A program made the position numbers and the translations under genes. Of a stretch of DNA of 64,000 bases, positions 1-64,000 are shown in pieces (positions within the stretch are counted from its first letter, which is position 1; each line of letters starts with the position of its first letter). The notes beneath the pieces are model-generated. The model had not been told where the DNA came from. It saw nothing but the letters and a program-made list of their open reading frames with translations, and did not search any database. This stretch comes from Lacibacter luteus (GTDB lineage Bacteria > Bacteroidota > Bacteroidia > Chitinophagales > Chitinophagaceae). The DNA lies in contig NZ_SDHW01000001.1 of assembly GCF_004118265.1 (NCBI RefSeq), forward strand, positions 62,001-126,000. The letters run 5' to 3'.

Positions 1-633
1 ACGGCAGCAGACCTGGCTGAAGCAAAACGTTTAATCAACGACCTGAATGAAAAGATCAGTGGTTATGTTGTAGAAGTAGAAACATTACGTGGCGAAAATC
101 TGCAGTTAAAAACAGAAAAGCAGGAATTAACTACACAGAAAGAAGCTTTGCAGGTACAGTACGATCAAACAAGTGCTGAAAAGAAAGTAGTTGAAGAAAA
201 ACTGGATGTAGCTTCTACACTTAACGCTTCATCTATCAATATTGTAACAATCGACGAACGCCGTAACGGTAAAGAAAAAGAAAAAGATGTAGCTAAGCGT
301 GTTGATAAAATCCGTCTGTCTTTTAATGTATTTAACCGTGTTGGTGAAGAAGGTACAAAAGATGTATATGTAGTAATTACCGATCCTACCGGCCAGGTAG
401 TAAGCAACGAAGCTTTGGGTAGCGGTCGTTTTACAACAAGAGAAGAAGGTGAAAGAGTGTTTACAAAAATGACAAGCTTAACTTTCTCTGCAAACAAAAC
501 TGTTCCTGTATCTATCGAATGGAAACCAGGTGCAAAATTTGTAGAAGGTCTTTACAAAGTTGAAATTTATAACAACGGTTTCAAAATTGGCGAAGGTTCA
601 AAAACATTACGTAAAGGCGGTTTATTCAGCTAA
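1..633 (+). CDS. Coiled-coil protein with C-terminal beta-rich domain (5' end outside the window)
   Basis: The reading frame is open from base 1, so the start lies upstream and 210 residues are visible. Residues 1 to about 65 are Lys/Glu/Leu-rich with heptad character (for example LNEKISGYVVEVETLRGENL), which indicates a coiled coil. The remainder looks like a compact beta-rich domain, with segments such as KDVYVVITDPTGQVV and LYKVEIYNNGFKIGEG. No catalytic motif is recognised and no function is assigned. The codon at 148 (TTG) is internal, not a start. A strong terminator follows within 60 bases. Similar coiled-coil proteins are common in Bacteroidota, but I cannot name the family. Confidence 0.8.
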   Translation, partial: TAADLAEAKRLINDLNEKISGYVVEVETLRGENLQLKTEKQELTTQKEALQVQYDQTSAEKKVVEEKLDVASTLNASSINIVTIDERRNGKEKEKDVAKRVDKIRLSFNVFNRVGEEGTKDVYVVITDPTGQVVSNEALGSGRFTTREEGERVFTKMTSLTFSANKTVPVSIEWKPGAKFVEGLYKVEIYNNGFKIGEGSKTLRKGGLFS

Positions 634-664
634 ACATACTTACACGTTGATGGTTTATTGGTGT

Positions 665-694
665 AGCGGCAGGTTCTCCTGCCGCTCTTTTTTT
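665..694 (+). terminator. Intrinsic terminator after the coiled-coil gene
   Basis: A perfect 9-bp stem (AGCGGCAGG at 665-673, CCTGCCGCT at 678-686) with a 4-nt loop is followed by a run of seven T. It lies 32 bases after the stop codon. Confidence 0.85.
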
Positions 695-706
695 GGTTGG
701 TATTCT

Positions 707-767
707 GGTATGCCATACTTGGCAAACCAGAATTGTTTTACGGAGGTTACTAAAAGTATGGCATACC
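707..767. repeat. Palindromic dispersed repeat, copy 1
   Basis: Two perfect 14-bp inverted arms, GGTATGCCATACTT at 707-720 and AAGTATGGCATACC at 754-767, flank 33 bases. The same two arms recur at 31315-31373 with a different 31-base centre. The arms are themselves near-palindromic. Here the element sits between two convergent genes, just past a terminator. No ORF is associated. Confidence 0.75.
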
Positions 768-770
768 TGT

Positions 771-3700
771 TTAAAACAATGCTCTTACTCCTGCCCTTCC
801 GGTATGTATTGCTTTTGCTTCGCCGGGTTTTCTTCCTTCGTAAGTAAAATTAATTTCCATGTTGTTAGAAAGGCGGCGGGTAAAATCGATGTTCCATAAA
901 AAGTTTTTGCCGGGCAATAATGCATCGAGCATAATAAATGCAACTGTTGTGTTGGTTGCACCTGTAAAATTGATATTGCTGAACTGGAATTTTCCATTTA
1001 ACGTACTGCTTGAAAGTACGCTGTACCGGACTTCTGTAATAATGGAATTAATGGTTGCTTTTTCTTTTTGCCCTTCGGTATTGGTTTTGTTTTCCAGTTT
1101 GTAGTTTAACGCAAACCTGTACTTAGTTCCTTTTTGAAAGCTGATGGATGGCTCTGTAACAAACTGCTGCAGGTTATAATTGCGGTTACCGAATTTGGGT
1201 GTTTCTAACCGGTTGCTGATCGATTTTACCAATACTCCTGTTGAAAAACTTTTGCTCATGTTCCACCGTATGCGTGCCGAAAGATCTCTTATAGTTCTTG
1301 TTTCTAAACCGTATGTAAGAATGGAGCGGCCAACATTTTCAATATGTGTAAAATCTACTCCCCATACAGTGCTTGATCGGTTAAAGAACAAGGTGTTGGT
1401 AAGCACAGAACTCAATGATATTAAGCTGGTATCTTCTTTTGGTTTCGAAAACGGATCGAAGCTGATGCTTTTATCGGATATCTCTTTTTTAAATATCTGC
1501 AAACCCGATTGAACGGTTATACGTGTAAGAAATTTTTTAAACCCTTTTGCATTGTTAACATCAATCAAAGCTCTTGGGTTAAGATTAATGCTGTAGTTAA
1601 ACTGGTTGTAATTGGCCCTTATAAAATCGAGTGTTGGTGTAAACACACGAATGTAACGGGCCTGATCCTGGTACAAAGCTATTTCAAATTCGTTTATCTG
1701 CGGAATACCATCGGCATTGTAATCGTTCCAGGTATATTCGCCCTGCCCTGCCGGAACTTCCAGGAACGAATAATCTCTGCGTTGTTCCTGTCCGCTTCCT
1801 GCTTCGTACAAAAGATTACCGGTAAGCATACCTTTCCATTCGTTTACAAAATATTCTGCACGGCCAAGCAGCGTTTGTTCGGGCCGTTGACCCGTAAGTT
1901 GACTGTTGTATACTTTTAGTTCACGCACTGTTGCATTTAAACGAAACTGATGTTTTTCACTTGCCATCAGTTCTACGTAAGCATTGTAGTTGAAGCTGCG
2001 GTCGGTTTGCTCAAGCAGTTTTCCTAAAGGAAGTTTATCTCTGCGTGTAAAAAAGTTAAGCCCCCATTTGTTGGCAGCTTCTTTCGAACGAAGATAAAGC
2101 GTCCATGTATCCCAACTGAATGTAAGTGCTCCAAGTGAATCGGTTCTTCGGTTGCGTATTTCACTGTGTTCAAGATAATACTGCCCACCAATTTCAATAT
2201 TGTCAAGTTTTGCAAAACGTCTTTTCAAATCAACAGTAGGTCGCAGAAAAAATCCTTTGTTGAAACCGCTGTCGGTTGAAGAATAGTTGAGATTGCCCAT
2301 CCATGTCCAACCTTTTTGCTGAAAGCTGTGCTGCACAATATGCCGAAAGCCTTTGAACAATTCTCCTCTGCGGTAATTCTGTATGGTATAGCTGAATTTA
2401 TGATCGCTGCTGCGCATCAACTCTATACCTGCATTTGCCAGTTGTTCTTTTTCCTGTTGGAGAAAAATGGGTAAGCCCCACTCTCTTGTAAACTCCACAG
2501 GCCGTAAGCGTTCCAGTGCACGGAAACTTTGCTGTACATATTCGTAACTGCCGGTAAGTTTATAGTTGAGTGGCTTTTTGGTTTGATGTTTAATAGTGTT
2601 ATTGTACTGTACTGCAACACGGCCGGCTGCACCATCATCATTCAGTTTGTCTTTTCGGGAAAGTGTATTAATGTCGAAACGGCTGATGGCAATTTCTGAT
2701 TTTACAAGGAACTGTTTTGTAAGTTGGTAATCGGCCCCAACCGTCATCATTTGTTGTGTACGTGGTGCAACCAAACGCTGGGCAGGTGCATAACGTCCTT
2801 GCCGGACGCCATTTACAGGTGCAACCCATTTATAGGAACGTCCATTGGTGCCTGCTTCTTCTAAAATGTAATCGGCATTACCAATACCCACATCGGTAAA
2901 GGAGGCGCCATATACATCGGGCTGATCGATGGTTGTGTAAACCAATACCGAATCGTATAAAATATTATTAACCGTGCTGTCTGTTAAACGGTACACAATT
3001 TTGTTGGCAGCAAATGTGTCTTTAACGATTGATGGATACAAAGCTGTTTCTACCCTGTCGCCGATATCAAATAAAAACTGCCGTTGTTCTGTATTTAAAA
3101 ACTGGTTGACCGACGTGTTCTTTGCATCAGCATTTGAAAATGCATTTACTCTTACAGTAACCTTATTGTTTATCTTCAGTTCATTACCTACTATAAATTG
3201 CGAGTTTACAAAGTTGCGGTCGGCATATTCAAATTCCACTTGTATCCTTCGGTCTTTGGTGATCATGCGCCGTGGCGTGAATGTAATTTCAGCAGTGTTG
3301 TAATTGATCACATAATCCTGATCTTCGCCACGCTGCATCAACTCACCATCAATAAATACACGTTCTGTTCCTGCAAGAACTATAAAAAATAATTCACCAT
3401 TCGGCCCCTGCAAACGATAAGGCCCCTGGTTACCTTCCTGTCCCTGGAAAACATAACGGTTAAACTTTCCTTTAGCAATAGCACCGGAAACAAGTGTTGT
3501 ATTTTTTCCTTTTGCAAATACTTTGCTTTCGTTCTGAAACGAAATGCCCTGCAGGCGTTTATAAAAACTCAGAAAGTAGGCATCGTTCTTACGAATATCA
3601 ATATCGCCGAGATTCAATTGCCAGCCTTTCTTTTTTAATTGAATCCATACACGGTCAAATTCGTTCAGCTGTTGCGTATTACCTTCTGCCTGTACAGGAA

Positions 3701-4292
3701 TATTGTTATCGGTTAATGCAGCAGAAAGCATCATGCTGTCGCCGATCATGCCATTGATCTGCAGATTCAACACTCCATTCACAACAGCATCCTGGTTATT
3801 GCCAAACGAAATGCCCCGGCCAAAACTACCGTTGTAATTCACATTGCCAAAGTCGAACATACCTTTACCAAAGCCCGGATTATCGTCGAGTGTAATGGGC
3901 GTGGTCATAAAGTTGTTCTTTACATCATCAAAACGCAATCGTTGTACTTGTGCATTCAGCTTGTAAGGAAACACACGATAAGTAATTACAACCGAATCGA
4001 GCGTTTGCTGTTGCAGCCATGTAAGCTTTGCGTTTATTTCATCTACAACAAAGGCATCGTTTCCAATACCCGCAATAACTAAGGATTGTGGTACAATACT
4101 GATCGTATCAATTTTTACCGGACTAACTTTTGTGCTGATCTTTTTTGTGCGAAGGTTGGATAACGGCATCAGCTGCTGGGCATTTGCCAGAAGAAAGGAA
4201 AGCAACAACGCTATGACAAAAACGAGTTTTCTGATAAAGCAGTGGTTTTCAGGATAAGAATGTGTAAAAATAGAATTTATTGTGTAACACAC
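771..4292 (-). CDS. Large outer-membrane beta-barrel-like protein, function unknown
   Basis: About 1170 residues. A hydrophobic signal segment (RKLVFVIALLLSFLLANAQQ, near residues 21-40) precedes a long beta-rich chain ending in GRAGVRALF; the aromatic terminal residue is usual for outer-membrane barrels. A DYNADGIPQINEFEIA segment near residue 880 resembles a short Asp-rich calcium-binding loop followed by EFEIALYQDQARYIRVFTP. I recall that combination from other large uncharacterised Bacteroidota surface proteins. It is not a TonB receptor: no plug or carboxypeptidase-regulatory domain is seen. No ATG is available near the signal peptide. GTG at 4292 is the only obvious start and leaves a 20-residue leader before the hydrophobic core, so the start is uncertain. 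The gene converges on the first gene of the window and is probably monocistronic. Confidence 0.75.
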   Translation of the reverse strand: MCYTINSIFTHSYPENHCFIRKLVFVIALLLSFLLANAQQLMPLSNLRTKKISTKVSPVKIDTISIVPQSLVIAGIGNDAFVVDEINAKLTWLQQQTLDSVVITYRVFPYKLNAQVQRLRFDDVKNNFMTTPITLDDNPGFGKGMFDFGNVNYNGSFGRGISFGNNQDAVVNGVLNLQINGMIGDSMMLSAALTDNNIPVQAEGNTQQLNEFDRVWIQLKKKGWQLNLGDIDIRKNDAYFLSFYKRLQGISFQNESKVFAKGKNTTLVSGAIAKGKFNRYVFQGQEGNQGPYRLQGPNGELFFIVLAGTERVFIDGELMQRGEDQDYVINYNTAEITFTPRRMITKDRRIQVEFEYADRNFVNSQFIVGNELKINNKVTVRVNAFSNADAKNTSVNQFLNTEQRQFLFDIGDRVETALYPSIVKDTFAANKIVYRLTDSTVNNILYDSVLVYTTIDQPDVYGASFTDVGIGNADYILEEAGTNGRSYKWVAPVNGVRQGRYAPAQRLVAPRTQQMMTVGADYQLTKQFLVKSEIAISRFDINTLSRKDKLNDDGAAGRVAVQYNNTIKHQTKKPLNYKLTGSYEYVQQSFRALERLRPVEFTREWGLPIFLQQEKEQLANAGIELMRSSDHKFSYTIQNYRRGELFKGFRHIVQHSFQQKGWTWMGNLNYSSTDSGFNKGFFLRPTVDLKRRFAKLDNIEIGGQYYLEHSEIRNRRTDSLGALTFSWDTWTLYLRSKEAANKWGLNFFTRRDKLPLGKLLEQTDRSFNYNAYVELMASEKHQFRLNATVRELKVYNSQLTGQRPEQTLLGRAEYFVNEWKGMLTGNLLYEAGSGQEQRRDYSFLEVPAGQGEYTWNDYNADGIPQINEFEIALYQDQARYIRVFTPTLDFIRANYNQFNYSINLNPRALIDVNNAKGFKKFLTRITVQSGLQIFKKEISDKSISFDPFSKPKEDTSLISLSSVLTNTLFFNRSSTVWGVDFTHIENVGRSILTYGLETRTIRDLSARIRWNMSKSFSTGVLVKSISNRLETPKFGNRNYNLQQFVTEPSISFQKGTKYRFALNYKLENKTNTEGQKEKATINSIITEVRYSVLSSSTLNGKFQFSNINFTGATNTTVAFIMLDALLPGKNFLWNIDFTRRLSNNMEINFTYEGRKPGEAKAIHTGRAGVRALF

Positions 4293-4367
4293 CGTCTAAC
4301 GTCCTCGTTTGACGGTATTCTCCGTTAAATTGATAATTCTTGCCAAGGAACGGCTGTATATTTTCTT

Positions 4368-4405
4368 AAAACAAAAAGAAAAGACTCCCATTCGGAAGTC
4401 TTTTC
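4368..4405 (-). terminator. Intrinsic terminator of the sdh operon
   Basis: On the minus strand a 9-bp stem (GAAAAGACT paired with AGTCTTTTC, at 378-386 and 397-405 past base 4000) plus a CC/GG extension is followed by T-rich sequence. It lies 42 bases after the sdhB stop. Confidence 0.7.
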
Positions 4406-4446
4406 TTTTATATGAGGTTCATTCACCCTTGGGGTGAACACTCAAC

Positions 4447-5211
4447 TTATTTATTTGCAGTTAAACTTGCAACAGCATAATCTGCGTTAAGGCTGGCAAT
4501 GTTTGTTAACGAAATTTCTTTCGGACAAACAGCTTCGCAAGCACCGGTATTAGTACATGCACCAAAACCTTCTTTATCCATCTGTGCAACCATATTAATT
4601 ACACGGGTATTTTTTTCCGGTTCACCTTGTGGCAATTGGTTAAGGTGAGCAACTTTAGCACTCACAAACAACATTGCTGAAGAGTTTTTACAAGCAGCTA
4701 CGCAGGCTCCGCAACCAATACAGGCAGCAGCAGCAAAGGCAGCATCTGCTTTTGCTTTATCAATAGGCAGTGCGTTTGCATCAACTGCATTACCAGTATT
4801 TACACTAATGTAACCACCAGCTTGAATCACACGATCAAAAGCTGTACGATCAACCATCAGATCTTTGATCACCGGAAATGCATTTGCCCTCCAGGGTTCA
4901 ACAACGATTGTATCACCTTCGTTGAACGCACGCATGTGCAACTGGCAAGTTGTGTTTGCTTCCCAAGGTCCGTGCGGACGACCATTGATGTACATACTGC
5001 ACATACCACAAATACCTTCACGGCAATCGTGATCGAAAGCAATCGGGTCTTTTCCTTCGCCGATCAGTTCTTCGTTCAATACATCAAACATTTCGAGGAA
5101 ACTCATTTCCTGCGAAATATTCTTTGCATCGTAGGTTTCAAATGAACCTTTATCGTTGCTGTTTTTTTGACGCCAAACTTTCAGCTTTACATTGATATTC
5201 TTATGTTCCAT
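4447..5211 (-). CDS. sdhB: Succinate dehydrogenase / fumarate reductase iron-sulfur subunit
   Basis: 254 residues. This subunit carries electrons between the flavoprotein and the membrane cytochrome of complex II. The N-terminal [2Fe-2S] domain has C63, C68, C71 and C89 in the pattern [11 protein letters not shown]...C. The C-terminal domain shows the two further clusters: [11 protein letters not shown] (C164, C167, C170, C174), then C219, C225 and C229 in [13 protein letters not shown]. The sequence belongs to the long Bacteroidota/epsilon-type group that accompanies a single five-helix cytochrome. ATG at 5211. It is the last gene of an operon read sdhC, sdhA, an unknown gene, sdhB, with an intrinsic terminator behind it. 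Confidence 0.95.
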
Positions 5212-5226
5212 TGAACAACGTTTTTA

Positions 5227-5892
5227 TTATTCGTGTTCGAAGCTCTCAAGTTTAATTAAAGGACTTCGTGTTAATTTTCGTTTTGTTTTCTTTATTAGTC
5301 TACAATTCTCATCTCTTTCAATTACTTCCTCCTCTCCTGTTAACCAATTCATATCTTGGAATTTCCTTCCTGAATCACCAATCCCCTTACCGTTACAATC
5401 GCTTCCAATCCAGTGCGAGTCACTTGTTGACCCTATTAAAAAAAAGCCATTTTGTTGGTATCTGAATTTCTGTATGTCGAACCAACGCCAGTTGCTACCC
5501 CCATAGTGAGTTACAGACAATATACCTTTATTTATAATAATCCCATTATATGGATCGCCATACATTCCGCCACATGCTCTACACATCAATGCATTCTCAG
5601 ACTTTCCGGCAAGTTTGTAACCTGCTTTTTGTTGAAACAAAATCAAGAGCAATCGCTTTGGTTCCTCATCCATTTCAAAACTGTCTTCACCATTGTTCTT
5701 CAATGCCATGACTACGTCGGCAATTCCATCTTTATTGAGATCACCTCTTGCAACTTCAATTGTATCGTATCCTTTTGGGATGAATGATGCAATTGTTTTG
5801 CCTGTAACAGGAATATTTAAAAGAACTTCTTGTGCGGATGATGAAAAGTAAAGACTAAGAAAGAATGCTATGATCTTTACTGATTTTACCAC
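5227..5892 (-). CDS. Secreted protein of unknown function inserted between sdhA and sdhB
   Basis: 221 residues starting at GTG 5892; no ATG is available. A signal peptide (KIIAFFLSLYFSSSAQ) is followed by DLNKDGIADVVMALKNN near residue 51. That is an FG-GAP/VCBS-like Asp-rich repeat of the kind seen in secreted Bacteroidota proteins that report a numeric state. A pair of cysteines (MCRACGG) and Trp/Gly-rich segments follow. It lies 17 bases after sdhA and 15 before sdhB on the same strand, so it should be cotranscribed with them. It has no evident role in complex II. The gene is more AT-rich than its neighbours, which suggests a late insertion (inference). Confidence 0.75.
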   Translation of the reverse strand: MVKSVKIIAFFLSLYFSSSAQEVLLNIPVTGKTIASFIPKGYDTIEVARGDLNKDGIADVVMALKNNGEDSFEMDEEPKRLLLILFQQKAGYKLAGKSENALMCRACGGMYGDPYNGIIINKGILSVTHYGGSNWRWFDIQKFRYQQNGFFLIGSTSDSHWIGSDCNGKGIGDSGRKFQDMNWLTGEEEVIERDENCRLIKKTKRKLTRSPLIKLESFEHE

Positions 5893-5909
5893 ATTTTCAA
5901 ATTTTCAAA

Positions 5910-7880
5910 TTACTTGTAGCTTCTCTGACTCGGTTTCACCACTTCGTAATTCAGATCTTCTTTGTGCAACTGCCATTCATGATCGCCTTTCATTTCCCAG
6001 GCTGCTACATACATAAACTTATCATCATGACGTAATGCTTCACCTTCTTCTGTTTGTGATTCTTCACGGAAGTGACCACCACAGCTTTCTTCACGGTTCA
6101 ATGCATCAAGACACATCAATTCACCCAGTTCAATAAAGTCGGCCACACGGTTCGCTTTATCCAGCTCAGGATTCATTTCATTGATCTCACCCGGAATACG
6201 CACATCACTCCAGAACTCATTTTTCAACTGCTGAATTTCTTTGATGGCTTGTTTCAATCCTTCTGCATTACGGGCCATACCACATTTATCCCACATGATC
6301 TTACCCAAACGCTTATGGAAACTTTCAACGGTTTTTGTACCCTTGATGTTCATGAGCATATGAATACGGTCACGCACTTTGCTTTCTGTTTCAGCAAATG
6401 CAGGATGATCTGTTGGTATTGCTTTGGTGCGAATCTCATCAGCTAAATAGTTACCGATTGTGTAAGGAATAACAAAGTATCCGTCGGCCAAACCCTGCAT
6501 CAACGCACTTGCACCCAAACGGTTTGCACCGTGGTCGCTGAAGTTTGCTTCACCTAAAGAATATAAGCCGGGAATATTTGTCATCAATTCATAATCAACC
6601 CACAAACCACCCATAGTATAGTGTACCGCAGGGTAAATACGCATGGGTACTTCGTATGGGTCTTCGCCGGTGATCTTTGCATACATATCAAAGAGGTTAC
6701 CGTATTTCTCTTTCACCACATCCTTACCCATTTGTGTAATGGTTGCAGCGTCGGCATTAATGCCACGTTTACCTGCTTCAATTTTTCCGTAACGTTGAAT
6801 GGCGGCAGCAAAGTCGAGATAAACCGCTTGCTTACTTGTACCAACACCGTAACCGGCATCGCAACGTTCTTTTGCTGCACGGCTTGCCACGTCACGTGGT
6901 ACGAGGTTGCCGAATGCAGGATATCTTCTTTCTAAATAATAATCTCTTTCTTCTTCAGGAATTTCAATTGATTTTCTTGTGTCGCCTTGTTGCTTCGGAA
7001 CCCAAATGCGTCCATCGTTACGAAGCGATTCACTCATCAACGTCAACTTACTCTGATGATCGCCACTTACAGGAATACAGGTTGGATGAATTTGTGTGAA
7101 GCAAGGGTTGGCAAACATGGCACCTTTCTTATGCGCTTTCCATGCAGCAGTAACGTTACTGCCCATGGCGTTTGTAGAAAGATAGAATACGTTACCGTAA
7201 CCACCTGTACATAACAGTACCGCATGACCGAAGTGACGCTCCAGCTCACCTGTTACCAGGTTACGGGCAATAATACCACGGGCCTTATCATCGATCATTA
7301 CAATATCCAGCATTTCGTGACGTGAATACTGCGTTACATTACCCAATGCAATCTGGCGCTCCAATGCTTGGTAAGCACCTATTAATAACTGCTGACCGGT
7401 TTGGCCTGCAGCATAGAATGTACGTTGTACCTGTGTACCACCAAAAGAACGGTTGCTCAACAATCCACCATACTCACGTGCAAAAGGAACACCTTGTGCC
7501 ACACATTGGTCAATGATGTTTGCACTTACTTCTGCCAAGCGATGAACGTTACCTTCACGTGCACGGTAGTCGCCACCTTTAATGGTATCGTAGAACAAAC
7601 GGTAAGTACTGTCACCATCATTCTGATAATTTTTAGCAGCGTTGATACCACCTTGCGCAGCAATAGAGTGTGCACGACGTGGGCTATCCTGGAAACAAAA
7701 TGTTTTTACTTTATAACCAAGTTCACCTAATGCAGCTGCAGCAGATGCACCAGCCAAACCTGTACCAATCACAATCACTTCAAGACTGCGTTTGTTGGCA
7801 GGGTTCACCAGTTTACAACTGTTTTTATAATTTACCCATTTAGTATCTAACGGACCGGCAGGAATTTTTGAATTGAGCAT
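5910..7880 (-). CDS. sdhA: Succinate dehydrogenase / fumarate reductase flavoprotein subunit
   Basis: 656 residues, the length usual for the Bacteroidota type. This subunit oxidises succinate (or reduces fumarate) at a covalently bound FAD. The dinucleotide-binding motif [20 protein letters not shown] lies near residues 37-56. The histidine that takes covalent FAD is in [15 protein letters not shown]. Substrate-site segments [11 protein letters not shown] and the FAD-binding [16 protein letters not shown] are also present. ATG at 7880. It follows sdhC by 66 bases. The companion iron-sulfur gene is displaced downstream by an unrelated gene. Confidence 0.96.
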
Positions 7881-7946
7881 ATCGTATCAAATTCGGTTAT
7901 CGTACAATTAATATGGTAGTTTTTGCGAAGTCAGCTATTACGGATG

Positions 7947-8654
7947 TTACCCGATCCACTCGAGGTACATTGCAATTGGCATTAAAGCAAACAGTAATGA
8001 AACAATCAATGAAAAACCAACACCGATACTGCTTAACAAAACAAGGTAACGGTTGTTGCTTACACCTACAGTGCGGAACGCACTTTGAAAACCATGCATT
8101 AAATGCCAGAAAAGCGAAATACAACCAATAATATAAGCTATAACTACCCACAGCTGGCTGAAGGTTACTTTCATTAAGCTGAACATATCGTGCATGTCTA
8201 CACCATTATAATTAACAGGCATATCTAAACCCTGGTGTGTAAAACGTGCAGGCACCCAAAAATGACTGAAGTGCAGAATAAAGAACAATAACAGCAATGT
8301 GCCTAATAAACCCATGCTGCGGCTGTACCATTTGCTGCCTGCGTTGCCCATTGGTTTATCGTAACCAACAGCACGTGCTTTGCGGTTGAGCATTTCAAGC
8401 ATATAACCCTGCACAATGTGCAACACAATGCCGGCCATTAAACCAACTTCGAGAATGCGGATAAGAACAGTAGAACCCATGAAGTGGGCTGCTTTATTAA
8501 ACATTTCGCCGTTATCATCCGGATTAAACAGATCGGCAAAAATGGTAGCATTAATACTTACATGTACAATTAAAAAAGAAATCAGAAACAAGCCGGTAAG
8601 TCCCATCACAAGTTTCTTACCAATCGAAGAGGTAAACATCTGCTTGAATGTCAT
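7947..8654 (-). CDS. sdhC: Succinate dehydrogenase cytochrome b subunit (five-helix type)
   Basis: 235 residues with five hydrophobic helices, including LVMGLTGLFLISFLIVHVSI, VGLMAGIVLHIVQGYML, LLGTLLLLFFILHFSHFWV and IAYIIGCISLFWHLMHGF. The histidines within them (VHVS, LHIVQG, LHFSHFW, WHLMHGF) are the expected haem b ligands. It anchors SdhA and SdhB and passes electrons to menaquinone, as known for this single-subunit diheme type. ATG at 8654. It is the first gene of the operon, with a Bacteroidota-type -7 element upstream. Confidence 0.93.
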   Translation of the reverse strand: MTFKQMFTSSIGKKLVMGLTGLFLISFLIVHVSINATIFADLFNPDDNGEMFNKAAHFMGSTVLIRILEVGLMAGIVLHIVQGYMLEMLNRKARAVGYDKPMGNAGSKWYSRSMGLLGTLLLLFFILHFSHFWVPARFTHQGLDMPVNYNGVDMHDMFSLMKVTFSQLWVVIAYIIGCISLFWHLMHGFQSAFRTVGVSNNRYLVLLSSIGVGFSLIVSLLFALMPIAMYLEWIG

Positions 8655-8681
8655 AACAAATTAGTTTTTGGGGAGCCGCTG

Positions 8682-8689
8682 CAAATTTA
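8682..8689 (-). promoter_or_regulatory. Candidate -7 element of the sdh operon
   Basis: Minus-strand TAAATTTG matches the Bacteroidota -7 consensus TAnnTTTG exactly and lies 27 bases before the sdhC start codon. No well-spaced -33 TTG is present, so the call rests on one half of the promoter. Confidence 0.45.
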
Positions 8690-8733
8690 GGGTATGAACA
8701 AACGCAAAATGCAGATAAGTCAGATTTGTGTAA

Positions 8734-8761
8734 TAAAAAAATGCTCCTTTCAAAGGAGCAT
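8734..8761 (-). terminator. Intrinsic terminator after the DUF3575-like gene
   Basis: ATGCTCCTTT pairs with AAAGGAGCAT over 8741-8761. On the minus strand it is followed by seven T (8734-8740). It lies 28 bases after the stop at 8789. Confidence 0.8.
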
Positions 8762-8788
8762 TCTATTTTAATCATAAACCGGTATTAT

Positions 8789-9586
8789 TTAAAATCTGAT
8801 ACCAAGTGTTAGTCCGCTTCTGATACCACCCCATGGACCATCAAAAATTGCTTTTGCACTGTTTGCACTTACTTCGGCTTTGATCTTTGTAAGTGGTATT
8901 TCTATTGATTCAATTTCATTGCGGAGATCTTCCTGTTCCTGTTGTGTTAATGGTTGCGATGGAACACCACTCAATGTTCCGCTGCTTTTACCGTAATGTG
9001 CACCAAGTATCCACCAGTCAATTGAAACAGCTTTGCCTACTTTCCAATTTACACCAAATAGTAAACCACCTGAGTTTGTTGTAATATCTCCTTTTAAACG
9101 AATGGTGTTTGTTGTGCTTACGCCAGATTCATATTCAACCGGTAATTCTTCTGAGCTGAATTTTGCATAACGGTAATACGGGGCAATGTAAAAACCACGG
9201 CCGTATCCTTTTTTACTCAGGTAAAAACGAACTTCCGGAGTAATGGCCAGATTACCTGTTTTGAATTTAGCCAGGTTGTCGATGGTTTGTTGATCGGTAA
9301 TATCGGCAAGTTTTACAAAAGTTGATTGAAAAGGTAATGTGGATGAAGGCATAGTACGTACACCAAGTGCCAGGGAAATATGTTTGTTCAACACACGTTC
9401 GTACTGAAAAGAAAAATTCTTTAAAGGCAAAGCAAACAGGTTTACTTTCAGGATATTCATCTTCTCTCCTGTTTTTTCACTTTTTGCCGGTTTCTTGCCG
9501 GCCGATTGATCGAGCGATTGTGCGTTTGCATTTAATGCCAGGCTGCAAATACATGCGATAGCGCAAAACTGTTTTATAAGTTGCAT
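8789..9586 (-). CDS. DUF3575-type outer-membrane beta-barrel protein
   Basis: 265 residues. A signal peptide (FCAIACICSLALNANAQ) is followed by a Lys-rich linker, then MNILKVNLFALPLKNFSFQYERVLNKHISLALGVR. That is the opening strand pattern of DUF3575 and related Bacteroidota barrels. The chain ends GLTLGIRF with a terminal Phe, as outer-membrane barrels do. GYGRGFYIAPYYRY and SGGLLFGVNWKVGKAVSIDW are further barrel strands. The physiological role is unknown. It appears monocistronic, with its own terminator downstream. Confidence 0.75.
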   Translation of the reverse strand: MQLIKQFCAIACICSLALNANAQSLDQSAGKKPAKSEKTGEKMNILKVNLFALPLKNFSFQYERVLNKHISLALGVRTMPSSTLPFQSTFVKLADITDQQTIDNLAKFKTGNLAITPEVRFYLSKKGYGRGFYIAPYYRYAKFSSEELPVEYESGVSTTNTIRLKGDITTNSGGLLFGVNWKVGKAVSIDWWILGAHYGKSSGTLSGVPSQPLTQQEQEDLRNEIESIEIPLTKIKAEVSANSAKAIFDGPWGGIRSGLTLGIRF

Positions 9587-9666
9587 AACAAGTTGTTTTG
9601 GGTTTGGAAATTGAAGATAGGTAAATGGCCAAACTACCCTATACCAATTAATGGGTATTTTAACTA

Positions 9667-10233
9667 TTAATCGAGAAGACGCTGTTCTAATTCGTCATTA
9701 ATTTTTTTAAAGAGATGATAGGGTTTGTAAATACGCCAGTTATCAATCTCTTTCAGTTCGAGATAGCGATTCAGTTTAAGTTTTTTAAAATCGTATTGTG
9801 TTTGTTCCGGCATGTTCAGAATTACCGTCCAACCGTTTTCATCTGCACAGTTTTCGTACCACTCTTCGTAGTAATCTTTTTCGCTGCTGTGGAAGTTGAG
9901 TACGTTTTCGGCAATAAGAATAAATTTGTAAATGCCTTCATTCATTAGTTTTTCAATTACCTCACGCTTTAATTCCATTACATCGTTTTCAATAGCATCG
10001 TTCCATTCACCAATCAATTCAATCACTGCATATTTTTCTATGTAATCTGCAATTAATATTTTCAGGTATAATGTACGGCTGCCAAACTCATCCCATTGCG
10101 GATGGATATAGTAGTTGTATACTGTTTGCGAAAATTCAAACTCGGAGTATTGGCGGCCATAGAATGGCGATCGTTCATCTTCTTCGCTAACGTAAATATG
10201 TCGCCAGTTATAAAAAGGTTCTATATCGTGCAT
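9667..10233 (-). CDS. Conserved hypothetical cytoplasmic protein
   Basis: 188 residues, rich in Tyr, Trp, Glu and Asp, with no signal peptide or membrane segment. Segments include YAVIELIGEWNDAIENDV, LMNEGIYKFILIAENVLNF and ENGWTVILNMPEQ. An alternation of hydrophobic strands and acidic helices suggests a small alpha/beta fold. I do not recognise the family. ATG at 10233. Codon use matches the neighbours, and the reading frame is the only long one here. Confidence 0.65.
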   Translation of the reverse strand: MHDIEPFYNWRHIYVSEEDERSPFYGRQYSEFEFSQTVYNYYIHPQWDEFGSRTLYLKILIADYIEKYAVIELIGEWNDAIENDVMELKREVIEKLMNEGIYKFILIAENVLNFHSSEKDYYEEWYENCADENGWTVILNMPEQTQYDFKKLKLNRYLELKEIDNWRIYKPYHLFKKINDELEQRLLD

Positions 10234-10301
10234 ATCCTCAAATCAACAACAGGCTTTAGTGCCGTTGCTGCAAATTTCAAATTTGCACGCAAAACAAAAA
10301 A

Positions 10302-10553
10302 TTAATTATCGTTACTGTTATTGTAATAGTCGGCCGTTTGCAAAATGGTGCAGGGATGTACGTAGTTAAACAATGTAGTAGTGATAAGTTCTGCAAGCTC
10401 CTGCCGGCTTACACAAAACGATTCGCTGCTGAGCGATAATTTGTATGCATGGATTTTGTGATACGCAAGAAAAGCAAGGCGGCTTGTGTGATCTTCAATG
10501 ATGGCGAAGGATTCGGCAATGTGCGAATGATCGTCGAAGTAATGGCGTTTCAT
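10302..10553 (-). CDS. Small hypothetical protein
   Basis: 83 residues with an ATG at 10553, His- and Ser-rich (MKRHYFDDHSHIAESFAI), ending in an Asn-rich tail (YYNNSNDN). No domain is recognised. It lies 68 bases before the previous gene on the same strand and 110 bases after the transglutaminase gene. It is kept because it fills its interval, has sensible composition and has no competing frame. Confidence 0.5.
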   Translation of the reverse strand: MKRHYFDDHSHIAESFAIIEDHTSRLAFLAYHKIHAYKLSLSSESFCVSRQELAELITTTLFNYVHPCTILQTADYYNNSNDN

Positions 10554-10663
10554 CGGAATCAGATTTTGGTTTAACAGATGTTGGATACAATAACAACGTA
10601 AATATAGCCCGTAAAATTGCCTTTACCTGTAGTATAACATCAACTCTTTTGTAAACCAATCGC

Positions 10664-11617
10664 TTATTGCTGCTGCTGTTGCTGCTGTTCTTCTGCTTCG
10701 GCCAGCTGACGTTCGGCTTCCTTATCTGTTTCGGACACGATCATTTGCACATCATTCACTTCTTCAAACATGTGCCCGTCTTCGTAACCAACCGAAACAT
10801 AAACCGATAAGGTTTGCCGTGAAATACCTTTAAATGTTCCTTTTACCGGAGAACAATCGTTGAAGTTACGGCCAACTGCCAGTTTTACGTGGTGCGCTGT
10901 AGCCCAAACATTGTTGGTAGGATCGATACCAGCCCAGCCATACTGTGGTATATAAGCTTCAACCCAGGCATGTGTAGCCCCTTCGCCCCGCATACCGTTT
11001 TTATTTGGACAGATATAGCCACTTACATAACGTGCAGGAATGCCCATTGTACGCAGCAATTGTAACAACACATGTGCAAAATCCTGGCATACACCACTGC
11101 GATGATCGAGAATTTCATCAACTGTTGTTTCAATATTGGTGATGCCTTTAATGTATTTAAATTCGGAGAAGATATAGGCCGAACAGGCTTCTACTATCTG
11201 CATTACTAATTGCTGCGAACAGTTCAGCTGTTCGATAATATCGTTAATAGCCTTGGTTGACTTTATTTCTTCTGCACGTGAAAGTTCGAGCAGTTGAAAA
11301 TCGTTGCTTACCAGTTCCTGCAGTTCTTCTTTGGTACTGTTAACCTGTGTAATGTTTTCTGAACCCAACGTGCGAACCATTACCCTGCTGTCAATTACAA
11401 GTGAAGTATGTGCTTCCAGCAAACTGAAATCGGCACAACGGTTTCCCCAGTAATCAATAAAGAAGAATAATTCCGGATCGGTTGAAATACTTACTTCGTG
11501 CTGCAGTATTTCCTGCTGGGTAGAAGCAACCGGGTAAATGCGTAACTGGTTTACACTTTCCTTTACAGGTCGGTTGTATGTATATTTTGTAACGTGCTGT
11601 ATTTTAAAAACGGGCAT
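10664..11617 (-). CDS. Transglutaminase-like cysteine protease/ligase family protein
   Basis: 317 residues. An N-terminal beta domain (FKIQHVTKYTYNRPVKES, the bacterial transglutaminase N-terminal region) precedes a transglutaminase core. The expected triad is visible: C177 in RSGVCQDFAH, H216 in ATHAWVEAY and D232 in GWAGIDPTNN. No signal peptide is present, so it acts in the cytoplasm. The chain ends in seven Gln before the stop, encoded by mixed CAG/CAA codons. It lies 12 bases after an alpha-E gene, which follows an ATP-grasp gene. This trio recurs in many bacteria and has been predicted to make or process a peptide modification; the substrate is unknown. Confidence 0.9.
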   Translation of the reverse strand: MPVFKIQHVTKYTYNRPVKESVNQLRIYPVASTQQEILQHEVSISTDPELFFFIDYWGNRCADFSLLEAHTSLVIDSRVMVRTLGSENITQVNSTKEELQELVSNDFQLLELSRAEEIKSTKAINDIIEQLNCSQQLVMQIVEACSAYIFSEFKYIKGITNIETTVDEILDHRSGVCQDFAHVLLQLLRTMGIPARYVSGYICPNKNGMRGEGATHAWVEAYIPQYGWAGIDPTNNVWATAHHVKLAVGRNFNDCSPVKGTFKGISRQTLSVYVSVGYEDGHMFEEVNDVQMIVSETDKEAERQLAEAEEQQQQQQQ

Positions 11618-11629
11618 TGAATCCTAAAA

Positions 11630-12571
11630 CTAAGTGTACGAGAAAAATTGTTGACCAAGCATGTGCGAAAAACTCAGCAGGTCTGTTTTTGTTTCCTGCA
11701 AAAAGCGCTGCAATGTAGCTTGTTTAATGGAGCTTTCATCTGCAAATTTTACACGGCTGTAAATACGGCCAAATTCACGGTACAAGGCTTGCTTTTGCGG
11801 CGGTTCATTGTCTTCCAATACATCCTTCAGATACTTCTCTGCACGGGATAAAGAATAAACTACCGATCGTGGGTATAAATGATTAAGCATTGCCTGGTGT
11901 AACACATTGGAGTTAATGTTTGCACCCTGGTAACTTTTCAGATGCAGTTCATAACCTGAGAGTGAAAACAAAAGGTTACGCCAAAATAAAATGTCCTTGT
12001 TATCGTCAAGATCATAACCAATTTGCTCAAAGTGTTTGCTTGTTACATCGGTAGTAAGAATGGCCCTTTCAATAAAACGACCAAGACTCATAAAGTTCCA
12101 GCCCATACCACGTGGCATGGTTGTATCGGTAACGCCTACGTAAGTTAAACAGAGCTTAAGAAAATGATCGATGGTTGGTAATGCTTCCGAACCGGTTAGT
12201 TTTTTATCGAGCCCGGCCTGGTTAACGGTGTGATAAATAAGATTTACTTCTTCCCACACCTCCTTTGTAATATGATCCTGCATGCCCCTTGCATTTTCTC
12301 TTGCTTTGGTAATAATGCAGCGTAAAGAATTTTGATTCGAAGGCCGCATGATCAGATACTGCAATGCATCGGCTGGCGAATATTCAATTGCTTTAATTTC
12401 TTCGGCATTTAGTGTGCCGAACATTTCCAGCACCGGTTTCCACGAATACACACCGTGTGGTCCTTTATCGAGCGATATAAAATAATTCGTTAGTAATACA
12501 CGCAACAAACCTTCGGCCCGTTCCATATAACGGTTCATCCAGAACATTGAATCGGCAACACGACTAAGCAT
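11630..12571 (-). CDS. Alpha-E domain protein
   Basis: 313 residues, almost entirely alpha-helical, beginning MLSRVADSMFWMNRYMERAE, the signature opening of the alpha-E family. AEKYLKDVLEDNEPP and a long run of charged helices follow. No catalytic residues are recognised. The family is known mainly through its genomic pairing with circularly permuted ATP-grasp proteins and transglutaminases, as here. It probably serves as a helical partner or substrate carrier (inference). A low-complexity repeat directly precedes the start codon at 12571. Confidence 0.9.
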   Translation of the reverse strand: MLSRVADSMFWMNRYMERAEGLLRVLLTNYFISLDKGPHGVYSWKPVLEMFGTLNAEEIKAIEYSPADALQYLIMRPSNQNSLRCIITKARENARGMQDHITKEVWEEVNLIYHTVNQAGLDKKLTGSEALPTIDHFLKLCLTYVGVTDTTMPRGMGWNFMSLGRFIERAILTTDVTSKHFEQIGYDLDDNKDILFWRNLLFSLSGYELHLKSYQGANINSNVLHQAMLNHLYPRSVVYSLSRAEKYLKDVLEDNEPPQKQALYREFGRIYSRVKFADESSIKQATLQRFLQETKTDLLSFSHMLGQQFFSYT

Positions 12572-12602
12572 TTATGATTTCTGATTTTAGATTTATGATT
12601 TT
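12571..12602. repeat. Low-complexity ATTTATGATTT-type tandem repeat
   Basis: Imperfect tandem copies of TTTATGATTT / CTGATTTTAG abut the start codon of the alpha-E gene. Such tracts are common between Bacteroidota genes and look like microsatellite expansions. Confidence 0.5.
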
Positions 12603-12660
12603 GTTTCTGGTTTCAATGATGCGGTATTTCCTACATGTAACCAGTAACTTGAAACGGTTT

Positions 12661-12697
12661 TGATTTTCGTACTTCCAACTTTGTATCTCGTACTTAA
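12661..12697. repeat. CGTACTT-type interspersed repeat, copy 1
   Basis: TCGTACTTCC and TCTCGTACTT occur within 35 bases. The same words recur at 16157-16186, 41014-41044 and 48857-48884. Confidence 0.5.
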
Positions 12698-14143
12698 TTA
12701 ATCAATCACCCAAGTGTCTTTACTTCCTCCTCCCTGCGATGAGTTAACTACAAGTGAACCTTCTTTCAATGCAACACGTGTTAAACCACCCGGAACGATC
12801 TTTACGCCATCGGGTCCGCATAAAGCATAAGGACGAAGATCTACATGTCGTGCTTTTAGCTGCCCATCAATAAAACAAGGAACAGTTGATAATTGAATAA
12901 TCGGTTGTGCAATAAATTCTCTCGGGTTCTTTTCAATTTCATTTTTAAACAAACGCATTTCTTCGTCTGTTGCTTTGTTGCCCATGAGCATACCATAACC
13001 TCCACTTTGGTTGGTTCGTTTCACTACCATCTTGTTCATGTTTTCAAACACATGTTTGCGTTCGTCTTCATTACTCATTTGGTATGTTGGTACGTTCTGC
13101 AGAATGGGTTCTTCGTTAAGGTAATATTTGATCATTGCAGGTACATAGGCATAAACCGCTTTATCATCGGCCACACCATTACCAACCGCATTGGCCAAAG
13201 CAACAGTTCCTTTACGATAGGCACCCATAATACCAGGTACACCCAACATACTATCCGGACGGAAAAGTAACGGATCCATAAACTCATCATCAATGCGGCG
13301 ATAGATTACATCAACCTGTTGCAAGCCACCTGTTGTTTTCATGTACACTTTGTGGTTGTCGATCACAAGATCTCTTCCTTCAACCAGCTGTATTCCCATT
13401 TGCCGTGCAAGAAATGTATGTTCGTAATAAGCCGAATTATAAACCCCCGGTGTAAGTAATACCACTGTTGGTTTGCTTATTGCACGTGGCGACAATGCCA
13501 TTAAGTTATTGTGCAGCAACAATGGATAATTATTCACCATACGTACATTGGCTTTAACCAGCAGATCTGGGAAAAGTCGCTTGGTTACTTCCCTGTTCTC
13601 TAACATGTACGATACGCCTGATGGCGTACGCAGGTTATCTTCCAGGATATAGAATGTGCCATCTTCGCCACGAATAAGATCGATACCGGAAATATGTACA
13701 TAAATATCATGGGGAACTTTTATACCTGCTACTTCCCGCAGGTAATGCTGGCAGGATGCAATGAGTTCGGCAGGGATGATTTTGTCTTTAATGATCTGCT
13801 GCTCATTGTAGATATCTTTCAGAAAAAGGTTTAGTGTTTTTAAACGTTGTGTAATTCCTTTTTCTATATGATCCCATTCGGCAGCAGTGATGATGCGTGG
13901 CAGAATATCAAAGGGAAAAATGCGCTCAATACCGGCATTATCGCTGTATACCGTAAATGTGATGCCCTGGTTCATAAACAACTCGCCGGCGAGTTTGTCT
14001 TTTGTACGCAGTTCGTCAATACTGTGTACGCCCAAAGCTTCTACTAATTTTTGGTAAGGAAGGCGGATATGCCCGTTCTGCTGCATTTCATCAAACAAAG
14101 CAGGGTTTGTCTGATAATACTTTATCAGTGTTTCAGTCTCCAT
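12698..14143 (-). CDS. Circularly permuted type 2 ATP-grasp protein
   Basis: 481 residues from ATG 14143 (METETLIKYYQ). An upstream in-frame extension of 14 residues is not needed. The ATP-grasp signature appears as HISGIDLIRGEDGTFYILED, followed by NLRTPSGVSYMLENR. Later segments VVLLTPGVYNSAYYEHTFLA, DVIYRRIDDEF and VVKRTNQSGGYGM are typical of the family. These enzymes are expected to ligate a carboxylate to an amine using ATP, but no substrate is established. It heads a three-gene unit with the alpha-E and transglutaminase genes. Confidence 0.92.
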   Translation of the reverse strand: METETLIKYYQTNPALFDEMQQNGHIRLPYQKLVEALGVHSIDELRTKDKLAGELFMNQGITFTVYSDNAGIERIFPFDILPRIITAAEWDHIEKGITQRLKTLNLFLKDIYNEQQIIKDKIIPAELIASCQHYLREVAGIKVPHDIYVHISGIDLIRGEDGTFYILEDNLRTPSGVSYMLENREVTKRLFPDLLVKANVRMVNNYPLLLHNNLMALSPRAISKPTVVLLTPGVYNSAYYEHTFLARQMGIQLVEGRDLVIDNHKVYMKTTGGLQQVDVIYRRIDDEFMDPLLFRPDSMLGVPGIMGAYRKGTVALANAVGNGVADDKAVYAYVPAMIKYYLNEEPILQNVPTYQMSNEDERKHVFENMNKMVVKRTNQSGGYGMLMGNKATDEEMRLFKNEIEKNPREFIAQPIIQLSTVPCFIDGQLKARHVDLRPYALCGPDGVKIVPGGLTRVALKEGSLVVNSSQGGGSKDTWVID

Positions 14144-14249
14144 TATCGATTTTAGTGTTAATGAAAAAGAGTTGCCAGCGCACAAATTTGTACGGCAAAC
14201 AACTCTTCGCTCAATTTAAGGAAAACAGCTTAGTTGATGAAATAAATTA

Positions 14250-14720
14250 TTAAATGCTCTTAAAATCGTTGTTATTAAGAAATAAAGAAAAAATGAAATT
14301 TAGAAGGGCAAAGAACAATATTGGCAGTACAATGAGAAAAAAAGTTATTGTACTGTCTAGCCATGAAGGTTGAGAGGAAAGGTTTGTATTCCACAACTTC
14401 CCTTCTTCAGTTTGGTTAACAAAAGTGTAATCCTTGTCTTTGTAAAGCTTTGAAATTTTTCCTTTTGATAGCAAGTAATTATTTACTCTATGATAATATT
14501 TGCTGATGATGTATAAGAATACAGAATAGTAAAATGGGATCATACTTGCATTTAAAATCGCAAACTGTACTTTTCTACCATAAAAGAGAAAAATACAAAA
14601 AGGGAAGACAAGACTGATCAGGATCGCAGAGGATATTATTTTTTTACTATACAACTTTTGAGTGAAGATGAAAGTAAAGAATAAATGTACAATAACGAAC
14701 CCAAGTATGATAAAGCTCAT
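14250..14720 (-). CDS. AT-rich integral membrane protein of unknown function
   Basis: 156 residues with about four hydrophobic helices (MSFIILGFVIVHLFFTFIF, IISSAILISLVFPFCIFLFY, MIPFYYSVFLYIIS, FFLIVLPILFFALLNFIFS). A soluble loop of about 50 residues (KGKISKLYKDKDYTF...) separates the last two. No known domain is recognised. Codon use is distinctly AT-rich compared with thrC downstream (22 bases away), which suggests recent acquisition. ATG at 14720. Confidence 0.6.
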   Translation of the reverse strand: MSFIILGFVIVHLFFTFIFTQKLYSKKIISSAILISLVFPFCIFLFYGRKVQFAILNASMIPFYYSVFLYIISKYYHRVNNYLLSKGKISKLYKDKDYTFVNQTEEGKLWNTNLSSQPSWLDSTITFFLIVLPILFFALLNFIFSLFLNNNDFKSI

Positions 14721-14742
14721 TGCCTGATTTTTTACTTTATCC

Positions 14743-16038
14743 TTATTGCTTTAAAAAATCTTTTAAGGCTTCAAACGTAGCATTAATTTTTGTTGACTGC
14801 TTTGGCAGATCAATGATGTCTTTTACAGATTCGGGTAATGGTACTGTTTCATTTAAAACCGGTTCCACCACATCATAAAATTTTACAGGGTGTGCTGTTT
14901 CGAGGAACATACCTTTTAATAACGAATGTTGCTGCAGGTATTCTTCCAACGCAAGGTATCCAACAGCACCATGCGGATCGAGTGTATAGCCTGTTGCATC
15001 AAACACACGTTTCATTGTTTGTTTAGTTGCTTCATCGGTAATACTTACACTGCTGAATTTTTCTTTCAGCTGCGGAAACTGTTGATGGAATAATTCAAGT
15101 ATGCGTACAAAGTTGCTGGGATTACCAACATCCATTGCATTACTGATAGTAGCAACGGCAGCTTTGGGTTGGTATTGCTGGCTCTGCATGTAATTAGGCA
15201 CAACATTGTTGGCATTACAGGCTGCAATAAAATGTTGTACCGGTAAACCGCTCATGTGTGCTAATATGCCTGCACAGATATTACCAAAGTTGCCGCTTGG
15301 TACAGCAATAACCGGCGCCTGCTCTTTCTGTTTCCATTGTTTATATGCAAAGAAATAGTAGAACTGCTGTGGCAACCATCTTGCAACGTTGATGGAGTTT
15401 GCCGAGGTAAGAAATAATTGTTTGTTGAGCTCCGCATCTGTAAACGCCTGTTTCACCATTTGCTGACAATCATCAAATGTACCGTTTACCTCCAGGGCAT
15501 GAATGTTTTTACCAAGCGTTGTAAGCTGTTTCTCCTGCACACTGCTTACTTTACCACTTGGATAAAGAATAACCACATCTACTCCATCCACATCGAAAAA
15601 ACCATTTGCAACAGCGCCGCCTGTATCGCCGCTGGTGGCAACAAGCACAGTTACTTTTTTGCCTGCACCTTTTACAAACTCACCAAGACACCTGCTCATA
15701 AACCTTGCACCAACATCTTTAAACGCCAGTGTTGGCCCGTGAAATAATTCAAGTGATGAGATGTTTTCTGTTACCAGTACTAACGGAATCGGAAAGTTGA
15801 CGGTTTCGGATACAATGCGAAACAGGTCATCTTCCTTTATTTCGTTACCCACATAAGGTTTAATAACACGAAAAGCAATTTCTTCGTTGCTGATGTTTTC
15901 GATGTTACTGATAAGTTCTTTATCAACCTGTGGAATAGTTTCGGGAAAGTACAATCCTTTATCGGGGGCCTGGCCAAGTATGGTTGCTTCTTTAAACGAA
16001 GCAATGGGCGATTGTTTATGTAAGCTGTAGTAATTCAA
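14743..16038 (-). CDS. thrC: Threonine synthase
   Basis: 431 residues. It converts O-phosphohomoserine to threonine with PLP. The PLP-binding Lys is K107 in ELFHGPTLAFKDVGARFM. The phosphate-cup segment VATSGDTGGAVANGF and the SANSINVARWLPQ and VPSGNFGN segments are all typical of the shorter bacterial class. It ends the thrA-thrB-thrC order on the minus strand, separated from thrB by 134 bases that hold two repeat elements. Confidence 0.96.
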   Translation of the reverse strand: MNYYSLHKQSPIASFKEATILGQAPDKGLYFPETIPQVDKELISNIENISNEEIAFRVIKPYVGNEIKEDDLFRIVSETVNFPIPLVLVTENISSLELFHGPTLAFKDVGARFMSRCLGEFVKGAGKKVTVLVATSGDTGGAVANGFFDVDGVDVVILYPSGKVSSVQEKQLTTLGKNIHALEVNGTFDDCQQMVKQAFTDAELNKQLFLTSANSINVARWLPQQFYYFFAYKQWKQKEQAPVIAVPSGNFGNICAGILAHMSGLPVQHFIAACNANNVVPNYMQSQQYQPKAAVATISNAMDVGNPSNFVRILELFHQQFPQLKEKFSSVSITDEATKQTMKRVFDATGYTLDPHGAVGYLALEEYLQQHSLLKGMFLETAHPVKFYDVVEPVLNETVPLPESVKDIIDLPKQSTKINATFEALKDFLKQ

Positions 16039-16070
16039 TTTGAAAAAGTTTTTTGTTATTCGATTTTAAA

Positions 16071-16148
16071 CGTCATGTCGAGGAACGAGGCATCTCTGCA
16101 ATTGCAGGCAGGAATATTTTTTGAGACCTCTCCTGCGTCGAGGTGACG
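16071..16148. repeat. REP/MITE-like imperfect palindrome between thrB and thrC
   Basis: The element opens CGTCATGTCGAGGAACGAGG and closes TCGAGGTGACG, so the ends are imperfect inverted repeats. The centre contains GGCATCTC and GAGACCTC, also inverted. It has the look of the short palindromic elements with TCGA-containing ends known from many genomes. Transcribed, it would form a hairpin between two genes of the thr operon. Confidence 0.6.
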
Positions 16149-16156
16149 GAGAAGCT

Positions 16157-16186
16157 TCGTAACTCGTACTTCTTACTTCGTACTTA
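16157..16186. repeat. CGTACTT-type interspersed repeat, copy 2
   Basis: CGTAACTCGTACTTCTTACT and TTCGTACTT lie directly against the REP-like element and the 3' end of thrB. This is the same word family as the copies at 12.7, 41.0 and 48.9 kb. Confidence 0.55.
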
Positions 16187-17099
16187 TCTCACTTACTCCT
16201 TCCTGCGCAATAGAAGTAACATAAGTTTTATAATCGATGCCCAGGCGCTGAAACACTTCCTGCATAATCAGTTCAACACTTTTTGCAGTTGCTTCATCGG
16301 TACTCAACATAAAGATCGATGGTCCACTGCCCGAAATACCGCCGCCTAATGCTCCGGCTTCTTTGCTTCTGGTTTTAATTTCATCAAAGCCGGGAATTAA
16401 AATGCTGCGTACAGGTTCAATGATTACATCTTCCAAACTACGACCGATAAGATCGGTATCGCCTTTTTCAAAACCTGCAACCAACCCTGCAATATTTCCC
16501 CATTGCTTAATGGCATCTTTCAACAACACTTCTTTGCGAAGGATCTGTCTTGCATCACTTGTTTTTACTTCTATCTGCGGATGCACAACTGTTACAAACA
16601 ACGAAGGTGAGTTAAGCGGCACAATATCCAACGGATGAATAGAACGGATAAGTGTTACGCCACCGGTAATGCAAGGTGTAATGTTATCGGCATGCTTTAC
16701 ACCACTCGCCAGCTTTTCACCATTCATGGCGAATTGCACCAGTTCATCTTTTGTAAAACGATTCTCCAGTAAATAGTTTGCAGCAACCGCAGCACCGGCA
16801 GCACTTGCAGCACTGGAGCCAAGACCACTACCGGGTTTAATATGCTTTTCAATTTCAACTTCAAAGCCAATATTATCGCCCAGCTTTTCCATGATCGATA
16901 ACAATACCACACCTGCCACATTTTTTTCTGCTTCGGTTGGTAAGTTGTAATCATCTTTATTGGTGATGATCACTTTGGGTTCGTTGATCAGTTTCAGTTT
17001 CATAATATCGTATGGCTCTTTCAGCGCCATACCCAATATATCGAAACCACAAACGAGGTTGGCAACAGTTGCCGGACATTTCACTACTACTTCTTTCAT
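16173..17099 (-). CDS. thrB: Homoserine kinase
   Basis: 308 residues of the GHMP kinase family. It phosphorylates homoserine for ThrC. The ATP-binding motif is KPGSGLGSSAASAAGAAVAA near residues 87-106. The N-terminal motif appears as VKCPATVANLVCGFDILGMA and the C-terminal GHMP motif as GGGISGSGPSIFML. It starts 5 bases after thrA, so the two are probably translationally coupled. Its last codons overlap a CGTACTT-type repeat, so the C-terminal SEISTK is partly encoded by repeat sequence. Confidence 0.95.
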   Translation of the reverse strand: MKEVVVKCPATVANLVCGFDILGMALKEPYDIMKLKLINEPKVIITNKDDYNLPTEAEKNVAGVVLLSIMEKLGDNIGFEVEIEKHIKPGSGLGSSAASAAGAAVAANYLLENRFTKDELVQFAMNGEKLASGVKHADNITPCITGGVTLIRSIHPLDIVPLNSPSLFVTVVHPQIEVKTSDARQILRKEVLLKDAIKQWGNIAGLVAGFEKGDTDLIGRSLEDVIIEPVRSILIPGFDEIKTRSKEAGALGGGISGSGPSIFMLSTDEATAKSVELIMQEVFQRLGIDYKTYVTSIAQEGVSEISTK

Positions 17100-17104
17100 C
17101 GGTC

Positions 17105-19546
17105 TTATTTTTGAGCTGCTCTTAAAATATCTGCAAATACACCACTGGCAGTAACTTCGGCACCGGCTCCGGCGCCTTTCACCACCATCGGTTGTTCTTT
17201 ATAGCGATCGGTATAAAATAACACCACATTGTCTTTACCATACAAATGATAGAGATCGTGTTGCGGCGGAATATGCTGCAAGCCTACACCTGCTTTACCA
17301 TCTGCAAAACTTGCTACAAATTTCAGCTTACAGTTTTCTGCATGTGCTTTATCGTAAATGGCTTTGAAGTGTGCTTCTTCTTTTTTCATTGCTTCGTAAA
17401 AATCAGCGACACTACCCTGCATGCAACTGTCGGGCAAGAAACCATTACAGCTGATCTCTTCCATTTCCATCTGCACACCTGCTTCACGAGAAAGGATCAA
17501 TATCTTACGCATTACATCCACCCCGCTTAAATCCAAACGAGGATCGGGTTCGGTATATCCTTCGTCCTGTGCCTGTTTTACAACTTCTGCAAACGGTCTG
17601 CTTCCATCGTAGTTGTTAAACACAAAGTTGAGTGTACCGCTTAATACCGCTTCCATTTTATGTACACGATCGCCGCTACGCATCAAGTCATTCAATGAAC
17701 CGATAATGGGCAAGCCTGCACCTACATTTGTTTCAAACAAGAAAGGCGCATTAAATTCCGATGAAAGATGTTTGAGTTTTTTATAATTACTTAATTGCGA
17801 TGATGCGGCTACTTTATTACACGCAACAACGGCAATACTTTTCTCCAGCAGCGATGCATATACTCCGGCAATGGCTGCGTTTGCTGTAACATCAACAAAA
17901 ACTGAGTTGCGCAAATTGCGCTTAATGATCGATTGCACAAATGCCTGCAGATCGGCTTGTTCTGCATTAGCCAGACTGTCTTCCCATTTCGCAAGATCAA
18001 TACCGTTTTCATCGATGAGCATTTTACGACTGTTGCTTAAACCAACAATGTTTACCTGTAAACGTAACTGCTGTTCAAGAAAACTTTGCTGTTGCTTTAA
18101 CTGATCGAGTAATTTCTTGCCTACATTACCTGTGCCTACAATAAACAGGTTCACCTGTTTTTTTGTTGTTTCGAAAAACTCTTCGTGTAAAACGTTTACT
18201 GCTTTGCGTACATCGGCCGCAGCAACTACTGCAGAAATATTTCTTTCGGTTGAACCTTGTGCAATTGCACGGATGTTGATACCGTTACGTCCCAATGCAG
18301 AAAACATGCGTCCGCTGATACCTGTGTGATGACGCATCTGATCGCCAACCAATGCAACGATCGATAATTGTTCTTCTATCTGCAATGGCTCTACTTTATC
18401 GCTGTTGATCTCGTATTCAAATGCTTTGTCAACCACTTCTTTTGCACGACCAGCCAAAGCAGCATCAACACCTACACAAATACTATGTTCAGATGAGCCT
18501 TGTGTAATGAGAATAACGTTGATCTGTGCATTTGCCAATGCAGCAAACAAACGGCTGCTGAAACCGGGAATACCGATCATACCACTTCCTTCGAGGCTTA
18601 ATAAAGCAAGAGAGTTGATGCTTGATATGCCTGTGATAATATTGCTTGATTCCGATTTGAATTCAATCACCGTTCCATGATCATTTGCTGCAAATGTATT
18701 CTTGATCCATGTTGGAATATTTTTCGACAACACCGGTTGAATGGTTGGCGGATAGATCACTTTTGCTCCAAAGTGCGAAAGCTCCATTGCTTCCTGGTAA
18801 GAAATGGATGGGATGATCTTTGCATTGGCAACCCAACGTGGGTCGGCTGTCATCATACCGCTTACATCGGTCCATATTTCCAAAGCACTTGCATCTACTG
18901 CTGCTGCAAGAATTGCTGCTGTGTAATCCGATCCACCACGACCTAAGGTTGTAGTAATCTGTTCTTCATTACCTGCAATAAAACCGGGTACAACAATCAA
19001 TTTGGCGTTCGCTTGTTGTACATAATCTTTTATCTGTTGATTGGTTACAGCAAAATCAACTGCTGCATTACCGTAGTTGGCATTTGTGCGAATGAGTTCA
19101 CGTGCATCTTTCCAAACAGCAACAATACCTGCATGATTCAATGCTGCATTGATGATGGTAGAAGAAAGCAACTCGCCATAACTTACCAGTTTATCTTTTG
19201 TTCGTAAAGAAGATTCGCTGAGGAGATAAATACCGTTGCAGATATCTTCAATTTCGTTACAGTATTTCTTTACCATACTCAGTACACTGCTTTGATGCTG
19301 TACCGGAATAAGCGCTTTCACTGCATCGAGATGTCTTGTTTCGATCTGCTTTAAAAGTTCTTTATACGATTCATCGTCTGCAGCAGCTTTTGCGCCACAG
19401 TTTAAGAGCAGATCGGTAGTGCCGCTCATAGCACTTACCACTAAAAACAACGATTCGTGTTGAAGTTTTTCTTTTACAATGTCAGCAACCTTTTTAATTG
19501 CTTCTGCACTTCCCATTGAAGTGCCGCCAAATTTTAAAACCAGCAT
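17105..19546 (-). CDS. thrA: Bifunctional aspartokinase / homoserine dehydrogenase
   Basis: 813 residues, the usual size of ThrA-type fusions. Residues 1 to about 290 are the aspartokinase (MLVLKFGGTSMGSAEAI; GRGGSDYTAA). About 300-450 holds two ACT regulatory domains (SMIGIPGF-type GSGMIGIPGFSSRLFAALAN and GDQMRHHTGISGRMFSALG). About 465-813 is homoserine dehydrogenase, with the nucleotide motif VGTGNVGKKLLDQL, the ACNKVAASS segment and SGTLNFVFNN. It catalyses the first and third steps of threonine and methionine synthesis and is expected to be inhibited by threonine through the ACT domains. A Thr-rich leader peptide lies upstream. Confidence 0.96.
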   Translation of the reverse strand: MLVLKFGGTSMGSAEAIKKVADIVKEKLQHESLFLVVSAMSGTTDLLLNCGAKAAADDESYKELLKQIETRHLDAVKALIPVQHQSSVLSMVKKYCNEIEDICNGIYLLSESSLRTKDKLVSYGELLSSTIINAALNHAGIVAVWKDARELIRTNANYGNAAVDFAVTNQQIKDYVQQANAKLIVVPGFIAGNEEQITTTLGRGGSDYTAAILAAAVDASALEIWTDVSGMMTADPRWVANAKIIPSISYQEAMELSHFGAKVIYPPTIQPVLSKNIPTWIKNTFAANDHGTVIEFKSESSNIITGISSINSLALLSLEGSGMIGIPGFSSRLFAALANAQINVILITQGSSEHSICVGVDAALAGRAKEVVDKAFEYEINSDKVEPLQIEEQLSIVALVGDQMRHHTGISGRMFSALGRNGINIRAIAQGSTERNISAVVAAADVRKAVNVLHEEFFETTKKQVNLFIVGTGNVGKKLLDQLKQQQSFLEQQLRLQVNIVGLSNSRKMLIDENGIDLAKWEDSLANAEQADLQAFVQSIIKRNLRNSVFVDVTANAAIAGVYASLLEKSIAVVACNKVAASSQLSNYKKLKHLSSEFNAPFLFETNVGAGLPIIGSLNDLMRSGDRVHKMEAVLSGTLNFVFNNYDGSRPFAEVVKQAQDEGYTEPDPRLDLSGVDVMRKILILSREAGVQMEMEEISCNGFLPDSCMQGSVADFYEAMKKEEAHFKAIYDKAHAENCKLKFVASFADGKAGVGLQHIPPQHDLYHLYGKDNVVLFYTDRYKEQPMVVKGAGAGAEVTASGVFADILRAAQK

Positions 19547-19622
19547 ATAAGATTAACGTTAAATGATCAGTAGAGTTTCTGTTCTTGCAGCAATTTGTGC
19601 CCTTGGGGTAATATGGTAATGT

Positions 19623-19643
19623 ACAATCCGCTTAGCGGATTGT
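19623..19643 (-). promoter_or_regulatory. Perfect 9-bp hairpin enclosing the leader-peptide stop codon
   Basis: ACAATCCGC and GCGGATTGT are perfect inverted repeats separated by three bases, which on the minus strand are the UAA stop of the leader peptide. A ribosome finishing or stalling on the leader must hold this stem open. A second short stem (GTAGC...GCTAC) lies within the leader coding region. No T-run follows, so a classic intrinsic terminator is not visible; the control may act on translation or through Rho (inference). Confidence 0.65.
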
Positions 19644-19718
19644 TGTTGTAAACGTAGTTGTACCTGTAGCCGAAATAGCTACTGGAGTGGAGATTGTATG
19701 TACAACTGTCTGTTTCAT
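19632..19718 (-). CDS. thrL: Threonine-rich leader peptide of the thr operon
   Basis: 28 codons from ATG 19718, reading MKQTVVHTISTPVAISATGT followed by TTFTTTIR and UAA. Ten of 28 residues are Thr and three are Ile, the composition of attenuation leaders controlling threonine operons, as in the E. coli thr leader. The last Thr codons (TTT, F, TTT) run directly into the hairpin that holds the stop codon. It ends 85 bases before the thrA start. A weak -7-like TATATTTT lies about 50 bases upstream at 19767-19774. The peptide itself probably has no function beyond its translation. Confidence 0.85.
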   Translation of the reverse strand: MKQTVVHTISTPVAISATGTTTFTTTIR

Positions 19719-19784
19719 TATGGTGTGAAGTTAAACAGCGGTTTCCATTCAACAAGCGTTAGTCTTAAAATATATTTGAAATAA

Positions 19785-19811
19785 ATAAAAAGAGCTGCAT
19801 TGCTGCAGCCC
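19785..19811 (-). terminator. Intrinsic terminator after the T9SS cargo gene
   Basis: On the minus strand GGGCTGCA pairs with TGCAGCTC around a short loop and is followed by five T. It separates the secreted-protein gene from the thr operon leader. Confidence 0.75.
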
Positions 19812-19833
19812 TTTACCGTATTGATTTTTCGCT

Positions 19834-21045
19834 TTATTGAAGAATAAATTTAGAAGTATACACTGCTTTCAATTCGCTGTTGAGCACTTTTACAAAGTAC
19901 ATGCCCTTGCTTATTTTTTTGTTGAGTTCAACTCCTTCAAATTGTCCGGGCCCGCTGATGTTTACGATTTTATTCAGCAACAGTTTGCCTGAAATATCCA
20001 TAACCTGAATTGTATGAATACCTGTTGTTGTTTCTTCGAAGTTTAATTGAAAACGATATTCTGTTACAGGATTGGGATACATGCTGATCTTTTGATTTGC
20101 TGTTTCAAATGGAGAACGGCCTTGTACGTATTGTCCATTATTAATTGCCGGACGAAGTGCAAGATTGCTGCTTGCCAGATCTGATGCATTGATGCGTTGG
20201 TCTTTTGTAAATGCAAGTTTTGCCTGCAGCTGATCAAGCTCGATTTGATAAAAAGGTTGATTGCCGTAGCTGCAGGAAAGCAATATCATTCCTTCATCGT
20301 TTACTGCAGCACCGTTAACCGTAAAGTTTTCAGGCAAACCTTTAATTGTTCCAAGGTTCGTTGTAATTCTTGTTTCCGGATCAATTGAAAATACCTGCTG
20401 TCTTTGTGAAATGAGGTAAAGCAAACCATCTGTACCTGCAACAACATCGCCACCCCAACTGCTGCATTGGCTGTGTACCGACATTGCACCGTTAGCAGCT
20501 GCATCAACAAGATTGCCTAAGTCGGTAAGTTGTGGTTTTTTGCCCGTAGTAAAGCGATAGAGATGATTACCGTCGTTGGTTATTGCATAACCGTATCCAT
20601 CTGCTCCAATCACCATTCTGGTAATATGATTTGCAGGATCGTTTAAATTAAGCTCATTCAATACCGCAGATGATGTTGTATAATATTTTGCTTCAGCCGG
20701 CGTACGCACATCGGCCCAACGTAATTCTGCAACACGCATCGGAATAAAAAACATGCGTTGTGTTTTACCATCGTAAGCTGCTGCCGCAACAGTTGTAGTA
20801 GTTGGCAAAGCATTGCCGGTTGTTGTACGTTGCTGATTAGTTTCAATATCAACTACTGCAGCATGTTGTTTCCTGTAATCGTAGATGGTTTGTACCAACT
20901 CTCCTTTTTTACTGTTCATCAATTCAATATTCAGCCAGCTCGCCTGGTTTTCGGGAGCACTGATCATATAAACAAACGATGATTTTTGCGCTGCTGATGA
21001 TAAAGCAATGAAAAGGAAAGCGGAGAGTAAAAAATTCTCTTTCAT
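19834..21045 (-). CDS. Secreted protein with type IX secretion C-terminal sorting domain
   Basis: 403 residues. A signal peptide (NFLLSAFLFIALSSAAQ) is followed by a region of repeated strand motifs such as GADGYGYAITNDGNHLYRFT and AGTDGLLYLISQRQQVFSID, suggesting a beta-propeller. The final 80 residues form a type A T9SS sorting domain: ISMYPNPVTEYRFQLNF, ...IQVMDISGKLLL, ...GMYFVKVLN. It should be exported by the Sec system, then moved across the outer membrane by T9SS. The bound or hydrolysed target is unknown. A terminator follows. Confidence 0.88.
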   Translation of the reverse strand: MKENFLLSAFLFIALSSAAQKSSFVYMISAPENQASWLNIELMNSKKGELVQTIYDYRKQHAAVVDIETNQQRTTTGNALPTTTTVAAAAYDGKTQRMFFIPMRVAELRWADVRTPAEAKYYTTSSAVLNELNLNDPANHITRMVIGADGYGYAITNDGNHLYRFTTGKKPQLTDLGNLVDAAANGAMSVHSQCSSWGGDVVAGTDGLLYLISQRQQVFSIDPETRITTNLGTIKGLPENFTVNGAAVNDEGMILLSCSYGNQPFYQIELDQLQAKLAFTKDQRINASDLASSNLALRPAINNGQYVQGRSPFETANQKISMYPNPVTEYRFQLNFEETTTGIHTIQVMDISGKLLLNKIVNISGPGQFEGVELNKKISKGMYFVKVLNSELKAVYTSKFILQ

Positions 21046-21163
21046 AATGTGCAGTTTTATTGGTGTTTACCGAAATGGAAGATATAAGTTACAACCATTC
21101 GCAGCCAATTGCAACCCTTTCGGGTACATTTTTATGAACGAGAATAAGGGCGGATGGACTGAT

Positions 21164-21985
21164 TTATCCGCCTATAGCAGTAAGTGCTTTTTTTACGGTA
21201 CCATGTGTAAGCAGCAGATCTTTTGCCTCTTCGTAATTAGTAATGCCGCTTCGGAGCATGAGCATTTTTACTCCACGGTCTACCAGCTTTTCGTTACTCA
21301 GCTGCATATTTACCATACGGTTGTCTTCTACCCTGCCAAGCTGTATCATGATGGAAGTGGAGATCATGTTCAGCACAAGTTTTTGGGCGGTGCCGCTTTT
21401 CATACGGGTGCTGCCGGTTACAAACTCGGGCCCAACAATTACTTCAATAGGAAAATCGGCTGCCTGCGATACAGGTGAGTTGGGGTTACAGCTGATGCTG
21501 CCGGTAATGATATTTCGTTTACGGCATTCTTCCAGTGCACCAATTACATAAGGTGTTGTACCGCTTGCGGCAATGCCAATTACAACATCTTTGTCGGAAA
21601 TAGTATAAGCTTCAAGATCGGCCCAGCCTTGTTCCTTGCTGTCTTCTGCAAATTCTACAGCATTGGTAATGGCTTTTTCGCCCCCTGCAATGATACCGAT
21701 CACCAAACCATAAGGAACACCGTAAGTTGGCGGACATTCGCTGGCATCAACAATGCCCAAACGGCCGCTTGTGCCTGCGCCAATGTAAAACAAACGGCCA
21801 CCCATCAACATCTTATCGGTAATGGCAGAAACCAATGGTTCTATTTGAGGAATTGCTTTTTCAACAGCAGCAGGTACAATACTGTCTTCTTTGTTGATGT
21901 TGTGCAGCAACTCAGCTGCACTCATGTTTTCGAGGTGATGATAATGCGATTCCTGTTCTGTAATCCGTACAAATTGATCTGCCAT
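21164..21985 (-). CDS. murQ: N-acetylmuramic acid 6-phosphate etherase
   Basis: 273 residues, SIS-domain family. It cleaves the lactyl ether of MurNAc-6-P to give GlcNAc-6-P and lactate during peptidoglycan recycling. The diagnostic motif is IGAGTSGRLGIVDASECPPT near residues 68-87, followed by DVVIGIAASGTTPYVIGAL and GSTRMKSGTAQKLVLNM. It lies 9 bases after the amino-sugar kinase gene, so the two form one unit for cell-wall sugar salvage. Confidence 0.95.
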   Translation of the reverse strand: MADQFVRITEQESHYHHLENMSAAELLHNINKEDSIVPAAVEKAIPQIEPLVSAITDKMLMGGRLFYIGAGTSGRLGIVDASECPPTYGVPYGLVIGIIAGGEKAITNAVEFAEDSKEQGWADLEAYTISDKDVVIGIAASGTTPYVIGALEECRKRNIITGSISCNPNSPVSQAADFPIEVIVGPEFVTGSTRMKSGTAQKLVLNMISTSIMIQLGRVEDNRMVNMQLSNEKLVDRGVKMLMLRSGITNYEEAKDLLLTHGTVKKALTAIGG

Positions 21986-21994
21986 GCTGCAAAA

Positions 21995-22840
21995 TTAGCT
22001 ATGATATTCGATTAAACCCTGCATTGGATTTTTAAGGATGCGGCCAAGCTGTAACTCGTAGGTATTACAAAGTGTTTTAATCACATCTTTAAATGCAAAG
22101 GCTACGCCACCTGTAAAATGAATGGGGTGTAACCAGCTTTCACGATACTTATATAAGTGTGTATAGAAAAATTCGTTGAGCGAATCTTCAACAATATTTT
22201 CAACCATGTAGTGCCCACGGTTCTCACTCAAAAAAAGTGCATAAGATGCAATATAGCGATTGGCTAAAGGCATGCGGTAAACATGGTTGAGGATATCGGT
22301 ACGGTCGGTTGCGTACTTGGCATTGAATTTGGCCATCAGTTCTTCATCGAAGGTATTGTAGAGAAAATGCTGAATTACTTTCCGGCCCAGATATGCACCA
22401 CTGCCTTCATCGCCCAAAATATAGCCAATACCCGGACTGTTTTTGGCGACCTTTTTTCCGTTGTAATAGCAGCAGAAAGAGCCTGTGCCCAGGTTTACAA
22501 CCATTCCCCTTTTATCGCCGCATAATCCTTTTGCAGCCGACATTATATCGTTGTCAATCTTAATTTTTTTGGCTGTATAAAAGGTTTCTTTTAAAGCGGA
22601 ACGTACGTTTTTTACATTTTCCGGATTATTACAGCCTGTACCGTAATAATAGATCTCGGTGATTTTTTCCTTTTTCAGCTTTGGCTTCAGCTCTTTCAGC
22701 AGCATTTTATGAATATCATCCGTCGTCATCAAGTAAGGACTGATGCCTTGTGTAAAAAGCGTTTTCTTCTTTTTTCCACTTAAAACACTCCATTCTGTTT
22801 TAGTAGCGCCGCTATCTGCTATTAATTTAATCGAACTCAT
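21995..22840 (-). CDS. BadF/BadG-type N-acetylglucosamine/MurNAc kinase
   Basis: 281 residues. The phosphate-1 motif LIADSGATKTEWSVL sits at the N-terminus and the phosphate-2 motif GMVVNLGTGSFCCYYNGKK near residue 115. GIGYILGDEGSGAYLGR is the conserved Gly-rich loop of this ASKHA subgroup. Together with murQ it probably phosphorylates GlcNAc or MurNAc released from peptidoglycan; which sugar cannot be read from the sequence. ATG at 22840. Confidence 0.85.
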   Translation of the reverse strand: MSSIKLIADSGATKTEWSVLSGKKKKTLFTQGISPYLMTTDDIHKMLLKELKPKLKKEKITEIYYYGTGCNNPENVKNVRSALKETFYTAKKIKIDNDIMSAAKGLCGDKRGMVVNLGTGSFCCYYNGKKVAKNSPGIGYILGDEGSGAYLGRKVIQHFLYNTFDEELMAKFNAKYATDRTDILNHVYRMPLANRYIASYALFLSENRGHYMVENIVEDSLNEFFYTHLYKYRESWLHPIHFTGGVAFAFKDVIKTLCNTYELQLGRILKNPMQGLIEYHS

Positions 22841-22956
22841 ACCGTTATTACGTTTTTCGGGCCTTTACTGTAATTTATTAAAATCGGGATAAAAGTAGGA
22901 AGACAATATGCTTTATTTTCATGAAATTTGCGGGTCTTTTACCAGATAATAAGTTC

Positions 22957-24552
22957 ATGAATCAAAAGAAAGTTCAAGTTTGGTTGCCGGTTGTGTTGTC
23001 CGTTACCTTGGTTTTGGGGATGTTTTTTGGTTATAAACTCCGGGACAATATGGGCAGCTATGCCCCTTCTTTTTTCCATCGTACAAAGAAAAATCCTGTT
23101 CAGGAAATTCTTACACTCATACAACAGAAATATGTTGATACGGTAAATGTTGATTCGCTGGGCGAATTTGCTATTCAGGATTTGTTGAGCCAGCTCGATC
23201 CGCATTCTACTTACATTCCGCCTGTTGAGCTGGATATGGTAAATGAAAAAATGCAAGGCAATTTTCAAGGTGTTGGAATTGAATTTGGAATGCTGAACGA
23301 CACGCTGAATATACTTTATGTAATGCCTGACGGACCCTCTGAAGTGGCGGGTGTAAAAGTTGGCGATCAGATCATTACCGCTAACGATTCAACCATATCT
23401 GGCAAAAAGAGAAAAAGCGATGAAATCCGCCGCATTTTCCGGGGCCCGAAAGGTTCCGAAGTAAAAGGTGTTTTAATTCGTGACGGTAAAAAAGTAAACT
23501 ATACCATTGTACGGAACATCATACCTATTAAAAGTGTTGATGCAGCTTACATGATTGAGCCAACTGTGGCTTACATACGTTTAAATAAGTTTTCCAGCAC
23601 TACTTACGAAGAGTTTATGGAAAACCTGGAGCGCCTGCAGAAAGAAGGAATGCAAAAACTCATTCTCGATTTGCGTGGCAATGGCGGCGGTATGCTGGAT
23701 GATGCTGTGCAGATTGCAGATGAGTTTTTAGACGGCAACAAAGAAATTGTTTACACAGAAGGTAAATCCTACCCCAAACAAATTTATTCTGCCCGTCGCC
23801 CTGGTCTGTTTGAAAAGGGAAAACTGGTGTTGCTGATCGATGAAAACTCAGCATCGGCAAGTGAGGTTTTAGCAGGTGCATTGCAGGATTGGGACAGGGC
23901 AACCATCATTGGTCGCCGTTCATTTGGCAAAGGACTGGTGCAGGAACAATTCAGTTTAAGCGATGGAAGCGCAGTACGTTTAACCGTATCAAGATATTTT
24001 ACACCAATTGGCCGCAGTATTCAAAAGCCTTACAGCAGAGCCGATCGTGAAAAATATGAAGCGGAAGTGCAGAACCGTTTTACCAATGGTGAAGTGTTTC
24101 ACGGCGATTCGTCTGCACACAATGGAAAAGCCTTCAAAACAAAAGGCGGGCGTGTTGTATATGGTGGTGGTGGTATTTCGCCGGATGTGTATGTTGCAAT
24201 TGATACTTCAGCTGTTTTACCCCGCAATAAACGTCCGAAAATAAGAGGCTTTGTAAGCGATGCAGCTTATTTGTATTTCATCAAAAACAAAAAGCAGATC
24301 AGTGCTTTCAAATCGGCTTCTCAGTTGCAACAGCATCTTGCTGCAAATGCCGATGCACTTTCTTTTCTTACAACTAATCTGGCGAAAGACAGTGTGAATC
24401 TCTCAGCTTTTACTGCCCCTCAACAAAAAAATCTTACTGAAAACTTTATCAGTATGATCAGTTGGTATGTTTGGTATAACGAGGGTTATGCCCGTGTTAA
24501 AAACAGTTCCGACCCGATTGTATTAAAAGCTTTGCAGGAAATTAAAAAGTAA
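22957..24552 (+). CDS. S41 (C-terminal processing) peptidase with PDZ domain
   Basis: 531 residues from ATG 22957 (MNQKKVQVWLPVVLSV). An in-frame ATG at 22921 would add 12 polar residues and is less like relatives. A single N-terminal membrane helix places the enzyme in the periplasm. The PDZ domain (GNFQGVGIEFGMLNDTLNIL...PSEVAGVKVGDQI) precedes the S41 core. The catalytic Ser lies in DENSASASEVLAGALQDWD and the Lys in RRSFGKGLVQEQF, with LDLRGNGGGMLDDAV before them. A C-terminal extension of about 150 residues follows, as in Bacteroidota CtpA homologues. It probably trims periplasmic or cell-wall proteins. Confidence 0.92.
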   Translation: MNQKKVQVWLPVVLSVTLVLGMFFGYKLRDNMGSYAPSFFHRTKKNPVQEILTLIQQKYVDTVNVDSLGEFAIQDLLSQLDPHSTYIPPVELDMVNEKMQGNFQGVGIEFGMLNDTLNILYVMPDGPSEVAGVKVGDQIITANDSTISGKKRKSDEIRRIFRGPKGSEVKGVLIRDGKKVNYTIVRNIIPIKSVDAAYMIEPTVAYIRLNKFSSTTYEEFMENLERLQKEGMQKLILDLRGNGGGMLDDAVQIADEFLDGNKEIVYTEGKSYPKQIYSARRPGLFEKGKLVLLIDENSASASEVLAGALQDWDRATIIGRRSFGKGLVQEQFSLSDGSAVRLTVSRYFTPIGRSIQKPYSRADREKYEAEVQNRFTNGEVFHGDSSAHNGKAFKTKGGRVVYGGGGISPDVYVAIDTSAVLPRNKRPKIRGFVSDAAYLYFIKNKKQISAFKSASQLQQHLAANADALSFLTTNLAKDSVNLSAFTAPQQKNLTENFISMISWYVWYNEGYARVKNSSDPIVLKALQEIKK

Positions 24553-24620
24553 TATCCCTCTTTCGTATTGCTACTTTGTTAACAACGGGCTACTAACCGT
24601 TAGTGTACAGTTATTCCTTG

Positions 24621-24628
24621 TACATTTG
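24621..24628 (+). promoter_or_regulatory. Candidate -7 element of the cystathionine beta-synthase gene
   Basis: TACATTTG matches TAnnTTTG exactly and lies 23 bases before the ATG at 24652. This argues against the in-frame GTG at 24628 as the start. A well-spaced -33 TTG is not evident. Confidence 0.45.
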
Positions 24629-24651
24629 TGCACTTAACAGAAGAAAATACT

Positions 24652-26010
24652 ATGGATATTAAGAATAACATTCTTGAAACGATTGGAAACACACCCCTCA
24701 TCAGGTTAAACAAAGTAACCCGCAATTTTCCTTGTACTGTGGCAGCAAAGGTTGATTATTTCAACCCCGGCAACTCTATTAAAGACCGCATGGCGTTGAA
24801 GATGGTTGAAATTGCTGAAAAGGAAGGCAAACTAAAACCCGGTGGAACCATCATTGAAGGCACCAGCGGTAATACCGGTATGGGCCTGGCATTGGCAGCT
24901 GTTGTAAAAGGTTATAAATGCATTTTTGTTACTACCGATAAACAATCGAAAGAGAAAGCTGATATACTTAAAGCTGTTGGTGCGGAAGTAATTGTTTGTC
25001 CCACAAATGTTGCTCCCGAAGATCCCCGCAGTTATTACAGTGTTGCTGCACGTTTGGCAAAGGAAGTACCCAACTCCTATCATATGAATCAATACGACAA
25101 TCTTGCAAACAGGTTGGCGCATTACGAAACAACCGGTCCTGAAATATGGAAGCAGACCGATGGAAAAATTACACATCTTGTTTGTACAGCGGGTACAGGT
25201 GGTACTATTACCGGTGCTGCTATGTATTTGAAAGAGAAAAACCCAAACATACAGGTATGGGCAATTGATGTGTATGGTTCATTACTTACAAAGTATTTCC
25301 GCACCGGAGAAATTGATATGGGTGAAGTGCATCCATACATCAGCGAAGGTTTTGGAGAAGACTTCGTTCCTAAAAATTATGAGATGCGTGTTATCGATCA
25401 TTTTGAACAGGTAACCGATAAAGATGGTGCTGTTATGGCCCGTCGTTTAGCAAAAGAAGAAGGTTTATTCTGTGGATACAGTGCCGGCAGTTGTTTGCAG
25501 GGATTAATGCAACTGAAAGATCGCCTGAAGAAAGATGATCTTGTGGTTTGTATTCTGCACGATCATGGCAGCCGTTATGTAGGAAAGATTTATAATGATC
25601 AATGGATGATGGAACGTGGGTTCCTCGATGTAAAAACGTTTAAGGATATTGTTTCATCCCGTGCTCACAACCGCTTAATAAGTGTTGAGCCGGCAAATAC
25701 TGTTGCCGAAACGGTGGAGCTGATGAAGAAATACGATATTGAACATTTACCTGTTATTAAGGATGGTGAGCAGGTTGGTTCTATTTCGGAAAATGGCTTG
25801 TTCAATAAAGTATTTTCTAATCCCGAAATAAAACATGCAGCCGTTGCAGAGGTAATGGAGGTTTCTTTACCTATTGTTGCGTTCGATACGCCAATTGAAC
25901 GCATCAGTTCACTTATTACCAGAGAAAACGGAGCTGTGCTTAGTAAGGATGAAGCGGGCAACTACCATATTGTTACCAAATACGACATTATACAGTCGCT
26001 TACGAAATAA
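24652..26010 (+). CDS. PLP-dependent cystathionine beta-synthase with C-terminal CBS pair
   Basis: 452 residues from ATG 24652 (MDIKNNILETIGNTPLIRLN). The PLP lysine is in FNPGNSIKDRMALKM, the substrate loop is EGTSGNTGMGLA and the phosphate loop is GTGGTITGAAMY, all fold-type II. Residues from about 330 carry two CBS domains (SVEPANTVAETVELMKKYDI; MEVSLPIVAFDTPIERISSL). The enzyme joins serine or an activated serine with homocysteine, or makes cysteine; family members are often called either. The CBS pair suggests control by an adenosyl ligand. A terminator follows directly. Confidence 0.9.
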   Translation: MDIKNNILETIGNTPLIRLNKVTRNFPCTVAAKVDYFNPGNSIKDRMALKMVEIAEKEGKLKPGGTIIEGTSGNTGMGLALAAVVKGYKCIFVTTDKQSKEKADILKAVGAEVIVCPTNVAPEDPRSYYSVAARLAKEVPNSYHMNQYDNLANRLAHYETTGPEIWKQTDGKITHLVCTAGTGGTITGAAMYLKEKNPNIQVWAIDVYGSLLTKYFRTGEIDMGEVHPYISEGFGEDFVPKNYEMRVIDHFEQVTDKDGAVMARRLAKEEGLFCGYSAGSCLQGLMQLKDRLKKDDLVVCILHDHGSRYVGKIYNDQWMMERGFLDVKTFKDIVSSRAHNRLISVEPANTVAETVELMKKYDIEHLPVIKDGEQVGSISENGLFNKVFSNPEIKHAAVAEVMEVSLPIVAFDTPIERISSLITRENGAVLSKDEAGNYHIVTKYDIIQSLTK

Positions 26011-26032
26011 AAACACAATTGTATAAACACGT

Positions 26033-26058
26033 AAAAGCCGCTCAACAGCGGCTTTTTT
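26033..26058 (+). terminator. Intrinsic terminator after cystathionine beta-synthase
   Basis: AAAAGCCGCT and AGCGGCTTTT form a perfect 10-bp stem with a CAAC loop and six T. It lies 23 bases after the stop codon, so transcription from the upstream gene should not reach the array region. Confidence 0.9.
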
Positions 26059-26180
26059 AATGTCGGTTATTGCTTTTTAAGCTAAAGAAACTGTTATTTA
26101 CGTAACTACACGAGTGCGTACACGTAGTTTTACGTTATCGGAGGTAAATACCGATGGTTTGAAAAAGAGAAATACTGCTC
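26059..26180 (+). other. Gene-free interval with palindromic upstream sequence
   Basis: Between the terminator and the RNA promoter lies an imperfect inverted repeat, ACGTAACTAC (26100-26109) against GTAGTTTTACGT (26124-26135). A 5-bp hairpin follows (ATCGG 26137-26141, CCGAT 26151-26155), then AAGAG...CTCTT immediately before the promoter. No ORF is present. The position suits an operator for the downstream promoter, but no regulator is identified. Confidence 0.4.
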
Positions 26181-26211
26181 TTGTACACTTTTAACATTGC
26201 TTATACTTTTG
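26181..26211 (+). promoter_or_regulatory. Complete Bacteroidota-type promoter of a stand-alone RNA
   Basis: TTG at 26181-26183, then 20 bases, then TACTTTTG at 26204-26211. Both elements and the spacing fit the TTG-N19-21-TAnnTTTG promoter of this phylum. The predicted start of transcription is about 26218. No coding gene begins downstream for more than 550 bases. Confidence 0.65.
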
Positions 26212-26217
26212 TATCGG

Positions 26218-26640
26218 AAGTTGATTGAAACACAATCGCTGCTAGACTACGAGAAACACCTGAATTAGAAAATCCAAATCCATTAAAAAACCGTAACTAA
26301 TTAATCCAATATCAATTGACTTCCATTTTTTGAAAAACCAGTTTTAAAAATCCAATAAACCTGTAAGAGAACCAAAACAACCGTTGAAAAATCCAAATGA
26401 AATCCTAACTGAAAGAACCGCACCAAATCCTAAAGAAAGACCAAACGAAAAATCCAAGCGTCCTAGGAAGAAAGACCAATCCTAAGTCCTGAAAAACCAA
26501 AAAAAGCCAACCGGATCAGAATTAATCCCTCTGTTGCGGAAAACCAAGAGACCAAAAAGGCTTTATCTAAAAGATCTGGATCCTAAGAAAACCAACGTAA
26601 AATCCAAACGTAATATCCTCTGAAATCCAGATCTTTTTTT
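26218..26640 (+). ncRNA. Candidate noncoding RNA made of an A-rich/CC motif array
   Basis: A transcript of about 420 nt is bounded by a full promoter and a strong intrinsic terminator. It opens with a 5-bp hairpin (GATTG 26223-26227, CAATC 26233-26237). From 26259 to 26628 I count about 33 CC dinucleotides at intervals averaging about 11 nt, each set in A-rich sequence. The motifs fall into types AATCCAA, AATCCTAA, AGACCAA and AAACCAA. Intervals are not multiples of three and every frame has stops, so it is not a gene. The regular single-stranded motifs suggest a multivalent binding RNA (a sponge for an RNA-binding protein or for another RNA), but this is inference. It matches no RNA family I know; tmRNA, RNase P, SRP and 6S features are absent. 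Confidence 0.6.
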
Positions 26641-26646
26641 CTTTTT
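26569..26646 (+). terminator. Intrinsic terminator of the motif-array RNA
   Basis: AAAAGATCTGGAT (26569-26581) and ATCCAGATCTTTT (26625-26637) are perfect 13-bp inverted repeats. They are followed by TTTTTTTCTTTTT. The 43-nt loop is long for a terminator and itself holds four CC motifs. On the other strand only four T follow the stem, so plus-strand transcription is favoured. Confidence 0.7.
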
Positions 26647-26764
26647 ATCTGCATTTAAACGAAGATATTTTGAAAGAAAGATGGAACGTTCCAAAATCCT
26701 AGAATGAGCTACCTGATTCTGTACCAAGAAAACTAAACACCAAAGGAACCGTTCAATTAATTAA

Positions 26765-26815
26765 TTTGCCTGTTTGAAAAATGAAATGAAAAATTTTCAC
26801 GATCAAACAGGCAAA
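26765..26815 (+). promoter_or_regulatory. Perfect 13-bp inverted repeat around the start codon of the receptor gene
   Basis: TTTGCCTGTTTGA (26765-26777) and TCAAACAGGCAAA (26803-26815) are exact reverse complements separated by 25 bases that contain the ATG at 26786. In mRNA the start codon would sit in the loop of a stable hairpin. In DNA the pair could be an operator. Either would control expression of the gene. Confidence 0.65.
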
Positions 26816-27613
26816 CGTGTTTTTATACCATCCCCACCTTTGCGGATTATATCGTTAGTGCCGTCGCTTACCGAATTACTTTATTCATTGCAGCTGGAAA
26901 ATGAGGTAGCTGGCATTACAAAATTTTGTGTTCACCCGGAGAGTTGGTTCAGAACAAAAAAACGTATTGGCGGAACGAAAAATGTTGATGTTAACGCTGT
27001 GCAACTATTACAACCCAACATTGTAATTGCAAGCAAAGAAGAAAATGTAAAAGAACAGGTAGAAGCAATAGCCGCATTTTGCCCCGTTTATTGCTCCGAT
27101 ATAGCCAATTTGAATGATGCATATGAAGCGATTGAACAGATAGGGTTACTTACAGATCGTTCAGCACACGCAAAGGAATTAACGCAGCAAATTAAGCAAC
27201 GCTTTGCGCAAATAACAATTGCAAAGCAAAGCCTGCGCTGCATTTATCTTATCTGGAAAAAGCCCTACATGAGTGCAGGAGGCGATACGTTTATTAACGA
27301 GATGCTTACTGCCGCAGGTTTTGAAAATGTACTGCAGGAACAAAAACGTTATCCCGAAATTACCCTGGAGCAAATAGCAGCATTAAATGTTGATGTTGTT
27401 TTCTTTTCATCAGAACCATTTCCATTTAAACAACAACATATAGATGCGTTTACAAGCGAATGGCAGTACCAAATGCCGCAAATAAAAATGCCTGCACTGC
27501 AAATAGTTGATGGAGAATTTTTCAGTTGGTATGGCAGCCGCTTATTGTATGCTGCTGAATATTTTAAAAAACTGCGGGAAAGCTTATTTTTAAGCGATGA
27601 ATTTACTCATTAA
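26786..27613 (+). CDS. Cobalamin/iron-complex-binding-type receptor protein without signal peptide
   Basis: 275 residues from ATG 26786 (MKNFHDQTGKRVFIP). The upstream TTG at 26774 lies inside an inverted repeat and is less likely. RIISLVPSLTELLYSLQLE and NVDVNAVQLLQPNIVIASKE are hallmarks of the helical-backbone metal receptor fold of BtuF/FhuD-like proteins (COG0614). No signal peptide or lipobox is present, unlike transporter receptors, so it should be cytoplasmic. No permease or ATPase gene is nearby. The next gene overlaps its end by 17 bases. A cobalamin or corrinoid role is a family-level guess. Confidence 0.75.
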   Translation: MKNFHDQTGKRVFIPSPPLRIISLVPSLTELLYSLQLENEVAGITKFCVHPESWFRTKKRIGGTKNVDVNAVQLLQPNIVIASKEENVKEQVEAIAAFCPVYCSDIANLNDAYEAIEQIGLLTDRSAHAKELTQQIKQRFAQITIAKQSLRCIYLIWKKPYMSAGGDTFINEMLTAAGFENVLQEQKRYPEITLEQIAALNVDVVFFSSEPFPFKQQHIDAFTSEWQYQMPQIKMPALQIVDGEFFSWYGSRLLYAAEYFKKLRESLFLSDEFTH

Positions 27614-29108
27614 GCAACGTCTTCCATTTTCACTTGCAACATTCTGTATCCTTTTTGCAGTAACATGGCCATTGTATCAATATGTTTCCGACCTGGATGC
27701 GATCGGTTATATGGAAGTAGCCCATCATTATCTTAAAGGAGAATGGAAGTTGGCAGTAAATGGTTTTTGGAATCCTCTGCATTCCTGGCTGGTACTTCCT
27801 TTACTAAAGTTGGGTTTAAATGATTGGACTGCATTTAAAATAAGTAACCTGTTTTTCTCGTTGGGCTCATTGTATGTGCTGCATTCATTGCTTAATAAGT
27901 TTGAGCTTTCGTTGTGGTTAAAAGCTGCCATTCAATATTGCAGCATCATTATTCTTTTGCACTATTGTTATTTTGAACTTGCTGCAGATGCCTTATTGGT
28001 ATTCCTGCTGTTATGCTATTTCAATCTTATTAAGCAAGACGATTTTTATACAAGCACGGGCAAAAATATTCTTGCAGGTTTTATTGGAGCCATGTTATAC
28101 TTCGCAAAGTCGTATGGTTTTCCTTTCTTTATTTTTCATTTTGTTGTAATACATCTTTTGTTTAACCGGCTTGCTACAGTTAAACAGTTACTTATTGGCC
28201 TGTTGGTATTTGCAGTGTGTATATTTCCGTGGCTATATGCTTTACATTGGAAGTATGGAGAGTGGATGATCGCATTTGGAAAATTTAATGCACATTGGCA
28301 GTTTGGCGATGCGCCGCTGCCCGGCCCCATCCTGCACCCCCCGCCACACGAAGGTTCATCTTCTGTTTGGGAAGATCCCTGGCATATGCGTGCAGATAAT
28401 CTTGCTTCAGCTTCATTGCTGACATTGGTGCTGCATCAAATACGTGTTGTACTTTTCAATTTTCAACAATGGTTAAAATGCATACATGAGCTGAGTTTTC
28501 TTGCTTCGGCAATTTTATTTCTGTCAGGCTATATGTATTTCAAACAACGGTCGAAACAATGGTTGTATTTGCTTGTTGGTATGTTGGTTTTGCCATCGGG
28601 TTATTTGCTGCTTCATCTCGAAACAAGATTTATATGGGTAACAACATTTATCTTTTTTATTGCAGGTGCGTTATTACTGCAACAGTTAACTGCAGTTTAT
28701 CCGCTTCGTAAACTGCAACAATTATTCATGTGGTTAATCTTCTTTGGTAGTTTTCTTATCGAACCGATCAACCTGTTAAAGGATCAGATCCATCATCATA
28801 AAAATATTTTTGAAGCAGCAGCCGAAATTAAAGAACAGCATATCCAGGGTCGCTTCACTTCCAACCAACGTGTTGACGAATGTATGGTGTATGCTTATCT
28901 CAGCAACAATCCATACTACACCATTTACAAACCTACTTATGCAGTTGCGGATCTAATTACGGAATTAAAGCAAAACAAGATCAGGTATTATTTTTATTAT
29001 TATAGCACACAACAAGACAAAGAAGAATTTTTAAAAGGAAGCATTGCTGCAACCGGTATAAAACAAACAGAATTGTTGCCCAGCTTGCTTGTTATACAGC
29101 TTTACTAA
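27597..29108 (+). CDS. Polytopic membrane glycosyltransferase-like protein
   Basis: 503 residues with about ten hydrophobic helices. It begins MNLLIKQRLPFSLATFCILF; the early segment VSDLDAIGYMEVAHHYLKGE carries the Asp and Tyr/His pattern of GT-C/family 39 type dolichyl- or polyprenyl-phosphate sugar transferases. NGFWNPLHSWLVLPLLKL follows, as in that group. The C-terminal 80 residues are soluble. It would transfer a sugar from a lipid carrier on the outer face of the inner membrane. Donor and acceptor are unknown. Its start overlaps the preceding gene by 17 bases, which suggests translational coupling. Confidence 0.7.
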   Translation: MNLLIKQRLPFSLATFCILFAVTWPLYQYVSDLDAIGYMEVAHHYLKGEWKLAVNGFWNPLHSWLVLPLLKLGLNDWTAFKISNLFFSLGSLYVLHSLLNKFELSLWLKAAIQYCSIIILLHYCYFELAADALLVFLLLCYFNLIKQDDFYTSTGKNILAGFIGAMLYFAKSYGFPFFIFHFVVIHLLFNRLATVKQLLIGLLVFAVCIFPWLYALHWKYGEWMIAFGKFNAHWQFGDAPLPGPILHPPPHEGSSSVWEDPWHMRADNLASASLLTLVLHQIRVVLFNFQQWLKCIHELSFLASAILFLSGYMYFKQRSKQWLYLLVGMLVLPSGYLLLHLETRFIWVTTFIFFIAGALLLQQLTAVYPLRKLQQLFMWLIFFGSFLIEPINLLKDQIHHHKNIFEAAAEIKEQHIQGRFTSNQRVDECMVYAYLSNNPYYTIYKPTYAVADLITELKQNKIRYYFYYYSTQQDKEEFLKGSIAATGIKQTELLPSLLVIQLY

Positions 29109-29178
29109 TGTGTGTTTGCTAAACGAAATTTCCTAAGAATTTAAACTCGCATTTTAACTATCTTAGCGGCGCTTAAAC

Positions 29179-29200
29179 ACAGATTTTAATCTGTCTTTTT
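29179..29200 (+). terminator. Weak hairpin with T-run ahead of fba
   Basis: ACAGAT (29179-29184) and ATCTGT (29189-29194) with loop TTTA are followed by CTTTTT. It lies 70 bases after the glycosyltransferase stop and 20 before the fba ATG. It may end the upstream transcript, or lie in the fba leader. Confidence 0.4.
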
Positions 29201-29220
29201 CAACTATTAACAAACCAATT

Positions 29221-30288
29221 ATGAGCAAGTACAAAGCCGGCGTCCTCTTTGGCGAAGAACTGGAAGCGTTATTAAATGATGCAAAAGAAAATCAGTTTGC
29301 ATTACCAGCAGTAAACACAATCGGTACCAATACAATTAATGCTACACTGGAAACAGCAGCGAAAGTAAACTCGCCTGTTATTGTTCAGTTTTCAAATGGT
29401 GGTGCACAATTCATTGCAGGTAAAGGCATGCCAAACGATCAGCTGCAAGGCAATATCCGTGGTGCTATTTCAGGTGCTTTACATATTCACAACGTTGCAA
29501 AATATTATGGTGTTCCTGTTGTTTTGCATACCGATCATGCTGCAAAAAAATGGTTGCCCTGGATCAGCGGATTGATTGATGCCGGTGTTGAATTTAAAAA
29601 AGAAAAAGGTCAGCCTTTGTTCAGCTCACACATGCTGGATTTAAGTGAAGAACCAATTGAAGAAAACATCCATACTTCTGTTGAATATTTCAAACGCATG
29701 GCGCCATTGGGCATGGGTATTGAAATTGAATTAGGTGTTACAGGTGGTGAAGAAGATGGTGTTGATAACAGCGATATTGAAAACGATAAGCTCTATACGC
29801 AACCCGAGCATGTTGAATATGCTTATACTGAATTGAGCAAGGTTGGCAAATTGTTTACAGTTGCTGCCGCTTTCGGTAACGTACACGGTGTTTACAAATC
29901 CGGTAATGTACAGTTAACGCCAATTATTCTGCACAACAGCCAGGTGCATATCGAAAAGAAATTAGGTACTGGTCCAAAGCCTGTTTACTTTGTATTCCAC
30001 GGTGGTAGCGGTTCGCCTCAACACCAGATCCGTGAAGCCATCAGCTACGGTGCTATTAAAATGAATATTGACACCGATCTGCAATGGGCATTCTGGGAAG
30101 GTGTATTAGACAATTACAAAGCAAAAGAAGGTTATCTCCAAGGCCAGTTGGGTAATCCTGAAGGTCCGGATAGCCCGAATAAAAAATACTACGATCCCCG
30201 TGTTTGGCTGCGTAAGGGTGAAGAAAGTTTCATTAAGCGTTTGGAAGTTGCGTTCGAAGATTTGAACTGTGTGAACAGAAACGCTTAA
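29221..30288 (+). CDS. fba: Class II fructose-bisphosphate aldolase
   Basis: 355 residues, the long class IIA form. It splits fructose 1,6-bisphosphate in glycolysis using Zn2+. The metal and catalytic residues lie in VPVVLHTDHAAKKWLPW (His and Asp of HTDH), AAFGNVHGVYKSGNVQL and VFHGGSGSPQHQI. The phosphate-binding MNIDTDLQWAFW segment is present. The start MSKYKAGVLFGEEL is unambiguous. accD follows after 36 bases with no terminator between, so they may be cotranscribed. Confidence 0.96.
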   Translation: MSKYKAGVLFGEELEALLNDAKENQFALPAVNTIGTNTINATLETAAKVNSPVIVQFSNGGAQFIAGKGMPNDQLQGNIRGAISGALHIHNVAKYYGVPVVLHTDHAAKKWLPWISGLIDAGVEFKKEKGQPLFSSHMLDLSEEPIEENIHTSVEYFKRMAPLGMGIEIELGVTGGEEDGVDNSDIENDKLYTQPEHVEYAYTELSKVGKLFTVAAAFGNVHGVYKSGNVQLTPIILHNSQVHIEKKLGTGPKPVYFVFHGGSGSPQHQIREAISYGAIKMNIDTDLQWAFWEGVLDNYKAKEGYLQGQLGNPEGPDSPNKKYYDPRVWLRKGEESFIKRLEVAFEDLNCVNRNA

Positions 30289-30324
30289 TTGCTTACTTTT
30301 ACCCACTTTTCAAATAAAGGAACG

Positions 30325-31242
30325 ATGGCTAAAAAAGAAGAGGATATTGAAAAAAACCTGACGGGTGATGATCTTCCGCAAGAAGATGCCAGTCGCTCAT
30401 CGTGGTTTAAACGGGTACAAAAAGGAATTCTTACTTCAACTTCTGAAAAGAAAGAGATCCAGGAAGGACTTTGGGCTAAGTGCCCGGAGTGCAAGTACAC
30501 CTGTACAACAACTGAACTTTCAGAAAACAAATATGTTTGTCCGAAATGTAATTACCACCACCGCATCGGCAGTGGCGAATACTTCGACATATTATTTGAT
30601 GGCGATGAATACACAGAGCTTTTTGCCAACATCCGCTCAAAAGATTACCTGGGCTTTACCGATCTGAAACCTTACCAGAAGCGTTTGGAAGATATCTGGA
30701 AAAAGTCTGATCTGCATGATTCTATTCGTGTAGCGGTTGGTAAAATTGAAGGAAACGAAGTACTCATCTGTTGTATGGATTTCGATTTTATTGGCGGATC
30801 GCTGGGTAGTGTAATGGGCGAAAAAGTTGCCCGTGGTGCCGATTACTGTATTGAGCACAATATTCCCATGATCATGATCTGTAAAAGTGGTGGTGCCCGT
30901 ATGATGGAAAGTGCATTTTCATTGATGCAGTTAGCCAAAATTTCGGGTAAGCTTACACAGTTAAGTGATGCGAAACTCCCCTACATTTCATTGCTTACCG
31001 ATCCAACCTTTGGCGGTGTTACTGCTTCCTTTGGTATGCTGGGCGATCTCAACATTGGTGAACCCGGTGCATTGATCGGTTTTGCTGGTCCACGTGTTAT
31101 TAAAGAAACCATCAAGAAAGATTTGCCCGAAGGTTTCCAACGGAGCGAATTTTTACTGGAGCATGGTTTCCTTGATATGATCATCGACCGCAAGGAAATG
31201 AAACAAAAGTTCGGCGTTATCTTCTCTTTGCTTAAGAACTAA
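30325..31242 (+). CDS. accD: Acetyl-CoA carboxylase carboxyltransferase subunit beta
   Basis: 305 residues from ATG 30325 (MAKKEEDIEKNLTGDD). The frame extends upstream to 30289, but that lies against the fba stop. A four-Cys zinc finger (C53, C56, C72, C75, in CPECKYTC and VCPKC) is followed by the crotonase-like carboxyltransferase core (GGSLGSVMGEKVARGADYC; SGGARMMES; DPTFGGVTASFGMLGD). With AccA it moves the carboxyl group from biotin to acetyl-CoA in fatty-acid synthesis. A terminator follows. Confidence 0.96.
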   Translation: MAKKEEDIEKNLTGDDLPQEDASRSSWFKRVQKGILTSTSEKKEIQEGLWAKCPECKYTCTTTELSENKYVCPKCNYHHRIGSGEYFDILFDGDEYTELFANIRSKDYLGFTDLKPYQKRLEDIWKKSDLHDSIRVAVGKIEGNEVLICCMDFDFIGGSLGSVMGEKVARGADYCIEHNIPMIMICKSGGARMMESAFSLMQLAKISGKLTQLSDAKLPYISLLTDPTFGGVTASFGMLGDLNIGEPGALIGFAGPRVIKETIKKDLPEGFQRSEFLLEHGFLDMIIDRKEMKQKFGVIFSLLKN

Positions 31243-31260
31243 ACGAACCTTTTATATTTG

Positions 31261-31299
31261 CAATCAGTAAAAGCGAAATCTTTTGCTGATTGCTTTTTT
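31261..31299 (+). terminator. Intrinsic terminator after accD
   Basis: CAATCAGTAAAAG (31261-31273) pairs with CTTTTGCTGATTG (31280-31292), with one mismatch, and is followed by CTTTTTTA. It lies 18 bases after the accD stop. Confidence 0.8.
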
Positions 31300-31314
31300 A
31301 TTTAACGCCGGTAA

Positions 31315-31373
31315 GGTATGCCATACTTCTGCCGGTTTTAGATTTATCAAGTAGATCATAAGTATGGCATACC
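31315..31373. repeat. Palindromic dispersed repeat, copy 2
   Basis: GGTATGCCATACTT (31315-31328) and AAGTATGGCATACC (31360-31373) are identical to the arms of the copy at 707-767; the 31-base centre differs. It lies just past a terminator, as copy 1 does, and 19 bases before the smpB start codon, so it probably forms a hairpin in or near the smpB leader. Confidence 0.75.
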
Positions 31374-31392
31374 TGCACAGGTTGAAAAAAGT

Positions 31393-31827
31393 ATGGAACT
31401 GAAGAACAGAAGCGCCTTTCACGAATATTACATCGAGGATAAACTCGTGGCAGGTATGGTATTGGTGGGAACGGAAGTAAAATCGATCCGTGACGGTAAA
31501 GTAAGTTTTGCCGATGCGTATTGCTTTTTTGATAAACATGAACTGTGGGTGAAAGGTCTGCACATTGCAGAGTATCGTTTGGGCACCACCAACAATCATA
31601 TTGCAGTACACGATCGTAAACTGTTGCTCAACAAGCGTGAGATCAAGAAATGGGAAAACAAATTGAAGGATAAAGGTTATACCGTTGTGCCCTTGCGGAT
31701 TTTCTTTAATGAAAACAACCTGGCAAAAATGGAAGTTGGTTTGGCAAAAGGTAAAAAGCTGCACGATAAACGGGAGACCATCAAGAACAGAGATGCAGAA
31801 CGTGAAATAAAACGATACTTAAAATAA
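31393..31827 (+). CDS. smpB: SsrA-binding protein SmpB
   Basis: 144 residues. It binds tmRNA and brings it to stalled ribosomes for trans-translation. The N-terminal RSAFHEYYIEDKLVAGMVLVGTEVKSI and the central YRLGTTNNHIAVHDRKLLLNK are characteristic. The C-terminal basic tail (KKLHDKRETIKNRDAEREIK) is the part that enters the mRNA channel. The tmRNA gene itself is not in this window. A palindromic repeat lies just upstream. Confidence 0.96.
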   Translation: MELKNRSAFHEYYIEDKLVAGMVLVGTEVKSIRDGKVSFADAYCFFDKHELWVKGLHIAEYRLGTTNNHIAVHDRKLLLNKREIKKWENKLKDKGYTVVPLRIFFNENNLAKMEVGLAKGKKLHDKRETIKNRDAEREIKRYLK

Positions 31828-31834
31828 AGCAAGC

Positions 31835-31858
31835 AAGCCAGCGAATGCCGGCTTTTTT
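31835..31858 (+). terminator. Intrinsic terminator after smpB
   Basis: AAGCCAGC (31835-31842) and GCCGGCTT (31847-31854) form a stem with one mismatch and loop GAAT, followed by TTTTTT. It lies 7 bases after the stop. Confidence 0.75.
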
Positions 31859-31870
31859 ATACATTACAGT

Positions 31871-32281
31871 ATGACCAAAGAACAACTGCTGAATGAACTG
31901 AGACATGATACATGGGTAATGATGAAGCCTTCTCCCATTCATGGGAATGGTGTGTTTGCGTTAAGGGATATTCCAAAGGGGCAACGAGGACTGTTCTCCA
32001 AAAACATTGGTGAATGGATAAAGATCGAACGAACTGAAATAGATGCATTGCCTGCACACAGCAAAGAGTTGGTTGAAACCTATTGTTTGTTTGATGATGA
32101 GTTTTATTATGTTCCTGATTATGGTTTTAAAGTGATGGATATTGTGAACTTTCTCAATCACGACGATACGCCAAATATTATTTCCATTAATGATGGTGAA
32201 GATTTTGAAACACTTCGTGAAATAAAAGCAGGTGAAGAATTATTGATCAATTATGGAGAGATCGTTGATAGTGATGAATGA
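31871..32281 (+). CDS. Small SET-domain protein (putative protein lysine methyltransferase)
   Basis: 136 residues, essentially a bare SET domain. The opening SPIHGNGVFALRDIPKGQ is the first SET motif. NFLNHDDTPNIISI is the NHxxxPN cofactor and substrate motif, and GEELLINYGEI the final GEEL-x-YG motif. Such short SET proteins methylate lysines, possibly of ribosomal or other cytoplasmic proteins; the target is unknown. ATG at 31871, 13 bases after the smpB terminator. Confidence 0.85.
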   Translation: MTKEQLLNELRHDTWVMMKPSPIHGNGVFALRDIPKGQRGLFSKNIGEWIKIERTEIDALPAHSKELVETYCLFDDEFYYVPDYGFKVMDIVNFLNHDDTPNIISINDGEDFETLREIKAGEELLINYGEIVDSDE

Positions 32282-32329
32282 TGAAGAATGAGTGATGATT
32301 TTAGAACCCAGACAGTGGTTCAGCATAAA

Positions 32330-32367
32330 ATATAAAAGCCGATGATGCCGGGTATTGCATCATCAGC
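32330..32367 (-). terminator. Probable terminator after the barrel-protein gene
   Basis: On the minus strand GCTGATGATGC pairs with GCATCATCGGC (one G-T pair) around an 8-nt loop and is followed by TTTTATATTTT. It lies 62 bases after the stop at 32430. Confidence 0.6.
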
Positions 32368-32429
32368 CGAGGTTTTCACAGTTGATAAGTTGATGTCTGT
32401 TCACCTGAAAGATGACTGACATCTTTTAT

Positions 32430-33098
32430 TTAGAATCGATAGGTCAATCCTGCTTTATATCCTTCATTAAATGCTTTGAAGTTCTGATTCTTGTCCAGGC
32501 GTTGAAATCCTCTTTCGTACGCTGCAGTAATGCCAATACCATTTGCAAATTCATAACCAATACCACCTGTTACACCTACATCCCAACGATTGAATTGCTC
32601 GGTAATATCCATATCTGTATTGATCAATGAAAAGCCCAGTACAGAAACATCGGCTCGTAAATTATTCTTCACCAGGTAAGAAACCTGCGGACCGGCAAAC
32701 AACTGCAAACCAGCAGCTGGCTTTACTTTCAGCAGCACAGGCAGATCAATGTAGTGCATTTGTGAGGTTGCTCTTGCATCCAGTGCATCGATCTTCATAT
32801 CGTTGATGGTGAGATTTCCTTTAATGCCATAACCACGTTGTGAATAAACAAGTGAAGGCTCAAGAGAAACAACATCGCCCAATGGTAATTCAATACCTGC
32901 ACCCACATAAAATGCTGTGCGGTTTCTTGTGGTAATGTAACCATCAGTCTTATCTATTAACTGATCGAATGACTGACGGGCCTCTCCTTTCCATGTTGAT
33001 TGAATAACACCTGCTTTGATAACAGGTTTTACTTGTGCGTTGGTTGTAATGGCTGCGGTAGTAAACACTACAAGTAAGCTCAGGTAGATCTTCCTCAT
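32430..33098 (-). CDS. Outer-membrane beta-barrel protein (porin-like small barrel)
   Basis: 222 residues. A signal peptide (IYLSLLVVFTTAAITTNAQ) precedes an eight-strand type barrel with alternating strands (TAFYVGAGIELPLGDVVSL, YIDLPVLLKVKPAAGLQLFAG, WDVGVTGGIGYEFANGIGIT) and a terminal GLTYRF. This is the pattern of the PorT/OMP_b-brl_2 family in Bacteroidota. The substrate or role is unknown. The preceding bases hold no clear promoter. It appears monocistronic. Confidence 0.82.
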   Translation of the reverse strand: MRKIYLSLLVVFTTAAITTNAQVKPVIKAGVIQSTWKGEARQSFDQLIDKTDGYITTRNRTAFYVGAGIELPLGDVVSLEPSLVYSQRGYGIKGNLTINDMKIDALDARATSQMHYIDLPVLLKVKPAAGLQLFAGPQVSYLVKNNLRADVSVLGFSLINTDMDITEQFNRWDVGVTGGIGYEFANGIGITAAYERGFQRLDKNQNFKAFNEGYKAGLTYRF

Positions 33099-33255
33099 AT
33101 AAATGGTAGCAGGATTTTAGTAGCTGCTTGCTCATTCAGATGCAGGAATTATTTCTACGGATGTATGACGGTTTCTAAACTTTTGTTAACGGGTAAAGCT
33201 CTTAACAGAATCTTTTAAACAGGAACGGCGGTTTCAAAGCAACCGCTGTTCTGTT

Positions 33256-34215
33256 TTACAAAAAGAAAATCGAGAAATACACGACGAGGTTGAAAAAACC
33301 GATAATTGCCATTAGTGAAGCCGAAAAGAGATTAAATAGAGCTAAAAGCCTTGGTGTTGGGAAATGAGGTTTAGGAATCCTGAATTCATTCCAGACTTCT
33401 TGTGGAATTTTGGAATGGTTATTTTTATAGATTGTTTTTTCTATATCATCATAAATGCTTGAGTCTATTTTTTTAATCAGAGTAGAGAGATAATTCTTCG
33501 ACCATAAATTGTATGAAATTTTTTGTTTTACACTTACAATTAAGAAAATGAGTAGAGGCATAAAACATAGGATTATACTAAATAGTGATCCTCCAATCAA
33601 AAAAGGAATACTCCATAATGGAAATATTTTTGCTACTTTATTTAATGGATGTTGAATGAAATAATCTTCAATTTCACTGCTAAACGAAAAGTTGCAGTCA
33701 ATAAGTTCTCGATGATTAAAAGCAAGTGATGGATAAATCATTGAATCCTTTTTTTTGGGTTCTAGATAGAATTGCAAAACAAGTAACTCGTTTGGATTCC
33801 ATTTTTGAAATCGTAATGCAACAGAATTATCATTAGTAACCTTTAAGTCCGACTGAATTTGATTTTCCACAGGCTGAGAGGCTAAGAGTCTATAATTAGA
33901 GTCAATATTTATTAAAATGTAGTCATTTTGAAAATTGCTATTTTTCCCATAACCGATAATTGGTTTGTTGCCTACATTCTTACACTTTAGCGTTAATAGC
34001 CATATTCCCTCAACTTTTTTGCCTTGAAACGAATATGAAGCTTCAAAATCCTGAATCCTAGGAGATTTTGTTAAATCTTGCCAGGTAGTGGCTTGTATTT
34101 TTATTTCTCGGTCTTCAAGTTCAAATCCTTTTACCAAGAAGACTACAATAGCAATAATACTTGCTATTAAAGATACAATTGTACCGATGGCATTTAAAAT
34201 CTCTTTAGTATTCAT
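33256..34215 (-). CDS. AT-rich membrane protein of unknown function
   Basis: 319 residues. One N-terminal helix (IVSLIASIIAIVVFLVKGF) is followed by a beta-rich extracytoplasmic domain of about 160 residues (IWLLTLKCKNVGNKPIIGYG; LVLQFYLEPKK). Two further helices (IPFLIGGSLFSIILCFMPLLIFL and a C-terminal LLALFNLFSASLMAIIGFF) follow. No domain is recognised. Base composition is clearly more AT-rich than parC, whose stop lies 12 bases away on the same strand. The gene looks like an insertion behind parC. ATG at 34215. Confidence 0.65.
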   Translation of the reverse strand: MNTKEILNAIGTIVSLIASIIAIVVFLVKGFELEDREIKIQATTWQDLTKSPRIQDFEASYSFQGKKVEGIWLLTLKCKNVGNKPIIGYGKNSNFQNDYILINIDSNYRLLASQPVENQIQSDLKVTNDNSVALRFQKWNPNELLVLQFYLEPKKKDSMIYPSLAFNHRELIDCNFSFSSEIEDYFIQHPLNKVAKIFPLWSIPFLIGGSLFSIILCFMPLLIFLIVSVKQKISYNLWSKNYLSTLIKKIDSSIYDDIEKTIYKNNHSKIPQEVWNEFRIPKPHFPTPRLLALFNLFSASLMAIIGFFNLVVYFSIFFL

Positions 34216-34227
34216 TTTTAATAAATA

Positions 34228-36741
34228 TTATTCAAACAACTCCGGTTGTGCATTCGGATCTTCTTTCACCCATTCCATTTCAATGCTCTTGTTGAAATCG
34301 GTAAGCTTGGCACCGACTGCTTTCCAGCCCATGATCTCAGCAACTTTCGCCAGCTTGATCTTTGCACTACGCACCTGTGCACCTTTTCCGCTTTTTACAG
34401 AGAGAACAGGTTCTTCATCTGTTGTTACCGCTTCTACATAATTCTTTGCTCCTTCTTTAATAAAGAAGAATTTGTTTTTGAGTGTAGTTGTTTCAATTTT
34501 GAAACGCTTTACATTGTATTGCAGCTTATCGTTATCTAAATAAACAGCAGTAATAATCCGGTCTGGTTTAAACAACTCGATCAACAGAATATTTTCAGGA
34601 TCGAATTTCTGTGTCATCTCCTGATCCGTAATTTCATAGTTACCATCCTTGTACACCACAAGAATACGATCGTCCGGTTCAAACTTGCCGAGGTACTCTC
34701 CTTTCTCTTCGGTATTCAAGCGACCAAACTTATCATCGAACCACATTTTCTTACCGCTCAATGTTGCACGGCCTTTCTCTTTAAACTTCACACTCTTCAC
34801 CGCATACTTGGTCACCTGGTTACCCATGCTGCTACGACCTTTAATATCGAGTTCTTCAAAATAGAAATCAAACTCTTTAATACGGGCACTTGCACTTGGG
34901 CTCAATAATATTTTAACTACTTCTGCTTCACCATTCGGGTTCACTGTAAAGTAATGCACTTTACTTTTCGGATCGCCTTTGGTGAGATCATATTCCTTAT
35001 CACGTGTAACACCGGTTACATTAAAACGCTTGGCATAGCTGATACCTGTTTTTCCGTCAGCATAGATCATGTTGTACGTAGTACGTTCATCATTCTTCTG
35101 GAAAACGGCAGCATGTATAATGTCTTTGCCGATGTACGCTTTATCGCTCACCTTCACCACTTTCATAATACCACGTTTGGTAAACACGATGATATCATCA
35201 AAGTCGGAACAATCTGTAATGAACTCATCTTTCTTCAGCGATGTACCAACAAAACCATCTTCACGGTTCATGTACAATTTGGTGTTGGCAATAGCTACTT
35301 GTTTCACCTGGATCACTTCAAATGGTTTGATCTCCGTTTTACGCTCACGGCCTTTACCATATTTCTTTAACAGGTTTTCATAGTATGCAACAGCAAAATC
35401 AACGATGTTATCAAGATCGTATTTCACCTGCTTGATATCTGCTTCCAGTCCTTTGATCTGTTCGTTGAGTTCAGCAATATCCAAACGATAGATACGACGC
35501 ACAGGTTTTTCCGTGAGCTTCAGAATATCTTCTCTTGTTATATCACGCTTCAGGTGTTTTTTGAATGGAACAAATGCTTTATCAATTGCTTCAATTACTT
35601 TATCCCATGTTTCATGTTTCTTCTCCAGCTCTTTGTAAATCTGTTCTTCGAAGAATATTTTTTCGAGTGAAGTATAATGCCATTTCTCCTGCAGCTCACC
35701 CAGCTTGATCTCCAGTTCTTTCTTCAGCAATTCTTTTGTCTGCTCTGCTGAGAATTTCAACAAATCACTTGCAGATAAGAATTGTGGTTTGTCATTGACG
35801 ATCACGCATGCATTGGGCGAAATAGAAACTTCACAATCAGTAAATGCATACAATGCATCAATGGTAATATCGGGCGAAATACCGGGCGCAAGATCAACCT
35901 GTATCTCAACTTCTGCTGCGGTATTATCCGTTACTTTTTTGATCTTGATCTTTCCCTGGTCATTTGCTTTTACAATGCTTTCCATCAACTGCGTTGTGGT
36001 AACACCGTAAGGCACATCTTTAATCAGCAATGTTTTTTTATCGAACTCTTCAATATGTGCACGCACTCTCACTTTACCACCACGCTTACCATCGTTGTAA
36101 TTGCTGGCATCGATCATGCCGCCTGTTTGAAAATCGGGCAACAGTTCAAAACGTTTGCCACGCAACGATTTAATAGACGCATCAATGAGTTCGCAAAAGT
36201 TATGCGGAAGAATTTTTGTTGAAAGACCAACAGCGATACCATCTGCACCCTGCGCAAGCAACAACGGGAACTTCATCGGCAACACTACGGGTTCGTTCTT
36301 ACGACCGTCGTAGCTCAATTGCCATTCAATTGTTTTGTTGTTGAATGCAACATCCAATGCAAATTTTGATAAACGTGCTTCAATGTAACGAGCTGCAGCC
36401 GCATCATCACCTGTTCGTACATCGCCCCAGTTACCCTGCGTTTCAACCAGCAGATCTTTTTGTCCCATGTTCACCAATGCGTCGCCAATACTTGCATCAC
36501 CATGCGGGTGATACTGCATCGCCTGACCAATGATGTTCGCCACTTTGTTAAAGCGACCATCATCCATTTCTTTCATGGCATGCAGGATACGGCGTTGCAC
36601 CGGCTTCAAACCATCTTCAATGGCAGGTACGGCACGCTCCAGAATTACATACGATGCATAATCGAGAAACCAGTTTTTATACTGTCCCTGGATACCGCCA
36701 TCGTTGTCAAAAACATTTTCTTTCTTTTTAGATGCACTCAT
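34228..36741 (-). CDS. parC: Topoisomerase IV subunit A
   Basis: 837 residues. It is the DNA-cleaving subunit of a type IIA topoisomerase. The signature KPVQRRILHAM and YHPHGDASIGDALVNM are followed by the catalytic tyrosine Y119 in DDAAAARYIEARLSK. The C-terminal pinwheel region has no GyrA-box (QRRGGKG), which argues for ParC rather than GyrA. The presence of a parE-type gene 2.3 kb upstream on the same strand agrees. ParC and ParE are usually adjacent in this phylum; here three other genes separate them. Confidence 0.9.
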   Translation of the reverse strand: MSASKKKENVFDNDGGIQGQYKNWFLDYASYVILERAVPAIEDGLKPVQRRILHAMKEMDDGRFNKVANIIGQAMQYHPHGDASIGDALVNMGQKDLLVETQGNWGDVRTGDDAAAARYIEARLSKFALDVAFNNKTIEWQLSYDGRKNEPVVLPMKFPLLLAQGADGIAVGLSTKILPHNFCELIDASIKSLRGKRFELLPDFQTGGMIDASNYNDGKRGGKVRVRAHIEEFDKKTLLIKDVPYGVTTTQLMESIVKANDQGKIKIKKVTDNTAAEVEIQVDLAPGISPDITIDALYAFTDCEVSISPNACVIVNDKPQFLSASDLLKFSAEQTKELLKKELEIKLGELQEKWHYTSLEKIFFEEQIYKELEKKHETWDKVIEAIDKAFVPFKKHLKRDITREDILKLTEKPVRRIYRLDIAELNEQIKGLEADIKQVKYDLDNIVDFAVAYYENLLKKYGKGRERKTEIKPFEVIQVKQVAIANTKLYMNREDGFVGTSLKKDEFITDCSDFDDIIVFTKRGIMKVVKVSDKAYIGKDIIHAAVFQKNDERTTYNMIYADGKTGISYAKRFNVTGVTRDKEYDLTKGDPKSKVHYFTVNPNGEAEVVKILLSPSASARIKEFDFYFEELDIKGRSSMGNQVTKYAVKSVKFKEKGRATLSGKKMWFDDKFGRLNTEEKGEYLGKFEPDDRILVVYKDGNYEITDQEMTQKFDPENILLIELFKPDRIITAVYLDNDKLQYNVKRFKIETTTLKNKFFFIKEGAKNYVEAVTTDEEPVLSVKSGKGAQVRSAKIKLAKVAEIMGWKAVGAKLTDFNKSIEMEWVKEDPNAQPELFE

Positions 36742-36871
36742 TTCTTAAAATCAATTTGTGTACTTAGCTTTTGTACTACTATTATGCTTCTGTTGTGTCA
36801 CTCACTTCATCGGTTGGTAATTCAGTTCATCAACTTGTCACCCCTCCCAAGAGGGGATCAACATCTTGCTA

Positions 36872-37246
36872 TTACTTCTTTCCTATTTCACCTAAATGCG
36901 TAAACTTAAATCCGTTTTCATATTTCAAACCATAACCGAATACCCTGTCCATTGATGAATGACCGAACAAAACAATACCGGCCTGAATAAACGGGTCGGA
37001 GTCGAAGAAAGGAAACTGCAGTTTTAATACAAGTGATACTGCAATGACCAATATTGCAATTGCTTTATGGTGAAAGATGTTGTACAGGATTGCTCCTGTT
37101 TTATTTCCTGCCAAATATCCAAGCATGCTTATATCCGGACCAATAAACATCAACAAATACCACCACCACTCTACAGTTGAAATGTAAAGCAATGCGATGC
37201 TTACCAACAGCATCGCCAGCTCTTCCAGTTTAAGTATTGTCTTCAT
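36872..37246 (-). CDS. DUF4260-type small membrane protein
   Basis: 124 residues with four hydrophobic segments. EWWWYLLMFIGPDISMLGYL, NIFHHKAIAILVIAVSLVL and IVLFGHSSMDRVFGYGLKY are the conserved pieces of the DUF4260 family, which has no known function. ATG at 37246, 20 bases after the stop of the DUF1835 gene, so the two are probably cotranscribed. Confidence 0.75.
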   Translation of the reverse strand: MKTILKLEELAMLLVSIALLYISTVEWWWYLLMFIGPDISMLGYLAGNKTGAILYNIFHHKAIAILVIAVSLVLKLQFPFFDSDPFIQAGIVLFGHSSMDRVFGYGLKYENGFKFTHLGEIGKK

Positions 37247-37266
37247 GCTTGGACTTTCTGATTCAA

Positions 37267-38112
37267 TTATTGTTCAGCCGGCTGTGCTGTTTCAAACAAC
37301 TGTCCCGACTTTTTCTTCAACTCAAAATCTTTCATATTCTTCAACTCTCCTTGCACATCGTATAAATCTGTTGCAATGAGTTGTTTGATTCGCCACAGCA
37401 CATACATATCACCGGTAGTGTGTTTGTTCTTACTTAAAAACTGGTTGATGACTTTACTTGCTTTCTGCCAATCACCTGTAATAAAATTCTTCAGATCAGC
37501 ATCGTAAAAATCATAATCCTTTTGTCCAAGCTTTTTACCACCTTCCAATAAACGCACTCCTTTTTCTTCGTTGCAGAGTTTGGTCCACTCATCCGGATCA
37601 ACCTCAAATTCACTCGGTGTAACAAGGCGTGCAAGCTTTTTGGCTTTGGTCATTTCCTTCGGCTGAATAGTGCTGATCCACTCCGGGTAAAACAACTGTC
37701 CTTTTTCATTAATGAACGGCAGATTGTTCAGGTACAAAATATAAATGCGGCCCTGGAAATCTTTCAGCTGACTGATAAGCCAGTAATAACCGCTCACATC
37801 GTGTTTGTTCTGTGCAGCCCATATCCAAACTTTCTCTTCTTCATCTTTCTGCAAACGCTCAACAATAAAAGCGATGAGCTTGTTGTCATCCACATCACCT
37901 TCATCTACTTTCTTTTCAAGATCGGTGCCGGTCAACACTTCTTTCCACCATGCACGGCGTGCAGTAATTCCTTCTTCTGTGTATATGTCCTTCAGCGGAC
38001 CAACAGCATAATCATCTTCCACCTGCAACACTTCGCCTTGTAATGTTTCATCCAGTTCAATGGCTTTTTGCAGTACGTCAATATCAGCTTCGTTAAAAAC
38101 AATATGTATCAT
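37267..38112 (-). CDS. DUF1835/DUF3658-type protein
   Basis: 281 residues from ATG 38112 (MIHIVFNEADIDVLQKAIEL). An upstream in-frame start would overlap the methyltransferase gene and is rejected. The DUF1835 part spans the first 125 residues (EDDYAVGPLKDIYTEEGITA; WWKEVLTG). DUF3658 follows near the C-terminus (LARLVTPSEFEVDPDEWTKL; FITGDWQKASKVINQFLSK). The family is conserved in several phyla with unknown function. It starts 5 bases after the methyltransferase stop, so both form one transcript. Confidence 0.85.
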   Translation of the reverse strand: MIHIVFNEADIDVLQKAIELDETLQGEVLQVEDDYAVGPLKDIYTEEGITARRAWWKEVLTGTDLEKKVDEGDVDDNKLIAFIVERLQKDEEEKVWIWAAQNKHDVSGYYWLISQLKDFQGRIYILYLNNLPFINEKGQLFYPEWISTIQPKEMTKAKKLARLVTPSEFEVDPDEWTKLCNEEKGVRLLEGGKKLGQKDYDFYDADLKNFITGDWQKASKVINQFLSKNKHTTGDMYVLWRIKQLIATDLYDVQGELKNMKDFELKKKSGQLFETAQPAEQ

Positions 38113-38117
38113 AAAAT

Positions 38118-38906
38118 CTAATTCTGTTTTGCCTGTATCAGATAATAAACACAAGTGGTGAAAAAGTTCCGTACAAACGGAAGGGCTTTCACCAAACCAA
38201 ACTGTTCTTTCGGTTTCCAGCCAAACTTGTATTCATAGATTGGGTTAATTAAAAAATGTGTTTTGTTGATGAGGTTGTATCCTTTCTCCTTGCAGATACG
38301 TTCGAAACGCTCAATGGAAATACCTGTTTCTTTTATCTCCAGCATTTCTTCCCAGTTCTCTCCATTCGATTTCAACAACCATTTGTAAATAGGCGTTGGC
38401 AGCAAATGATAGTAAGGAATTTTGCTCAACCACTTTCCTTTATTGATCTGCTGATGACCACCAAATGGCATATACCAGGGCGGAAAACCAAAGAAGATTA
38501 CACCATTTGTTGTCAAAAAACTTTTCATCCACTCGATCAACTTTGGCTGATCGTGGATGTGTTCAATTACATCCTTCAAAACAATTACATCAAATGCACC
38601 ACCAAAATCGGCATCGGTTGCTTTGTAAATATCTTTTGAATGAAAAGTGATCTTGCCTTCTGCAATTTCAGCTTTCATCCATTCTCTTGCATTCACCAAA
38701 CGGCTTTCATCCAGCTCAATACCTACACCTGTGCAACCTCTGTCAACAAATGCTTTCAACACACCACCTTCACCGCAACCAATCTCCAATACACGCATAC
38801 CCGGTTTTAAAGAGAATACTTTCTCAATAAAAGGCAACACATACTTTTCTGTGTTCAGTATCTGTATGTCGAAGTAACGTTTCCGGTCGGCGTGAAATTC
38901 AAACAT
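38118..38906 (-). CDS. Class I SAM-dependent methyltransferase
   Basis: 262 residues. The SAM-binding motif I is MRVLEIGCGEGGVLKAF near residues 38-54. Motif II acidic residue lies in GVGIELDESRLVNA and the motif IV equivalent in FDVIVLKDVIEHIHDQ. The C-terminal half (LPTPIYKWLLKSNGENWEEM) resembles methyltransferases of cell-surface or lipid biosynthesis, but the substrate is unknown. A REP-like palindrome lies between it and parE. Confidence 0.85.
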   Translation of the reverse strand: MFEFHADRKRYFDIQILNTEKYVLPFIEKVFSLKPGMRVLEIGCGEGGVLKAFVDRGCTGVGIELDESRLVNAREWMKAEIAEGKITFHSKDIYKATDADFGGAFDVIVLKDVIEHIHDQPKLIEWMKSFLTTNGVIFFGFPPWYMPFGGHQQINKGKWLSKIPYYHLLPTPIYKWLLKSNGENWEEMLEIKETGISIERFERICKEKGYNLINKTHFLINPIYEYKFGWKPKEQFGLVKALPFVRNFFTTCVYYLIQAKQN

Positions 38907-38934
38907 TCAATCAAATCATTTTAATTACGAAGAA

Positions 38935-38999
38935 CGTCATTGCGAGCCTTGTATTTGGCGAAGCAATCTCAACAGACTGCTTCGTTCCTCGCAGTGACG
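38935..38999. repeat. REP/MITE-like palindromic element
   Basis: The ends CGTCATTGCGAG (38935-38946) and CTCGCAGTGACG (38988-38999) are inverted repeats with one mismatch. The centre holds GGCGAAGCAATCTC and GACTGCTTCG, also inverted. The words match a short palindromic element family I know from many bacterial genomes. It sits between parE and the methyltransferase gene. Confidence 0.7.
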
Positions 39000-39007
39000 A
39001 TCATTAT

Positions 39008-40900
39008 TTACACTGTTTCTTCTACTTTATCCAGTTCCACTTTCAGGTTGTCGATAATAAACTCCTGTCTGTCGGGAGTATTCTTACCCATATAATATTC
39101 CAGCACCTGCTGTATATGTGTTTCAGGTAATAACATCACCGGCTCTTTGCGCATTTCTGCACCAATAAAACGACCAAACTCTTCGGGACTGATCTCACCC
39201 AAACCTTTAAAGCGTGTGATCTCCGGTTTACCGCCGAGTTTTTTTACTGCAGCCTGCTTCTCTCCTTCATCATAACAATAAATGGTTTCCTGTTTATTGC
39301 GCACACGAAACAATGGTGTTTCTAAAATAAACACGTGCCCGTTCTTCACTAAGTCAGGAAAGAATTGCAGGAAGAAAGTCATCAACAACAAACGGATATG
39401 CATACCATCCACATCAGCATCGGTAGCAATCACAATATTGTTGTAGCGGAGATCTTCGTAGTTGTCTTCAATGTTCAACGCATGTTGCAACAGGTTGAAC
39501 TCTTCATTTTCGTACACCACTTTTTTTGTTAAGCCATAACAGTTAAGCGGCTTACCACGCAAACTGAACACCGCCTGCGTTTCAACATTGCGGCTTTTGG
39601 TAATGCTACCACTCGCACTGTCACCTTCGGTAATAAAAATGGTGGTCTCTTTCTGCTTCTCAATAACTTTATCTTTATCCTTGCCTGTAGCTTCATCGTT
39701 GTAATGAAAACGACAGTCTCTTAATTTCTTATTGTGCAGGTTGGCTTTCTTCGCACGCTCGTTTGCCAGTTTTTTAATACCTGCTAATTCTTTCCTTTCT
39801 TTTTCATTTTGCTCAATACGTTTTTTCAACGCTTCAGCAACCGATGGATTTTTATGCAGGAACAGATCAAGGTCACGTGCAAGAAAGTCGCCGACAAAGT
39901 TTTTCATCGTCGGACCGCCTTCATATACCACGTTTGAACCAAGCTTTGTTTTCGTCTGACTTTCAAATACCGGTTCCTGTACACGTACGCTGATGGCTGC
40001 ACAAATGCTGCCACGTATATCAGCCGCATCATAATCTTTTTTGTAAAACTCACGAATGGTTTTTACAAAGCCTTCACGGAAAGCAGCCAAGTGCGTACCA
40101 CCTTGTGTAGTGAACTGTCCGTTTACAAACGAGTAATACTCTTCGCCGTATTGATTTTCGTGTGTAATGGCAATTTCAATATCCTCGCCTTTCAAATGAA
40201 TGATGGGATAACGCAATTCATCTTCGTTGGTTTTGCGTTGCAACAGATCGAGCAAACCATTTTTCGAAACGTATTTCTTTCCATTGAAGTTGATCACTAA
40301 TCCAGCGTTGAGGTAACAATAGTTCCAGAACTGGTTATCCATGTACTCATGGATATAGTGATAATTTTTAAAGACCGAATCGTCAGGAACAAACAACACT
40401 TCTGTTCCGTTGCCTTCGGTTGTTTTTTCTTCTTTATGCTCTTTGGTTAAAATACCTTTTTGAAACTCGGCGGTCTTTTGTTTGCCATCACGAAAAGCGG
40501 TTACTTTAAAATAACTGCTCAATGCATTTACCGCTTTTGTACCCACACCATTCAAACCAACCGATTTCTGAAACACTTTGCTATCGTACTTGGCACCGGT
40601 GTTGATCTTGCTCACCACATCCACTACTTTACCCAACGGAATACCACGGCCATAGTCACGCACAGTTACCGTTCCTTTTTCAATAGCAATGTCGACCGAT
40701 TTGCCATAGCCCATCGTGTGTTCATCAATACAGTTATCCACCACCTCTTTCAGCAACACATAAATACCATCGTCGGCACTGCTGCCATCGCCCAGTTTAC
40801 CAATGTACATACCGGGGCGCAAACGAATATGTTCCTGCCAGTCGAGGGTTTTAATGGAGCTCTCGTCGTAATCAAACAAATTCTTTTTTTCTTCAGCCAT
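39008..40900 (-). CDS. parE: Topoisomerase IV subunit B
   Basis: 630 residues. This is the ATPase subunit of topoisomerase IV. The GHKL ATP site is visible in [32 protein letters not shown] and [15 protein letters not shown]. The Toprim domain has TEGDSASGS and [16 protein letters not shown]. The C-terminal [18 protein letters not shown]-type segment ([19 protein letters not shown]) precedes the end. Its length (630, without the long GyrB insert) and the parC partner favour ParE. ATG at 40900. Confidence 0.92.
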
Positions 40901-41013
40901 TGAGATGTTTATAGTTTTCAGTTCTTAGTTTTTGTTACCGGCAGCAGAATGTCTATCGGCTGCATTGGCGTCGCACCCTTGTACAGGAGTACAATGCCGG
41001 GCAACTGCTCATA

Positions 41014-41044
41014 TCGTACTTCGTAACTCCTACCTCGTACTTCC
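41014..41044. repeat. CGTACTT-type interspersed repeat, copy 3
   Basis: TCGTACTTCGTAACTCCTAC followed by CTCGTACTTCC lies in the 275-base space between parE and a small membrane-protein gene. The remainder of that space shows only an inverted TTCACA/TGTGAA pair at 41104-41119. Confidence 0.6.
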
Positions 41045-41175
41045 TTCTTCACCGGAACGGGCAAATATAACAAAACACACCTCCCATCCCATTCCCAAAT
41101 TTGTTCACAACCCTGTGAATAATTTTTGGCCTGTAACTATTTATTTCTCAATTTCGCAGCAACAAAATCACAATC

Positions 41176-41358
41176 ATGGACAAAAAGATTTATACCCTTC
41201 TTACCATTTACATCGTTTACCTGGTAATTGCTTTATCAATGGTATTGTCAACAGGTGCGCAAAAAGTGCTGACTGCACTCATTTTCGGTGGTGTGGGTAT
41301 TGGTATTTTCCTGATTGCGTTTTTCATCTGGATGCTCAACCGCAAACACGAAGGGTAA
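41176..41358 (+). CDS. Small two-helix membrane protein
   Basis: 60 residues (MDKKIYTLLTIYIVYLVIAL...RKHEG) with two hydrophobic helices separated by GAQKV. No motif is recognised. The positive N-terminus and the basic end after the second helix suggest both ends are cytoplasmic. An intrinsic terminator follows 30 bases after the stop, which supports a real, separately transcribed gene. Confidence 0.65.
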   Translation: MDKKIYTLLTIYIVYLVIALSMVLSTGAQKVLTALIFGGVGIGIFLIAFFIWMLNRKHEG

Positions 41359-41388
41359 GCAAATCGTCCTTTTCCGATAAATTTATTC

Positions 41389-41421
41389 GCAGCCTTAAGC
41401 CACGCTTAAGGCTGCTTTATT
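41389..41421 (+). terminator. Intrinsic terminator after the small membrane-protein gene
   Basis: GCAGCCTTAAG (41389-41399) and CTTAAGGCTGC (41405-41415) form a perfect 11-bp stem with a 5-nt loop, followed by TTTATTA. Confidence 0.75.
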
Positions 41422-41432
41422 ATATTTATGCT

Positions 41433-41879
41433 ATGAAAATATACTTATCCTTTATCCTTCTTTTCGTTGGCCTATCTGTAACCGCTCAGCAGCAACAGGA
41501 AGTTTATAAACTCGACAGCTGTGTTCAATTTGGCGCAAATCCCTTCGACGATGTGGTGGTACGTGTGCAACAAACAGCCAAATGGAAAACCAAAAAACCT
41601 TCTCTTGAATCGCATCTTGAAAAATTCTTCGACGATTACACCCAAAAAAGGGCAGGTGGAAAAATAACCATCAGCCTGCTGGTTAACAGTGATGGTAAGC
41701 CTTGCACCTACGAAGTGCGGCCCAACAGCAATGTGCGTCCCGATATGGCCAAACTAAAAGCCTGGATGGACATGTACGAATGGGAACCCGCCATCAACAA
41801 CGGAAAGCCGGTTCGTTCGTTTAAAACCCTGCAGATCAGCTTCGAAGGCAAGAAAATAACCATAACCGAACTCGATTAA
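41433..41879 (+). CDS. Secreted TonB-C-like domain protein
   Basis: 148 residues from ATG 41433 (MKIYLSFILLFVGLSVTAQQ, a clear signal peptide). The frame runs open far upstream to 40932, but that part crosses a terminator and a repeat and has no sensible composition. The mature part contains KITISLLVNSDGKPCTYEV and WEPAINNGKPVRSFKTLQIS, the strand pattern of TonB C-terminal-like domains in secreted Bacteroidota proteins. It has no membrane anchor. It may bind peptidoglycan or a membrane protein, but no role is known. Confidence 0.75.
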   Translation: MKIYLSFILLFVGLSVTAQQQQEVYKLDSCVQFGANPFDDVVVRVQQTAKWKTKKPSLESHLEKFFDDYTQKRAGGKITISLLVNSDGKPCTYEVRPNSNVRPDMAKLKAWMDMYEWEPAINNGKPVRSFKTLQISFEGKKITITELD

Positions 41880-41972
41880 GTGTAAGCCGTTGGTTTACAA
41901 TAGTGCTCAATTAATTTTTTGTGAAAGCCCCGTTTGTGACAGATTAACAGCTCTGCCAACAATGAAACGTGG

Positions 41973-41980
41973 TACATTTG
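41973..41980 (+). promoter_or_regulatory. Candidate -7 element before a small acidic-protein gene
   Basis: TACATTTG is an exact TAnnTTTG match, 99 bases before the ATG at 42080. No spaced -33 TTG was found. Confidence 0.3.
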
Positions 41981-42079
41981 TTTTGTACTTAACCCGTACT
42001 TACAAACCCCGCCCGGTACACGTTTCTACCCATTACATTCTGAAGAACCTATTGTTGAATTTTTTAAACGGAGAGAGCT

Positions 42080-42346
42080 ATGTTTACGTACGAATTGTTA
42101 GAGGCAGGGTGCTATTACCTTATTCAGGAAAAAGAAGAGGAACCGATCAAGCTTATTAAGCTGCATTTTAAAAGTGATTATGCAGTTTGTACTTCTTCTT
42201 TTGCAGAAGGCGAAGAAATTGTGTGGAAGAAAAAAGCTGATCCGATACTCGACATTGTTGAGTGTTTAGATGATCAGGCTGTTGCCGCCTGGGAAAAATT
42301 GTATTACAGTCAGGATGCTTATTACGAAGAAGACGATGAGGAATAA
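42080..42346 (+). CDS. Small acidic protein of unknown function
   Basis: 88 residues beginning MFTYELLEAGCYYLIQEKEE and ending in a highly acidic tail (YYEEDDEE). No domain or signal peptide is recognised. The middle has alternating strands (IKLIKLHFKSDYAVCTSSF; EEIVWKKKADPILDIVEC). A strong terminator follows 10 bases later, which supports it as a gene. The overlapping frame at 41890 has no such support. Confidence 0.65.
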   Translation: MFTYELLEAGCYYLIQEKEEEPIKLIKLHFKSDYAVCTSSFAEGEEIVWKKKADPILDIVECLDDQAVAAWEKLYYSQDAYYEEDDEE

Positions 42347-42356
42347 ACTTCATTAC

Positions 42357-42395
42357 AAAAACAACCGAAGGCTTTGCTTTCGGTTGTTTTTGTTT
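42357..42395 (+). terminator. Intrinsic terminator after the small acidic-protein gene
   Basis: AAAACAACCGAA and TTCGGTTGTTTT form a perfect 12-bp stem around a short loop, followed by TTGTTTT. Confidence 0.85.
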
Positions 42396-42403
42396 TAAGC
42401 TGT

Positions 42404-42571
42404 TTATTTAATCCTGTCTTTTACGTAAGTGATTTCTGTTTTACCATGAGGAGCAGGTTAACCCTCCTCATCTACATTTACAAATACAATTTTATTGATG
42501 GTAAGAATAGACTCATGCGTAAGTTTATTCCGTACTTCGCAACGCATAGTTAACGCTTGCAGCAAGAATGC
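42404..42571 (-). pseudogene. Remnant of an acyl-CoA thioesterase (hotdog fold), C-terminal part
   Basis: On the minus strand one frame reads MRCEVRNKLTHESILTINKI, then VFVNVDEEG, a stop (42458-42460), PAPHGKTEITYVKDRIK and a natural stop at 42404. The phrase VFVNVDEEG-x-PAPHGKTE is the C-terminal signature of hotdog acyl-CoA thioesterases in this phylum. The in-frame TAA replaces the usual Lys or Arg after DEEG. Another stop at 42572 ends the homology upstream, so the N-terminal half is missing. It occupies most of a 330-base gene-free gap. Confidence 0.65.
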
Positions 42572-42675
42572 TTACCTTAATAGTTCTATAATTGCTAACA
42601 GATTGCCAAAAAGATAACAACATTACCTGCGCTTGTGTAAAAGAATTAATAATAGCATCAACAAAAAAACAGAAC

Positions 42676-43518
42676 ATGAATTATAAACTTTTTGTCCCGG
42701 CGCTTGCTTTATTTCTTATTCAGGCTTTTTCTTGTAAAACGAGTAAAACAAATACATCAACTCCTTCTTCCGGCGAAGTAGTAAACCCTCCCACCATTGC
42801 TGCTCCTGTTGTAAGTGAAGGAAGCGAATATTTATACATGTATCGGTGGTATGTAACCGAATTAAACAGTAAGCCGGTTAGCTTGGGCGATAATGCAAAA
42901 GCGGCACATCTGTTATTTACTTCCGGCCAGGTGAACTCTGTTGCAGGATTTACCGGCTGTAACCGATTGAATGGCCGTTTTGAATTGCAGAAGGATAATG
43001 TGATTAAATTTTCTCCTTTGGCTGTAACTAAAATGGCTTGTTTAAATACAGGCAATATGGAGTCAGATTTTCTTGTCGCTTTGAATAAAACAAGCAAATG
43101 GATTATCCGTAACCAAACACTTTATTTCTATGAAGAAGATAAACTGCTTGTAAAGTTTGCATCTGTTGATGCTGCACTTGCTAAACTTGAAGGCAATTGG
43201 GAATTGAATTATATCTCCGGTATCCGCATTGCATTTGACGGATTATACCCGGAAAAGAAACCGTTTATCCGTTTCGATTTAGCTAACAGCCAGATAAACG
43301 GCAATACCGGTTGCAATGGTTTCAGCAGCAAATACAGTATTAACGGCAATACCATAAAGTTTACACCCGGCATTTCAACCATGATGGCCTGCCCCGGCAA
43401 TGGAGAAAAAACATTTACCGAAATGTTGAAGAAAGTAAACCGCTATGCATTAAGCGATGATAACACTCTCAACTTTTTAATTGATGATGTGGCTGTAATG
43501 CGTTTTGTACGGAAATAG
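42676..43518 (+). CDS. META-domain lipoprotein
   Basis: 280 residues from ATG 42676 (MNYKLFVPALALFLIQAFSC); the final Cys is the likely lipid attachment site. Two META domains (HslJ-like) follow: WYVTELNSKPVSLG...VAGFTGCNRLNGRFEL...MACLNTGN..., then NWELNYISGIRIAF...GNTGCNGFSSKYSI...MMACPGNGEKTF. Each keeps the TGCN and MAC pair. The protein is probably anchored in the outer membrane facing the periplasm. Members of this group are linked to stress and novobiocin tolerance in enterics; the role here is unknown. Confidence 0.85.
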   Translation: MNYKLFVPALALFLIQAFSCKTSKTNTSTPSSGEVVNPPTIAAPVVSEGSEYLYMYRWYVTELNSKPVSLGDNAKAAHLLFTSGQVNSVAGFTGCNRLNGRFELQKDNVIKFSPLAVTKMACLNTGNMESDFLVALNKTSKWIIRNQTLYFYEEDKLLVKFASVDAALAKLEGNWELNYISGIRIAFDGLYPEKKPFIRFDLANSQINGNTGCNGFSSKYSINGNTIKFTPGISTMMACPGNGEKTFTEMLKKVNRYALSDDNTLNFLIDDVAVMRFVRK

Positions 43519-43528
43519 AACATTCGCA

Positions 43529-45988
43529 TTATTTCTTAATCGTCTTCAGTACATCCGCTGTTTTACGTTTAACAGTGGATGTTTTATTAAAATTATAACT
43601 GAGTGTAATGCGATAATTTCTTGTTTGTGTGCGGCTGTAACTTTCTAAATTAAAATTCGGTCCGTAGGTAAATACCCTGTTGTTCTGTTGAATGAAGGGA
43701 TCGGTTGTATTGATGGAAACAATGATCTTTTTCTTAAACAGTTTTCGTTGTGCTCCAATGTTCATCGAAATATTGCTGCGCACAGTTCCCTGCGGATTGG
43801 CAAAACGGTTAAGTGAAAATGCCCCGGTAAACGTCCACAAGTCGTTGGGATTATAGTTGGTGCTGAAGTTGGAAGTAAATGTTCCGCCATCCCGAAACTT
43901 ACGCACCAGTTTATCGTATGCATCGTATTTGTTGTACGAATAGCTGGCACTTAAATTAGCTCTTAATTTACGACTGATGGTAAGTCCTGCCCATGTACTT
44001 GCTTCAAACTCCTGTCGGTTGCTTACATTATTCCATGTAACAATTGTTTTGCCATCGGTTTGCAGCGTACGTATCTGGCTGAATACATCTTCAACCAGGT
44101 TGTAACCAATGCTGATGTTTGTGAAATACTTGCTTTTTGTTTTACCTGCTACCAGATCGAACGTATGCGATTGTGATGGCAACAGATCAGGATTGCCATA
44201 ACGGAGGTTGTAAGGATCACCATAGTCAATAGCGGGATTTAATTCGCCAATGCCGGGGCGCCGCATTGTTCTCCGGTAAGAGAATGTAAGATTGGTTCCA
44301 TCCTTCCAGCTTCGATTTACGTTAGCAAAAGGCAGAAAGTTTAAATAGCGGTTGTATTCTGTTTTCTGATCTCTGAATAATTCAAACAAAAAATTCGTTT
44401 GCTCAACTGCTGAACCTGCTGTTACCGAAAAGCCCGGTTTAAAAATATGTTTCATCGATAACCGAGCACTGATGATGTCCTGGTGAAACATGAAATCATT
44501 ACTCAACAGATCTGACTTTAAGAATGTGTACTCCGGTTTTTTCATAAACTCTGTTACTAGCAGCACATCGCTGTTTGTTCGATAATAAGCAACACCTGTT
44601 GAAAGACTTGTTTTCTTATTACTCAGCTGCCTGTCGTAAATAATGTTAACACTATACCCGTTCGATTTGGTTTTGTTTGTTTGCCGTTGTGTACTGTCAA
44701 CTCCTGTGGGTGTATTATCGGCGTAGAGAAATTCCTGAAAATAATTACGTGTGTTCCTGCTCCAACCAAAGTTCGCAGCAGAGATCAACCGTATCGATTC
44801 ACCTGGTCTTTTGCTTTTGTGGATGTACGTAAAGTTGATCGATGGATTTTGATTGGCAGCTTCCGAAGCAATAGTACGTTCACTTAATCTCGAAATATTG
44901 TTGAAGCGATCGATATTGGTATAACGGTTAAATCCACTGTTATTACTGTTGCTTTGGTTGTACTGTGCAACAAAGTTGAAGCTGTTCCATTTGTTTGCTT
45001 CGTAATCAATATTTAACCGGAGGTTTGGTCGTATACTTTTGTTGAACGAGCTGTTGATTGTATTCAACTGATTGCTGGAGTCTTTGTAAATATTGGTGCG
45101 GTTGCTGTAACCATCTGTTTGAAATTCGTTGTAACCAACACCGGCATTCAGGTTTACAGCAAAGCCTTGCCTGCGGTAGTTGAAGTTGGTACTGATGCCT
45201 GTTTGTCCTCTTGTACCGGCATACAAATTCACTCTTGCACCAAAGCCTACTCTTCCTTTTTTTGTTACAATATTAATTACCCCTCCCTGTTCGTTTGCGT
45301 ATTGTGGTGGAGGGTTAGTGAGTACTTCAATTTTTTCAATCATACTGCCGGGCATACTTTCCAATAAGTCCTGCAGTTGTTGTGCATTTAATTCAACAGG
45401 TTTATCATCAATTAAAATCTTGGGTTCTTTGCCACGCACTGCAATTTTTCCATCGGCATCGGTTGTTACAAGTGGCGTTTGCTTCAGCAATTCGGTAGCG
45501 GTGCTGCCATTGCTCAAAGCACTTTCGCCAACGTTGAACGTGATATTTCCTTCCTTCGATTCGATCAAAGGTTTCTCTACAAAGATCACCACCTCCGAAA
45601 GCTCAACCGATTGGTTGCTGAGCGAAATATCGTTCAAGTTAAAATCAGCCCGGTCTGTACGCAGATGAATACTATCGATGGTCAATGTACGGTAACCAAC
45701 AGCACTGATACGAATTTTGTAATAGCCCAATTGCAGGTTCGCTAAATGGAAGCCCCCGTTTTTATCGGTTAAAAACACAGTTTGCCTGCTTGTATCGGTA
45801 TAAGGAATGGCCGCAACGGTAGCTCCCATCACAGCTTTCTGGTTGCTTGTATCGATAACTGTTCCAACAAGCAGCCCGTCTTTTTTAAGCTGTTGGGCGC
45901 TTACTAAGCAGGAAATCAAGGTTAGAATGATAAAAAGGAAACTAAATCTCAAATGAAAGGGTTGATTTTGAGTAAAGATAATTTTCAA
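43529..45988 (-). CDS. TonB-dependent receptor-like outer-membrane protein
   Basis: About 819 residues. A signal peptide (RFSFLFIILTLISCLVSAQQ) is followed by a carboxypeptidase-regulatory-like domain (LLVGTVIDTSNQKAVMGATV; NGGFHLANLQLGYYKIRISA), a plug region (ATELLKQTPLVTTDADGKIA; PGSMIEKIEVLTNPPPQYA) and a long barrel of the OMP_b-brl_3 group. No SusD partner gene lies nearby, so the ligand cannot be inferred. No ATG exists near the signal peptide; TTG at 45988 or TTG at 45952 must serve. The second gives a standard 21-residue signal peptide. Confidence 0.88.
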   Translation of the reverse strand: MKIIFTQNQPFHLRFSFLFIILTLISCLVSAQQLKKDGLLVGTVIDTSNQKAVMGATVAAIPYTDTSRQTVFLTDKNGGFHLANLQLGYYKIRISAVGYRTLTIDSIHLRTDRADFNLNDISLSNQSVELSEVVIFVEKPLIESKEGNITFNVGESALSNGSTATELLKQTPLVTTDADGKIAVRGKEPKILIDDKPVELNAQQLQDLLESMPGSMIEKIEVLTNPPPQYANEQGGVINIVTKKGRVGFGARVNLYAGTRGQTGISTNFNYRRQGFAVNLNAGVGYNEFQTDGYSNRTNIYKDSSNQLNTINSSFNKSIRPNLRLNIDYEANKWNSFNFVAQYNQSNSNNSGFNRYTNIDRFNNISRLSERTIASEAANQNPSINFTYIHKSKRPGESIRLISAANFGWSRNTRNYFQEFLYADNTPTGVDSTQRQTNKTKSNGYSVNIIYDRQLSNKKTSLSTGVAYYRTNSDVLLVTEFMKKPEYTFLKSDLLSNDFMFHQDIISARLSMKHIFKPGFSVTAGSAVEQTNFLFELFRDQKTEYNRYLNFLPFANVNRSWKDGTNLTFSYRRTMRRPGIGELNPAIDYGDPYNLRYGNPDLLPSQSHTFDLVAGKTKSKYFTNISIGYNLVEDVFSQIRTLQTDGKTIVTWNNVSNRQEFEASTWAGLTISRKLRANLSASYSYNKYDAYDKLVRKFRDGGTFTSNFSTNYNPNDLWTFTGAFSLNRFANPQGTVRSNISMNIGAQRKLFKKKIIVSINTTDPFIQQNNRVFTYGPNFNLESYSRTQTRNYRITLSYNFNKTSTVKRKTADVLKTIKK

Positions 45989-46064
45989 AGCTACTCAACA
46001 GGCTTGCTATTCCATCAGCGGTATCTTTTGCTGTCAATCTGTCACTACTTCGGGATTCTTTCGC

Positions 46065-46072
46065 TAACTTTG
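46065..46072 (+). promoter_or_regulatory. Candidate -7 element of the miaB operon
   Basis: TAACTTTG matches TAnnTTTG exactly and lies 16 bases before the ATG at 46089, which predicts a leader of about 10 bases. The in-frame TTG at 46083 is therefore unlikely as a start. Confidence 0.5.
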
Positions 46073-46088
46073 CCTGCTCAATTTGCGA

Positions 46089-47519
46089 ATGAATATGATG
46101 GATCTGATGACAGACAACAAGGTACACGACGAAAGCCGTCAAGGTGAAGCTTATGCGCCTTTTGCCAACGACCCCAATCAATACAAAAAGAAGTTTTATA
46201 TCGAAAGCTATGGCTGCCAGATGAATTTCAGCGACAGCGAAATTGTAGCCAGCATCCTCAATAGTGCGGGCTATGGTGCCACACGTGATATGGAAGAAGC
46301 CGACTTGGTTTTGCTCAACACCTGTTCCATCAGGGAAAAGGCCGAGCAAACTATCCGCAAACGCCTTACCGAATTCCGCAAAGCTAAAATGCGCAAACCC
46401 GGAATGCTGGTAGGTGTACTGGGCTGTATGGCCGAACGTTTAAAAGCAAACCTGCTGGAAGAAGAAAAGCTGGTGGATATGGTGGTTGGCCCCGATGCTT
46501 ACCGCACATTGCCCGGCTTGATTGTAGAAGCAGAAGGTGGACAAAAATCGGTGAATGTATTGCTGAGCCGTGATGAAACTTATGCTGATATTTCGCCGGT
46601 GCGTTTGGAAAGCAATGGTGTAAGTGCATTTATCTCTATCATGCGTGGCTGTAATAATATGTGCAGTTTTTGCGTGGTACCGTTTACACGAGGCAGAGAA
46701 CGTAGTCGTGATGCACAATCAATTGTTGCCGAAGCACAGGATCTGTTTGATCGTGGCTTTCGTGAAGTAACCTTGCTCGGGCAGAATGTAGACAGCTATT
46801 ATTTTGTGGATGAAAAGAGTAATGAGACGGTTTCATTCGCCAACCTTATGGAACGTGTGGCGCTGATCTCTCCCGATCTGCGTGTTCGTTTTTCAACTTC
46901 GCACCCGAAAGATATTACCGATGAAGTGCTGCATGTAATGGCGAAGTATGAAAACATCTGCAACTATATTCATCTGCCGGTGCAAAGTGGTAACACACGT
47001 GTGCTGCAGCTGATGAACAGAACCTACACCCGTGAATGGTACATGAAGAAAGTGGATCGCATTAAGGAAATTATTCCCGATTGCGGTATCAGTTCCGATA
47101 TCATTGCAGGCTTTTGTTCTGAAACGGAAGAAGAACACCAGGATACATTGAGTATTATGGATTACAGCCAATACGATTACAGCTATATGTTCTTCTACAG
47201 TGAGCGTCCGGGAACGTTGGCAGCACGCCGTTATAAAGATGATGTGCCGGAAGATGTGAAGAAACGTCGTTTGCAGGAGATCGTAGATAAGCAATACTAT
47301 CTTTCATTAGACAGTAACAAACGGGATGTTGGCCGCACCTACAAAGTATTGATAGAAGGCGAAAGCAAAAAAGATGCAAATGCGTGGATGGGCCGCAACT
47401 CACAAAACAAAGTAATTGTATTTGCAAAAGAGCAGTACGATTTAAAGAAAGGCGATTACATCAATGTAACTGTAACCGACTGCACCAAAGGAACGTTGCT
47501 TGCTGTAATTGAAAAATAA
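46089..47519 (+). CDS. miaB: tRNA-2-methylthio-N6-isopentenyladenosine synthase
   Basis: 476 residues from ATG 46089; two further ATGs follow within 9 bases. It adds a methylthio group to isopentenylated A37 of tRNAs. The N-terminal MTTase domain has three Cys in [21 protein letters not shown] and GCMAERL. The radical-SAM motif is [20 protein letters not shown] (CxxxCxxC). A TRAM domain closes the chain ([20 protein letters not shown]). It is followed after 5 bases by the sigma-54 activator gene. Confidence 0.96.
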
Positions 47520-47524
47520 CAATC

Positions 47525-48778
47525 ATGGATTTACAAACAATAAAGAACAGGTTTGGCATTATTGGTAACTCCCCCGCCCTCAACCATGCGTTGAATGTGG
47601 CAGTGCAGGTGAGTGCAACGGATTTAACGGTATTGATCAATGGAGAAAGTGGTGTAGGTAAAGAAGTGTTTTCGCAGATCATTCATTCCTTATCGGCACG
47701 CAAACACAACCCGTTTATTGCGGTTAACTGTGGTGCTATACCCGAAGGAACGATTGATTCGGAATTGTTTGGTCATGAAAAAGGTTCGTTTACCGGTGCG
47801 GTAGATACACGTAAAGGTTATTTTGAAACAGTAAACGGCGGTACTATTTTCCTTGATGAAATTGGTGAAATGCCATTGGGCACACAGGCTCGTTTGCTGC
47901 GTGTATTGGAAACAGGTGAGTTCATACGTGTAGGTTCATCGAAAGTGCAAAAGACCGATGTACGTGTTATTGCAGCTACCAATAAAGAACTACTGGAGTA
48001 CACACAAACCAATAAGTTCAGAGAAGATCTCTACTATCGTTTAAATACAGTGCCCATTCGTGTACCTGCATTGCGAGACAGGAAAGAAGATATTCCACTC
48101 CTTTTCCGTAAGTTTTCGGTTGATTTTGCTGAACGTTATAAAACAACACCCGTACAACTGGAAGAGGATGCGAAAAATCTGTTAATCAGTTATCCTTTCC
48201 CCGGTAATGTGCGGGAATTGAAGAATATTGCAGAGCAGATCTCAGTTCTTTCGATCAATAAAATTGTTTCATCGAAAGATCTGACTGTGTTTTTACCCGA
48301 ACGTAGCTTTAACCGTCTTCCGGTATTGGCGCATCAACAACCGGTTGCCGGAAGCGGAACAGAATTTGCCAACGAACGGGAGATTTTATACAAGCTCTTT
48401 TTCGATATGAAGCGTGATGTAACCGAGCTGAAGAAAATGTTTTTAGAAGTGTTGCAGCACGGTGGTACTGCCGTACAAATGCCTGGCAATTTTTTTAATG
48501 AAACATTGATGCCGGAACATAAGCCGATGGAAGTTGCCCCGCAACCGGTATTGAGTCCGGTGCAACCAAATCAACCAATGATCATTGGCAGCAATGGCGA
48601 TATTCATGAACATGTGGAGGTGGAAGAAAGTCTCAACATCATGGATAAAGAAAAAGAACTCATCATTAAAGCACTGAAGAAACATAAAAGCAAACGTAGA
48701 GATGCTGCACTCGACTTGGGCATCAGCGAACGCACACTGTACAGAAAATTGAAGGAGTATGATATTGAAGAACTTTAA
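47525..48778 (+). CDS. Sigma-54-interacting AAA+ transcription activator without receiver domain
   Basis: 417 residues. The AAA+ domain starts almost at once (IIGNSPALNHALNVAVQV): Walker A GESGVGKE, the sigma-54 contact loop ELFGHEKGSFTGAVD (GSFTGA in place of GAFTGA), Walker B GGTIFLDEIGEM and PFPGNVRELKNIAEQ. The C-terminus is a Fis-type helix-turn-helix (RRDAALDLGISERTLYRKLK). No N-terminal sensor domain is present, so activity is probably set by expression or a partner. It lies between miaB and lptE, an order conserved in Bacteroidota, and overlaps lptE by 20 bases. Confidence 0.93.
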   Translation: MDLQTIKNRFGIIGNSPALNHALNVAVQVSATDLTVLINGESGVGKEVFSQIIHSLSARKHNPFIAVNCGAIPEGTIDSELFGHEKGSFTGAVDTRKGYFETVNGGTIFLDEIGEMPLGTQARLLRVLETGEFIRVGSSKVQKTDVRVIAATNKELLEYTQTNKFREDLYYRLNTVPIRVPALRDRKEDIPLLFRKFSVDFAERYKTTPVQLEEDAKNLLISYPFPGNVRELKNIAEQISVLSINKIVSSKDLTVFLPERSFNRLPVLAHQQPVAGSGTEFANEREILYKLFFDMKRDVTELKKMFLEVLQHGGTAVQMPGNFFNETLMPEHKPMEVAPQPVLSPVQPNQPMIIGSNGDIHEHVEVEESLNIMDKEKELIIKALKKHKSKRRDAALDLGISERTLYRKLKEYDIEEL

Positions 48779-49340
48779 TAAAAATCCAAAGTACAAAGCA
48801 CAAAGTACAAAGTACGGTACTCCGCAATTTGTAAAGCTTTACAAGTTGGCAACTGTTTCGTACCTCGTACTTCTTACCTCGTACATCCTTTCCTCCTGCT
48901 ATTCCTTTAAAGATGTTTCAATAGAGCCCGAAGCAAAAACGGTTCGTATCAGTTATATCGATAACCGTGCAAAAATCATCAATCCAAATCTCAGCCAACG
49001 GTTAACCGATAAACTTCGTCAGAAAGTAGTCAATCAAACAAGATTATCACAAACCAATAACGATGAAGCGCATTACGATATCAGCGGACAAATTACCGAT
49101 TACTATGTAACAACATCGGGTATATCCAATCAGCAGGCTGCAACAAACCGTTTAAACGTAACGGTGCACATCATCTTTAAAAACCGTATCGACGATAAGA
49201 AAAGTTTTGAAACAGACTTTACACGCAACTTCGATTTTTCTGCAAGTCTTTCGTTAAACCAGGCCGAAGCATCCTTAACCGATCTTGTTGTACAAAACTT
49301 AACCGACGAAATTTTTAACCGCATTTTTTCTAACTGGTAA
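48759..49340 (+). CDS. lptE: LptE-like outer-membrane assembly lipoprotein with repeat-derived N-terminus
   Basis: 193 residues if ATG 48759 is used. LSSCYSFKDVSIEPEAKTVR contains the lipobox Cys and the start of the LptE domain, and ISYIDNRAKIINPNLSQRLT follows. The family supports LPS transport with LptD. The first 45 residues (KNFNKNPKYKAQSTKYG..., then LYKLATVSYLVLLTSYIL) are encoded by an interspersed repeat, including most of the signal peptide. That is unusual. The start overlaps the upstream gene by 20 bases. A later start cannot include a whole signal peptide from non-repeat DNA. Confidence 0.8.
   Translation: MILKNFNKNPKYKAQSTKYGTPQFVKLYKLATVSYLVLLTSYILSSCYSFKDVSIEPEAKTVRISYIDNRAKIINPNLSQRLTDKLRQKVVNQTRLSQTNNDEAHYDISGQITDYYVTTSGISNQQAATNRLNVTVHIIFKNRIDDKKSFETDFTRNFDFSASLSLNQAEASLTDLVVQNLTDEIFNRIFSNW
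48786..48884. repeat. AAAGTAC / GTAC..TC repeat pair inside the 5' end of lptE (CGTACTT copy 4)
   Basis: AAAGTAC-type units (CCAAAGTACAAAGCACAAAG, then TACAAAGTACGGTAC) lie at 48786-48820. The inverted type TTCGTACCTCGTACTTCTTA, then CCTCGTAC, lies at 48857-48884. Together they can fold on themselves. The second half is the same family as the repeats at 12.7, 16.2 and 41.0 kb. Confidence 0.65.
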
Positions 49341-49362
49341 CTTTTTCGTTTACTTTGCCGCA

Positions 49363-50367
49363 ATGATGAATGCAGATGCTTTTAACCGATTGCTGCAGCA
49401 ACCTTCTTTACTGAAAGAAACTTCACTTGCAGAACTCGAACAGCTGGCCTACGAATATCCATGGTTCAGCACCGCACATTTATTGGTTGCTGCAAAAAAG
49501 CAACAAAACAATGTAGCCGATACAGAACAACAATTGCAGAAAGCAGTTGCTTACACAGCTAAACCTTTATGGCTTACCAACAGGTATAAATTATTTTCAA
49601 ATGCACTGGCAGGTAAAACTGCTGTTGCTGAAAAGGAAACTGTAATTGCAGACGAAAACGATGCGGCTATTGATGCAATGGTACTTGTTGAAGCTGAAGA
49701 TACACGGGAGAAAGTTGAATTTGCAGAAGATGAAACTGCCTACGATGCGGCAGTAGTGCTCGATGCCGAAGCTGAAATAGAAACTGCAAAATTGCTGGAA
49801 GATGCCGAAGCTGAAGCGGCCGCCGAAGCCATGATCGCAGCAGATGCAGAGCGTGAAGTGGCCGACTTTATTGAAAAAACAGATGCAGAACTGGCTGCTG
49901 ATGCCGCAATTGAAAGTGCAGATGCACAGGATGCAATGCAGGAATCGATCAATAAAATAATAACTGCAACCCCTGCCCCTGCTGCACAGCCGCTGGAACC
50001 GGTGTTTACCTTCGAACCTTTTCATACTGTTGATTATTTTGCTTCGCAGGGAATTAAACTCACAGAAGACCGTCTTGGTAACGATGTATTGGGCAACCAG
50101 GTAAAAAGCTTCACCCAATGGCTCCGTTCAATGAAGAAGATCTATGTTGAAGAGAAGAAACAACTCGACTCGAACGAAGAAGAACGGGTTGTAACCAAGG
50201 CTACCGAAAGCAACCAGCAGGAAGATGTTATTACCGAAACAATGGCCGAAGTACTGGCTAAACAAGGCCGAAAGGCGCAAGCCATTGATTTGTACAGTAA
50301 ATTAAGTTTGCTGCATCCCGAAAAAAGCGTTTATTTTGCCTCCCGTATTGAAGAATTAAAACAATAA
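49363..50367 (+). CDS. Acidic Ala/Glu-rich protein with C-terminal helical-repeat segment, unknown function
   Basis: 334 residues. The N-terminus (MMNADAFNRLLQQPSLLKET; LEQLAYEYPWFSTAHLLVAA) is a compact helical domain. Residues about 90-200 are a low-complexity stretch of Ala, Glu and Asp. The last 50 residues (VITETMAEVLAKQGRKAQAI, DLYSKLSLLHPEKSVYFA) look like a single tetratricopeptide-type hairpin. It sits between lptE and secG, a position I recall as conserved in Bacteroidota, but no function is established. Possibly a scaffold in envelope biogenesis (inference). Confidence 0.75.
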   Translation: MMNADAFNRLLQQPSLLKETSLAELEQLAYEYPWFSTAHLLVAAKKQQNNVADTEQQLQKAVAYTAKPLWLTNRYKLFSNALAGKTAVAEKETVIADENDAAIDAMVLVEAEDTREKVEFAEDETAYDAAVVLDAEAEIETAKLLEDAEAEAAAEAMIAADAEREVADFIEKTDAELAADAAIESADAQDAMQESINKIITATPAPAAQPLEPVFTFEPFHTVDYFASQGIKLTEDRLGNDVLGNQVKSFTQWLRSMKKIYVEEKKQLDSNEEERVVTKATESNQQEDVITETMAEVLAKQGRKAQAIDLYSKLSLLHPEKSVYFASRIEELKQ

Positions 50368-50370
50368 ACA

Positions 50371-50706
50371 ATGACTTGGTTATTCATTATACTGGTAGTT
50401 TTGGCCAGTGCATTATTAGGATTCGTGGTGTTGGTACAAAACCCGAAAGGCGGTGGCCTCAGTGGTTCTGTTGCCGGTTTCAGCAACCAGTTTATGGGTG
50501 TTAAACAAACAACTGATGTATTGGAAAAAGGTACCTGGTTATTTGCAACCATCATTGCGGTTCTTTGCCTTGTATCTTCTTTATTCATTTCAGAAGTTGA
50601 GGGTTCAGGTGGTTCAGGCAACCTCGATAAAGTGCCTGCAACACAACAAAGCCGTCCTGCAACAAACAACACAACTGTTCCTGCTGCGCCAGCACAACAG
50701 AAATAA
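50371..50706 (+). CDS. secG: Preprotein translocase subunit SecG
   Basis: 111 residues with two membrane helices: WLFIILVVLASALLGFVVLV, then the loop QNPKGGGLSGSVAGFSNQF, then LFATIIAVLCLVSSLFIS. The loop with the NPKGGGL motif is diagnostic. The C-terminal tail is Ala/Gln/Pro-rich, as in relatives. It starts 3 bases after the previous gene and is followed by a terminator. Confidence 0.94.
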   Translation: MTWLFIILVVLASALLGFVVLVQNPKGGGLSGSVAGFSNQFMGVKQTTDVLEKGTWLFATIIAVLCLVSSLFISEVEGSGGSGNLDKVPATQQSRPATNNTTVPAAPAQQK

Positions 50707-50725
50707 TTGTAAAAATATTTTACGA

Positions 50726-50753
50726 AACCCCGGCCTTGCGTCGGGGTTTTTTG
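50726..50753 (+). terminator. Intrinsic terminator after secG
   Basis: AACCCCG (50726-50732) and CGGGGTT (50742-50748) form the stem, followed by TTTTTTG. It lies 20 bases after the secG stop. Confidence 0.85.
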
Positions 50754-50850
50754 TTTTATTTTGAAAACGGACGAAACGATCGCTTGTCGTTCGTTTATGG
50801 CATAATAATTTCTCTAAGACCAATGCTCTGAATAAACCATTATCTCTCAA

Positions 50851-51873
50851 ATGAAAAAAGTTATCGGCTATAGTTTTCTAATTCTTTCTCTTATCGCCTT
50901 ATTTTTTGCATGGAAGTTCTTCGGCAGTGCTACTGCATTTAAAGACTCAAAAAAATATCTCTACATCTACACAGGCAACGCCAATCAAAAAGCGGTGATG
51001 CAATCATTAAAGGATTCCGGCTTTTTAAAAAATCCGGCGTTGTTTGAAACAGTTGCCGGTCGTTTAGATGTGTGGGAGCGTTTACGTCCCGGTAAATATG
51101 AAATTGAAAAAGGAAGCAGCCTGTTTACACTTGCACGCAAGCTGCGTAACGGTTCGCAAACTCCGGTTAACCTCGTTATAACCAAACTGCGTACAAGAAA
51201 CGATTTTGCAGGATTGGTCGGCCGCAAATTCGAATCGGACTCAACAGCGATGTTGCAGTTTATGAACAGCAATGATTCGTTGAAGAAATTTGATCTGGAT
51301 ACAAATACAGTAATGACGACTGTATTTCCCAATACCTATTCCCTGCTTTGGAATTCGGAACCGCAAAAGATATTCCGTAAGCTGAATGAACAACGTACAA
51401 AATTCTGGACGACTGAACGCAAACAAAAAGCAGCAGCACTTGGATTAACCACAGCCGAAGTGCATACGCTTGCATCGATTGTTGAAGAAGAAACCTTACG
51501 CAACGATGAAAAGCCAACTGTTGCCAGTGTATATCTTAATCGTTTAAATAAGGGAATGAATCTTGGTGCCGATCCTACAGTAAAGTTTGCAGTTGGTGAT
51601 TTCAGTTTAAAGCGCATTCTTTTTGGTCACATTAATTCAACTGCTTCATCGCCGTACAATACGTATCGTAACAAAGGGCTGCCTCCCGGACCAATCTGTA
51701 CACCATCTGAAAAAACCATTGATGCTGTTTTGAATGCTGCTAAAACCGATTACCTGTTCTTTTGTGCAAAGCCTAACGGCAACGGGTACCATGCATTTGC
51801 ATCGAACGATATTGAGCACGCAAAAAATGCCAAAACTTACCAGCAATGGCTCGATAGTTTAAACATAAAATAA
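50851..51873 (+). CDS. mltG: Endolytic murein transglycosylase MltG
   Basis: 340 residues. An N-terminal membrane helix (VIGYSFLILSLIALFFAWKF) anchors a periplasmic YceG domain. The catalytic Glu lies in ASIVEEETLRNDEKPTVASV. LNKGMNLGADPTVKFA, NSTASSPYNTYRNKGLPPGP and DYLFFCAKPNGNGYHAFASN are the conserved family motifs. It cleaves nascent glycan strands and sets their length. It ends 27 bases before the BrkB-like gene. Confidence 0.95.
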   Translation: MKKVIGYSFLILSLIALFFAWKFFGSATAFKDSKKYLYIYTGNANQKAVMQSLKDSGFLKNPALFETVAGRLDVWERLRPGKYEIEKGSSLFTLARKLRNGSQTPVNLVITKLRTRNDFAGLVGRKFESDSTAMLQFMNSNDSLKKFDLDTNTVMTTVFPNTYSLLWNSEPQKIFRKLNEQRTKFWTTERKQKAAALGLTTAEVHTLASIVEEETLRNDEKPTVASVYLNRLNKGMNLGADPTVKFAVGDFSLKRILFGHINSTASSPYNTYRNKGLPPGPICTPSEKTIDAVLNAAKTDYLFFCAKPNGNGYHAFASNDIEHAKNAKTYQQWLDSLNIK

Positions 51874-51900
51874 GCACTAAAACAAGTACTTTCGGCCTGC

Positions 51901-52872
51901 ATGACCTTTGGTGAATTTATATATCAGCTGCCTCTTGTCCGCTCGGTGATCCGTTTCAGTAAGCGTTTTCGTCCACCCGGTTTCGAAGGTGTAACCTTGT
52001 ATGAAGTAACCAATTTCTTTGTACGCCAGATTCAACAAGGGCGTTTAAATCAACGTGCTGCTGCCATTTCATTCAACTTTATTATGGCACTTCCCCCAGC
52101 CTGTATCTTTTTGTTTTCGCTGGTGCCTTTGTTTCCCATTGCAGATCAGTTTTATTACGAAGTCAATTCGTTTGTACGTGATCTTACGCCAAACGCTGCA
52201 ACAAGAGATATTGTAGAAAATTTTTTGGATGATTTTTTTAAGCGACCGAAAAACAGTTTGCTTTCTCTCGGTTTCCTTACATCGTTATATTTTTCTTCCA
52301 ATGCTGTGTTGGGAATCATTCACAGTTTTAATCAGTCAATACACGAGGTGGAAAGCAAAAATTTCTTTGCCTATCGCTGGAAAGCGATCCGCTTAACATT
52401 TGTGATCATTTTCATCTTTATTGCCAGCATGCTGCTCCTGATTACACAGGGTGCATTGTTTAACTGGTTGCTGGGATTGTTAAATATTGATAATGCATTT
52501 GTAAAATGGCTCATCATTATTTTACGGTGGGTGGTAATTATCGGCCTGTTCTTTTATTCCATTGCATTTATTTACAAGCATGCACCTTCGGTTGAGAAAA
52601 AATGGAAACTCATCTCCCCGGGTTCTATTGTTGCATGCCTGCTTATTATTTTGTTTACGTTCCTGTTCTCGTTCTGGATCAACAATTTTGCAGCCTATTC
52701 TATTTACGGATCAATCGGTACGATCCTCATCCTCATGATCTTTATCAATTTTATTTCACTGGTATTGTTAATTGGTTTCGAATTGAATTTAAGCATCAAA
52801 CTCCTGAAACGGCAGAGCGATAAAAGGCTGAAAGAAGAGATAAGCGGTGCTGTAAAAGACCTGCAATCGTAG
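51901..52872 (+). CDS. YihY/BrkB-family inner-membrane protein
   Basis: 323 residues with six hydrophobic helices. RLNQRAAAISFNFIMALPPA and the helix pair FIASMLLLITQGALFNWLLG and WLIIILRWVVIIGLFFYSIA are typical. The YGSIGTILILMIFINFISLV segment near residue 275 is the family signature. Once thought to be RNase BN, the family now has no firm function. ATG at 51901, 27 bases after mltG. Confidence 0.9.
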   Translation: MTFGEFIYQLPLVRSVIRFSKRFRPPGFEGVTLYEVTNFFVRQIQQGRLNQRAAAISFNFIMALPPACIFLFSLVPLFPIADQFYYEVNSFVRDLTPNAATRDIVENFLDDFFKRPKNSLLSLGFLTSLYFSSNAVLGIIHSFNQSIHEVESKNFFAYRWKAIRLTFVIIFIFIASMLLLITQGALFNWLLGLLNIDNAFVKWLIIILRWVVIIGLFFYSIAFIYKHAPSVEKKWKLISPGSIVACLLIILFTFLFSFWINNFAAYSIYGSIGTILILMIFINFISLVLLIGFELNLSIKLLKRQSDKRLKEEISGAVKDLQS

Positions 52873-52904
52873 TAACTTTAATACACACTTAAACAGATAT
52901 TGAT

Positions 52905-53507
52905 ATGAAAAAGATCCTTTTTTCAGCTGTTATAGTAATGGCAGCTTTCGCATTTACTGCTTTGCCCGAAGAGTTAACCATCGGCAGCAGCATTCCCAAT
53001 GCAAATAAAAAAATGAAGGATATTTCCGGTAAGGAATATTCGTTCAGCGATGTGAAAAAGAAAAACGGACTGCTTGTGGTGTTCAGTTGTAATACATGTC
53101 CCTGGGTGATCAAAAACCAGCAGGTAGCTGCTGAAGGTTATGGTTATGCGCTGGGTAAGGAAGTTGGTGTAATTGTGTTGAATTCAAACGAAGCAAGCCG
53201 TGGCGATGGCGATTCGCAGGAAAAAATGAAAGAATATGCAAAAGCACAGGGTTATAAATATCCTTATGTAATGGATGATAACAGTACAATGGCCGATGCA
53301 TTTGGTGCACGTGTTACACCTGAATGCTATTTGTTTGATAAGGATATGAAGCTGGTTTATCATGGTGCAATTACCGATAATCCAAAGACTCCATCAGAAA
53401 GCACACGTGATCATTTAAAAGTAGCGATTGATGAAATCGTAGGTGGTAAAGATGTGAGCATGAAAACATCAAAAGCAATGGGCTGCGGTATTAAGCGTAA
53501 ATCATAA
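52905..53507 (+). CDS. Secreted thioredoxin-fold protein with CNTCPW motif
   Basis: 200 residues. A signal peptide (ILFSAVIVMAAFAFTAL) is followed by a peroxiredoxin-like thioredoxin domain. The active-site motif is CNTC (C62, C65) followed by PW, rather than CGPC. VTPECYLFDKDMKLVYHGAI is the cis-Pro region. The chain ends MGCGIKRKS, with a third Cys typical of this group. It probably acts as a periplasmic redox protein. A terminator follows. Confidence 0.85.
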   Translation: MKKILFSAVIVMAAFAFTALPEELTIGSSIPNANKKMKDISGKEYSFSDVKKKNGLLVVFSCNTCPWVIKNQQVAAEGYGYALGKEVGVIVLNSNEASRGDGDSQEKMKEYAKAQGYKYPYVMDDNSTMADAFGARVTPECYLFDKDMKLVYHGAITDNPKTPSESTRDHLKVAIDEIVGGKDVSMKTSKAMGCGIKRKS

Positions 53508-53529
53508 CAAAAAAGATTCACTTATAACA

Positions 53530-53565
53530 AAAACCTGCTACGGATGAAAACCTGGCAGGTTTTTT
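53530..53565 (+). terminator. Intrinsic terminator after the thioredoxin-fold gene
   Basis: AAAACCTGC (53530-53538) and GCAGGTTTT (53555-53563) are perfect inverted repeats with a 16-nt loop and trailing T. Confidence 0.7.
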
Positions 53566-53614
53566 CATTAAGACATAGTTGTCGTATCTGACCCTTATAA
53601 TGTCGCTTTCGTAC

Positions 53615-53646
53615 TTGTATGATCAGGGGCAGTGATTTTAACTTTA
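53615..53646 (+). promoter_or_regulatory. Promoter of the SDR gene
   Basis: TTG at 53615-53617, 21 bases, then TAACTTTA at 53639-53646 (one mismatch to TAnnTTTG). The predicted start, about 53653, lies 15 bases before the ATG at 53668. That supports this ATG and not the upstream in-frame start at 53632. Confidence 0.5.
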
Positions 53647-53667
53647 GGAAACTTAAACTCATATGTT

Positions 53668-54495
53668 ATGTTGCTGAAAAATAAGAATACAGTTATCTAT
53701 GGAGCAGGCGGATCATTAGGTGGTGCTTTTGCAAGGGCGTTTGCAGATGCAGGCGCAACGGTGTTTTTATCAGGTCATCATATAGAACCGGTGCAACAAC
53801 TTGCCGATGAAATAAACACCGCAGGTGGAAAGGCATTTGCAGCAGAAGTTGATGCTATGAATGAAGAGCAAGTAAATAAATACCTGACGGGATTAGTGGC
53901 AGATGGGCATAGCATCGATATTTCATTTAATGCCATTGGCTGGAAAGACGTACAGAATTTCCCGTTAACGGAAATGGAGTTGGCCGATTTCATGCGGCCG
54001 ATCAACATTTCGACGCAAACAAATTTTATTACTTCTACTGCTGCGGGCAGAGTCATGTCGAAACAAGGCACAGGTGTTATTCTTTCTTTAACTGCAACAC
54101 CCGGCGGTATTGGTTATCCTAACACCGGTGGTTTCGGTGTGGCTTGTTGTGCGGTGGAAAGTTTTTCACGCAACCTTGCATCGGAATTGGGTGTGCATGG
54201 TGTGCGGGTGGTGAATATCCGTTCAGGTGGTTCTCCCGATTCAAAAGTATTCAAAGAAGCGATTGATGCGGGTGGAGAACTGGTTCCTGAATTTTTGAAG
54301 AAGTTAAGAGACGATACAATGCTGAAAAAACTTCCGCTGATGAAGGATGTTGCTAATACAGCTGTGTTTCTTGCATCAAATATGGCTGCTACAATTACCG
54401 GTTGTACCATTGATGTTACAGCAGGCACTACGGCTGCAATTAATTACGATGTAACACAAATAGCATTCTTAAAAGAGAGAAATACGTTCGGGTAG
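53668..54495 (+). CDS. Short-chain dehydrogenase/reductase with atypical cofactor motif
   Basis: 275 residues from ATG 53668 (MLLKNKNTVIYGAGGSLGGA). The cofactor motif is GAGGSLGGAFARAF in place of the usual TGxxxGIG. The active-site Tyr region (GIGYPNTGGFGVACCAVESF) lacks a clear YxxxK, so catalysis may be altered. The C-terminal region (ANTAVFLASNMAATITGCTI, DVTAGT) is standard SDR. No pathway neighbour is present. It may be an enoyl-ACP-reductase-like or ketoreductase homologue of unknown substrate. Confidence 0.82.
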   Translation: MLLKNKNTVIYGAGGSLGGAFARAFADAGATVFLSGHHIEPVQQLADEINTAGGKAFAAEVDAMNEEQVNKYLTGLVADGHSIDISFNAIGWKDVQNFPLTEMELADFMRPINISTQTNFITSTAAGRVMSKQGTGVILSLTATPGGIGYPNTGGFGVACCAVESFSRNLASELGVHGVRVVNIRSGGSPDSKVFKEAIDAGGELVPEFLKKLRDDTMLKKLPLMKDVANTAVFLASNMAATITGCTIDVTAGTTAAINYDVTQIAFLKERNTFG

Positions 54496-54515
54496 TTTGA
54501 GCGATGTAAAGTTAT

Positions 54516-55001
54516 TTAATTAATACCGGCAGCAAGTTTCACTTCTCTCTCTACATCTTCCGGTTTCATCTCTGCTTCCACAAATTTGCGGTAGCCTGTT
54601 TTTTTATTGATGAATAAGGTGGCCGGCATGGAGCCTGTCCATTTTGGATCGATACGTGGACAAAACTCATCGGGCTTTTCTTCATCCAGCCAAACGATTT
54701 CGGCTGTGTATTTCCGTTTATTGGCAAAATCACGAATACGTTTTGGATAATATTCTTCAAAATCAAGACTCACCAGCAACAACTTTACATTTTGCTTTTT
54801 GTATTTGTTGGTGATGCTGTGAAAGTAAGGTAACTCAGCAATGCAAGGCCCGCAGAATGTTGCCCAGAAATTAATAACGAGTACAGAATCGTTTGTATCA
54901 GCATATTGCAACAAGTCATCCATTTTCCATCGTTTGATGGGTTGTGCGTCTGCTGCAACAAAGATCATTGCAAGTATTGCTGTTAGTAAGAAGTTTTTCA
55001 T
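54516..55001 (-). CDS. TlpA-like periplasmic thiol-disulfide protein
   Basis: 161 residues. A signal peptide (LLTAILAMIFVAADAQ) is followed by a thioredoxin fold with VLVINFWATFCGPCIAELPY (C50, C53, the CGPC motif). The cis-Pro lies in WTGSMPATLFINKKTG. This is a TlpA/ResA-type reductase or redox chaperone exposed to the periplasm. It lies 9 bases downstream of the TrmH-like gene and is probably cotranscribed with it. Confidence 0.9.
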   Translation of the reverse strand: MKNFLLTAILAMIFVAADAQPIKRWKMDDLLQYADTNDSVLVINFWATFCGPCIAELPYFHSITNKYKKQNVKLLLVSLDFEEYYPKRIRDFANKRKYTAEIVWLDEEKPDEFCPRIDPKWTGSMPATLFINKKTGYRKFVEAEMKPEDVEREVKLAAGIN

Positions 55002-55010
55002 TTATTAAAG

Positions 55011-55628
55011 TTACTGCTCTTCTTTGTTAATGGCTTCCAAATCATCGGCCCTGAAACCCCATTCATCCAATAGTGTGTTAAACGTTCCATCATCCAATCG
55101 TTGCTGATCGTAGTGGCCTGCATTCTTCTTTTGTCGCATCGCTTCATAAATACTCACCGCACACGCAACAGAAATATTGAGCGATTGAATAATGCCCATC
55201 TGTGGAATAATAAAATTACCATCAGCCATTGCAATGATCTCCTCACTTACACCTGCATGTTCATTCCCAAATACCAACGCCACACTTTCGGTAAAATCAA
55301 TTTCATGCAAACTAACAGCATCGCTGCTTAGATGTGTGGTGTAAATTTTTTTGTATTTCTTACGCAAGGCTGCAAAGCATTCTTCTGCACTTTCAAACTG
55401 ATGAACGGTTAACCATTTGGCAGCACTGGATGAACTTCTTGCTCCCCATTTTTTGTGTCGGGGAATTTTATTCGTCAATACATACACTTCCTGTATGCCC
55501 ACCGCATCGCAGGTACGCATTACTGCAGAAATGTTGTGTGGATCAAACACATTTTCCAACACAACTGTAAGATCAGGTTGCCGTTTGCGTAATACAGATA
55601 GTAATCGTTCTCTGCGTTCTGTAGTCAT
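55011..55628 (-). CDS. SpoU/TrmH-family RNA 2'-O-methyltransferase
   Basis: 205 residues from ATG 55628 (MTTERRERLLSVLRKRQPDL). Motif 1 is VLENVFDPHNISAVMRTCDA, motif 2 VALVFGNEHAGVSEEI and motif 3 IIPQMGIIQSLNISVACAVS. All three SPOUT knot motifs are intact. The relatives with this arrangement are TrmH, which methylates G18 of tRNA; an rRNA target is not excluded. Confidence 0.88.
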   Translation of the reverse strand: MTTERRERLLSVLRKRQPDLTVVLENVFDPHNISAVMRTCDAVGIQEVYVLTNKIPRHKKWGARSSSSAAKWLTVHQFESAEECFAALRKKYKKIYTTHLSSDAVSLHEIDFTESVALVFGNEHAGVSEEIIAMADGNFIIPQMGIIQSLNISVACAVSIYEAMRQKKNAGHYDQQRLDDGTFNTLLDEWGFRADDLEAINKEEQ

Positions 55629-55684
55629 GCCACGAAAATAAGGGAATTTGCAGCCGCAGCGTGGGTTAAGAAATAGAAACGCTG

Positions 55685-55797
55685 ATAACACGGATGCGAC
55701 GGATTAACACTGATTAAATCTATGTTTCCGTGCTTACGTGGTGTTTTTTCTTCTTGGTGTTCCTTTGCGTCTTAGGGTCTTGGTGGCGCTATCTTTC
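55685..55797. repeat. Low-complexity interspersed repeats
   Basis: ATAACACGGATGCGACGGAT followed by TAACACTGATT, then CTTGGTGTTCCTTTGCGTCT, TAGGGTCTTGGTGGCGC. These words (ACACGGAT, CTTTGCGTC, TTGGTGGC) recur between genes of many environmental bacteria. They lie between the TrmH-like and M23 genes. Confidence 0.5.
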
Positions 55798-55798
55798 T

Positions 55799-56410
55799 TT
55801 ACTTTAGGCGTTTATATTTCTTAAACGGTCGCAGATACTTCGCCCCTTTTCTTGTTTGAAAACGTGTACCGATCTGGCGCCAATTGCCACGCTCCGATCG
55901 CCATACAATAAAATGCAGATGCGGAAATGCCGTATAACCTGTGTTGCCGCTATAACCAATGAGTTGACCTTGCTGCACAGTATCACCCACATTCACCACA
56001 GCACCGTTGTATTGCAAATGCCAGTAACCCGAACGTGTACTATCGTTGTGGTTAATGATGATGTTATTGCCATATTGCCTGTAATGCCCATCGAGTCCGC
56101 CTTTATCACCATCTTCTTTCACCCGCATAACAACCCCGCCTCTTGCTGCATAAATGGCTGTTCCTTTTTTCATCTTAAAATCAAGTGCTGCTCTGTTGCG
56201 ATGTGTAAACCTGCTGAAATATCCCTGCACCAACCGGTGTTTATCAGCAACTGCAAACGGAAGTGAATACACATAACTGCTGTCGTCTTTGATCTTTCCT
56301 TTTTGCAAAGCACGGAAACGAACGGCTTCGGCACTTTTGTTGACAGCACAGCTGCTGAACAAAAACAAGATGCAGCATGTAGCAATAAGGTACAAGGTTG
56401 GTTTGTACAT
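55799..56410 (-). CDS. M23-family lipoprotein endopeptidase
   Basis: 203 residues from ATG 56410 (MYKPTLYLIATCCILFLFSS, then CAV, a lipobox). The M23 domain shows FTHRNRAALDFKMKKGTAIY (metal His and Asp), the central GNNIIINHNDSTRSGYWHLQ and TAFPHLHFIVWRSE (HxH). These cut peptidoglycan cross-links or act on envelope proteins. As a lipoprotein it should sit in the outer membrane. Its promoter places the transcription start at or next to the ATG. Confidence 0.9.
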   Translation of the reverse strand: MYKPTLYLIATCCILFLFSSCAVNKSAEAVRFRALQKGKIKDDSSYVYSLPFAVADKHRLVQGYFSRFTHRNRAALDFKMKKGTAIYAARGGVVMRVKEDGDKGGLDGHYRQYGNNIIINHNDSTRSGYWHLQYNGAVVNVGDTVQQGQLIGYSGNTGYTAFPHLHFIVWRSERGNWRQIGTRFQTRKGAKYLRPFKKYKRLK

Positions 56411-56416
56411 AGAGTA

Positions 56417-56448
56417 CAAATTTAAGGGTTGCATTTATTTGGTAGCAA
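56417..56448 (-). promoter_or_regulatory. Complete promoter of the M23 gene, apparently leaderless
   Basis: On the minus strand TTG (56446-56448), 21 bases, then TAAATTTG (56417-56424). The predicted start is at about 56410-56411, coinciding with the ATG at 56410. GGTTGC and GCAACC form an inverted repeat around the spacer. Confidence 0.6.
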
Positions 56449-56456
56449 CCCTGTAG

Positions 56457-57098
56457 TTACGATTCATAGATCCACAACAGAACAGGTTCCTTTGACTTAT
56501 TGATGATCGTTTTTAACTCCTGCAGAAAGCCCGGTGCAACAGTTGGACAACCATCACTCTGACAAATTTCTGAGAATGTTTTTTCTTCCGGCACACAGTC
56601 ATGTGCATGCAACACCACAAACCGTTTAAATGCATTGTTGTTTGATGAATCAAGTCCATGAAGTTTGTAAGCCAACCCAAACCGGCCGTTATAAGCGTTG
56701 CCGACTTTATATTTTCCTAAGGATGTACAACCACAGCCCGGCTCGTTGCCATATCGTCTTCCAACCAGCCAACGTTCATTGCAGCGGCCATGAGTAACTA
56801 CACCGGAACGGATGACCGAATCTGCTTTCAGATCATAAACAAAAAAACGTTCCTCTCCCGAACGGATCTTCATATCAATCAAAAAACAAACTTGCTGGTT
56901 ATAGTTGTTTCTTTTTATGAATTTCCTGGCGATGCCTGCTTTTGTAAGCAATGCTTTTACGGCTGTGTTTTCCGTATCGTCTTTCTTTAGTTCTTTATTG
57001 ATGTTAACGGATGATGGTTGGGTCGTAACATTCTTGTAGAAATAGTAAACTGTTGCAGCCAGTAGTGCACAAAACAGCAGGATGATGGTTTTCTTCAT
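56457..57098 (-). CDS. Murein L,D-transpeptidase catalytic-domain protein
   Basis: 213 residues. An N-terminal membrane helix or signal (IILLFCALLAATVYYFYK) is followed by a YkuD_2-type domain. The catalytic Cys is C184 in QSDGCPTVAPG, with the preceding His in VVLHAHDCVPEEK. Two more Cys (GCGCTSLGKY) lie upstream. The family forms or cuts 3-3 cross-links in peptidoglycan; whether this member is active cannot be told. It stops just upstream of the M23 promoter. Confidence 0.88.
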   Translation of the reverse strand: MKKTIILLFCALLAATVYYFYKNVTTQPSSVNINKELKKDDTENTAVKALLTKAGIARKFIKRNNYNQQVCFLIDMKIRSGEERFFVYDLKADSVIRSGVVTHGRCNERWLVGRRYGNEPGCGCTSLGKYKVGNAYNGRFGLAYKLHGLDSSNNNAFKRFVVLHAHDCVPEEKTFSEICQSDGCPTVAPGFLQELKTIINKSKEPVLLWIYES

Positions 57099-57229
57099 GT
57101 AATTGTTTGAGGAGGAGATGCAGCCGGGTTATAAATCCATACCATCAAACGTTGTATAAAAACAGAACAGCATCTGCAAAACTCTTTTTCACAAAAGCTT
57201 TACAAATGCTGTCCGGTTAATGCTGTTTA

Positions 57230-58564
57230 CTATTGTAACTGCAGCTCTAAAATGGTATCAACATTATCCCAACTGATACCGTTCAAATAGATGAACGTTC
57301 CTTCGGGTTGTTGTTTGAATTTTACTTCGGTCTTTCCATCAAACGTAGTGGTCTTTTTGATCTTTTGTTTTAATTCAGGAATGAAAATATAATCGCCTTC
57401 TTGTTTTTGCAGAATATGCATGTACACTGTTTTGCCTTTTTGTGTAAAACCACCCCAGTTCTTTGGCGTTGTGATCGCTCCTCTTGTACCATACACTGTT
57501 GATCCGTATTGCTGCAGCCATTTGCCCATCAAAGCCAGTGTATCTGTAAACTCCTGTTGAATAGTACCATCAGGCATGGGGCCAACATTCAATAAAAAAT
57601 TGGCATTGTAGCAAGCAGCCTTTACCATGTATTGAATAAGATTCTTTGATGTTTTGTAATTACGATCGGTAATATTGAAACCCCAGCTGTCGTTCATGGT
57701 CTCGCATGTTTCCAATGGAAGTTGCGAAACGGATTGTCCGCCAAAGCCGGTCGTATTGTGACCGGGAAGATCTTTTTCAAATGCCTGGAAATCTTCACCG
57801 GGTATTGGTAAGAGATGATGATTGTTGCTGATGAGGCATTGCGGTTGCAGACGATGAATGAGTTCATAAATTTCATCGTAATGCCAGTTCACTTTCGACT
57901 TGAGTGTTTTGTCAACATCATTATCCAGTTGATCCCAATGTCCATCGAACCAGATACCGGAGATTTCACCATAGTTGGTAAGCAGTTCAGTCAACTGTGC
58001 TTTCATAAAACGGATATAACTTTCCCAATCGCTTTTTTGTTTGCGGCCAGTTCCCTTTCCTGTTTTACCAGTTTCGTATTGATAGTCGGTGCGGTACCAA
58101 TCGAGCAACGAATAATAGCAATAGAGTTTGATGCCTTGTTTATGACATTCATCGGCCAATTGTTTCAATGCATCTTTTGCATAAGGCGTCTTGGTGATCT
58201 TCCAATCGCTTTGCTTGGTATCCCAGTTACTGAAACCATCGTGATGACGTGTGATGAAAGTGATGTACTTCATGCCCGCCGCTTTTGCAGTGGCAACCCA
58301 TTTTGCTGCATCAAAATTCTGCGGATTAAAAATGTTGATGAGACGATGGTATTCCTTCACTTGGATGTTACGGTTATTCATCACCCACTCACCATGACCA
58401 AGCACACTTGATGCACCCCAGTGAATAAACATCCCAAACTTATCATTTTGAAATTCTTCCCGTGCAGCAAGATTTGTTGCAGAAGGTGTATACGTTTGGG
58501 CAAAGGAACTACTAACTATGCTCAGCATTGCATAGCAGGTAAACAGCAATCGAAACAGTTTCAT
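57230..58564 (-). CDS. GH29 alpha-L-fucosidase
   Basis: 444 residues with a signal peptide (FTCYAMLSIVSSSFAQ). It releases L-fucose from glycans. The GH29 opening NDKFGMFIHWGASSVLGHGE and RHHDGFSNW are conserved. The nucleophile is D207 in GEISGIWFDGHWDQ. It is the last gene of the fucose operon and should act in the periplasm or outside the cell. A repeat-derived hairpin separates it from the SDR gene. Confidence 0.93.
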   Translation of the reverse strand: MKLFRLLFTCYAMLSIVSSSFAQTYTPSATNLAAREEFQNDKFGMFIHWGASSVLGHGEWVMNNRNIQVKEYHRLINIFNPQNFDAAKWVATAKAAGMKYITFITRHHDGFSNWDTKQSDWKITKTPYAKDALKQLADECHKQGIKLYCYYSLLDWYRTDYQYETGKTGKGTGRKQKSDWESYIRFMKAQLTELLTNYGEISGIWFDGHWDQLDNDVDKTLKSKVNWHYDEIYELIHRLQPQCLISNNHHLLPIPGEDFQAFEKDLPGHNTTGFGGQSVSQLPLETCETMNDSWGFNITDRNYKTSKNLIQYMVKAACYNANFLLNVGPMPDGTIQQEFTDTLALMGKWLQQYGSTVYGTRGAITTPKNWGGFTQKGKTVYMHILQKQEGDYIFIPELKQKIKKTTTFDGKTEVKFKQQPEGTFIYLNGISWDNVDTILELQLQ

Positions 58565-58599
58565 GTTTTATGATTTAAAGATTGATTACAAACAGCGGG

Positions 58600-58670
58600 T
58601 TCGCCACGAAGGCTCAAAGTCACTAAGAAGCACAAAGAAAACAGTTCAGCTTTTGTTTTCTTTGTGCCTT
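58600..58670. repeat. Interspersed repeat with perfect 12-bp hairpin between fucose genes
   Basis: GTTCGCCACGAAGGCTCAAA, GTCACTAAGAAGCACAAAG is a repeat motif common in Bacteroidota intergenic DNA. Within it CACAAAGAAAAC (58631-58642) and GTTTTCTTTGTG (58655-58666) form a perfect stem. In RNA it would sit between the SDR and fucosidase genes. Confidence 0.55.
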
Positions 58671-58680
58671 ATTAATAAGA

Positions 58681-59469
58681 TCATGCATTCGCCATTGCTC
58701 TGTCGAGATGCACATAACCACCATCCACATAGATCAACTGACCGGTTGTGTGACTCGATACAGGCGATAATAAAAACACCGTCATGTTCGCTATTTCCTC
58801 AGCAGTGGTAAAGCGTTGTTCAAACGGTATTTTGGAAGTGATCTCTTTTAATTTCTCTTCGGGGTTTGGCAATGTTTTGATCCATTTATCATACAGCGGA
58901 GTATAACATTCGGCCACCACCAATGCATTTACACGAATTGAATATTTCGCCAACTCAACAGCCCATTCTCTTGTCAACGCATTACGTCCGCCGTTTGCAG
59001 CAGCGTAAGCGGATGTATTTCCTTGTCCTGTCTCAGCCGTTTTGGATGTGATGTTCACAATGCTGCCTTTTGATTTTTTTAATTCAGGCAATGCAAAATG
59101 CGCCATCAAGTAATAGTGCACCACATTCTTATGCAGACTTTCCATGAAACGTTTATAATCGCCGCTTTCCAAACCAACACCATCATTCACACCGGCGTTG
59201 TTGATGAGTCCATCAATACGGTTGAATTTTTCGATCACAGCTTTTACTGCTTTCTCACATTCTTCCGGTTGCGATAATTCAGCAACTACCTGCCATGCTT
59301 TACCACCGGCAGCTTCCACTTCTTTTACTGCAAGTTGATTGTCTGCTTCGCTTCTGCCAACAATAACAGGAATGGCACCTTCTTTTGCCAATACATCTAC
59401 AATGCCTTTACCGATGCCTTTTGCACCGCCTGTTACGATGACTACTTTATCTGCTAACTGGAGATTCAT
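58681..59469 (-). CDS. SDR, putative L-fucose dehydrogenase
   Basis: 262 residues. The NAD(P) motif is VIVTGGAKGIGKGIVDVLAK. The active-site Ser lies in SIVNITSKTAETG. The usual YxxxK reads YAAAN (SAYAAANGGRNALTREWA), so the catalytic Lys position is Asn. The gene lies between fucosidase and lactonase and so is placed at the step L-fucose to L-fuconolactone (inference from context). If the Lys loss matters, the second SDR (62944-63720) could do the oxidation instead. Confidence 0.75.
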   Translation of the reverse strand: MNLQLADKVVIVTGGAKGIGKGIVDVLAKEGAIPVIVGRSEADNQLAVKEVEAAGGKAWQVVAELSQPEECEKAVKAVIEKFNRIDGLINNAGVNDGVGLESGDYKRFMESLHKNVVHYYLMAHFALPELKKSKGSIVNITSKTAETGQGNTSAYAAANGGRNALTREWAVELAKYSIRVNALVVAECYTPLYDKWIKTLPNPEEKLKEITSKIPFEQRFTTAEEIANMTVFLLSPVSSHTTGQLIYVDGGYVHLDRAMANA

Positions 59470-59510
59470 TTTTATGAGTTATGAGTGATGAATAATGAGT
59501 TGTGAATGCT
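59470..59510. repeat. ATGAGTTATGAGTGATGAA-type low-complexity repeat
   Basis: TTATGAGTTATGAGTGATGA then ATAATGAGTTGTGAATG precede the SDR gene. A similar tract (GATGAAGAATGAGTGATGA) follows the SET-domain gene at 32281. Confidence 0.45.
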
Positions 59511-59530
59511 TCTAAATATTCGGATATTGA

Positions 59531-60373
59531 TTATAGTTGATAAAATTTGATAGCATTGCTGCTGAAAACTTTTTCCTGTTCTTCTTTTGTAAATGATGAA
59601 AAATATTCCTGCACGGTTTCGATCCATCTGTTGTACGATGATGCAACTAAACAAACAGGCCAATCGCTGCCAAACATGATACGGTCGATACCAAAGCATT
59701 CTACAACTACATCAAGGTATGGTTTCAATTGATCTGCAGTCCAGCTCTTCCAATCGGCTTCGGTTACCATGCCGCTGATCTTGCAATACACATTGTTGTG
59801 TTCAGCCAGTTGCTGCATGCCTGCTTTCCATCCGATAGCTATCGGATCATCGATCTTTCCGTCTTTGATGTATGGTTTGGCTGCATGATCAACAACAAAT
59901 CGTTGTTGCGGAAATTGCTCCACTAATTGCAATGCTGCTTCAAGATGATGTGGAAAGATGAGAATGTCATAAGCAAAACCAAACTGATCGAGTTTGCTGA
60001 TACCATTCAGAAAATCTTTTTGCAACATGAACGAAGGCTCTTCGCCCTGCAATACATGACGAAAGCCAACAAGTTTTTCAAACTGCATGTAATGTCGCAA
60101 ACGGTCTTCAATTTTATCACTCCGCAGATCCACCCAGCCAACAATACCTTTGATAAAATCGTTCTTTGCAGCCAGCACAATTAACCAATCTGTTTCTTCT
60201 TCTGTCTGATTGGCCTGCACTGCCACACAACCCTGCACCTTGTTTTCATTCAGCACAACAGCCAGGTCGCCGGGTAAAAAATCTCTGCGTATCACCTGCA
60301 TGTCATCGTTGATCCAACTGTAATTCACCGGATCATATTTCCAGAAATGCTGGTGTGTATCAATGATCGTCAT
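59531..60373 (-). CDS. Amidohydrolase, putative L-fuconolactonase
   Basis: 280 residues of the amidohydrolase 2 family. The HxH metal motif lies at the N-terminus (IIDTHQHFWKYDP). The conserved C-terminal motif is RIMFGSDWPVCLVAS. Such enzymes hydrolyse sugar lactones in fucose, rhamnose and galactarate pathways. The neighbouring genes fit L-fuconolactone as substrate. Its start overlaps the mutarotase stop by 4 bases (ATGA), so translation is coupled. Confidence 0.85.
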   Translation of the reverse strand: MTIIDTHQHFWKYDPVNYSWINDDMQVIRRDFLPGDLAVVLNENKVQGCVAVQANQTEEETDWLIVLAAKNDFIKGIVGWVDLRSDKIEDRLRHYMQFEKLVGFRHVLQGEEPSFMLQKDFLNGISKLDQFGFAYDILIFPHHLEAALQLVEQFPQQRFVVDHAAKPYIKDGKIDDPIAIGWKAGMQQLAEHNNVYCKISGMVTEADWKSWTADQLKPYLDVVVECFGIDRIMFGSDWPVCLVASSYNRWIETVQEYFSSFTKEEQEKVFSSNAIKFYQL

Positions 60374-60711
60374 GAAGAATGTTTTAAGTCAAACATTTTT
60401 TTCATCAACATCCACTTCTCTCCTTTCTTCGCCGTGGGCAATGCCTGCTGGTAATTCCACATCAGCGTTTCCCACTCCTGTACTTTTTCACTGGAGGCAT
60501 CTGCGGCTGCTTTCGCTTCAAACGAAAACGCATCATTTGTTTCCATGATCATGAACAATCTGTTTTCGATGCGATAGATCTCCATGCTTACAATTCCTGA
60601 GTCTTTGATCGATGCTTCGATCTCGGGCCAGATGCGTTCATGATACTGCTCGTATTCTTCAATAAGTGTTGGATCATTTTTTAAATCAACAGCAAGGCAA
60701 TAACGGTTCAT
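60370..60711 (-). CDS. L-rhamnose mutarotase-like, putative L-fucose mutarotase
   Basis: 113 residues of the RhaM/YiiL family: MNRYCLAVDLKNDPTLIEEY, YHERIWPEIEASIKDSGIV, MEIYRIENRLFMIMETND. It interconverts sugar anomers. Family assignment is to rhamnose mutarotase; the operon suggests fucose. It overlaps the lactonase gene by 4 bases and lies 14 bases after fucP. Confidence 0.85.
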   Translation of the reverse strand: MNRYCLAVDLKNDPTLIEEYEQYHERIWPEIEASIKDSGIVSMEIYRIENRLFMIMETNDAFSFEAKAAADASSEKVQEWETLMWNYQQALPTAKKGEKWMLMKKMFDLKHSS

Positions 60712-60725
60712 TCAAATAGATTTAA

Positions 60726-62003
60726 TTAGTGACCAACAGAAACTTTTACAGCTGCTTTTTTCAATTGCGTTGCACCATAATATGCAATGACTGCAAAACA
60801 GACGAGCGGAACGATGTAAGCGATCTGGATATTGCCACCGTTTGCATCACTCAGTTGTCCCATCAATACAGGGAACAATGCGCCGCCCACAATTGACATC
60901 ACAATAAACGAAGAAGCAATTTTACTTTCTTCACCCAAACCATCAATACCCAATGCAAAAATGGTTGGGAACATGATGCTCATAAAGAACGGTACCGCCA
61001 TCATTGCATACACCGCCACACTTCCTTTGCTCATAATCGCAACTGCAAGCAATGCAATATTGATCAGTGCATAAACACTTAACAATGCTGCAGGTTTAAA
61101 GTAACGCATGAGGAAGGTGCCAACAAAACGACCGGCCATAAAACCAACCATCGCAATGGAGCCCCACCAATAGGCTGCTTCTTTTTCACCCATGTTCATC
61201 GTGTATTTCGAAAAGCGGATGAAGAAACTACCCACGCCAACCTGTGCGCCTACATAAAAAAATTGTGCAATCACTGCCCAACGAAAATGCGGAAAGCGGA
61301 ATACACGGAAAGAAAATTCTGATTTACCATCTGTTGTATGCTTCTCTTCAATTTCAGGAAGCTTGATCAACGCAAACAAGATCAGGATCACCAATACAAC
61401 AGAACCAATAACGATGTAGGGCATTTTGATAGTGCCTGCTTCAAAACTTAAATAAGATTGCAACTGCTCGGTCGACATTTGTTTTAATTCCGCTTCGGTA
61501 TGCTCAATGCCTGATAAGATAAACTTACCACCAATGAGCGGCGCAATAAATGCACCAACACCGTTAAACGATTGTGCAAGATTCAAACGCCTTGCTGCTC
61601 CTTCTTCTTCACCCAACTTGGTGATGTAGGGATTGGCAATTGTTTCCAGAAACGTTGCACCTGCTGCCATTACAAATAATGCGGCAAGAAAGAAACTATA
61701 ACTTCTTGCAGAAGCCGCAGGAATAAACAAATACGCACCTACACAATAAAGTATCAGGCCAACAAGTATTCCTTTTTTGTAGCCATATTTATGCATGAAC
61801 CATCCGGCAGGAATGGCCACAAGAAAATAGCCGAAGTAAACCGATGAATCAATGAGAGCACTTTCTGTGTCGGTAAGCGTACAGGCTTTCTTAAGATGCG
61901 GAATTAAAATGGGATTGATATTGTGTAAAAATGCCCAGAGGAAGAAAAGACTGGTCACCATAATAAAGGCAACCAAAAAGGATTGTTTTGATTTCATATG
62001 CAA
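60726..62003 (-). CDS. fucP: L-fucose:H+ symporter
   Basis: 425 residues with about 12 membrane helices, major facilitator superfamily. The start LVAFIMVTSLFFLWAFLHNI, NPILIPHLKKA is the FucP signature. LAQSFNGVGAFIAPLIGGKF and WWGSIAMVGFMAGRFVGTFL are further family segments. It imports L-fucose with a proton. A strong palindrome separates it from the upstream FAH gene. Confidence 0.93.
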   Translation of the reverse strand: MHMKSKQSFLVAFIMVTSLFFLWAFLHNINPILIPHLKKACTLTDTESALIDSSVYFGYFLVAIPAGWFMHKYGYKKGILVGLILYCVGAYLFIPAASARSYSFFLAALFVMAAGATFLETIANPYITKLGEEEGAARRLNLAQSFNGVGAFIAPLIGGKFILSGIEHTEAELKQMSTEQLQSYLSFEAGTIKMPYIVIGSVVLVILILFALIKLPEIEEKHTTDGKSEFSFRVFRFPHFRWAVIAQFFYVGAQVGVGSFFIRFSKYTMNMGEKEAAYWWGSIAMVGFMAGRFVGTFLMRYFKPAALLSVYALINIALLAVAIMSKGSVAVYAMMAVPFFMSIMFPTIFALGIDGLGEESKIASSFIVMSIVGGALFPVLMGQLSDANGGNIQIAYIVPLVCFAVIAYYGATQLKKAAVKVSVGH

Positions 62004-62025
62004 GTGGTCGTTCTGTTTTATTGAT

Positions 62026-62063
62026 AATGAAAGCGTCTGATAATTTTATCAGACGCTTTCATT
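62026..62063 (-). promoter_or_regulatory. Perfect 18-bp hairpin between the FAH and fucP genes
   Basis: AATGAAAGCGTCTGATAA (62026-62043) and TTATCAGACGCTTTCATT (62046-62063) are exact inverted repeats. On the operon strand no T-run follows, so it is more likely a processing or stability element than a terminator. It begins 3 bases after the FAH stop codon. Confidence 0.6.
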
Positions 62064-62066
62064 TGT

Positions 62067-62912
62067 TTATTTTTTAAAAGCAATTACAGTCTGCTTCGAT
62101 GTTCCCAGTCCATCAATACCCAACTCCATTACATCGCCGGGTTTGAGATATACTGGCGGATTCATACCCAAACCTACACCTGCAGGCGTACCCGTTGAAA
62201 TAATATCGCCGGGCAACAAGGTCATGAATTTACTTACGTACGAAATAAGGAATGGAACATTGAAGATGAGATTGCTTGTTGAACCATCCTGTACTTTTTG
62301 TCCGTTGAGTGTTAACCACAAACGAAGTGCATGCACATCTTCCACTTCATCTTTAGTCACCAACCATGGACCGATTGGTGCAAACGTATCGCAACCTTTT
62401 CCTTTATCCCATGTACCGCCACGTTCCAATTGAAATTCACGTTCGCTGATATCGTTGTGCAAACAATAACCTGCAACATAATCCATCGCTTCTGCTTCTT
62501 CCACATACGATGCTTTCTTACCAATGACAACTGCCAGTTCCACTTCCCAATCTGTTTTTACTGAATTACGTGGAATCATCACTTCATCATTCGGGCCAAT
62601 CAAAGCTGATGTTGATTTAAAAAAGATCACCGGTTCACTTGGAGGCGTTGCACCAGTTTCTTTTGCATGATCGCTATAATTCAAACCAATGCAAACGATC
62701 TTTGATGGACGCTTTACCGGACTACCGTAACGATCAACATTCACCACAGGCAATTTAGCAGTAGCGACAAGCTGTTCTAATTTCTTCAACCCATCATTTG
62801 CAAAAAAATCTTCATCGTAATCGTTTACATGTGCAGACACATCGTAACAAATGGTGCTTAGCATGACACCTGGTTTCTCTTTACCTGCTTCACCAAAGCG
62901 GATCAGTTTCAT
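62067..62912 (-). CDS. FAH-family hydrolase, putative 2,4-diketo-3-deoxy-L-fuconate hydrolase
   Basis: 281 residues. The metal and substrate motifs are KIVCIGLNYSDHAKETG, DWEVELAVVIGKKAS and GDIISTGTPAGVGLGMNPPV. This family cleaves C-C bonds of acylpyruvate-like acids. In the known oxidative fucose pathway it would yield pyruvate and L-lactate. ATG at 62912, 31 bases after the second SDR. Confidence 0.85.
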   Translation of the reverse strand: MKLIRFGEAGKEKPGVMLSTICYDVSAHVNDYDEDFFANDGLKKLEQLVATAKLPVVNVDRYGSPVKRPSKIVCIGLNYSDHAKETGATPPSEPVIFFKSTSALIGPNDEVMIPRNSVKTDWEVELAVVIGKKASYVEEAEAMDYVAGYCLHNDISEREFQLERGGTWDKGKGCDTFAPIGPWLVTKDEVEDVHALRLWLTLNGQKVQDGSTSNLIFNVPFLISYVSKFMTLLPGDIISTGTPAGVGLGMNPPVYLKPGDVMELGIDGLGTSKQTVIAFKK

Positions 62913-62943
62913 CTCTATTCAGTTTATATGTTTTGTGTTGTAA

Positions 62944-63720
62944 TTAATTATTCAGTTTAATAAATCCACCATCAATCGGGTAATCACAACCGGTAATAAA
63001 ACCTGCTTCGTCGCTACAGAGATACAATGATAGATAAGCAATTTCATCGGTTGTACCCATACGGCCAATCGGCTGACTCTTCGATAATTTTTCAAACATC
63101 TCCTCTTCTTTACCCGGATAATTCTTTGCAAGGAAACCTTCTACAAACGGTGTAAACACACGTGCAGGCGAAATACAATTGCAACGGATATTGCTACTGA
63201 GATAATCTCTTGCAGTAGATAATGTCATACCAAGCACTGCACCTTTACTCATGCTGTATGCAAAACGATCAGTAATACCAACCGATGCAGCAATAGAACA
63301 CATATTAAGGATCGCTCCTTTCTGTTGTTCTTTCATCACCGGCAATACTTCGTGCAAACAATTGTACACACCTTTTACATTGATGTTAAAGATGCGGGTG
63401 AAATCTTCCTCACCTGTTGATTCTGCTGTGCCGATATGTGCCACGCCGGCATTGTTGATGAGGATATCAATGCTATGTCCGTTTGCTTTTATTTGCTCTA
63501 CCGCTTTTTTTACTTCCTGCTGATCGGCAATATTTAAAACAATAGCATACGCAGATCCACCTTCGGCTTTAATTTCTTCCACCGATTGTTCTGCACCTTT
63601 TTTATCAATATCAAAAATGTAAACCGTTGATCGTTGTTTGGCAAACAGTTTTGCAATTGCACGGCCAATACCGCTGCCGCCGCCGGTAACAATCGTTGTT
63701 TTGTTCGTAAGTTGAAACAT
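62944..63720 (-). CDS. SDR, putative 2-keto-3-deoxy-L-fuconate dehydrogenase
   Basis: 258 residues. The NAD(P) motif is TIVTGGGSGIGRAIAKLFAK, the active-site Ser lies in MCSIAASVGITD and the YxxxK motif is intact in RFAYSMSKGAVLGM. It ends DYPIDGGFIKLNN. Its place before the FAH gene fits oxidation of 2-keto-3-deoxy-L-fuconate. It starts 17 bases after the stop of the UxaA-like gene. Confidence 0.85.
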   Translation of the reverse strand: MFQLTNKTTIVTGGGSGIGRAIAKLFAKQRSTVYIFDIDKKGAEQSVEEIKAEGGSAYAIVLNIADQQEVKKAVEQIKANGHSIDILINNAGVAHIGTAESTGEEDFTRIFNINVKGVYNCLHEVLPVMKEQQKGAILNMCSIAASVGITDRFAYSMSKGAVLGMTLSTARDYLSSNIRCNCISPARVFTPFVEGFLAKNYPGKEEEMFEKLSKSQPIGRMGTTDEIAYLSLYLCSDEAGFITGCDYPIDGGFIKLNN

Positions 63721-63737
63721 GTACTAATTAAAAAATG

Positions 63738-64000
63738 TTAGAGAGATACACCACGTTTCCATGGAATGAAATCGTCCTGGTTCAGTTGCACAGCTTTCGG
63801 AATTACTTCGCCACTTGCTGCACGTATCACATACTCCAGTATTTCCTCTCCCACTTCAGGAATTGTTTTATCGCCTTCAATGATGCTGCCTGTATCGATA
63901 TCAATAATATCGCCCATGCGTTTTGCAAGATTGGTATTGGTTGATACTTTAATAACCGGACAAACAGGATTACCTGTTGGTGTACCCAACCCTGTTGTAA
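63738..64000 (-). CDS. UxaA-family (altronate-type) dehydratase, C-terminal part
   Basis: The gene runs off the right end of the window; 87 C-terminal residues are visible. [20 protein letters not shown] and [18 protein letters not shown], then ...[10 protein letters not shown], are the C-terminal signature of altronate/galactarate dehydratases. In this operon the expected role is dehydration of L-fuconate, a step done by an enolase-superfamily enzyme in Xanthomonas. The TTG at 63989 is internal. Confidence 0.85.

Follow-up and report, generated by a model that had tools for sequence, protein, structure and literature searches.

Within a 64,000-nucleotide stretch of the Lacibacter luteus genome (hereafter the window) lies a short intergenic region that, judged by its sequence, is an independent non-coding gene running from a Bacteroidota promoter to a terminator. 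The RNA that it would encode is made up largely of short boxes centered on the dinucleotide CC, and it belongs to a real, conserved and previously undescribed family of CC-box array RNAs that is present in multiple copies across the Chitinophagaceae. As the best explanation, given a probability of roughly 0.6, we postulate that such an RNA acts as a multivalent sponge that takes up an RNA-binding protein. The initial annotation, made from the letters of the window, had proposed an RNA gene that might titrate a protein or another RNA, or serve as a scaffold; the RNA gene itself stands, being conserved and non-coding, and a protein sponge fits best, while a single RNA partner engaged by base pairing turned out to be less likely.

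The locus and its limits

The gene is flanked by a cystathionine beta-synthase-like (CBS) gene, whose start is taken as given in the ORF listing, and by a periplasmic binding protein gene (Table 1). Sequence inspection points to a terminator-like hairpin of the CBS gene's own at 26036-26058. The Bacteroidota promoter of the initial annotation (TTG, 20 nt, then TACTTTTG) was found exactly as described, and its perfect 13-bp terminator was likewise recovered, with the arms AAAAGATCTGGAT (26569-26581) and ATCCAGATCTTTT (26625-26637). The transcript predicted for the Lacibacter cauensis orthologue, about 420 nt long, would begin near CGGAAGTT. The lack of an ORF was also borne out, as there is no sizeable forward ORF and the three forward frames contain 7, 10 and 11 stops; moreover, 155 of 171 indels have lengths not divisible by three. 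Off-frame indels together with many stops in all three frames led us to reject a protein-coding gene, and codon-like substitution, which had been named beforehand as the sign that would speak against an RNA, was not seen. Past the terminator (26655-26705), the window holds a stretch with GGAACGTTCC and CCAAAATCC that is partly kept in other genomes of the genus.

Table 1. Features of the CC-box array RNA locus, in window coordinates
Feature	Position	Strand	Basis
Cystathionine beta-synthase-like gene (PALP + CBS domain), upstream	24628..26010	+	Pfam
Putative regulator site 1: upstream palindrome CGTAGTTTTACG	26123..26134	+	sequence
Putative regulator site 2: conserved element GTAAATACCG	26144..26153	+	64-promoter majority consensus GTAAaTac-g
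Putative regulator site 3: imperfect palindrome GAGAAATACTGCTC, adjoining the -33 box	26167..26180	+	64-promoter consensus g-GcAaTa-TGCtC
Bacteroidota sigma-A-type promoter: TTG (26181-26183), N20, TACTTTTG (26204-26211)	26181..26211	+	sequence and homologous promoters
Inferred ncRNA, CC-box array RNA, ~425 nt	26215..26640	+	promoter-to-terminator span; 33 C-runs; kept in Lacibacter
5' arm of 14-bp stem closing the 5' domain	26215..26228	+	covariation
Loop of the 5' domain, containing CC boxes (ATCCAAATCCA, AACC, AATCCAA)	26229..26311	+	C-run excess in 59 domains
3' arm of 14-bp stem	26312..26325	+	covariation; MFE fold of the window RNA forms the stem too
Expandable central CC-box array, box number species-dependent	26326..26500	+	sequences, alignment
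Possible 3' sub-domain, AAAGCC/GGCTTT closure, CC boxes in loop	26503..26564	+	single-sequence fold, conserved sequence
Intrinsic terminator: 13-bp stem, 43-nt loop holding CC boxes, then T-run	26569..26640	+	sequence
Peripla_BP_2 periplasmic binding protein gene, downstream	26774..27613	+	Pfam PF01497

The CC boxes are counted, spaced and composed beyond chance

The roughly 33 CC dinucleotides at intervals of about 11 nt that had drawn attention to the locus were confirmed by counting: there are 33 runs of at least two Cs within 26218-26640, 32 of them exactly CC, compared with a mean of 15.9 (sd 2.6, maximum 26) in 5000 composition-preserving shuffles. Their mean spacing is 11.5 nt and its sd only 4.9, against 9.9 +/- 1.8 in block shuffles, none of which (0/2000) was as even, and the gaps, as had been stated, are not codon-phased. 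All box forms named at the outset are present (AATCCAA six times; AATCCTAA, AGACCAA and AAACCAA three times each), and AATCC occurs 12 times in the interval where 0.8 would be expected. Our genome-wide statements come from pattern searches and from 464 kb sampled from this genome. In that sample dense arrays, defined as eight boxes within 150 nt, occur in two places only, namely the present locus and a second RNA gene described below; beyond the latter, most triplet matches returned by the array search lie within ORFs or antisense to them, at a frequency not far above that of the control. Dense AATCCA/ATATCC repeats were also seen in another genus (G023:C2:169587), where they are unlike the RNA family and possibly part of a repetitive gene.

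Comparison of 59 non-redundant 5' domains defines the unit as AA[U/A]CCAA. These domains contain 405 C-runs (198 +/- 9 in shuffles), and 388 of the 405 are exactly CC. The base two positions before CC is A with a frequency of 0.78, the base directly before it is U (0.64) or A (0.32), and the base directly after it is A (0.62). Neighboring boxes lie mostly 6 to 15 nt apart, spacings of 6-8 nt being the commonest, and gaps below 6 or above 15 nt are avoided. TCC (z +36) and exact CC (z +23) are enriched, while depletion is seen for CCC (z -4.4), for isolated TC (UC in the RNA; z -4.7) and, most strongly, for isolated AC (z -16); these counts indicate that it is exactly two Cs that are selected.

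The same counts bear on a Rho decoy, that is, a C-rich, G-poor, weakly structured RNA whose evenly spaced pyrimidine-C steps would load Rho and so lower termination elsewhere. Rut sites are stretches with C over G in which YC steps lie 9-13 nt apart (PMC9160355), and the CC-box RNA is like them in its excess of C over G, its weak structure and its regular pyrimidine-C steps, with the mean spacing of 11.5 nt comparable to theirs. Unlike rut sites, however, it shows selection for exactly CC, with both CCC and the isolated UC that Rho also reads depleted; spacings of 6-15 nt are favored rather than 9-13 nt, with the commonest shorter still; and it is a stand-alone RNA whose conserved intrinsic terminator suggests synthesis at full length. 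On this evidence we reject assignment to rut sites and regard a Rho decoy as unlikely, and indeed quite improbable.

Structure of the RNA

Comparison with orthologues of other genera brought out a 14-bp stem, missing from the initial annotation, that encloses the first ~110 nt. In 70 distinct sequences 92.3% of its cells are paired, with at most 49.1% in slid controls, and 11 cells at 3 pairs are altered on both sides, a number reached in none of 500 shuffles; the alignment was fitted to the covariance model, so that these pair counts are biased towards the model, and relatedness persists in the shuffles. The 5' stem is supported by covariation. The 3' sub-domain, which lacks such support, is a tentative model. 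The arms of the terminator are nearly invariant in 12 genomes of the genus Lacibacter, which explains why RNAalifold found no covariation in the whole genus alignment. With a z of -1.6, the minimum free energy of the full-length RNA falls within the ordinary range, as expected of an RNA that is mostly single-stranded. In predicted ensembles the Cs of CC are unpaired with a probability of 0.70, compared with 0.49 for other Cs.

A shared promoter layout with putative regulator sites

TAnnTTTG or TAnnTTTA stands directly before the 5' domain in 64 of 68 covariance-model matches, and in 53 of the 64 homologous promoters the spacing from TTG to the 5' stem is identical, at 34 nt. Since the covariance model does not include the promoter, this provides an independent check on the matches. 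The 64 promoters have in common the upstream elements, the -33 TTG and the -7 TAnnTTTG, at fixed spacing. The upstream elements are three, recurring at roughly fixed distances: GTAnnnnTAC, which is found in similar form at a comparable position upstream of many family members, GTAAaTAC, and g-GcAaTa-TGCtC, which abuts the TTG. The sole perfect match of the last palindrome in the present genome (G000), and likewise in that of Lacibacter cauensis (G009), is at the CC-box RNA. The three elements look like regulator sites. A search for other genes behind the upstream palindrome returned somewhat more two-mismatch matches than the control, and among the loci returned a promoter follows only at the RNA's own.

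Distribution of the family

A DNA search matched the interval in 13 of 14 genomes of the same genus, the closest named one being Lacibacter cauensis (NZ_VLLE01000002.1), with 91% identity across the interval. When 12 of the genus were aligned, the promoter, the ends and the terminator proved strongly conserved and the number of central boxes variable, and in most comparisons CC is better kept than a lone C (identity ~0.8 vs 0.5). Conservation of the array in relatives, set beforehand as a test of the RNA, was thus found in Lacibacter and in other Chitinophagaceae. A covariance model of the 5' domain, whose E-values are rough, found the RNA in 37 of 103 Chitinophagaceae genera and in 134 of 396 genomes. 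The filters applied were strict and miss arrays that lack the 5' stem, as in G010 and G001. Among 395 genomes sampled from across the class, matches were confined to the Chitinophagaceae. Up to nine copies occur per genome, some in tandem, and in several genomes tandem units, every one with a promoter to itself, follow one another at ~400 to 730 nt. In G282 (contigs C27 and C5) the whole unit from promoter to terminator is tandemly repeated ~410 nt apart; one copy on C5 begins at the contig end, so that the assembly may undercount copies.

Rfam gave no match near the gathering score for this locus or for ten loci with relatives, in agreement with the initial annotation, which knew of no such family, and a literature search of incomplete coverage found no description of a CC-box array RNA family.

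The gene order of CBS gene, RNA and Peripla_BP_2 gene was found again, whole or on one side, in several other genera. The RNA might be read as part of a neighboring gene's transcript, either leader or 3' untranslated region, or as low-complexity sequence without function, given that A-rich intergenic sequence is presumably common in this genome. However, in genome G013 the RNA is separated from the CBS gene by 73 kb and is therefore its own unit; moreover, it carries its own promoter and terminator, occurs in many genera, often in several dispersed or tandem copies, has only one counterpart as dense in the 464-kb sample, and has a stem that covaries. We consider this reading scarcely credible.

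The same box in a second, unlinked array RNA

The second array of this genome is unlinked to the first (G000:C23:167490-167800, minus strand) and has relatives in other genomes of the genus, with three tandem copies in G010. It has another 5' end, promoter and terminator, and upstream of it lies a TAAGT/ACTTA palindrome with TAAGTG-like half-sites. The base frequencies of its boxes are nearly equal to those of the first family: U (0.62) or A (0.31) before CC, and A (0.69), G (0.18) or U (0.13) after it. That two different RNAs have one motif and little else in common suggests that a single ligand binds both. In G012 (contig C67) there is yet another type of CC-box RNA, the third and a shorter one; its two copies lie ~800 nt apart, and each finishes with a GC-rich terminator-like hairpin.

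What the boxes may bind

Several features fit a protein sponge, namely an expandable array of a single box, CCs predicted to be exposed, multiple gene copies and a further, different array RNA built on this box; what characterizes multivalent sequestration of a protein, many exposed copies of one short motif beyond chance, is found here, exposure being predicted. In the mechanism that we propose, a regulator would act at the conserved upstream elements to turn transcription on, and each RNA would then present from fewer than 10 to ~40 single-stranded boxes. The boxes would bind many copies of a protein that recognizes, in A-rich RNA, a U or A followed by exactly two Cs, and sequestration would free the mRNA targets of that protein. 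Taken as a whole, this would amount to a Csr-like system of the Chitinophagaceae assembled from unrelated parts (the upstream sites, one to nine array RNAs and a titrated global RNA-binding protein reading UCC/ACC), a proposal that we offer tentatively and at somewhat less than even odds. To our knowledge, no bacterial regulator has such a UCC/ACC specificity in A-rich single strands.

Sponge RNAs for small RNAs exist in bacteria, and the boxes, being complementary to U-rich GG sequences and mostly unpaired by prediction, might instead pair with a small RNA bearing UUGG or UUAGG loops and titrate many copies of it. A pairing partner should fix the bases that flank CC, yet in both array RNAs U and A precede it at about 2:1 and A, G or U follow it; in addition, CCC is depleted although it would be expected to pair equally well with GG. 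For these reasons, and because exactly two Cs are selected, we favor a protein partner and leave a sponge for another RNA a small though appreciable chance. Many identical sites together with a conserved end domain would suit equally well a scaffold on which several proteins assemble, or an RNA that stores a factor of translation or decay. Against this stands the freedom of the box number to vary between species and copies, and extra gene copies are common, which dosage explains better than a fixed assembly would; a scaffold or storage RNA is thus, in our view, an unlikely reading.

As to the protein, CsrA (PF02599) was found in none of 12 genomes and Hfq (PF17209) in none of 396 family genomes above the cut-off, positive controls being detected in both searches, and both were rejected as partners; an Hfq-dependent small RNA is rejected likewise. 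Because these two are absent and RRM_1 proteins are present in all 12 genomes (one to nine matches each), an RRM-type protein is favored, as the leading prior and no more. The RRM proteins of Lacibacter number four. RRM genes are present also in genomes without an RNA match, and at the RRM loci tested the RNA adjoins one in G083 only, where an RRM_1 gene lies ~1 kb downstream of one RNA copy (G083:C2:81979-83262). For one RRM protein of the Bacteroidota, RbpB, binding is reported to GUAGGAUA but not to UCCUGUGC (PMC12119571), a preference that does not point to a CC box.

Possible targets were sought in the mRNA leaders of the same genome. A first count pointed to AACCA near -22 to -10, but against a first-order Markov expectation its enrichment is weak (z 2.6); ATCCA is not enriched. 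One leader (G000:C23:342299) contains three AACCA-type boxes and ends at an ATG, a possible mRNA target and a single case.

Most Bacteroidota lack the RNA-binding regulators around which small RNA networks are organized elsewhere. An RNA that is conserved, occurs in multiple copies and repeats one putative binding site is a ready bait for a protein that may replace them, and the common promoter layout offers a handle on the controlling signal.

Comparison with known systems

Paralogous multi-copy small RNAs tied to an RNA-binding protein have been described in the Bacteroidota, a phylum without Hfq and CsrA, as FopS/GibS together with RbpB (PMC11697453, PMC12119571), and the CC-box RNAs are alike in these respects. 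FopS and GibS of Bacteroides thetaiotaomicron, however, are Bacteroidaceae RNAs of ~65-70 nt that pair through one seed (PMC11697453), whereas the RNA inferred here has ~425 nt, and no motif array has been described for FopS. We reject membership on length and on the lack of an Rfam match, although the release searched may lack FopS, the structure of which has been deposited in Rfam (PMC11697453).

The closer parallel is with CsrB/CsrC and RsmX/RsmY/RsmZ. CsrB carries 22 and CsrC 14 GGA motifs and they sequester CsrA; RNAs of the CsrB/RsmX type occur in several copies with little sequence conservation, and among them are RsmX genes duplicated in tandem, with a conserved upstream site for their activator (PMC11882849, PMC7911923). 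Like them, the CC-box RNA is a stand-alone intergenic RNA with many short motifs (theirs are up to ~360 nt long), and it has undergone copy expansion, with tandem duplicates and conserved upstream sites. Unlike them, it repeats AA[U/A]CCAA in A-rich RNA instead of GGA, in genomes from which CsrA is absent, and it differs in lineage, promoter type and 5' domain. GGA is not enriched in the window RNA (5 vs 3.2 +/- 1.6 in shuffles) and ANGGA is not found, which together with the absence of CsrA and of an Rfam match led us to reject membership of the CsrB/RsmX family. On this comparison, the best explanation is that the CC-box RNA may be CsrB/RsmX-like in function without being a member of that family.
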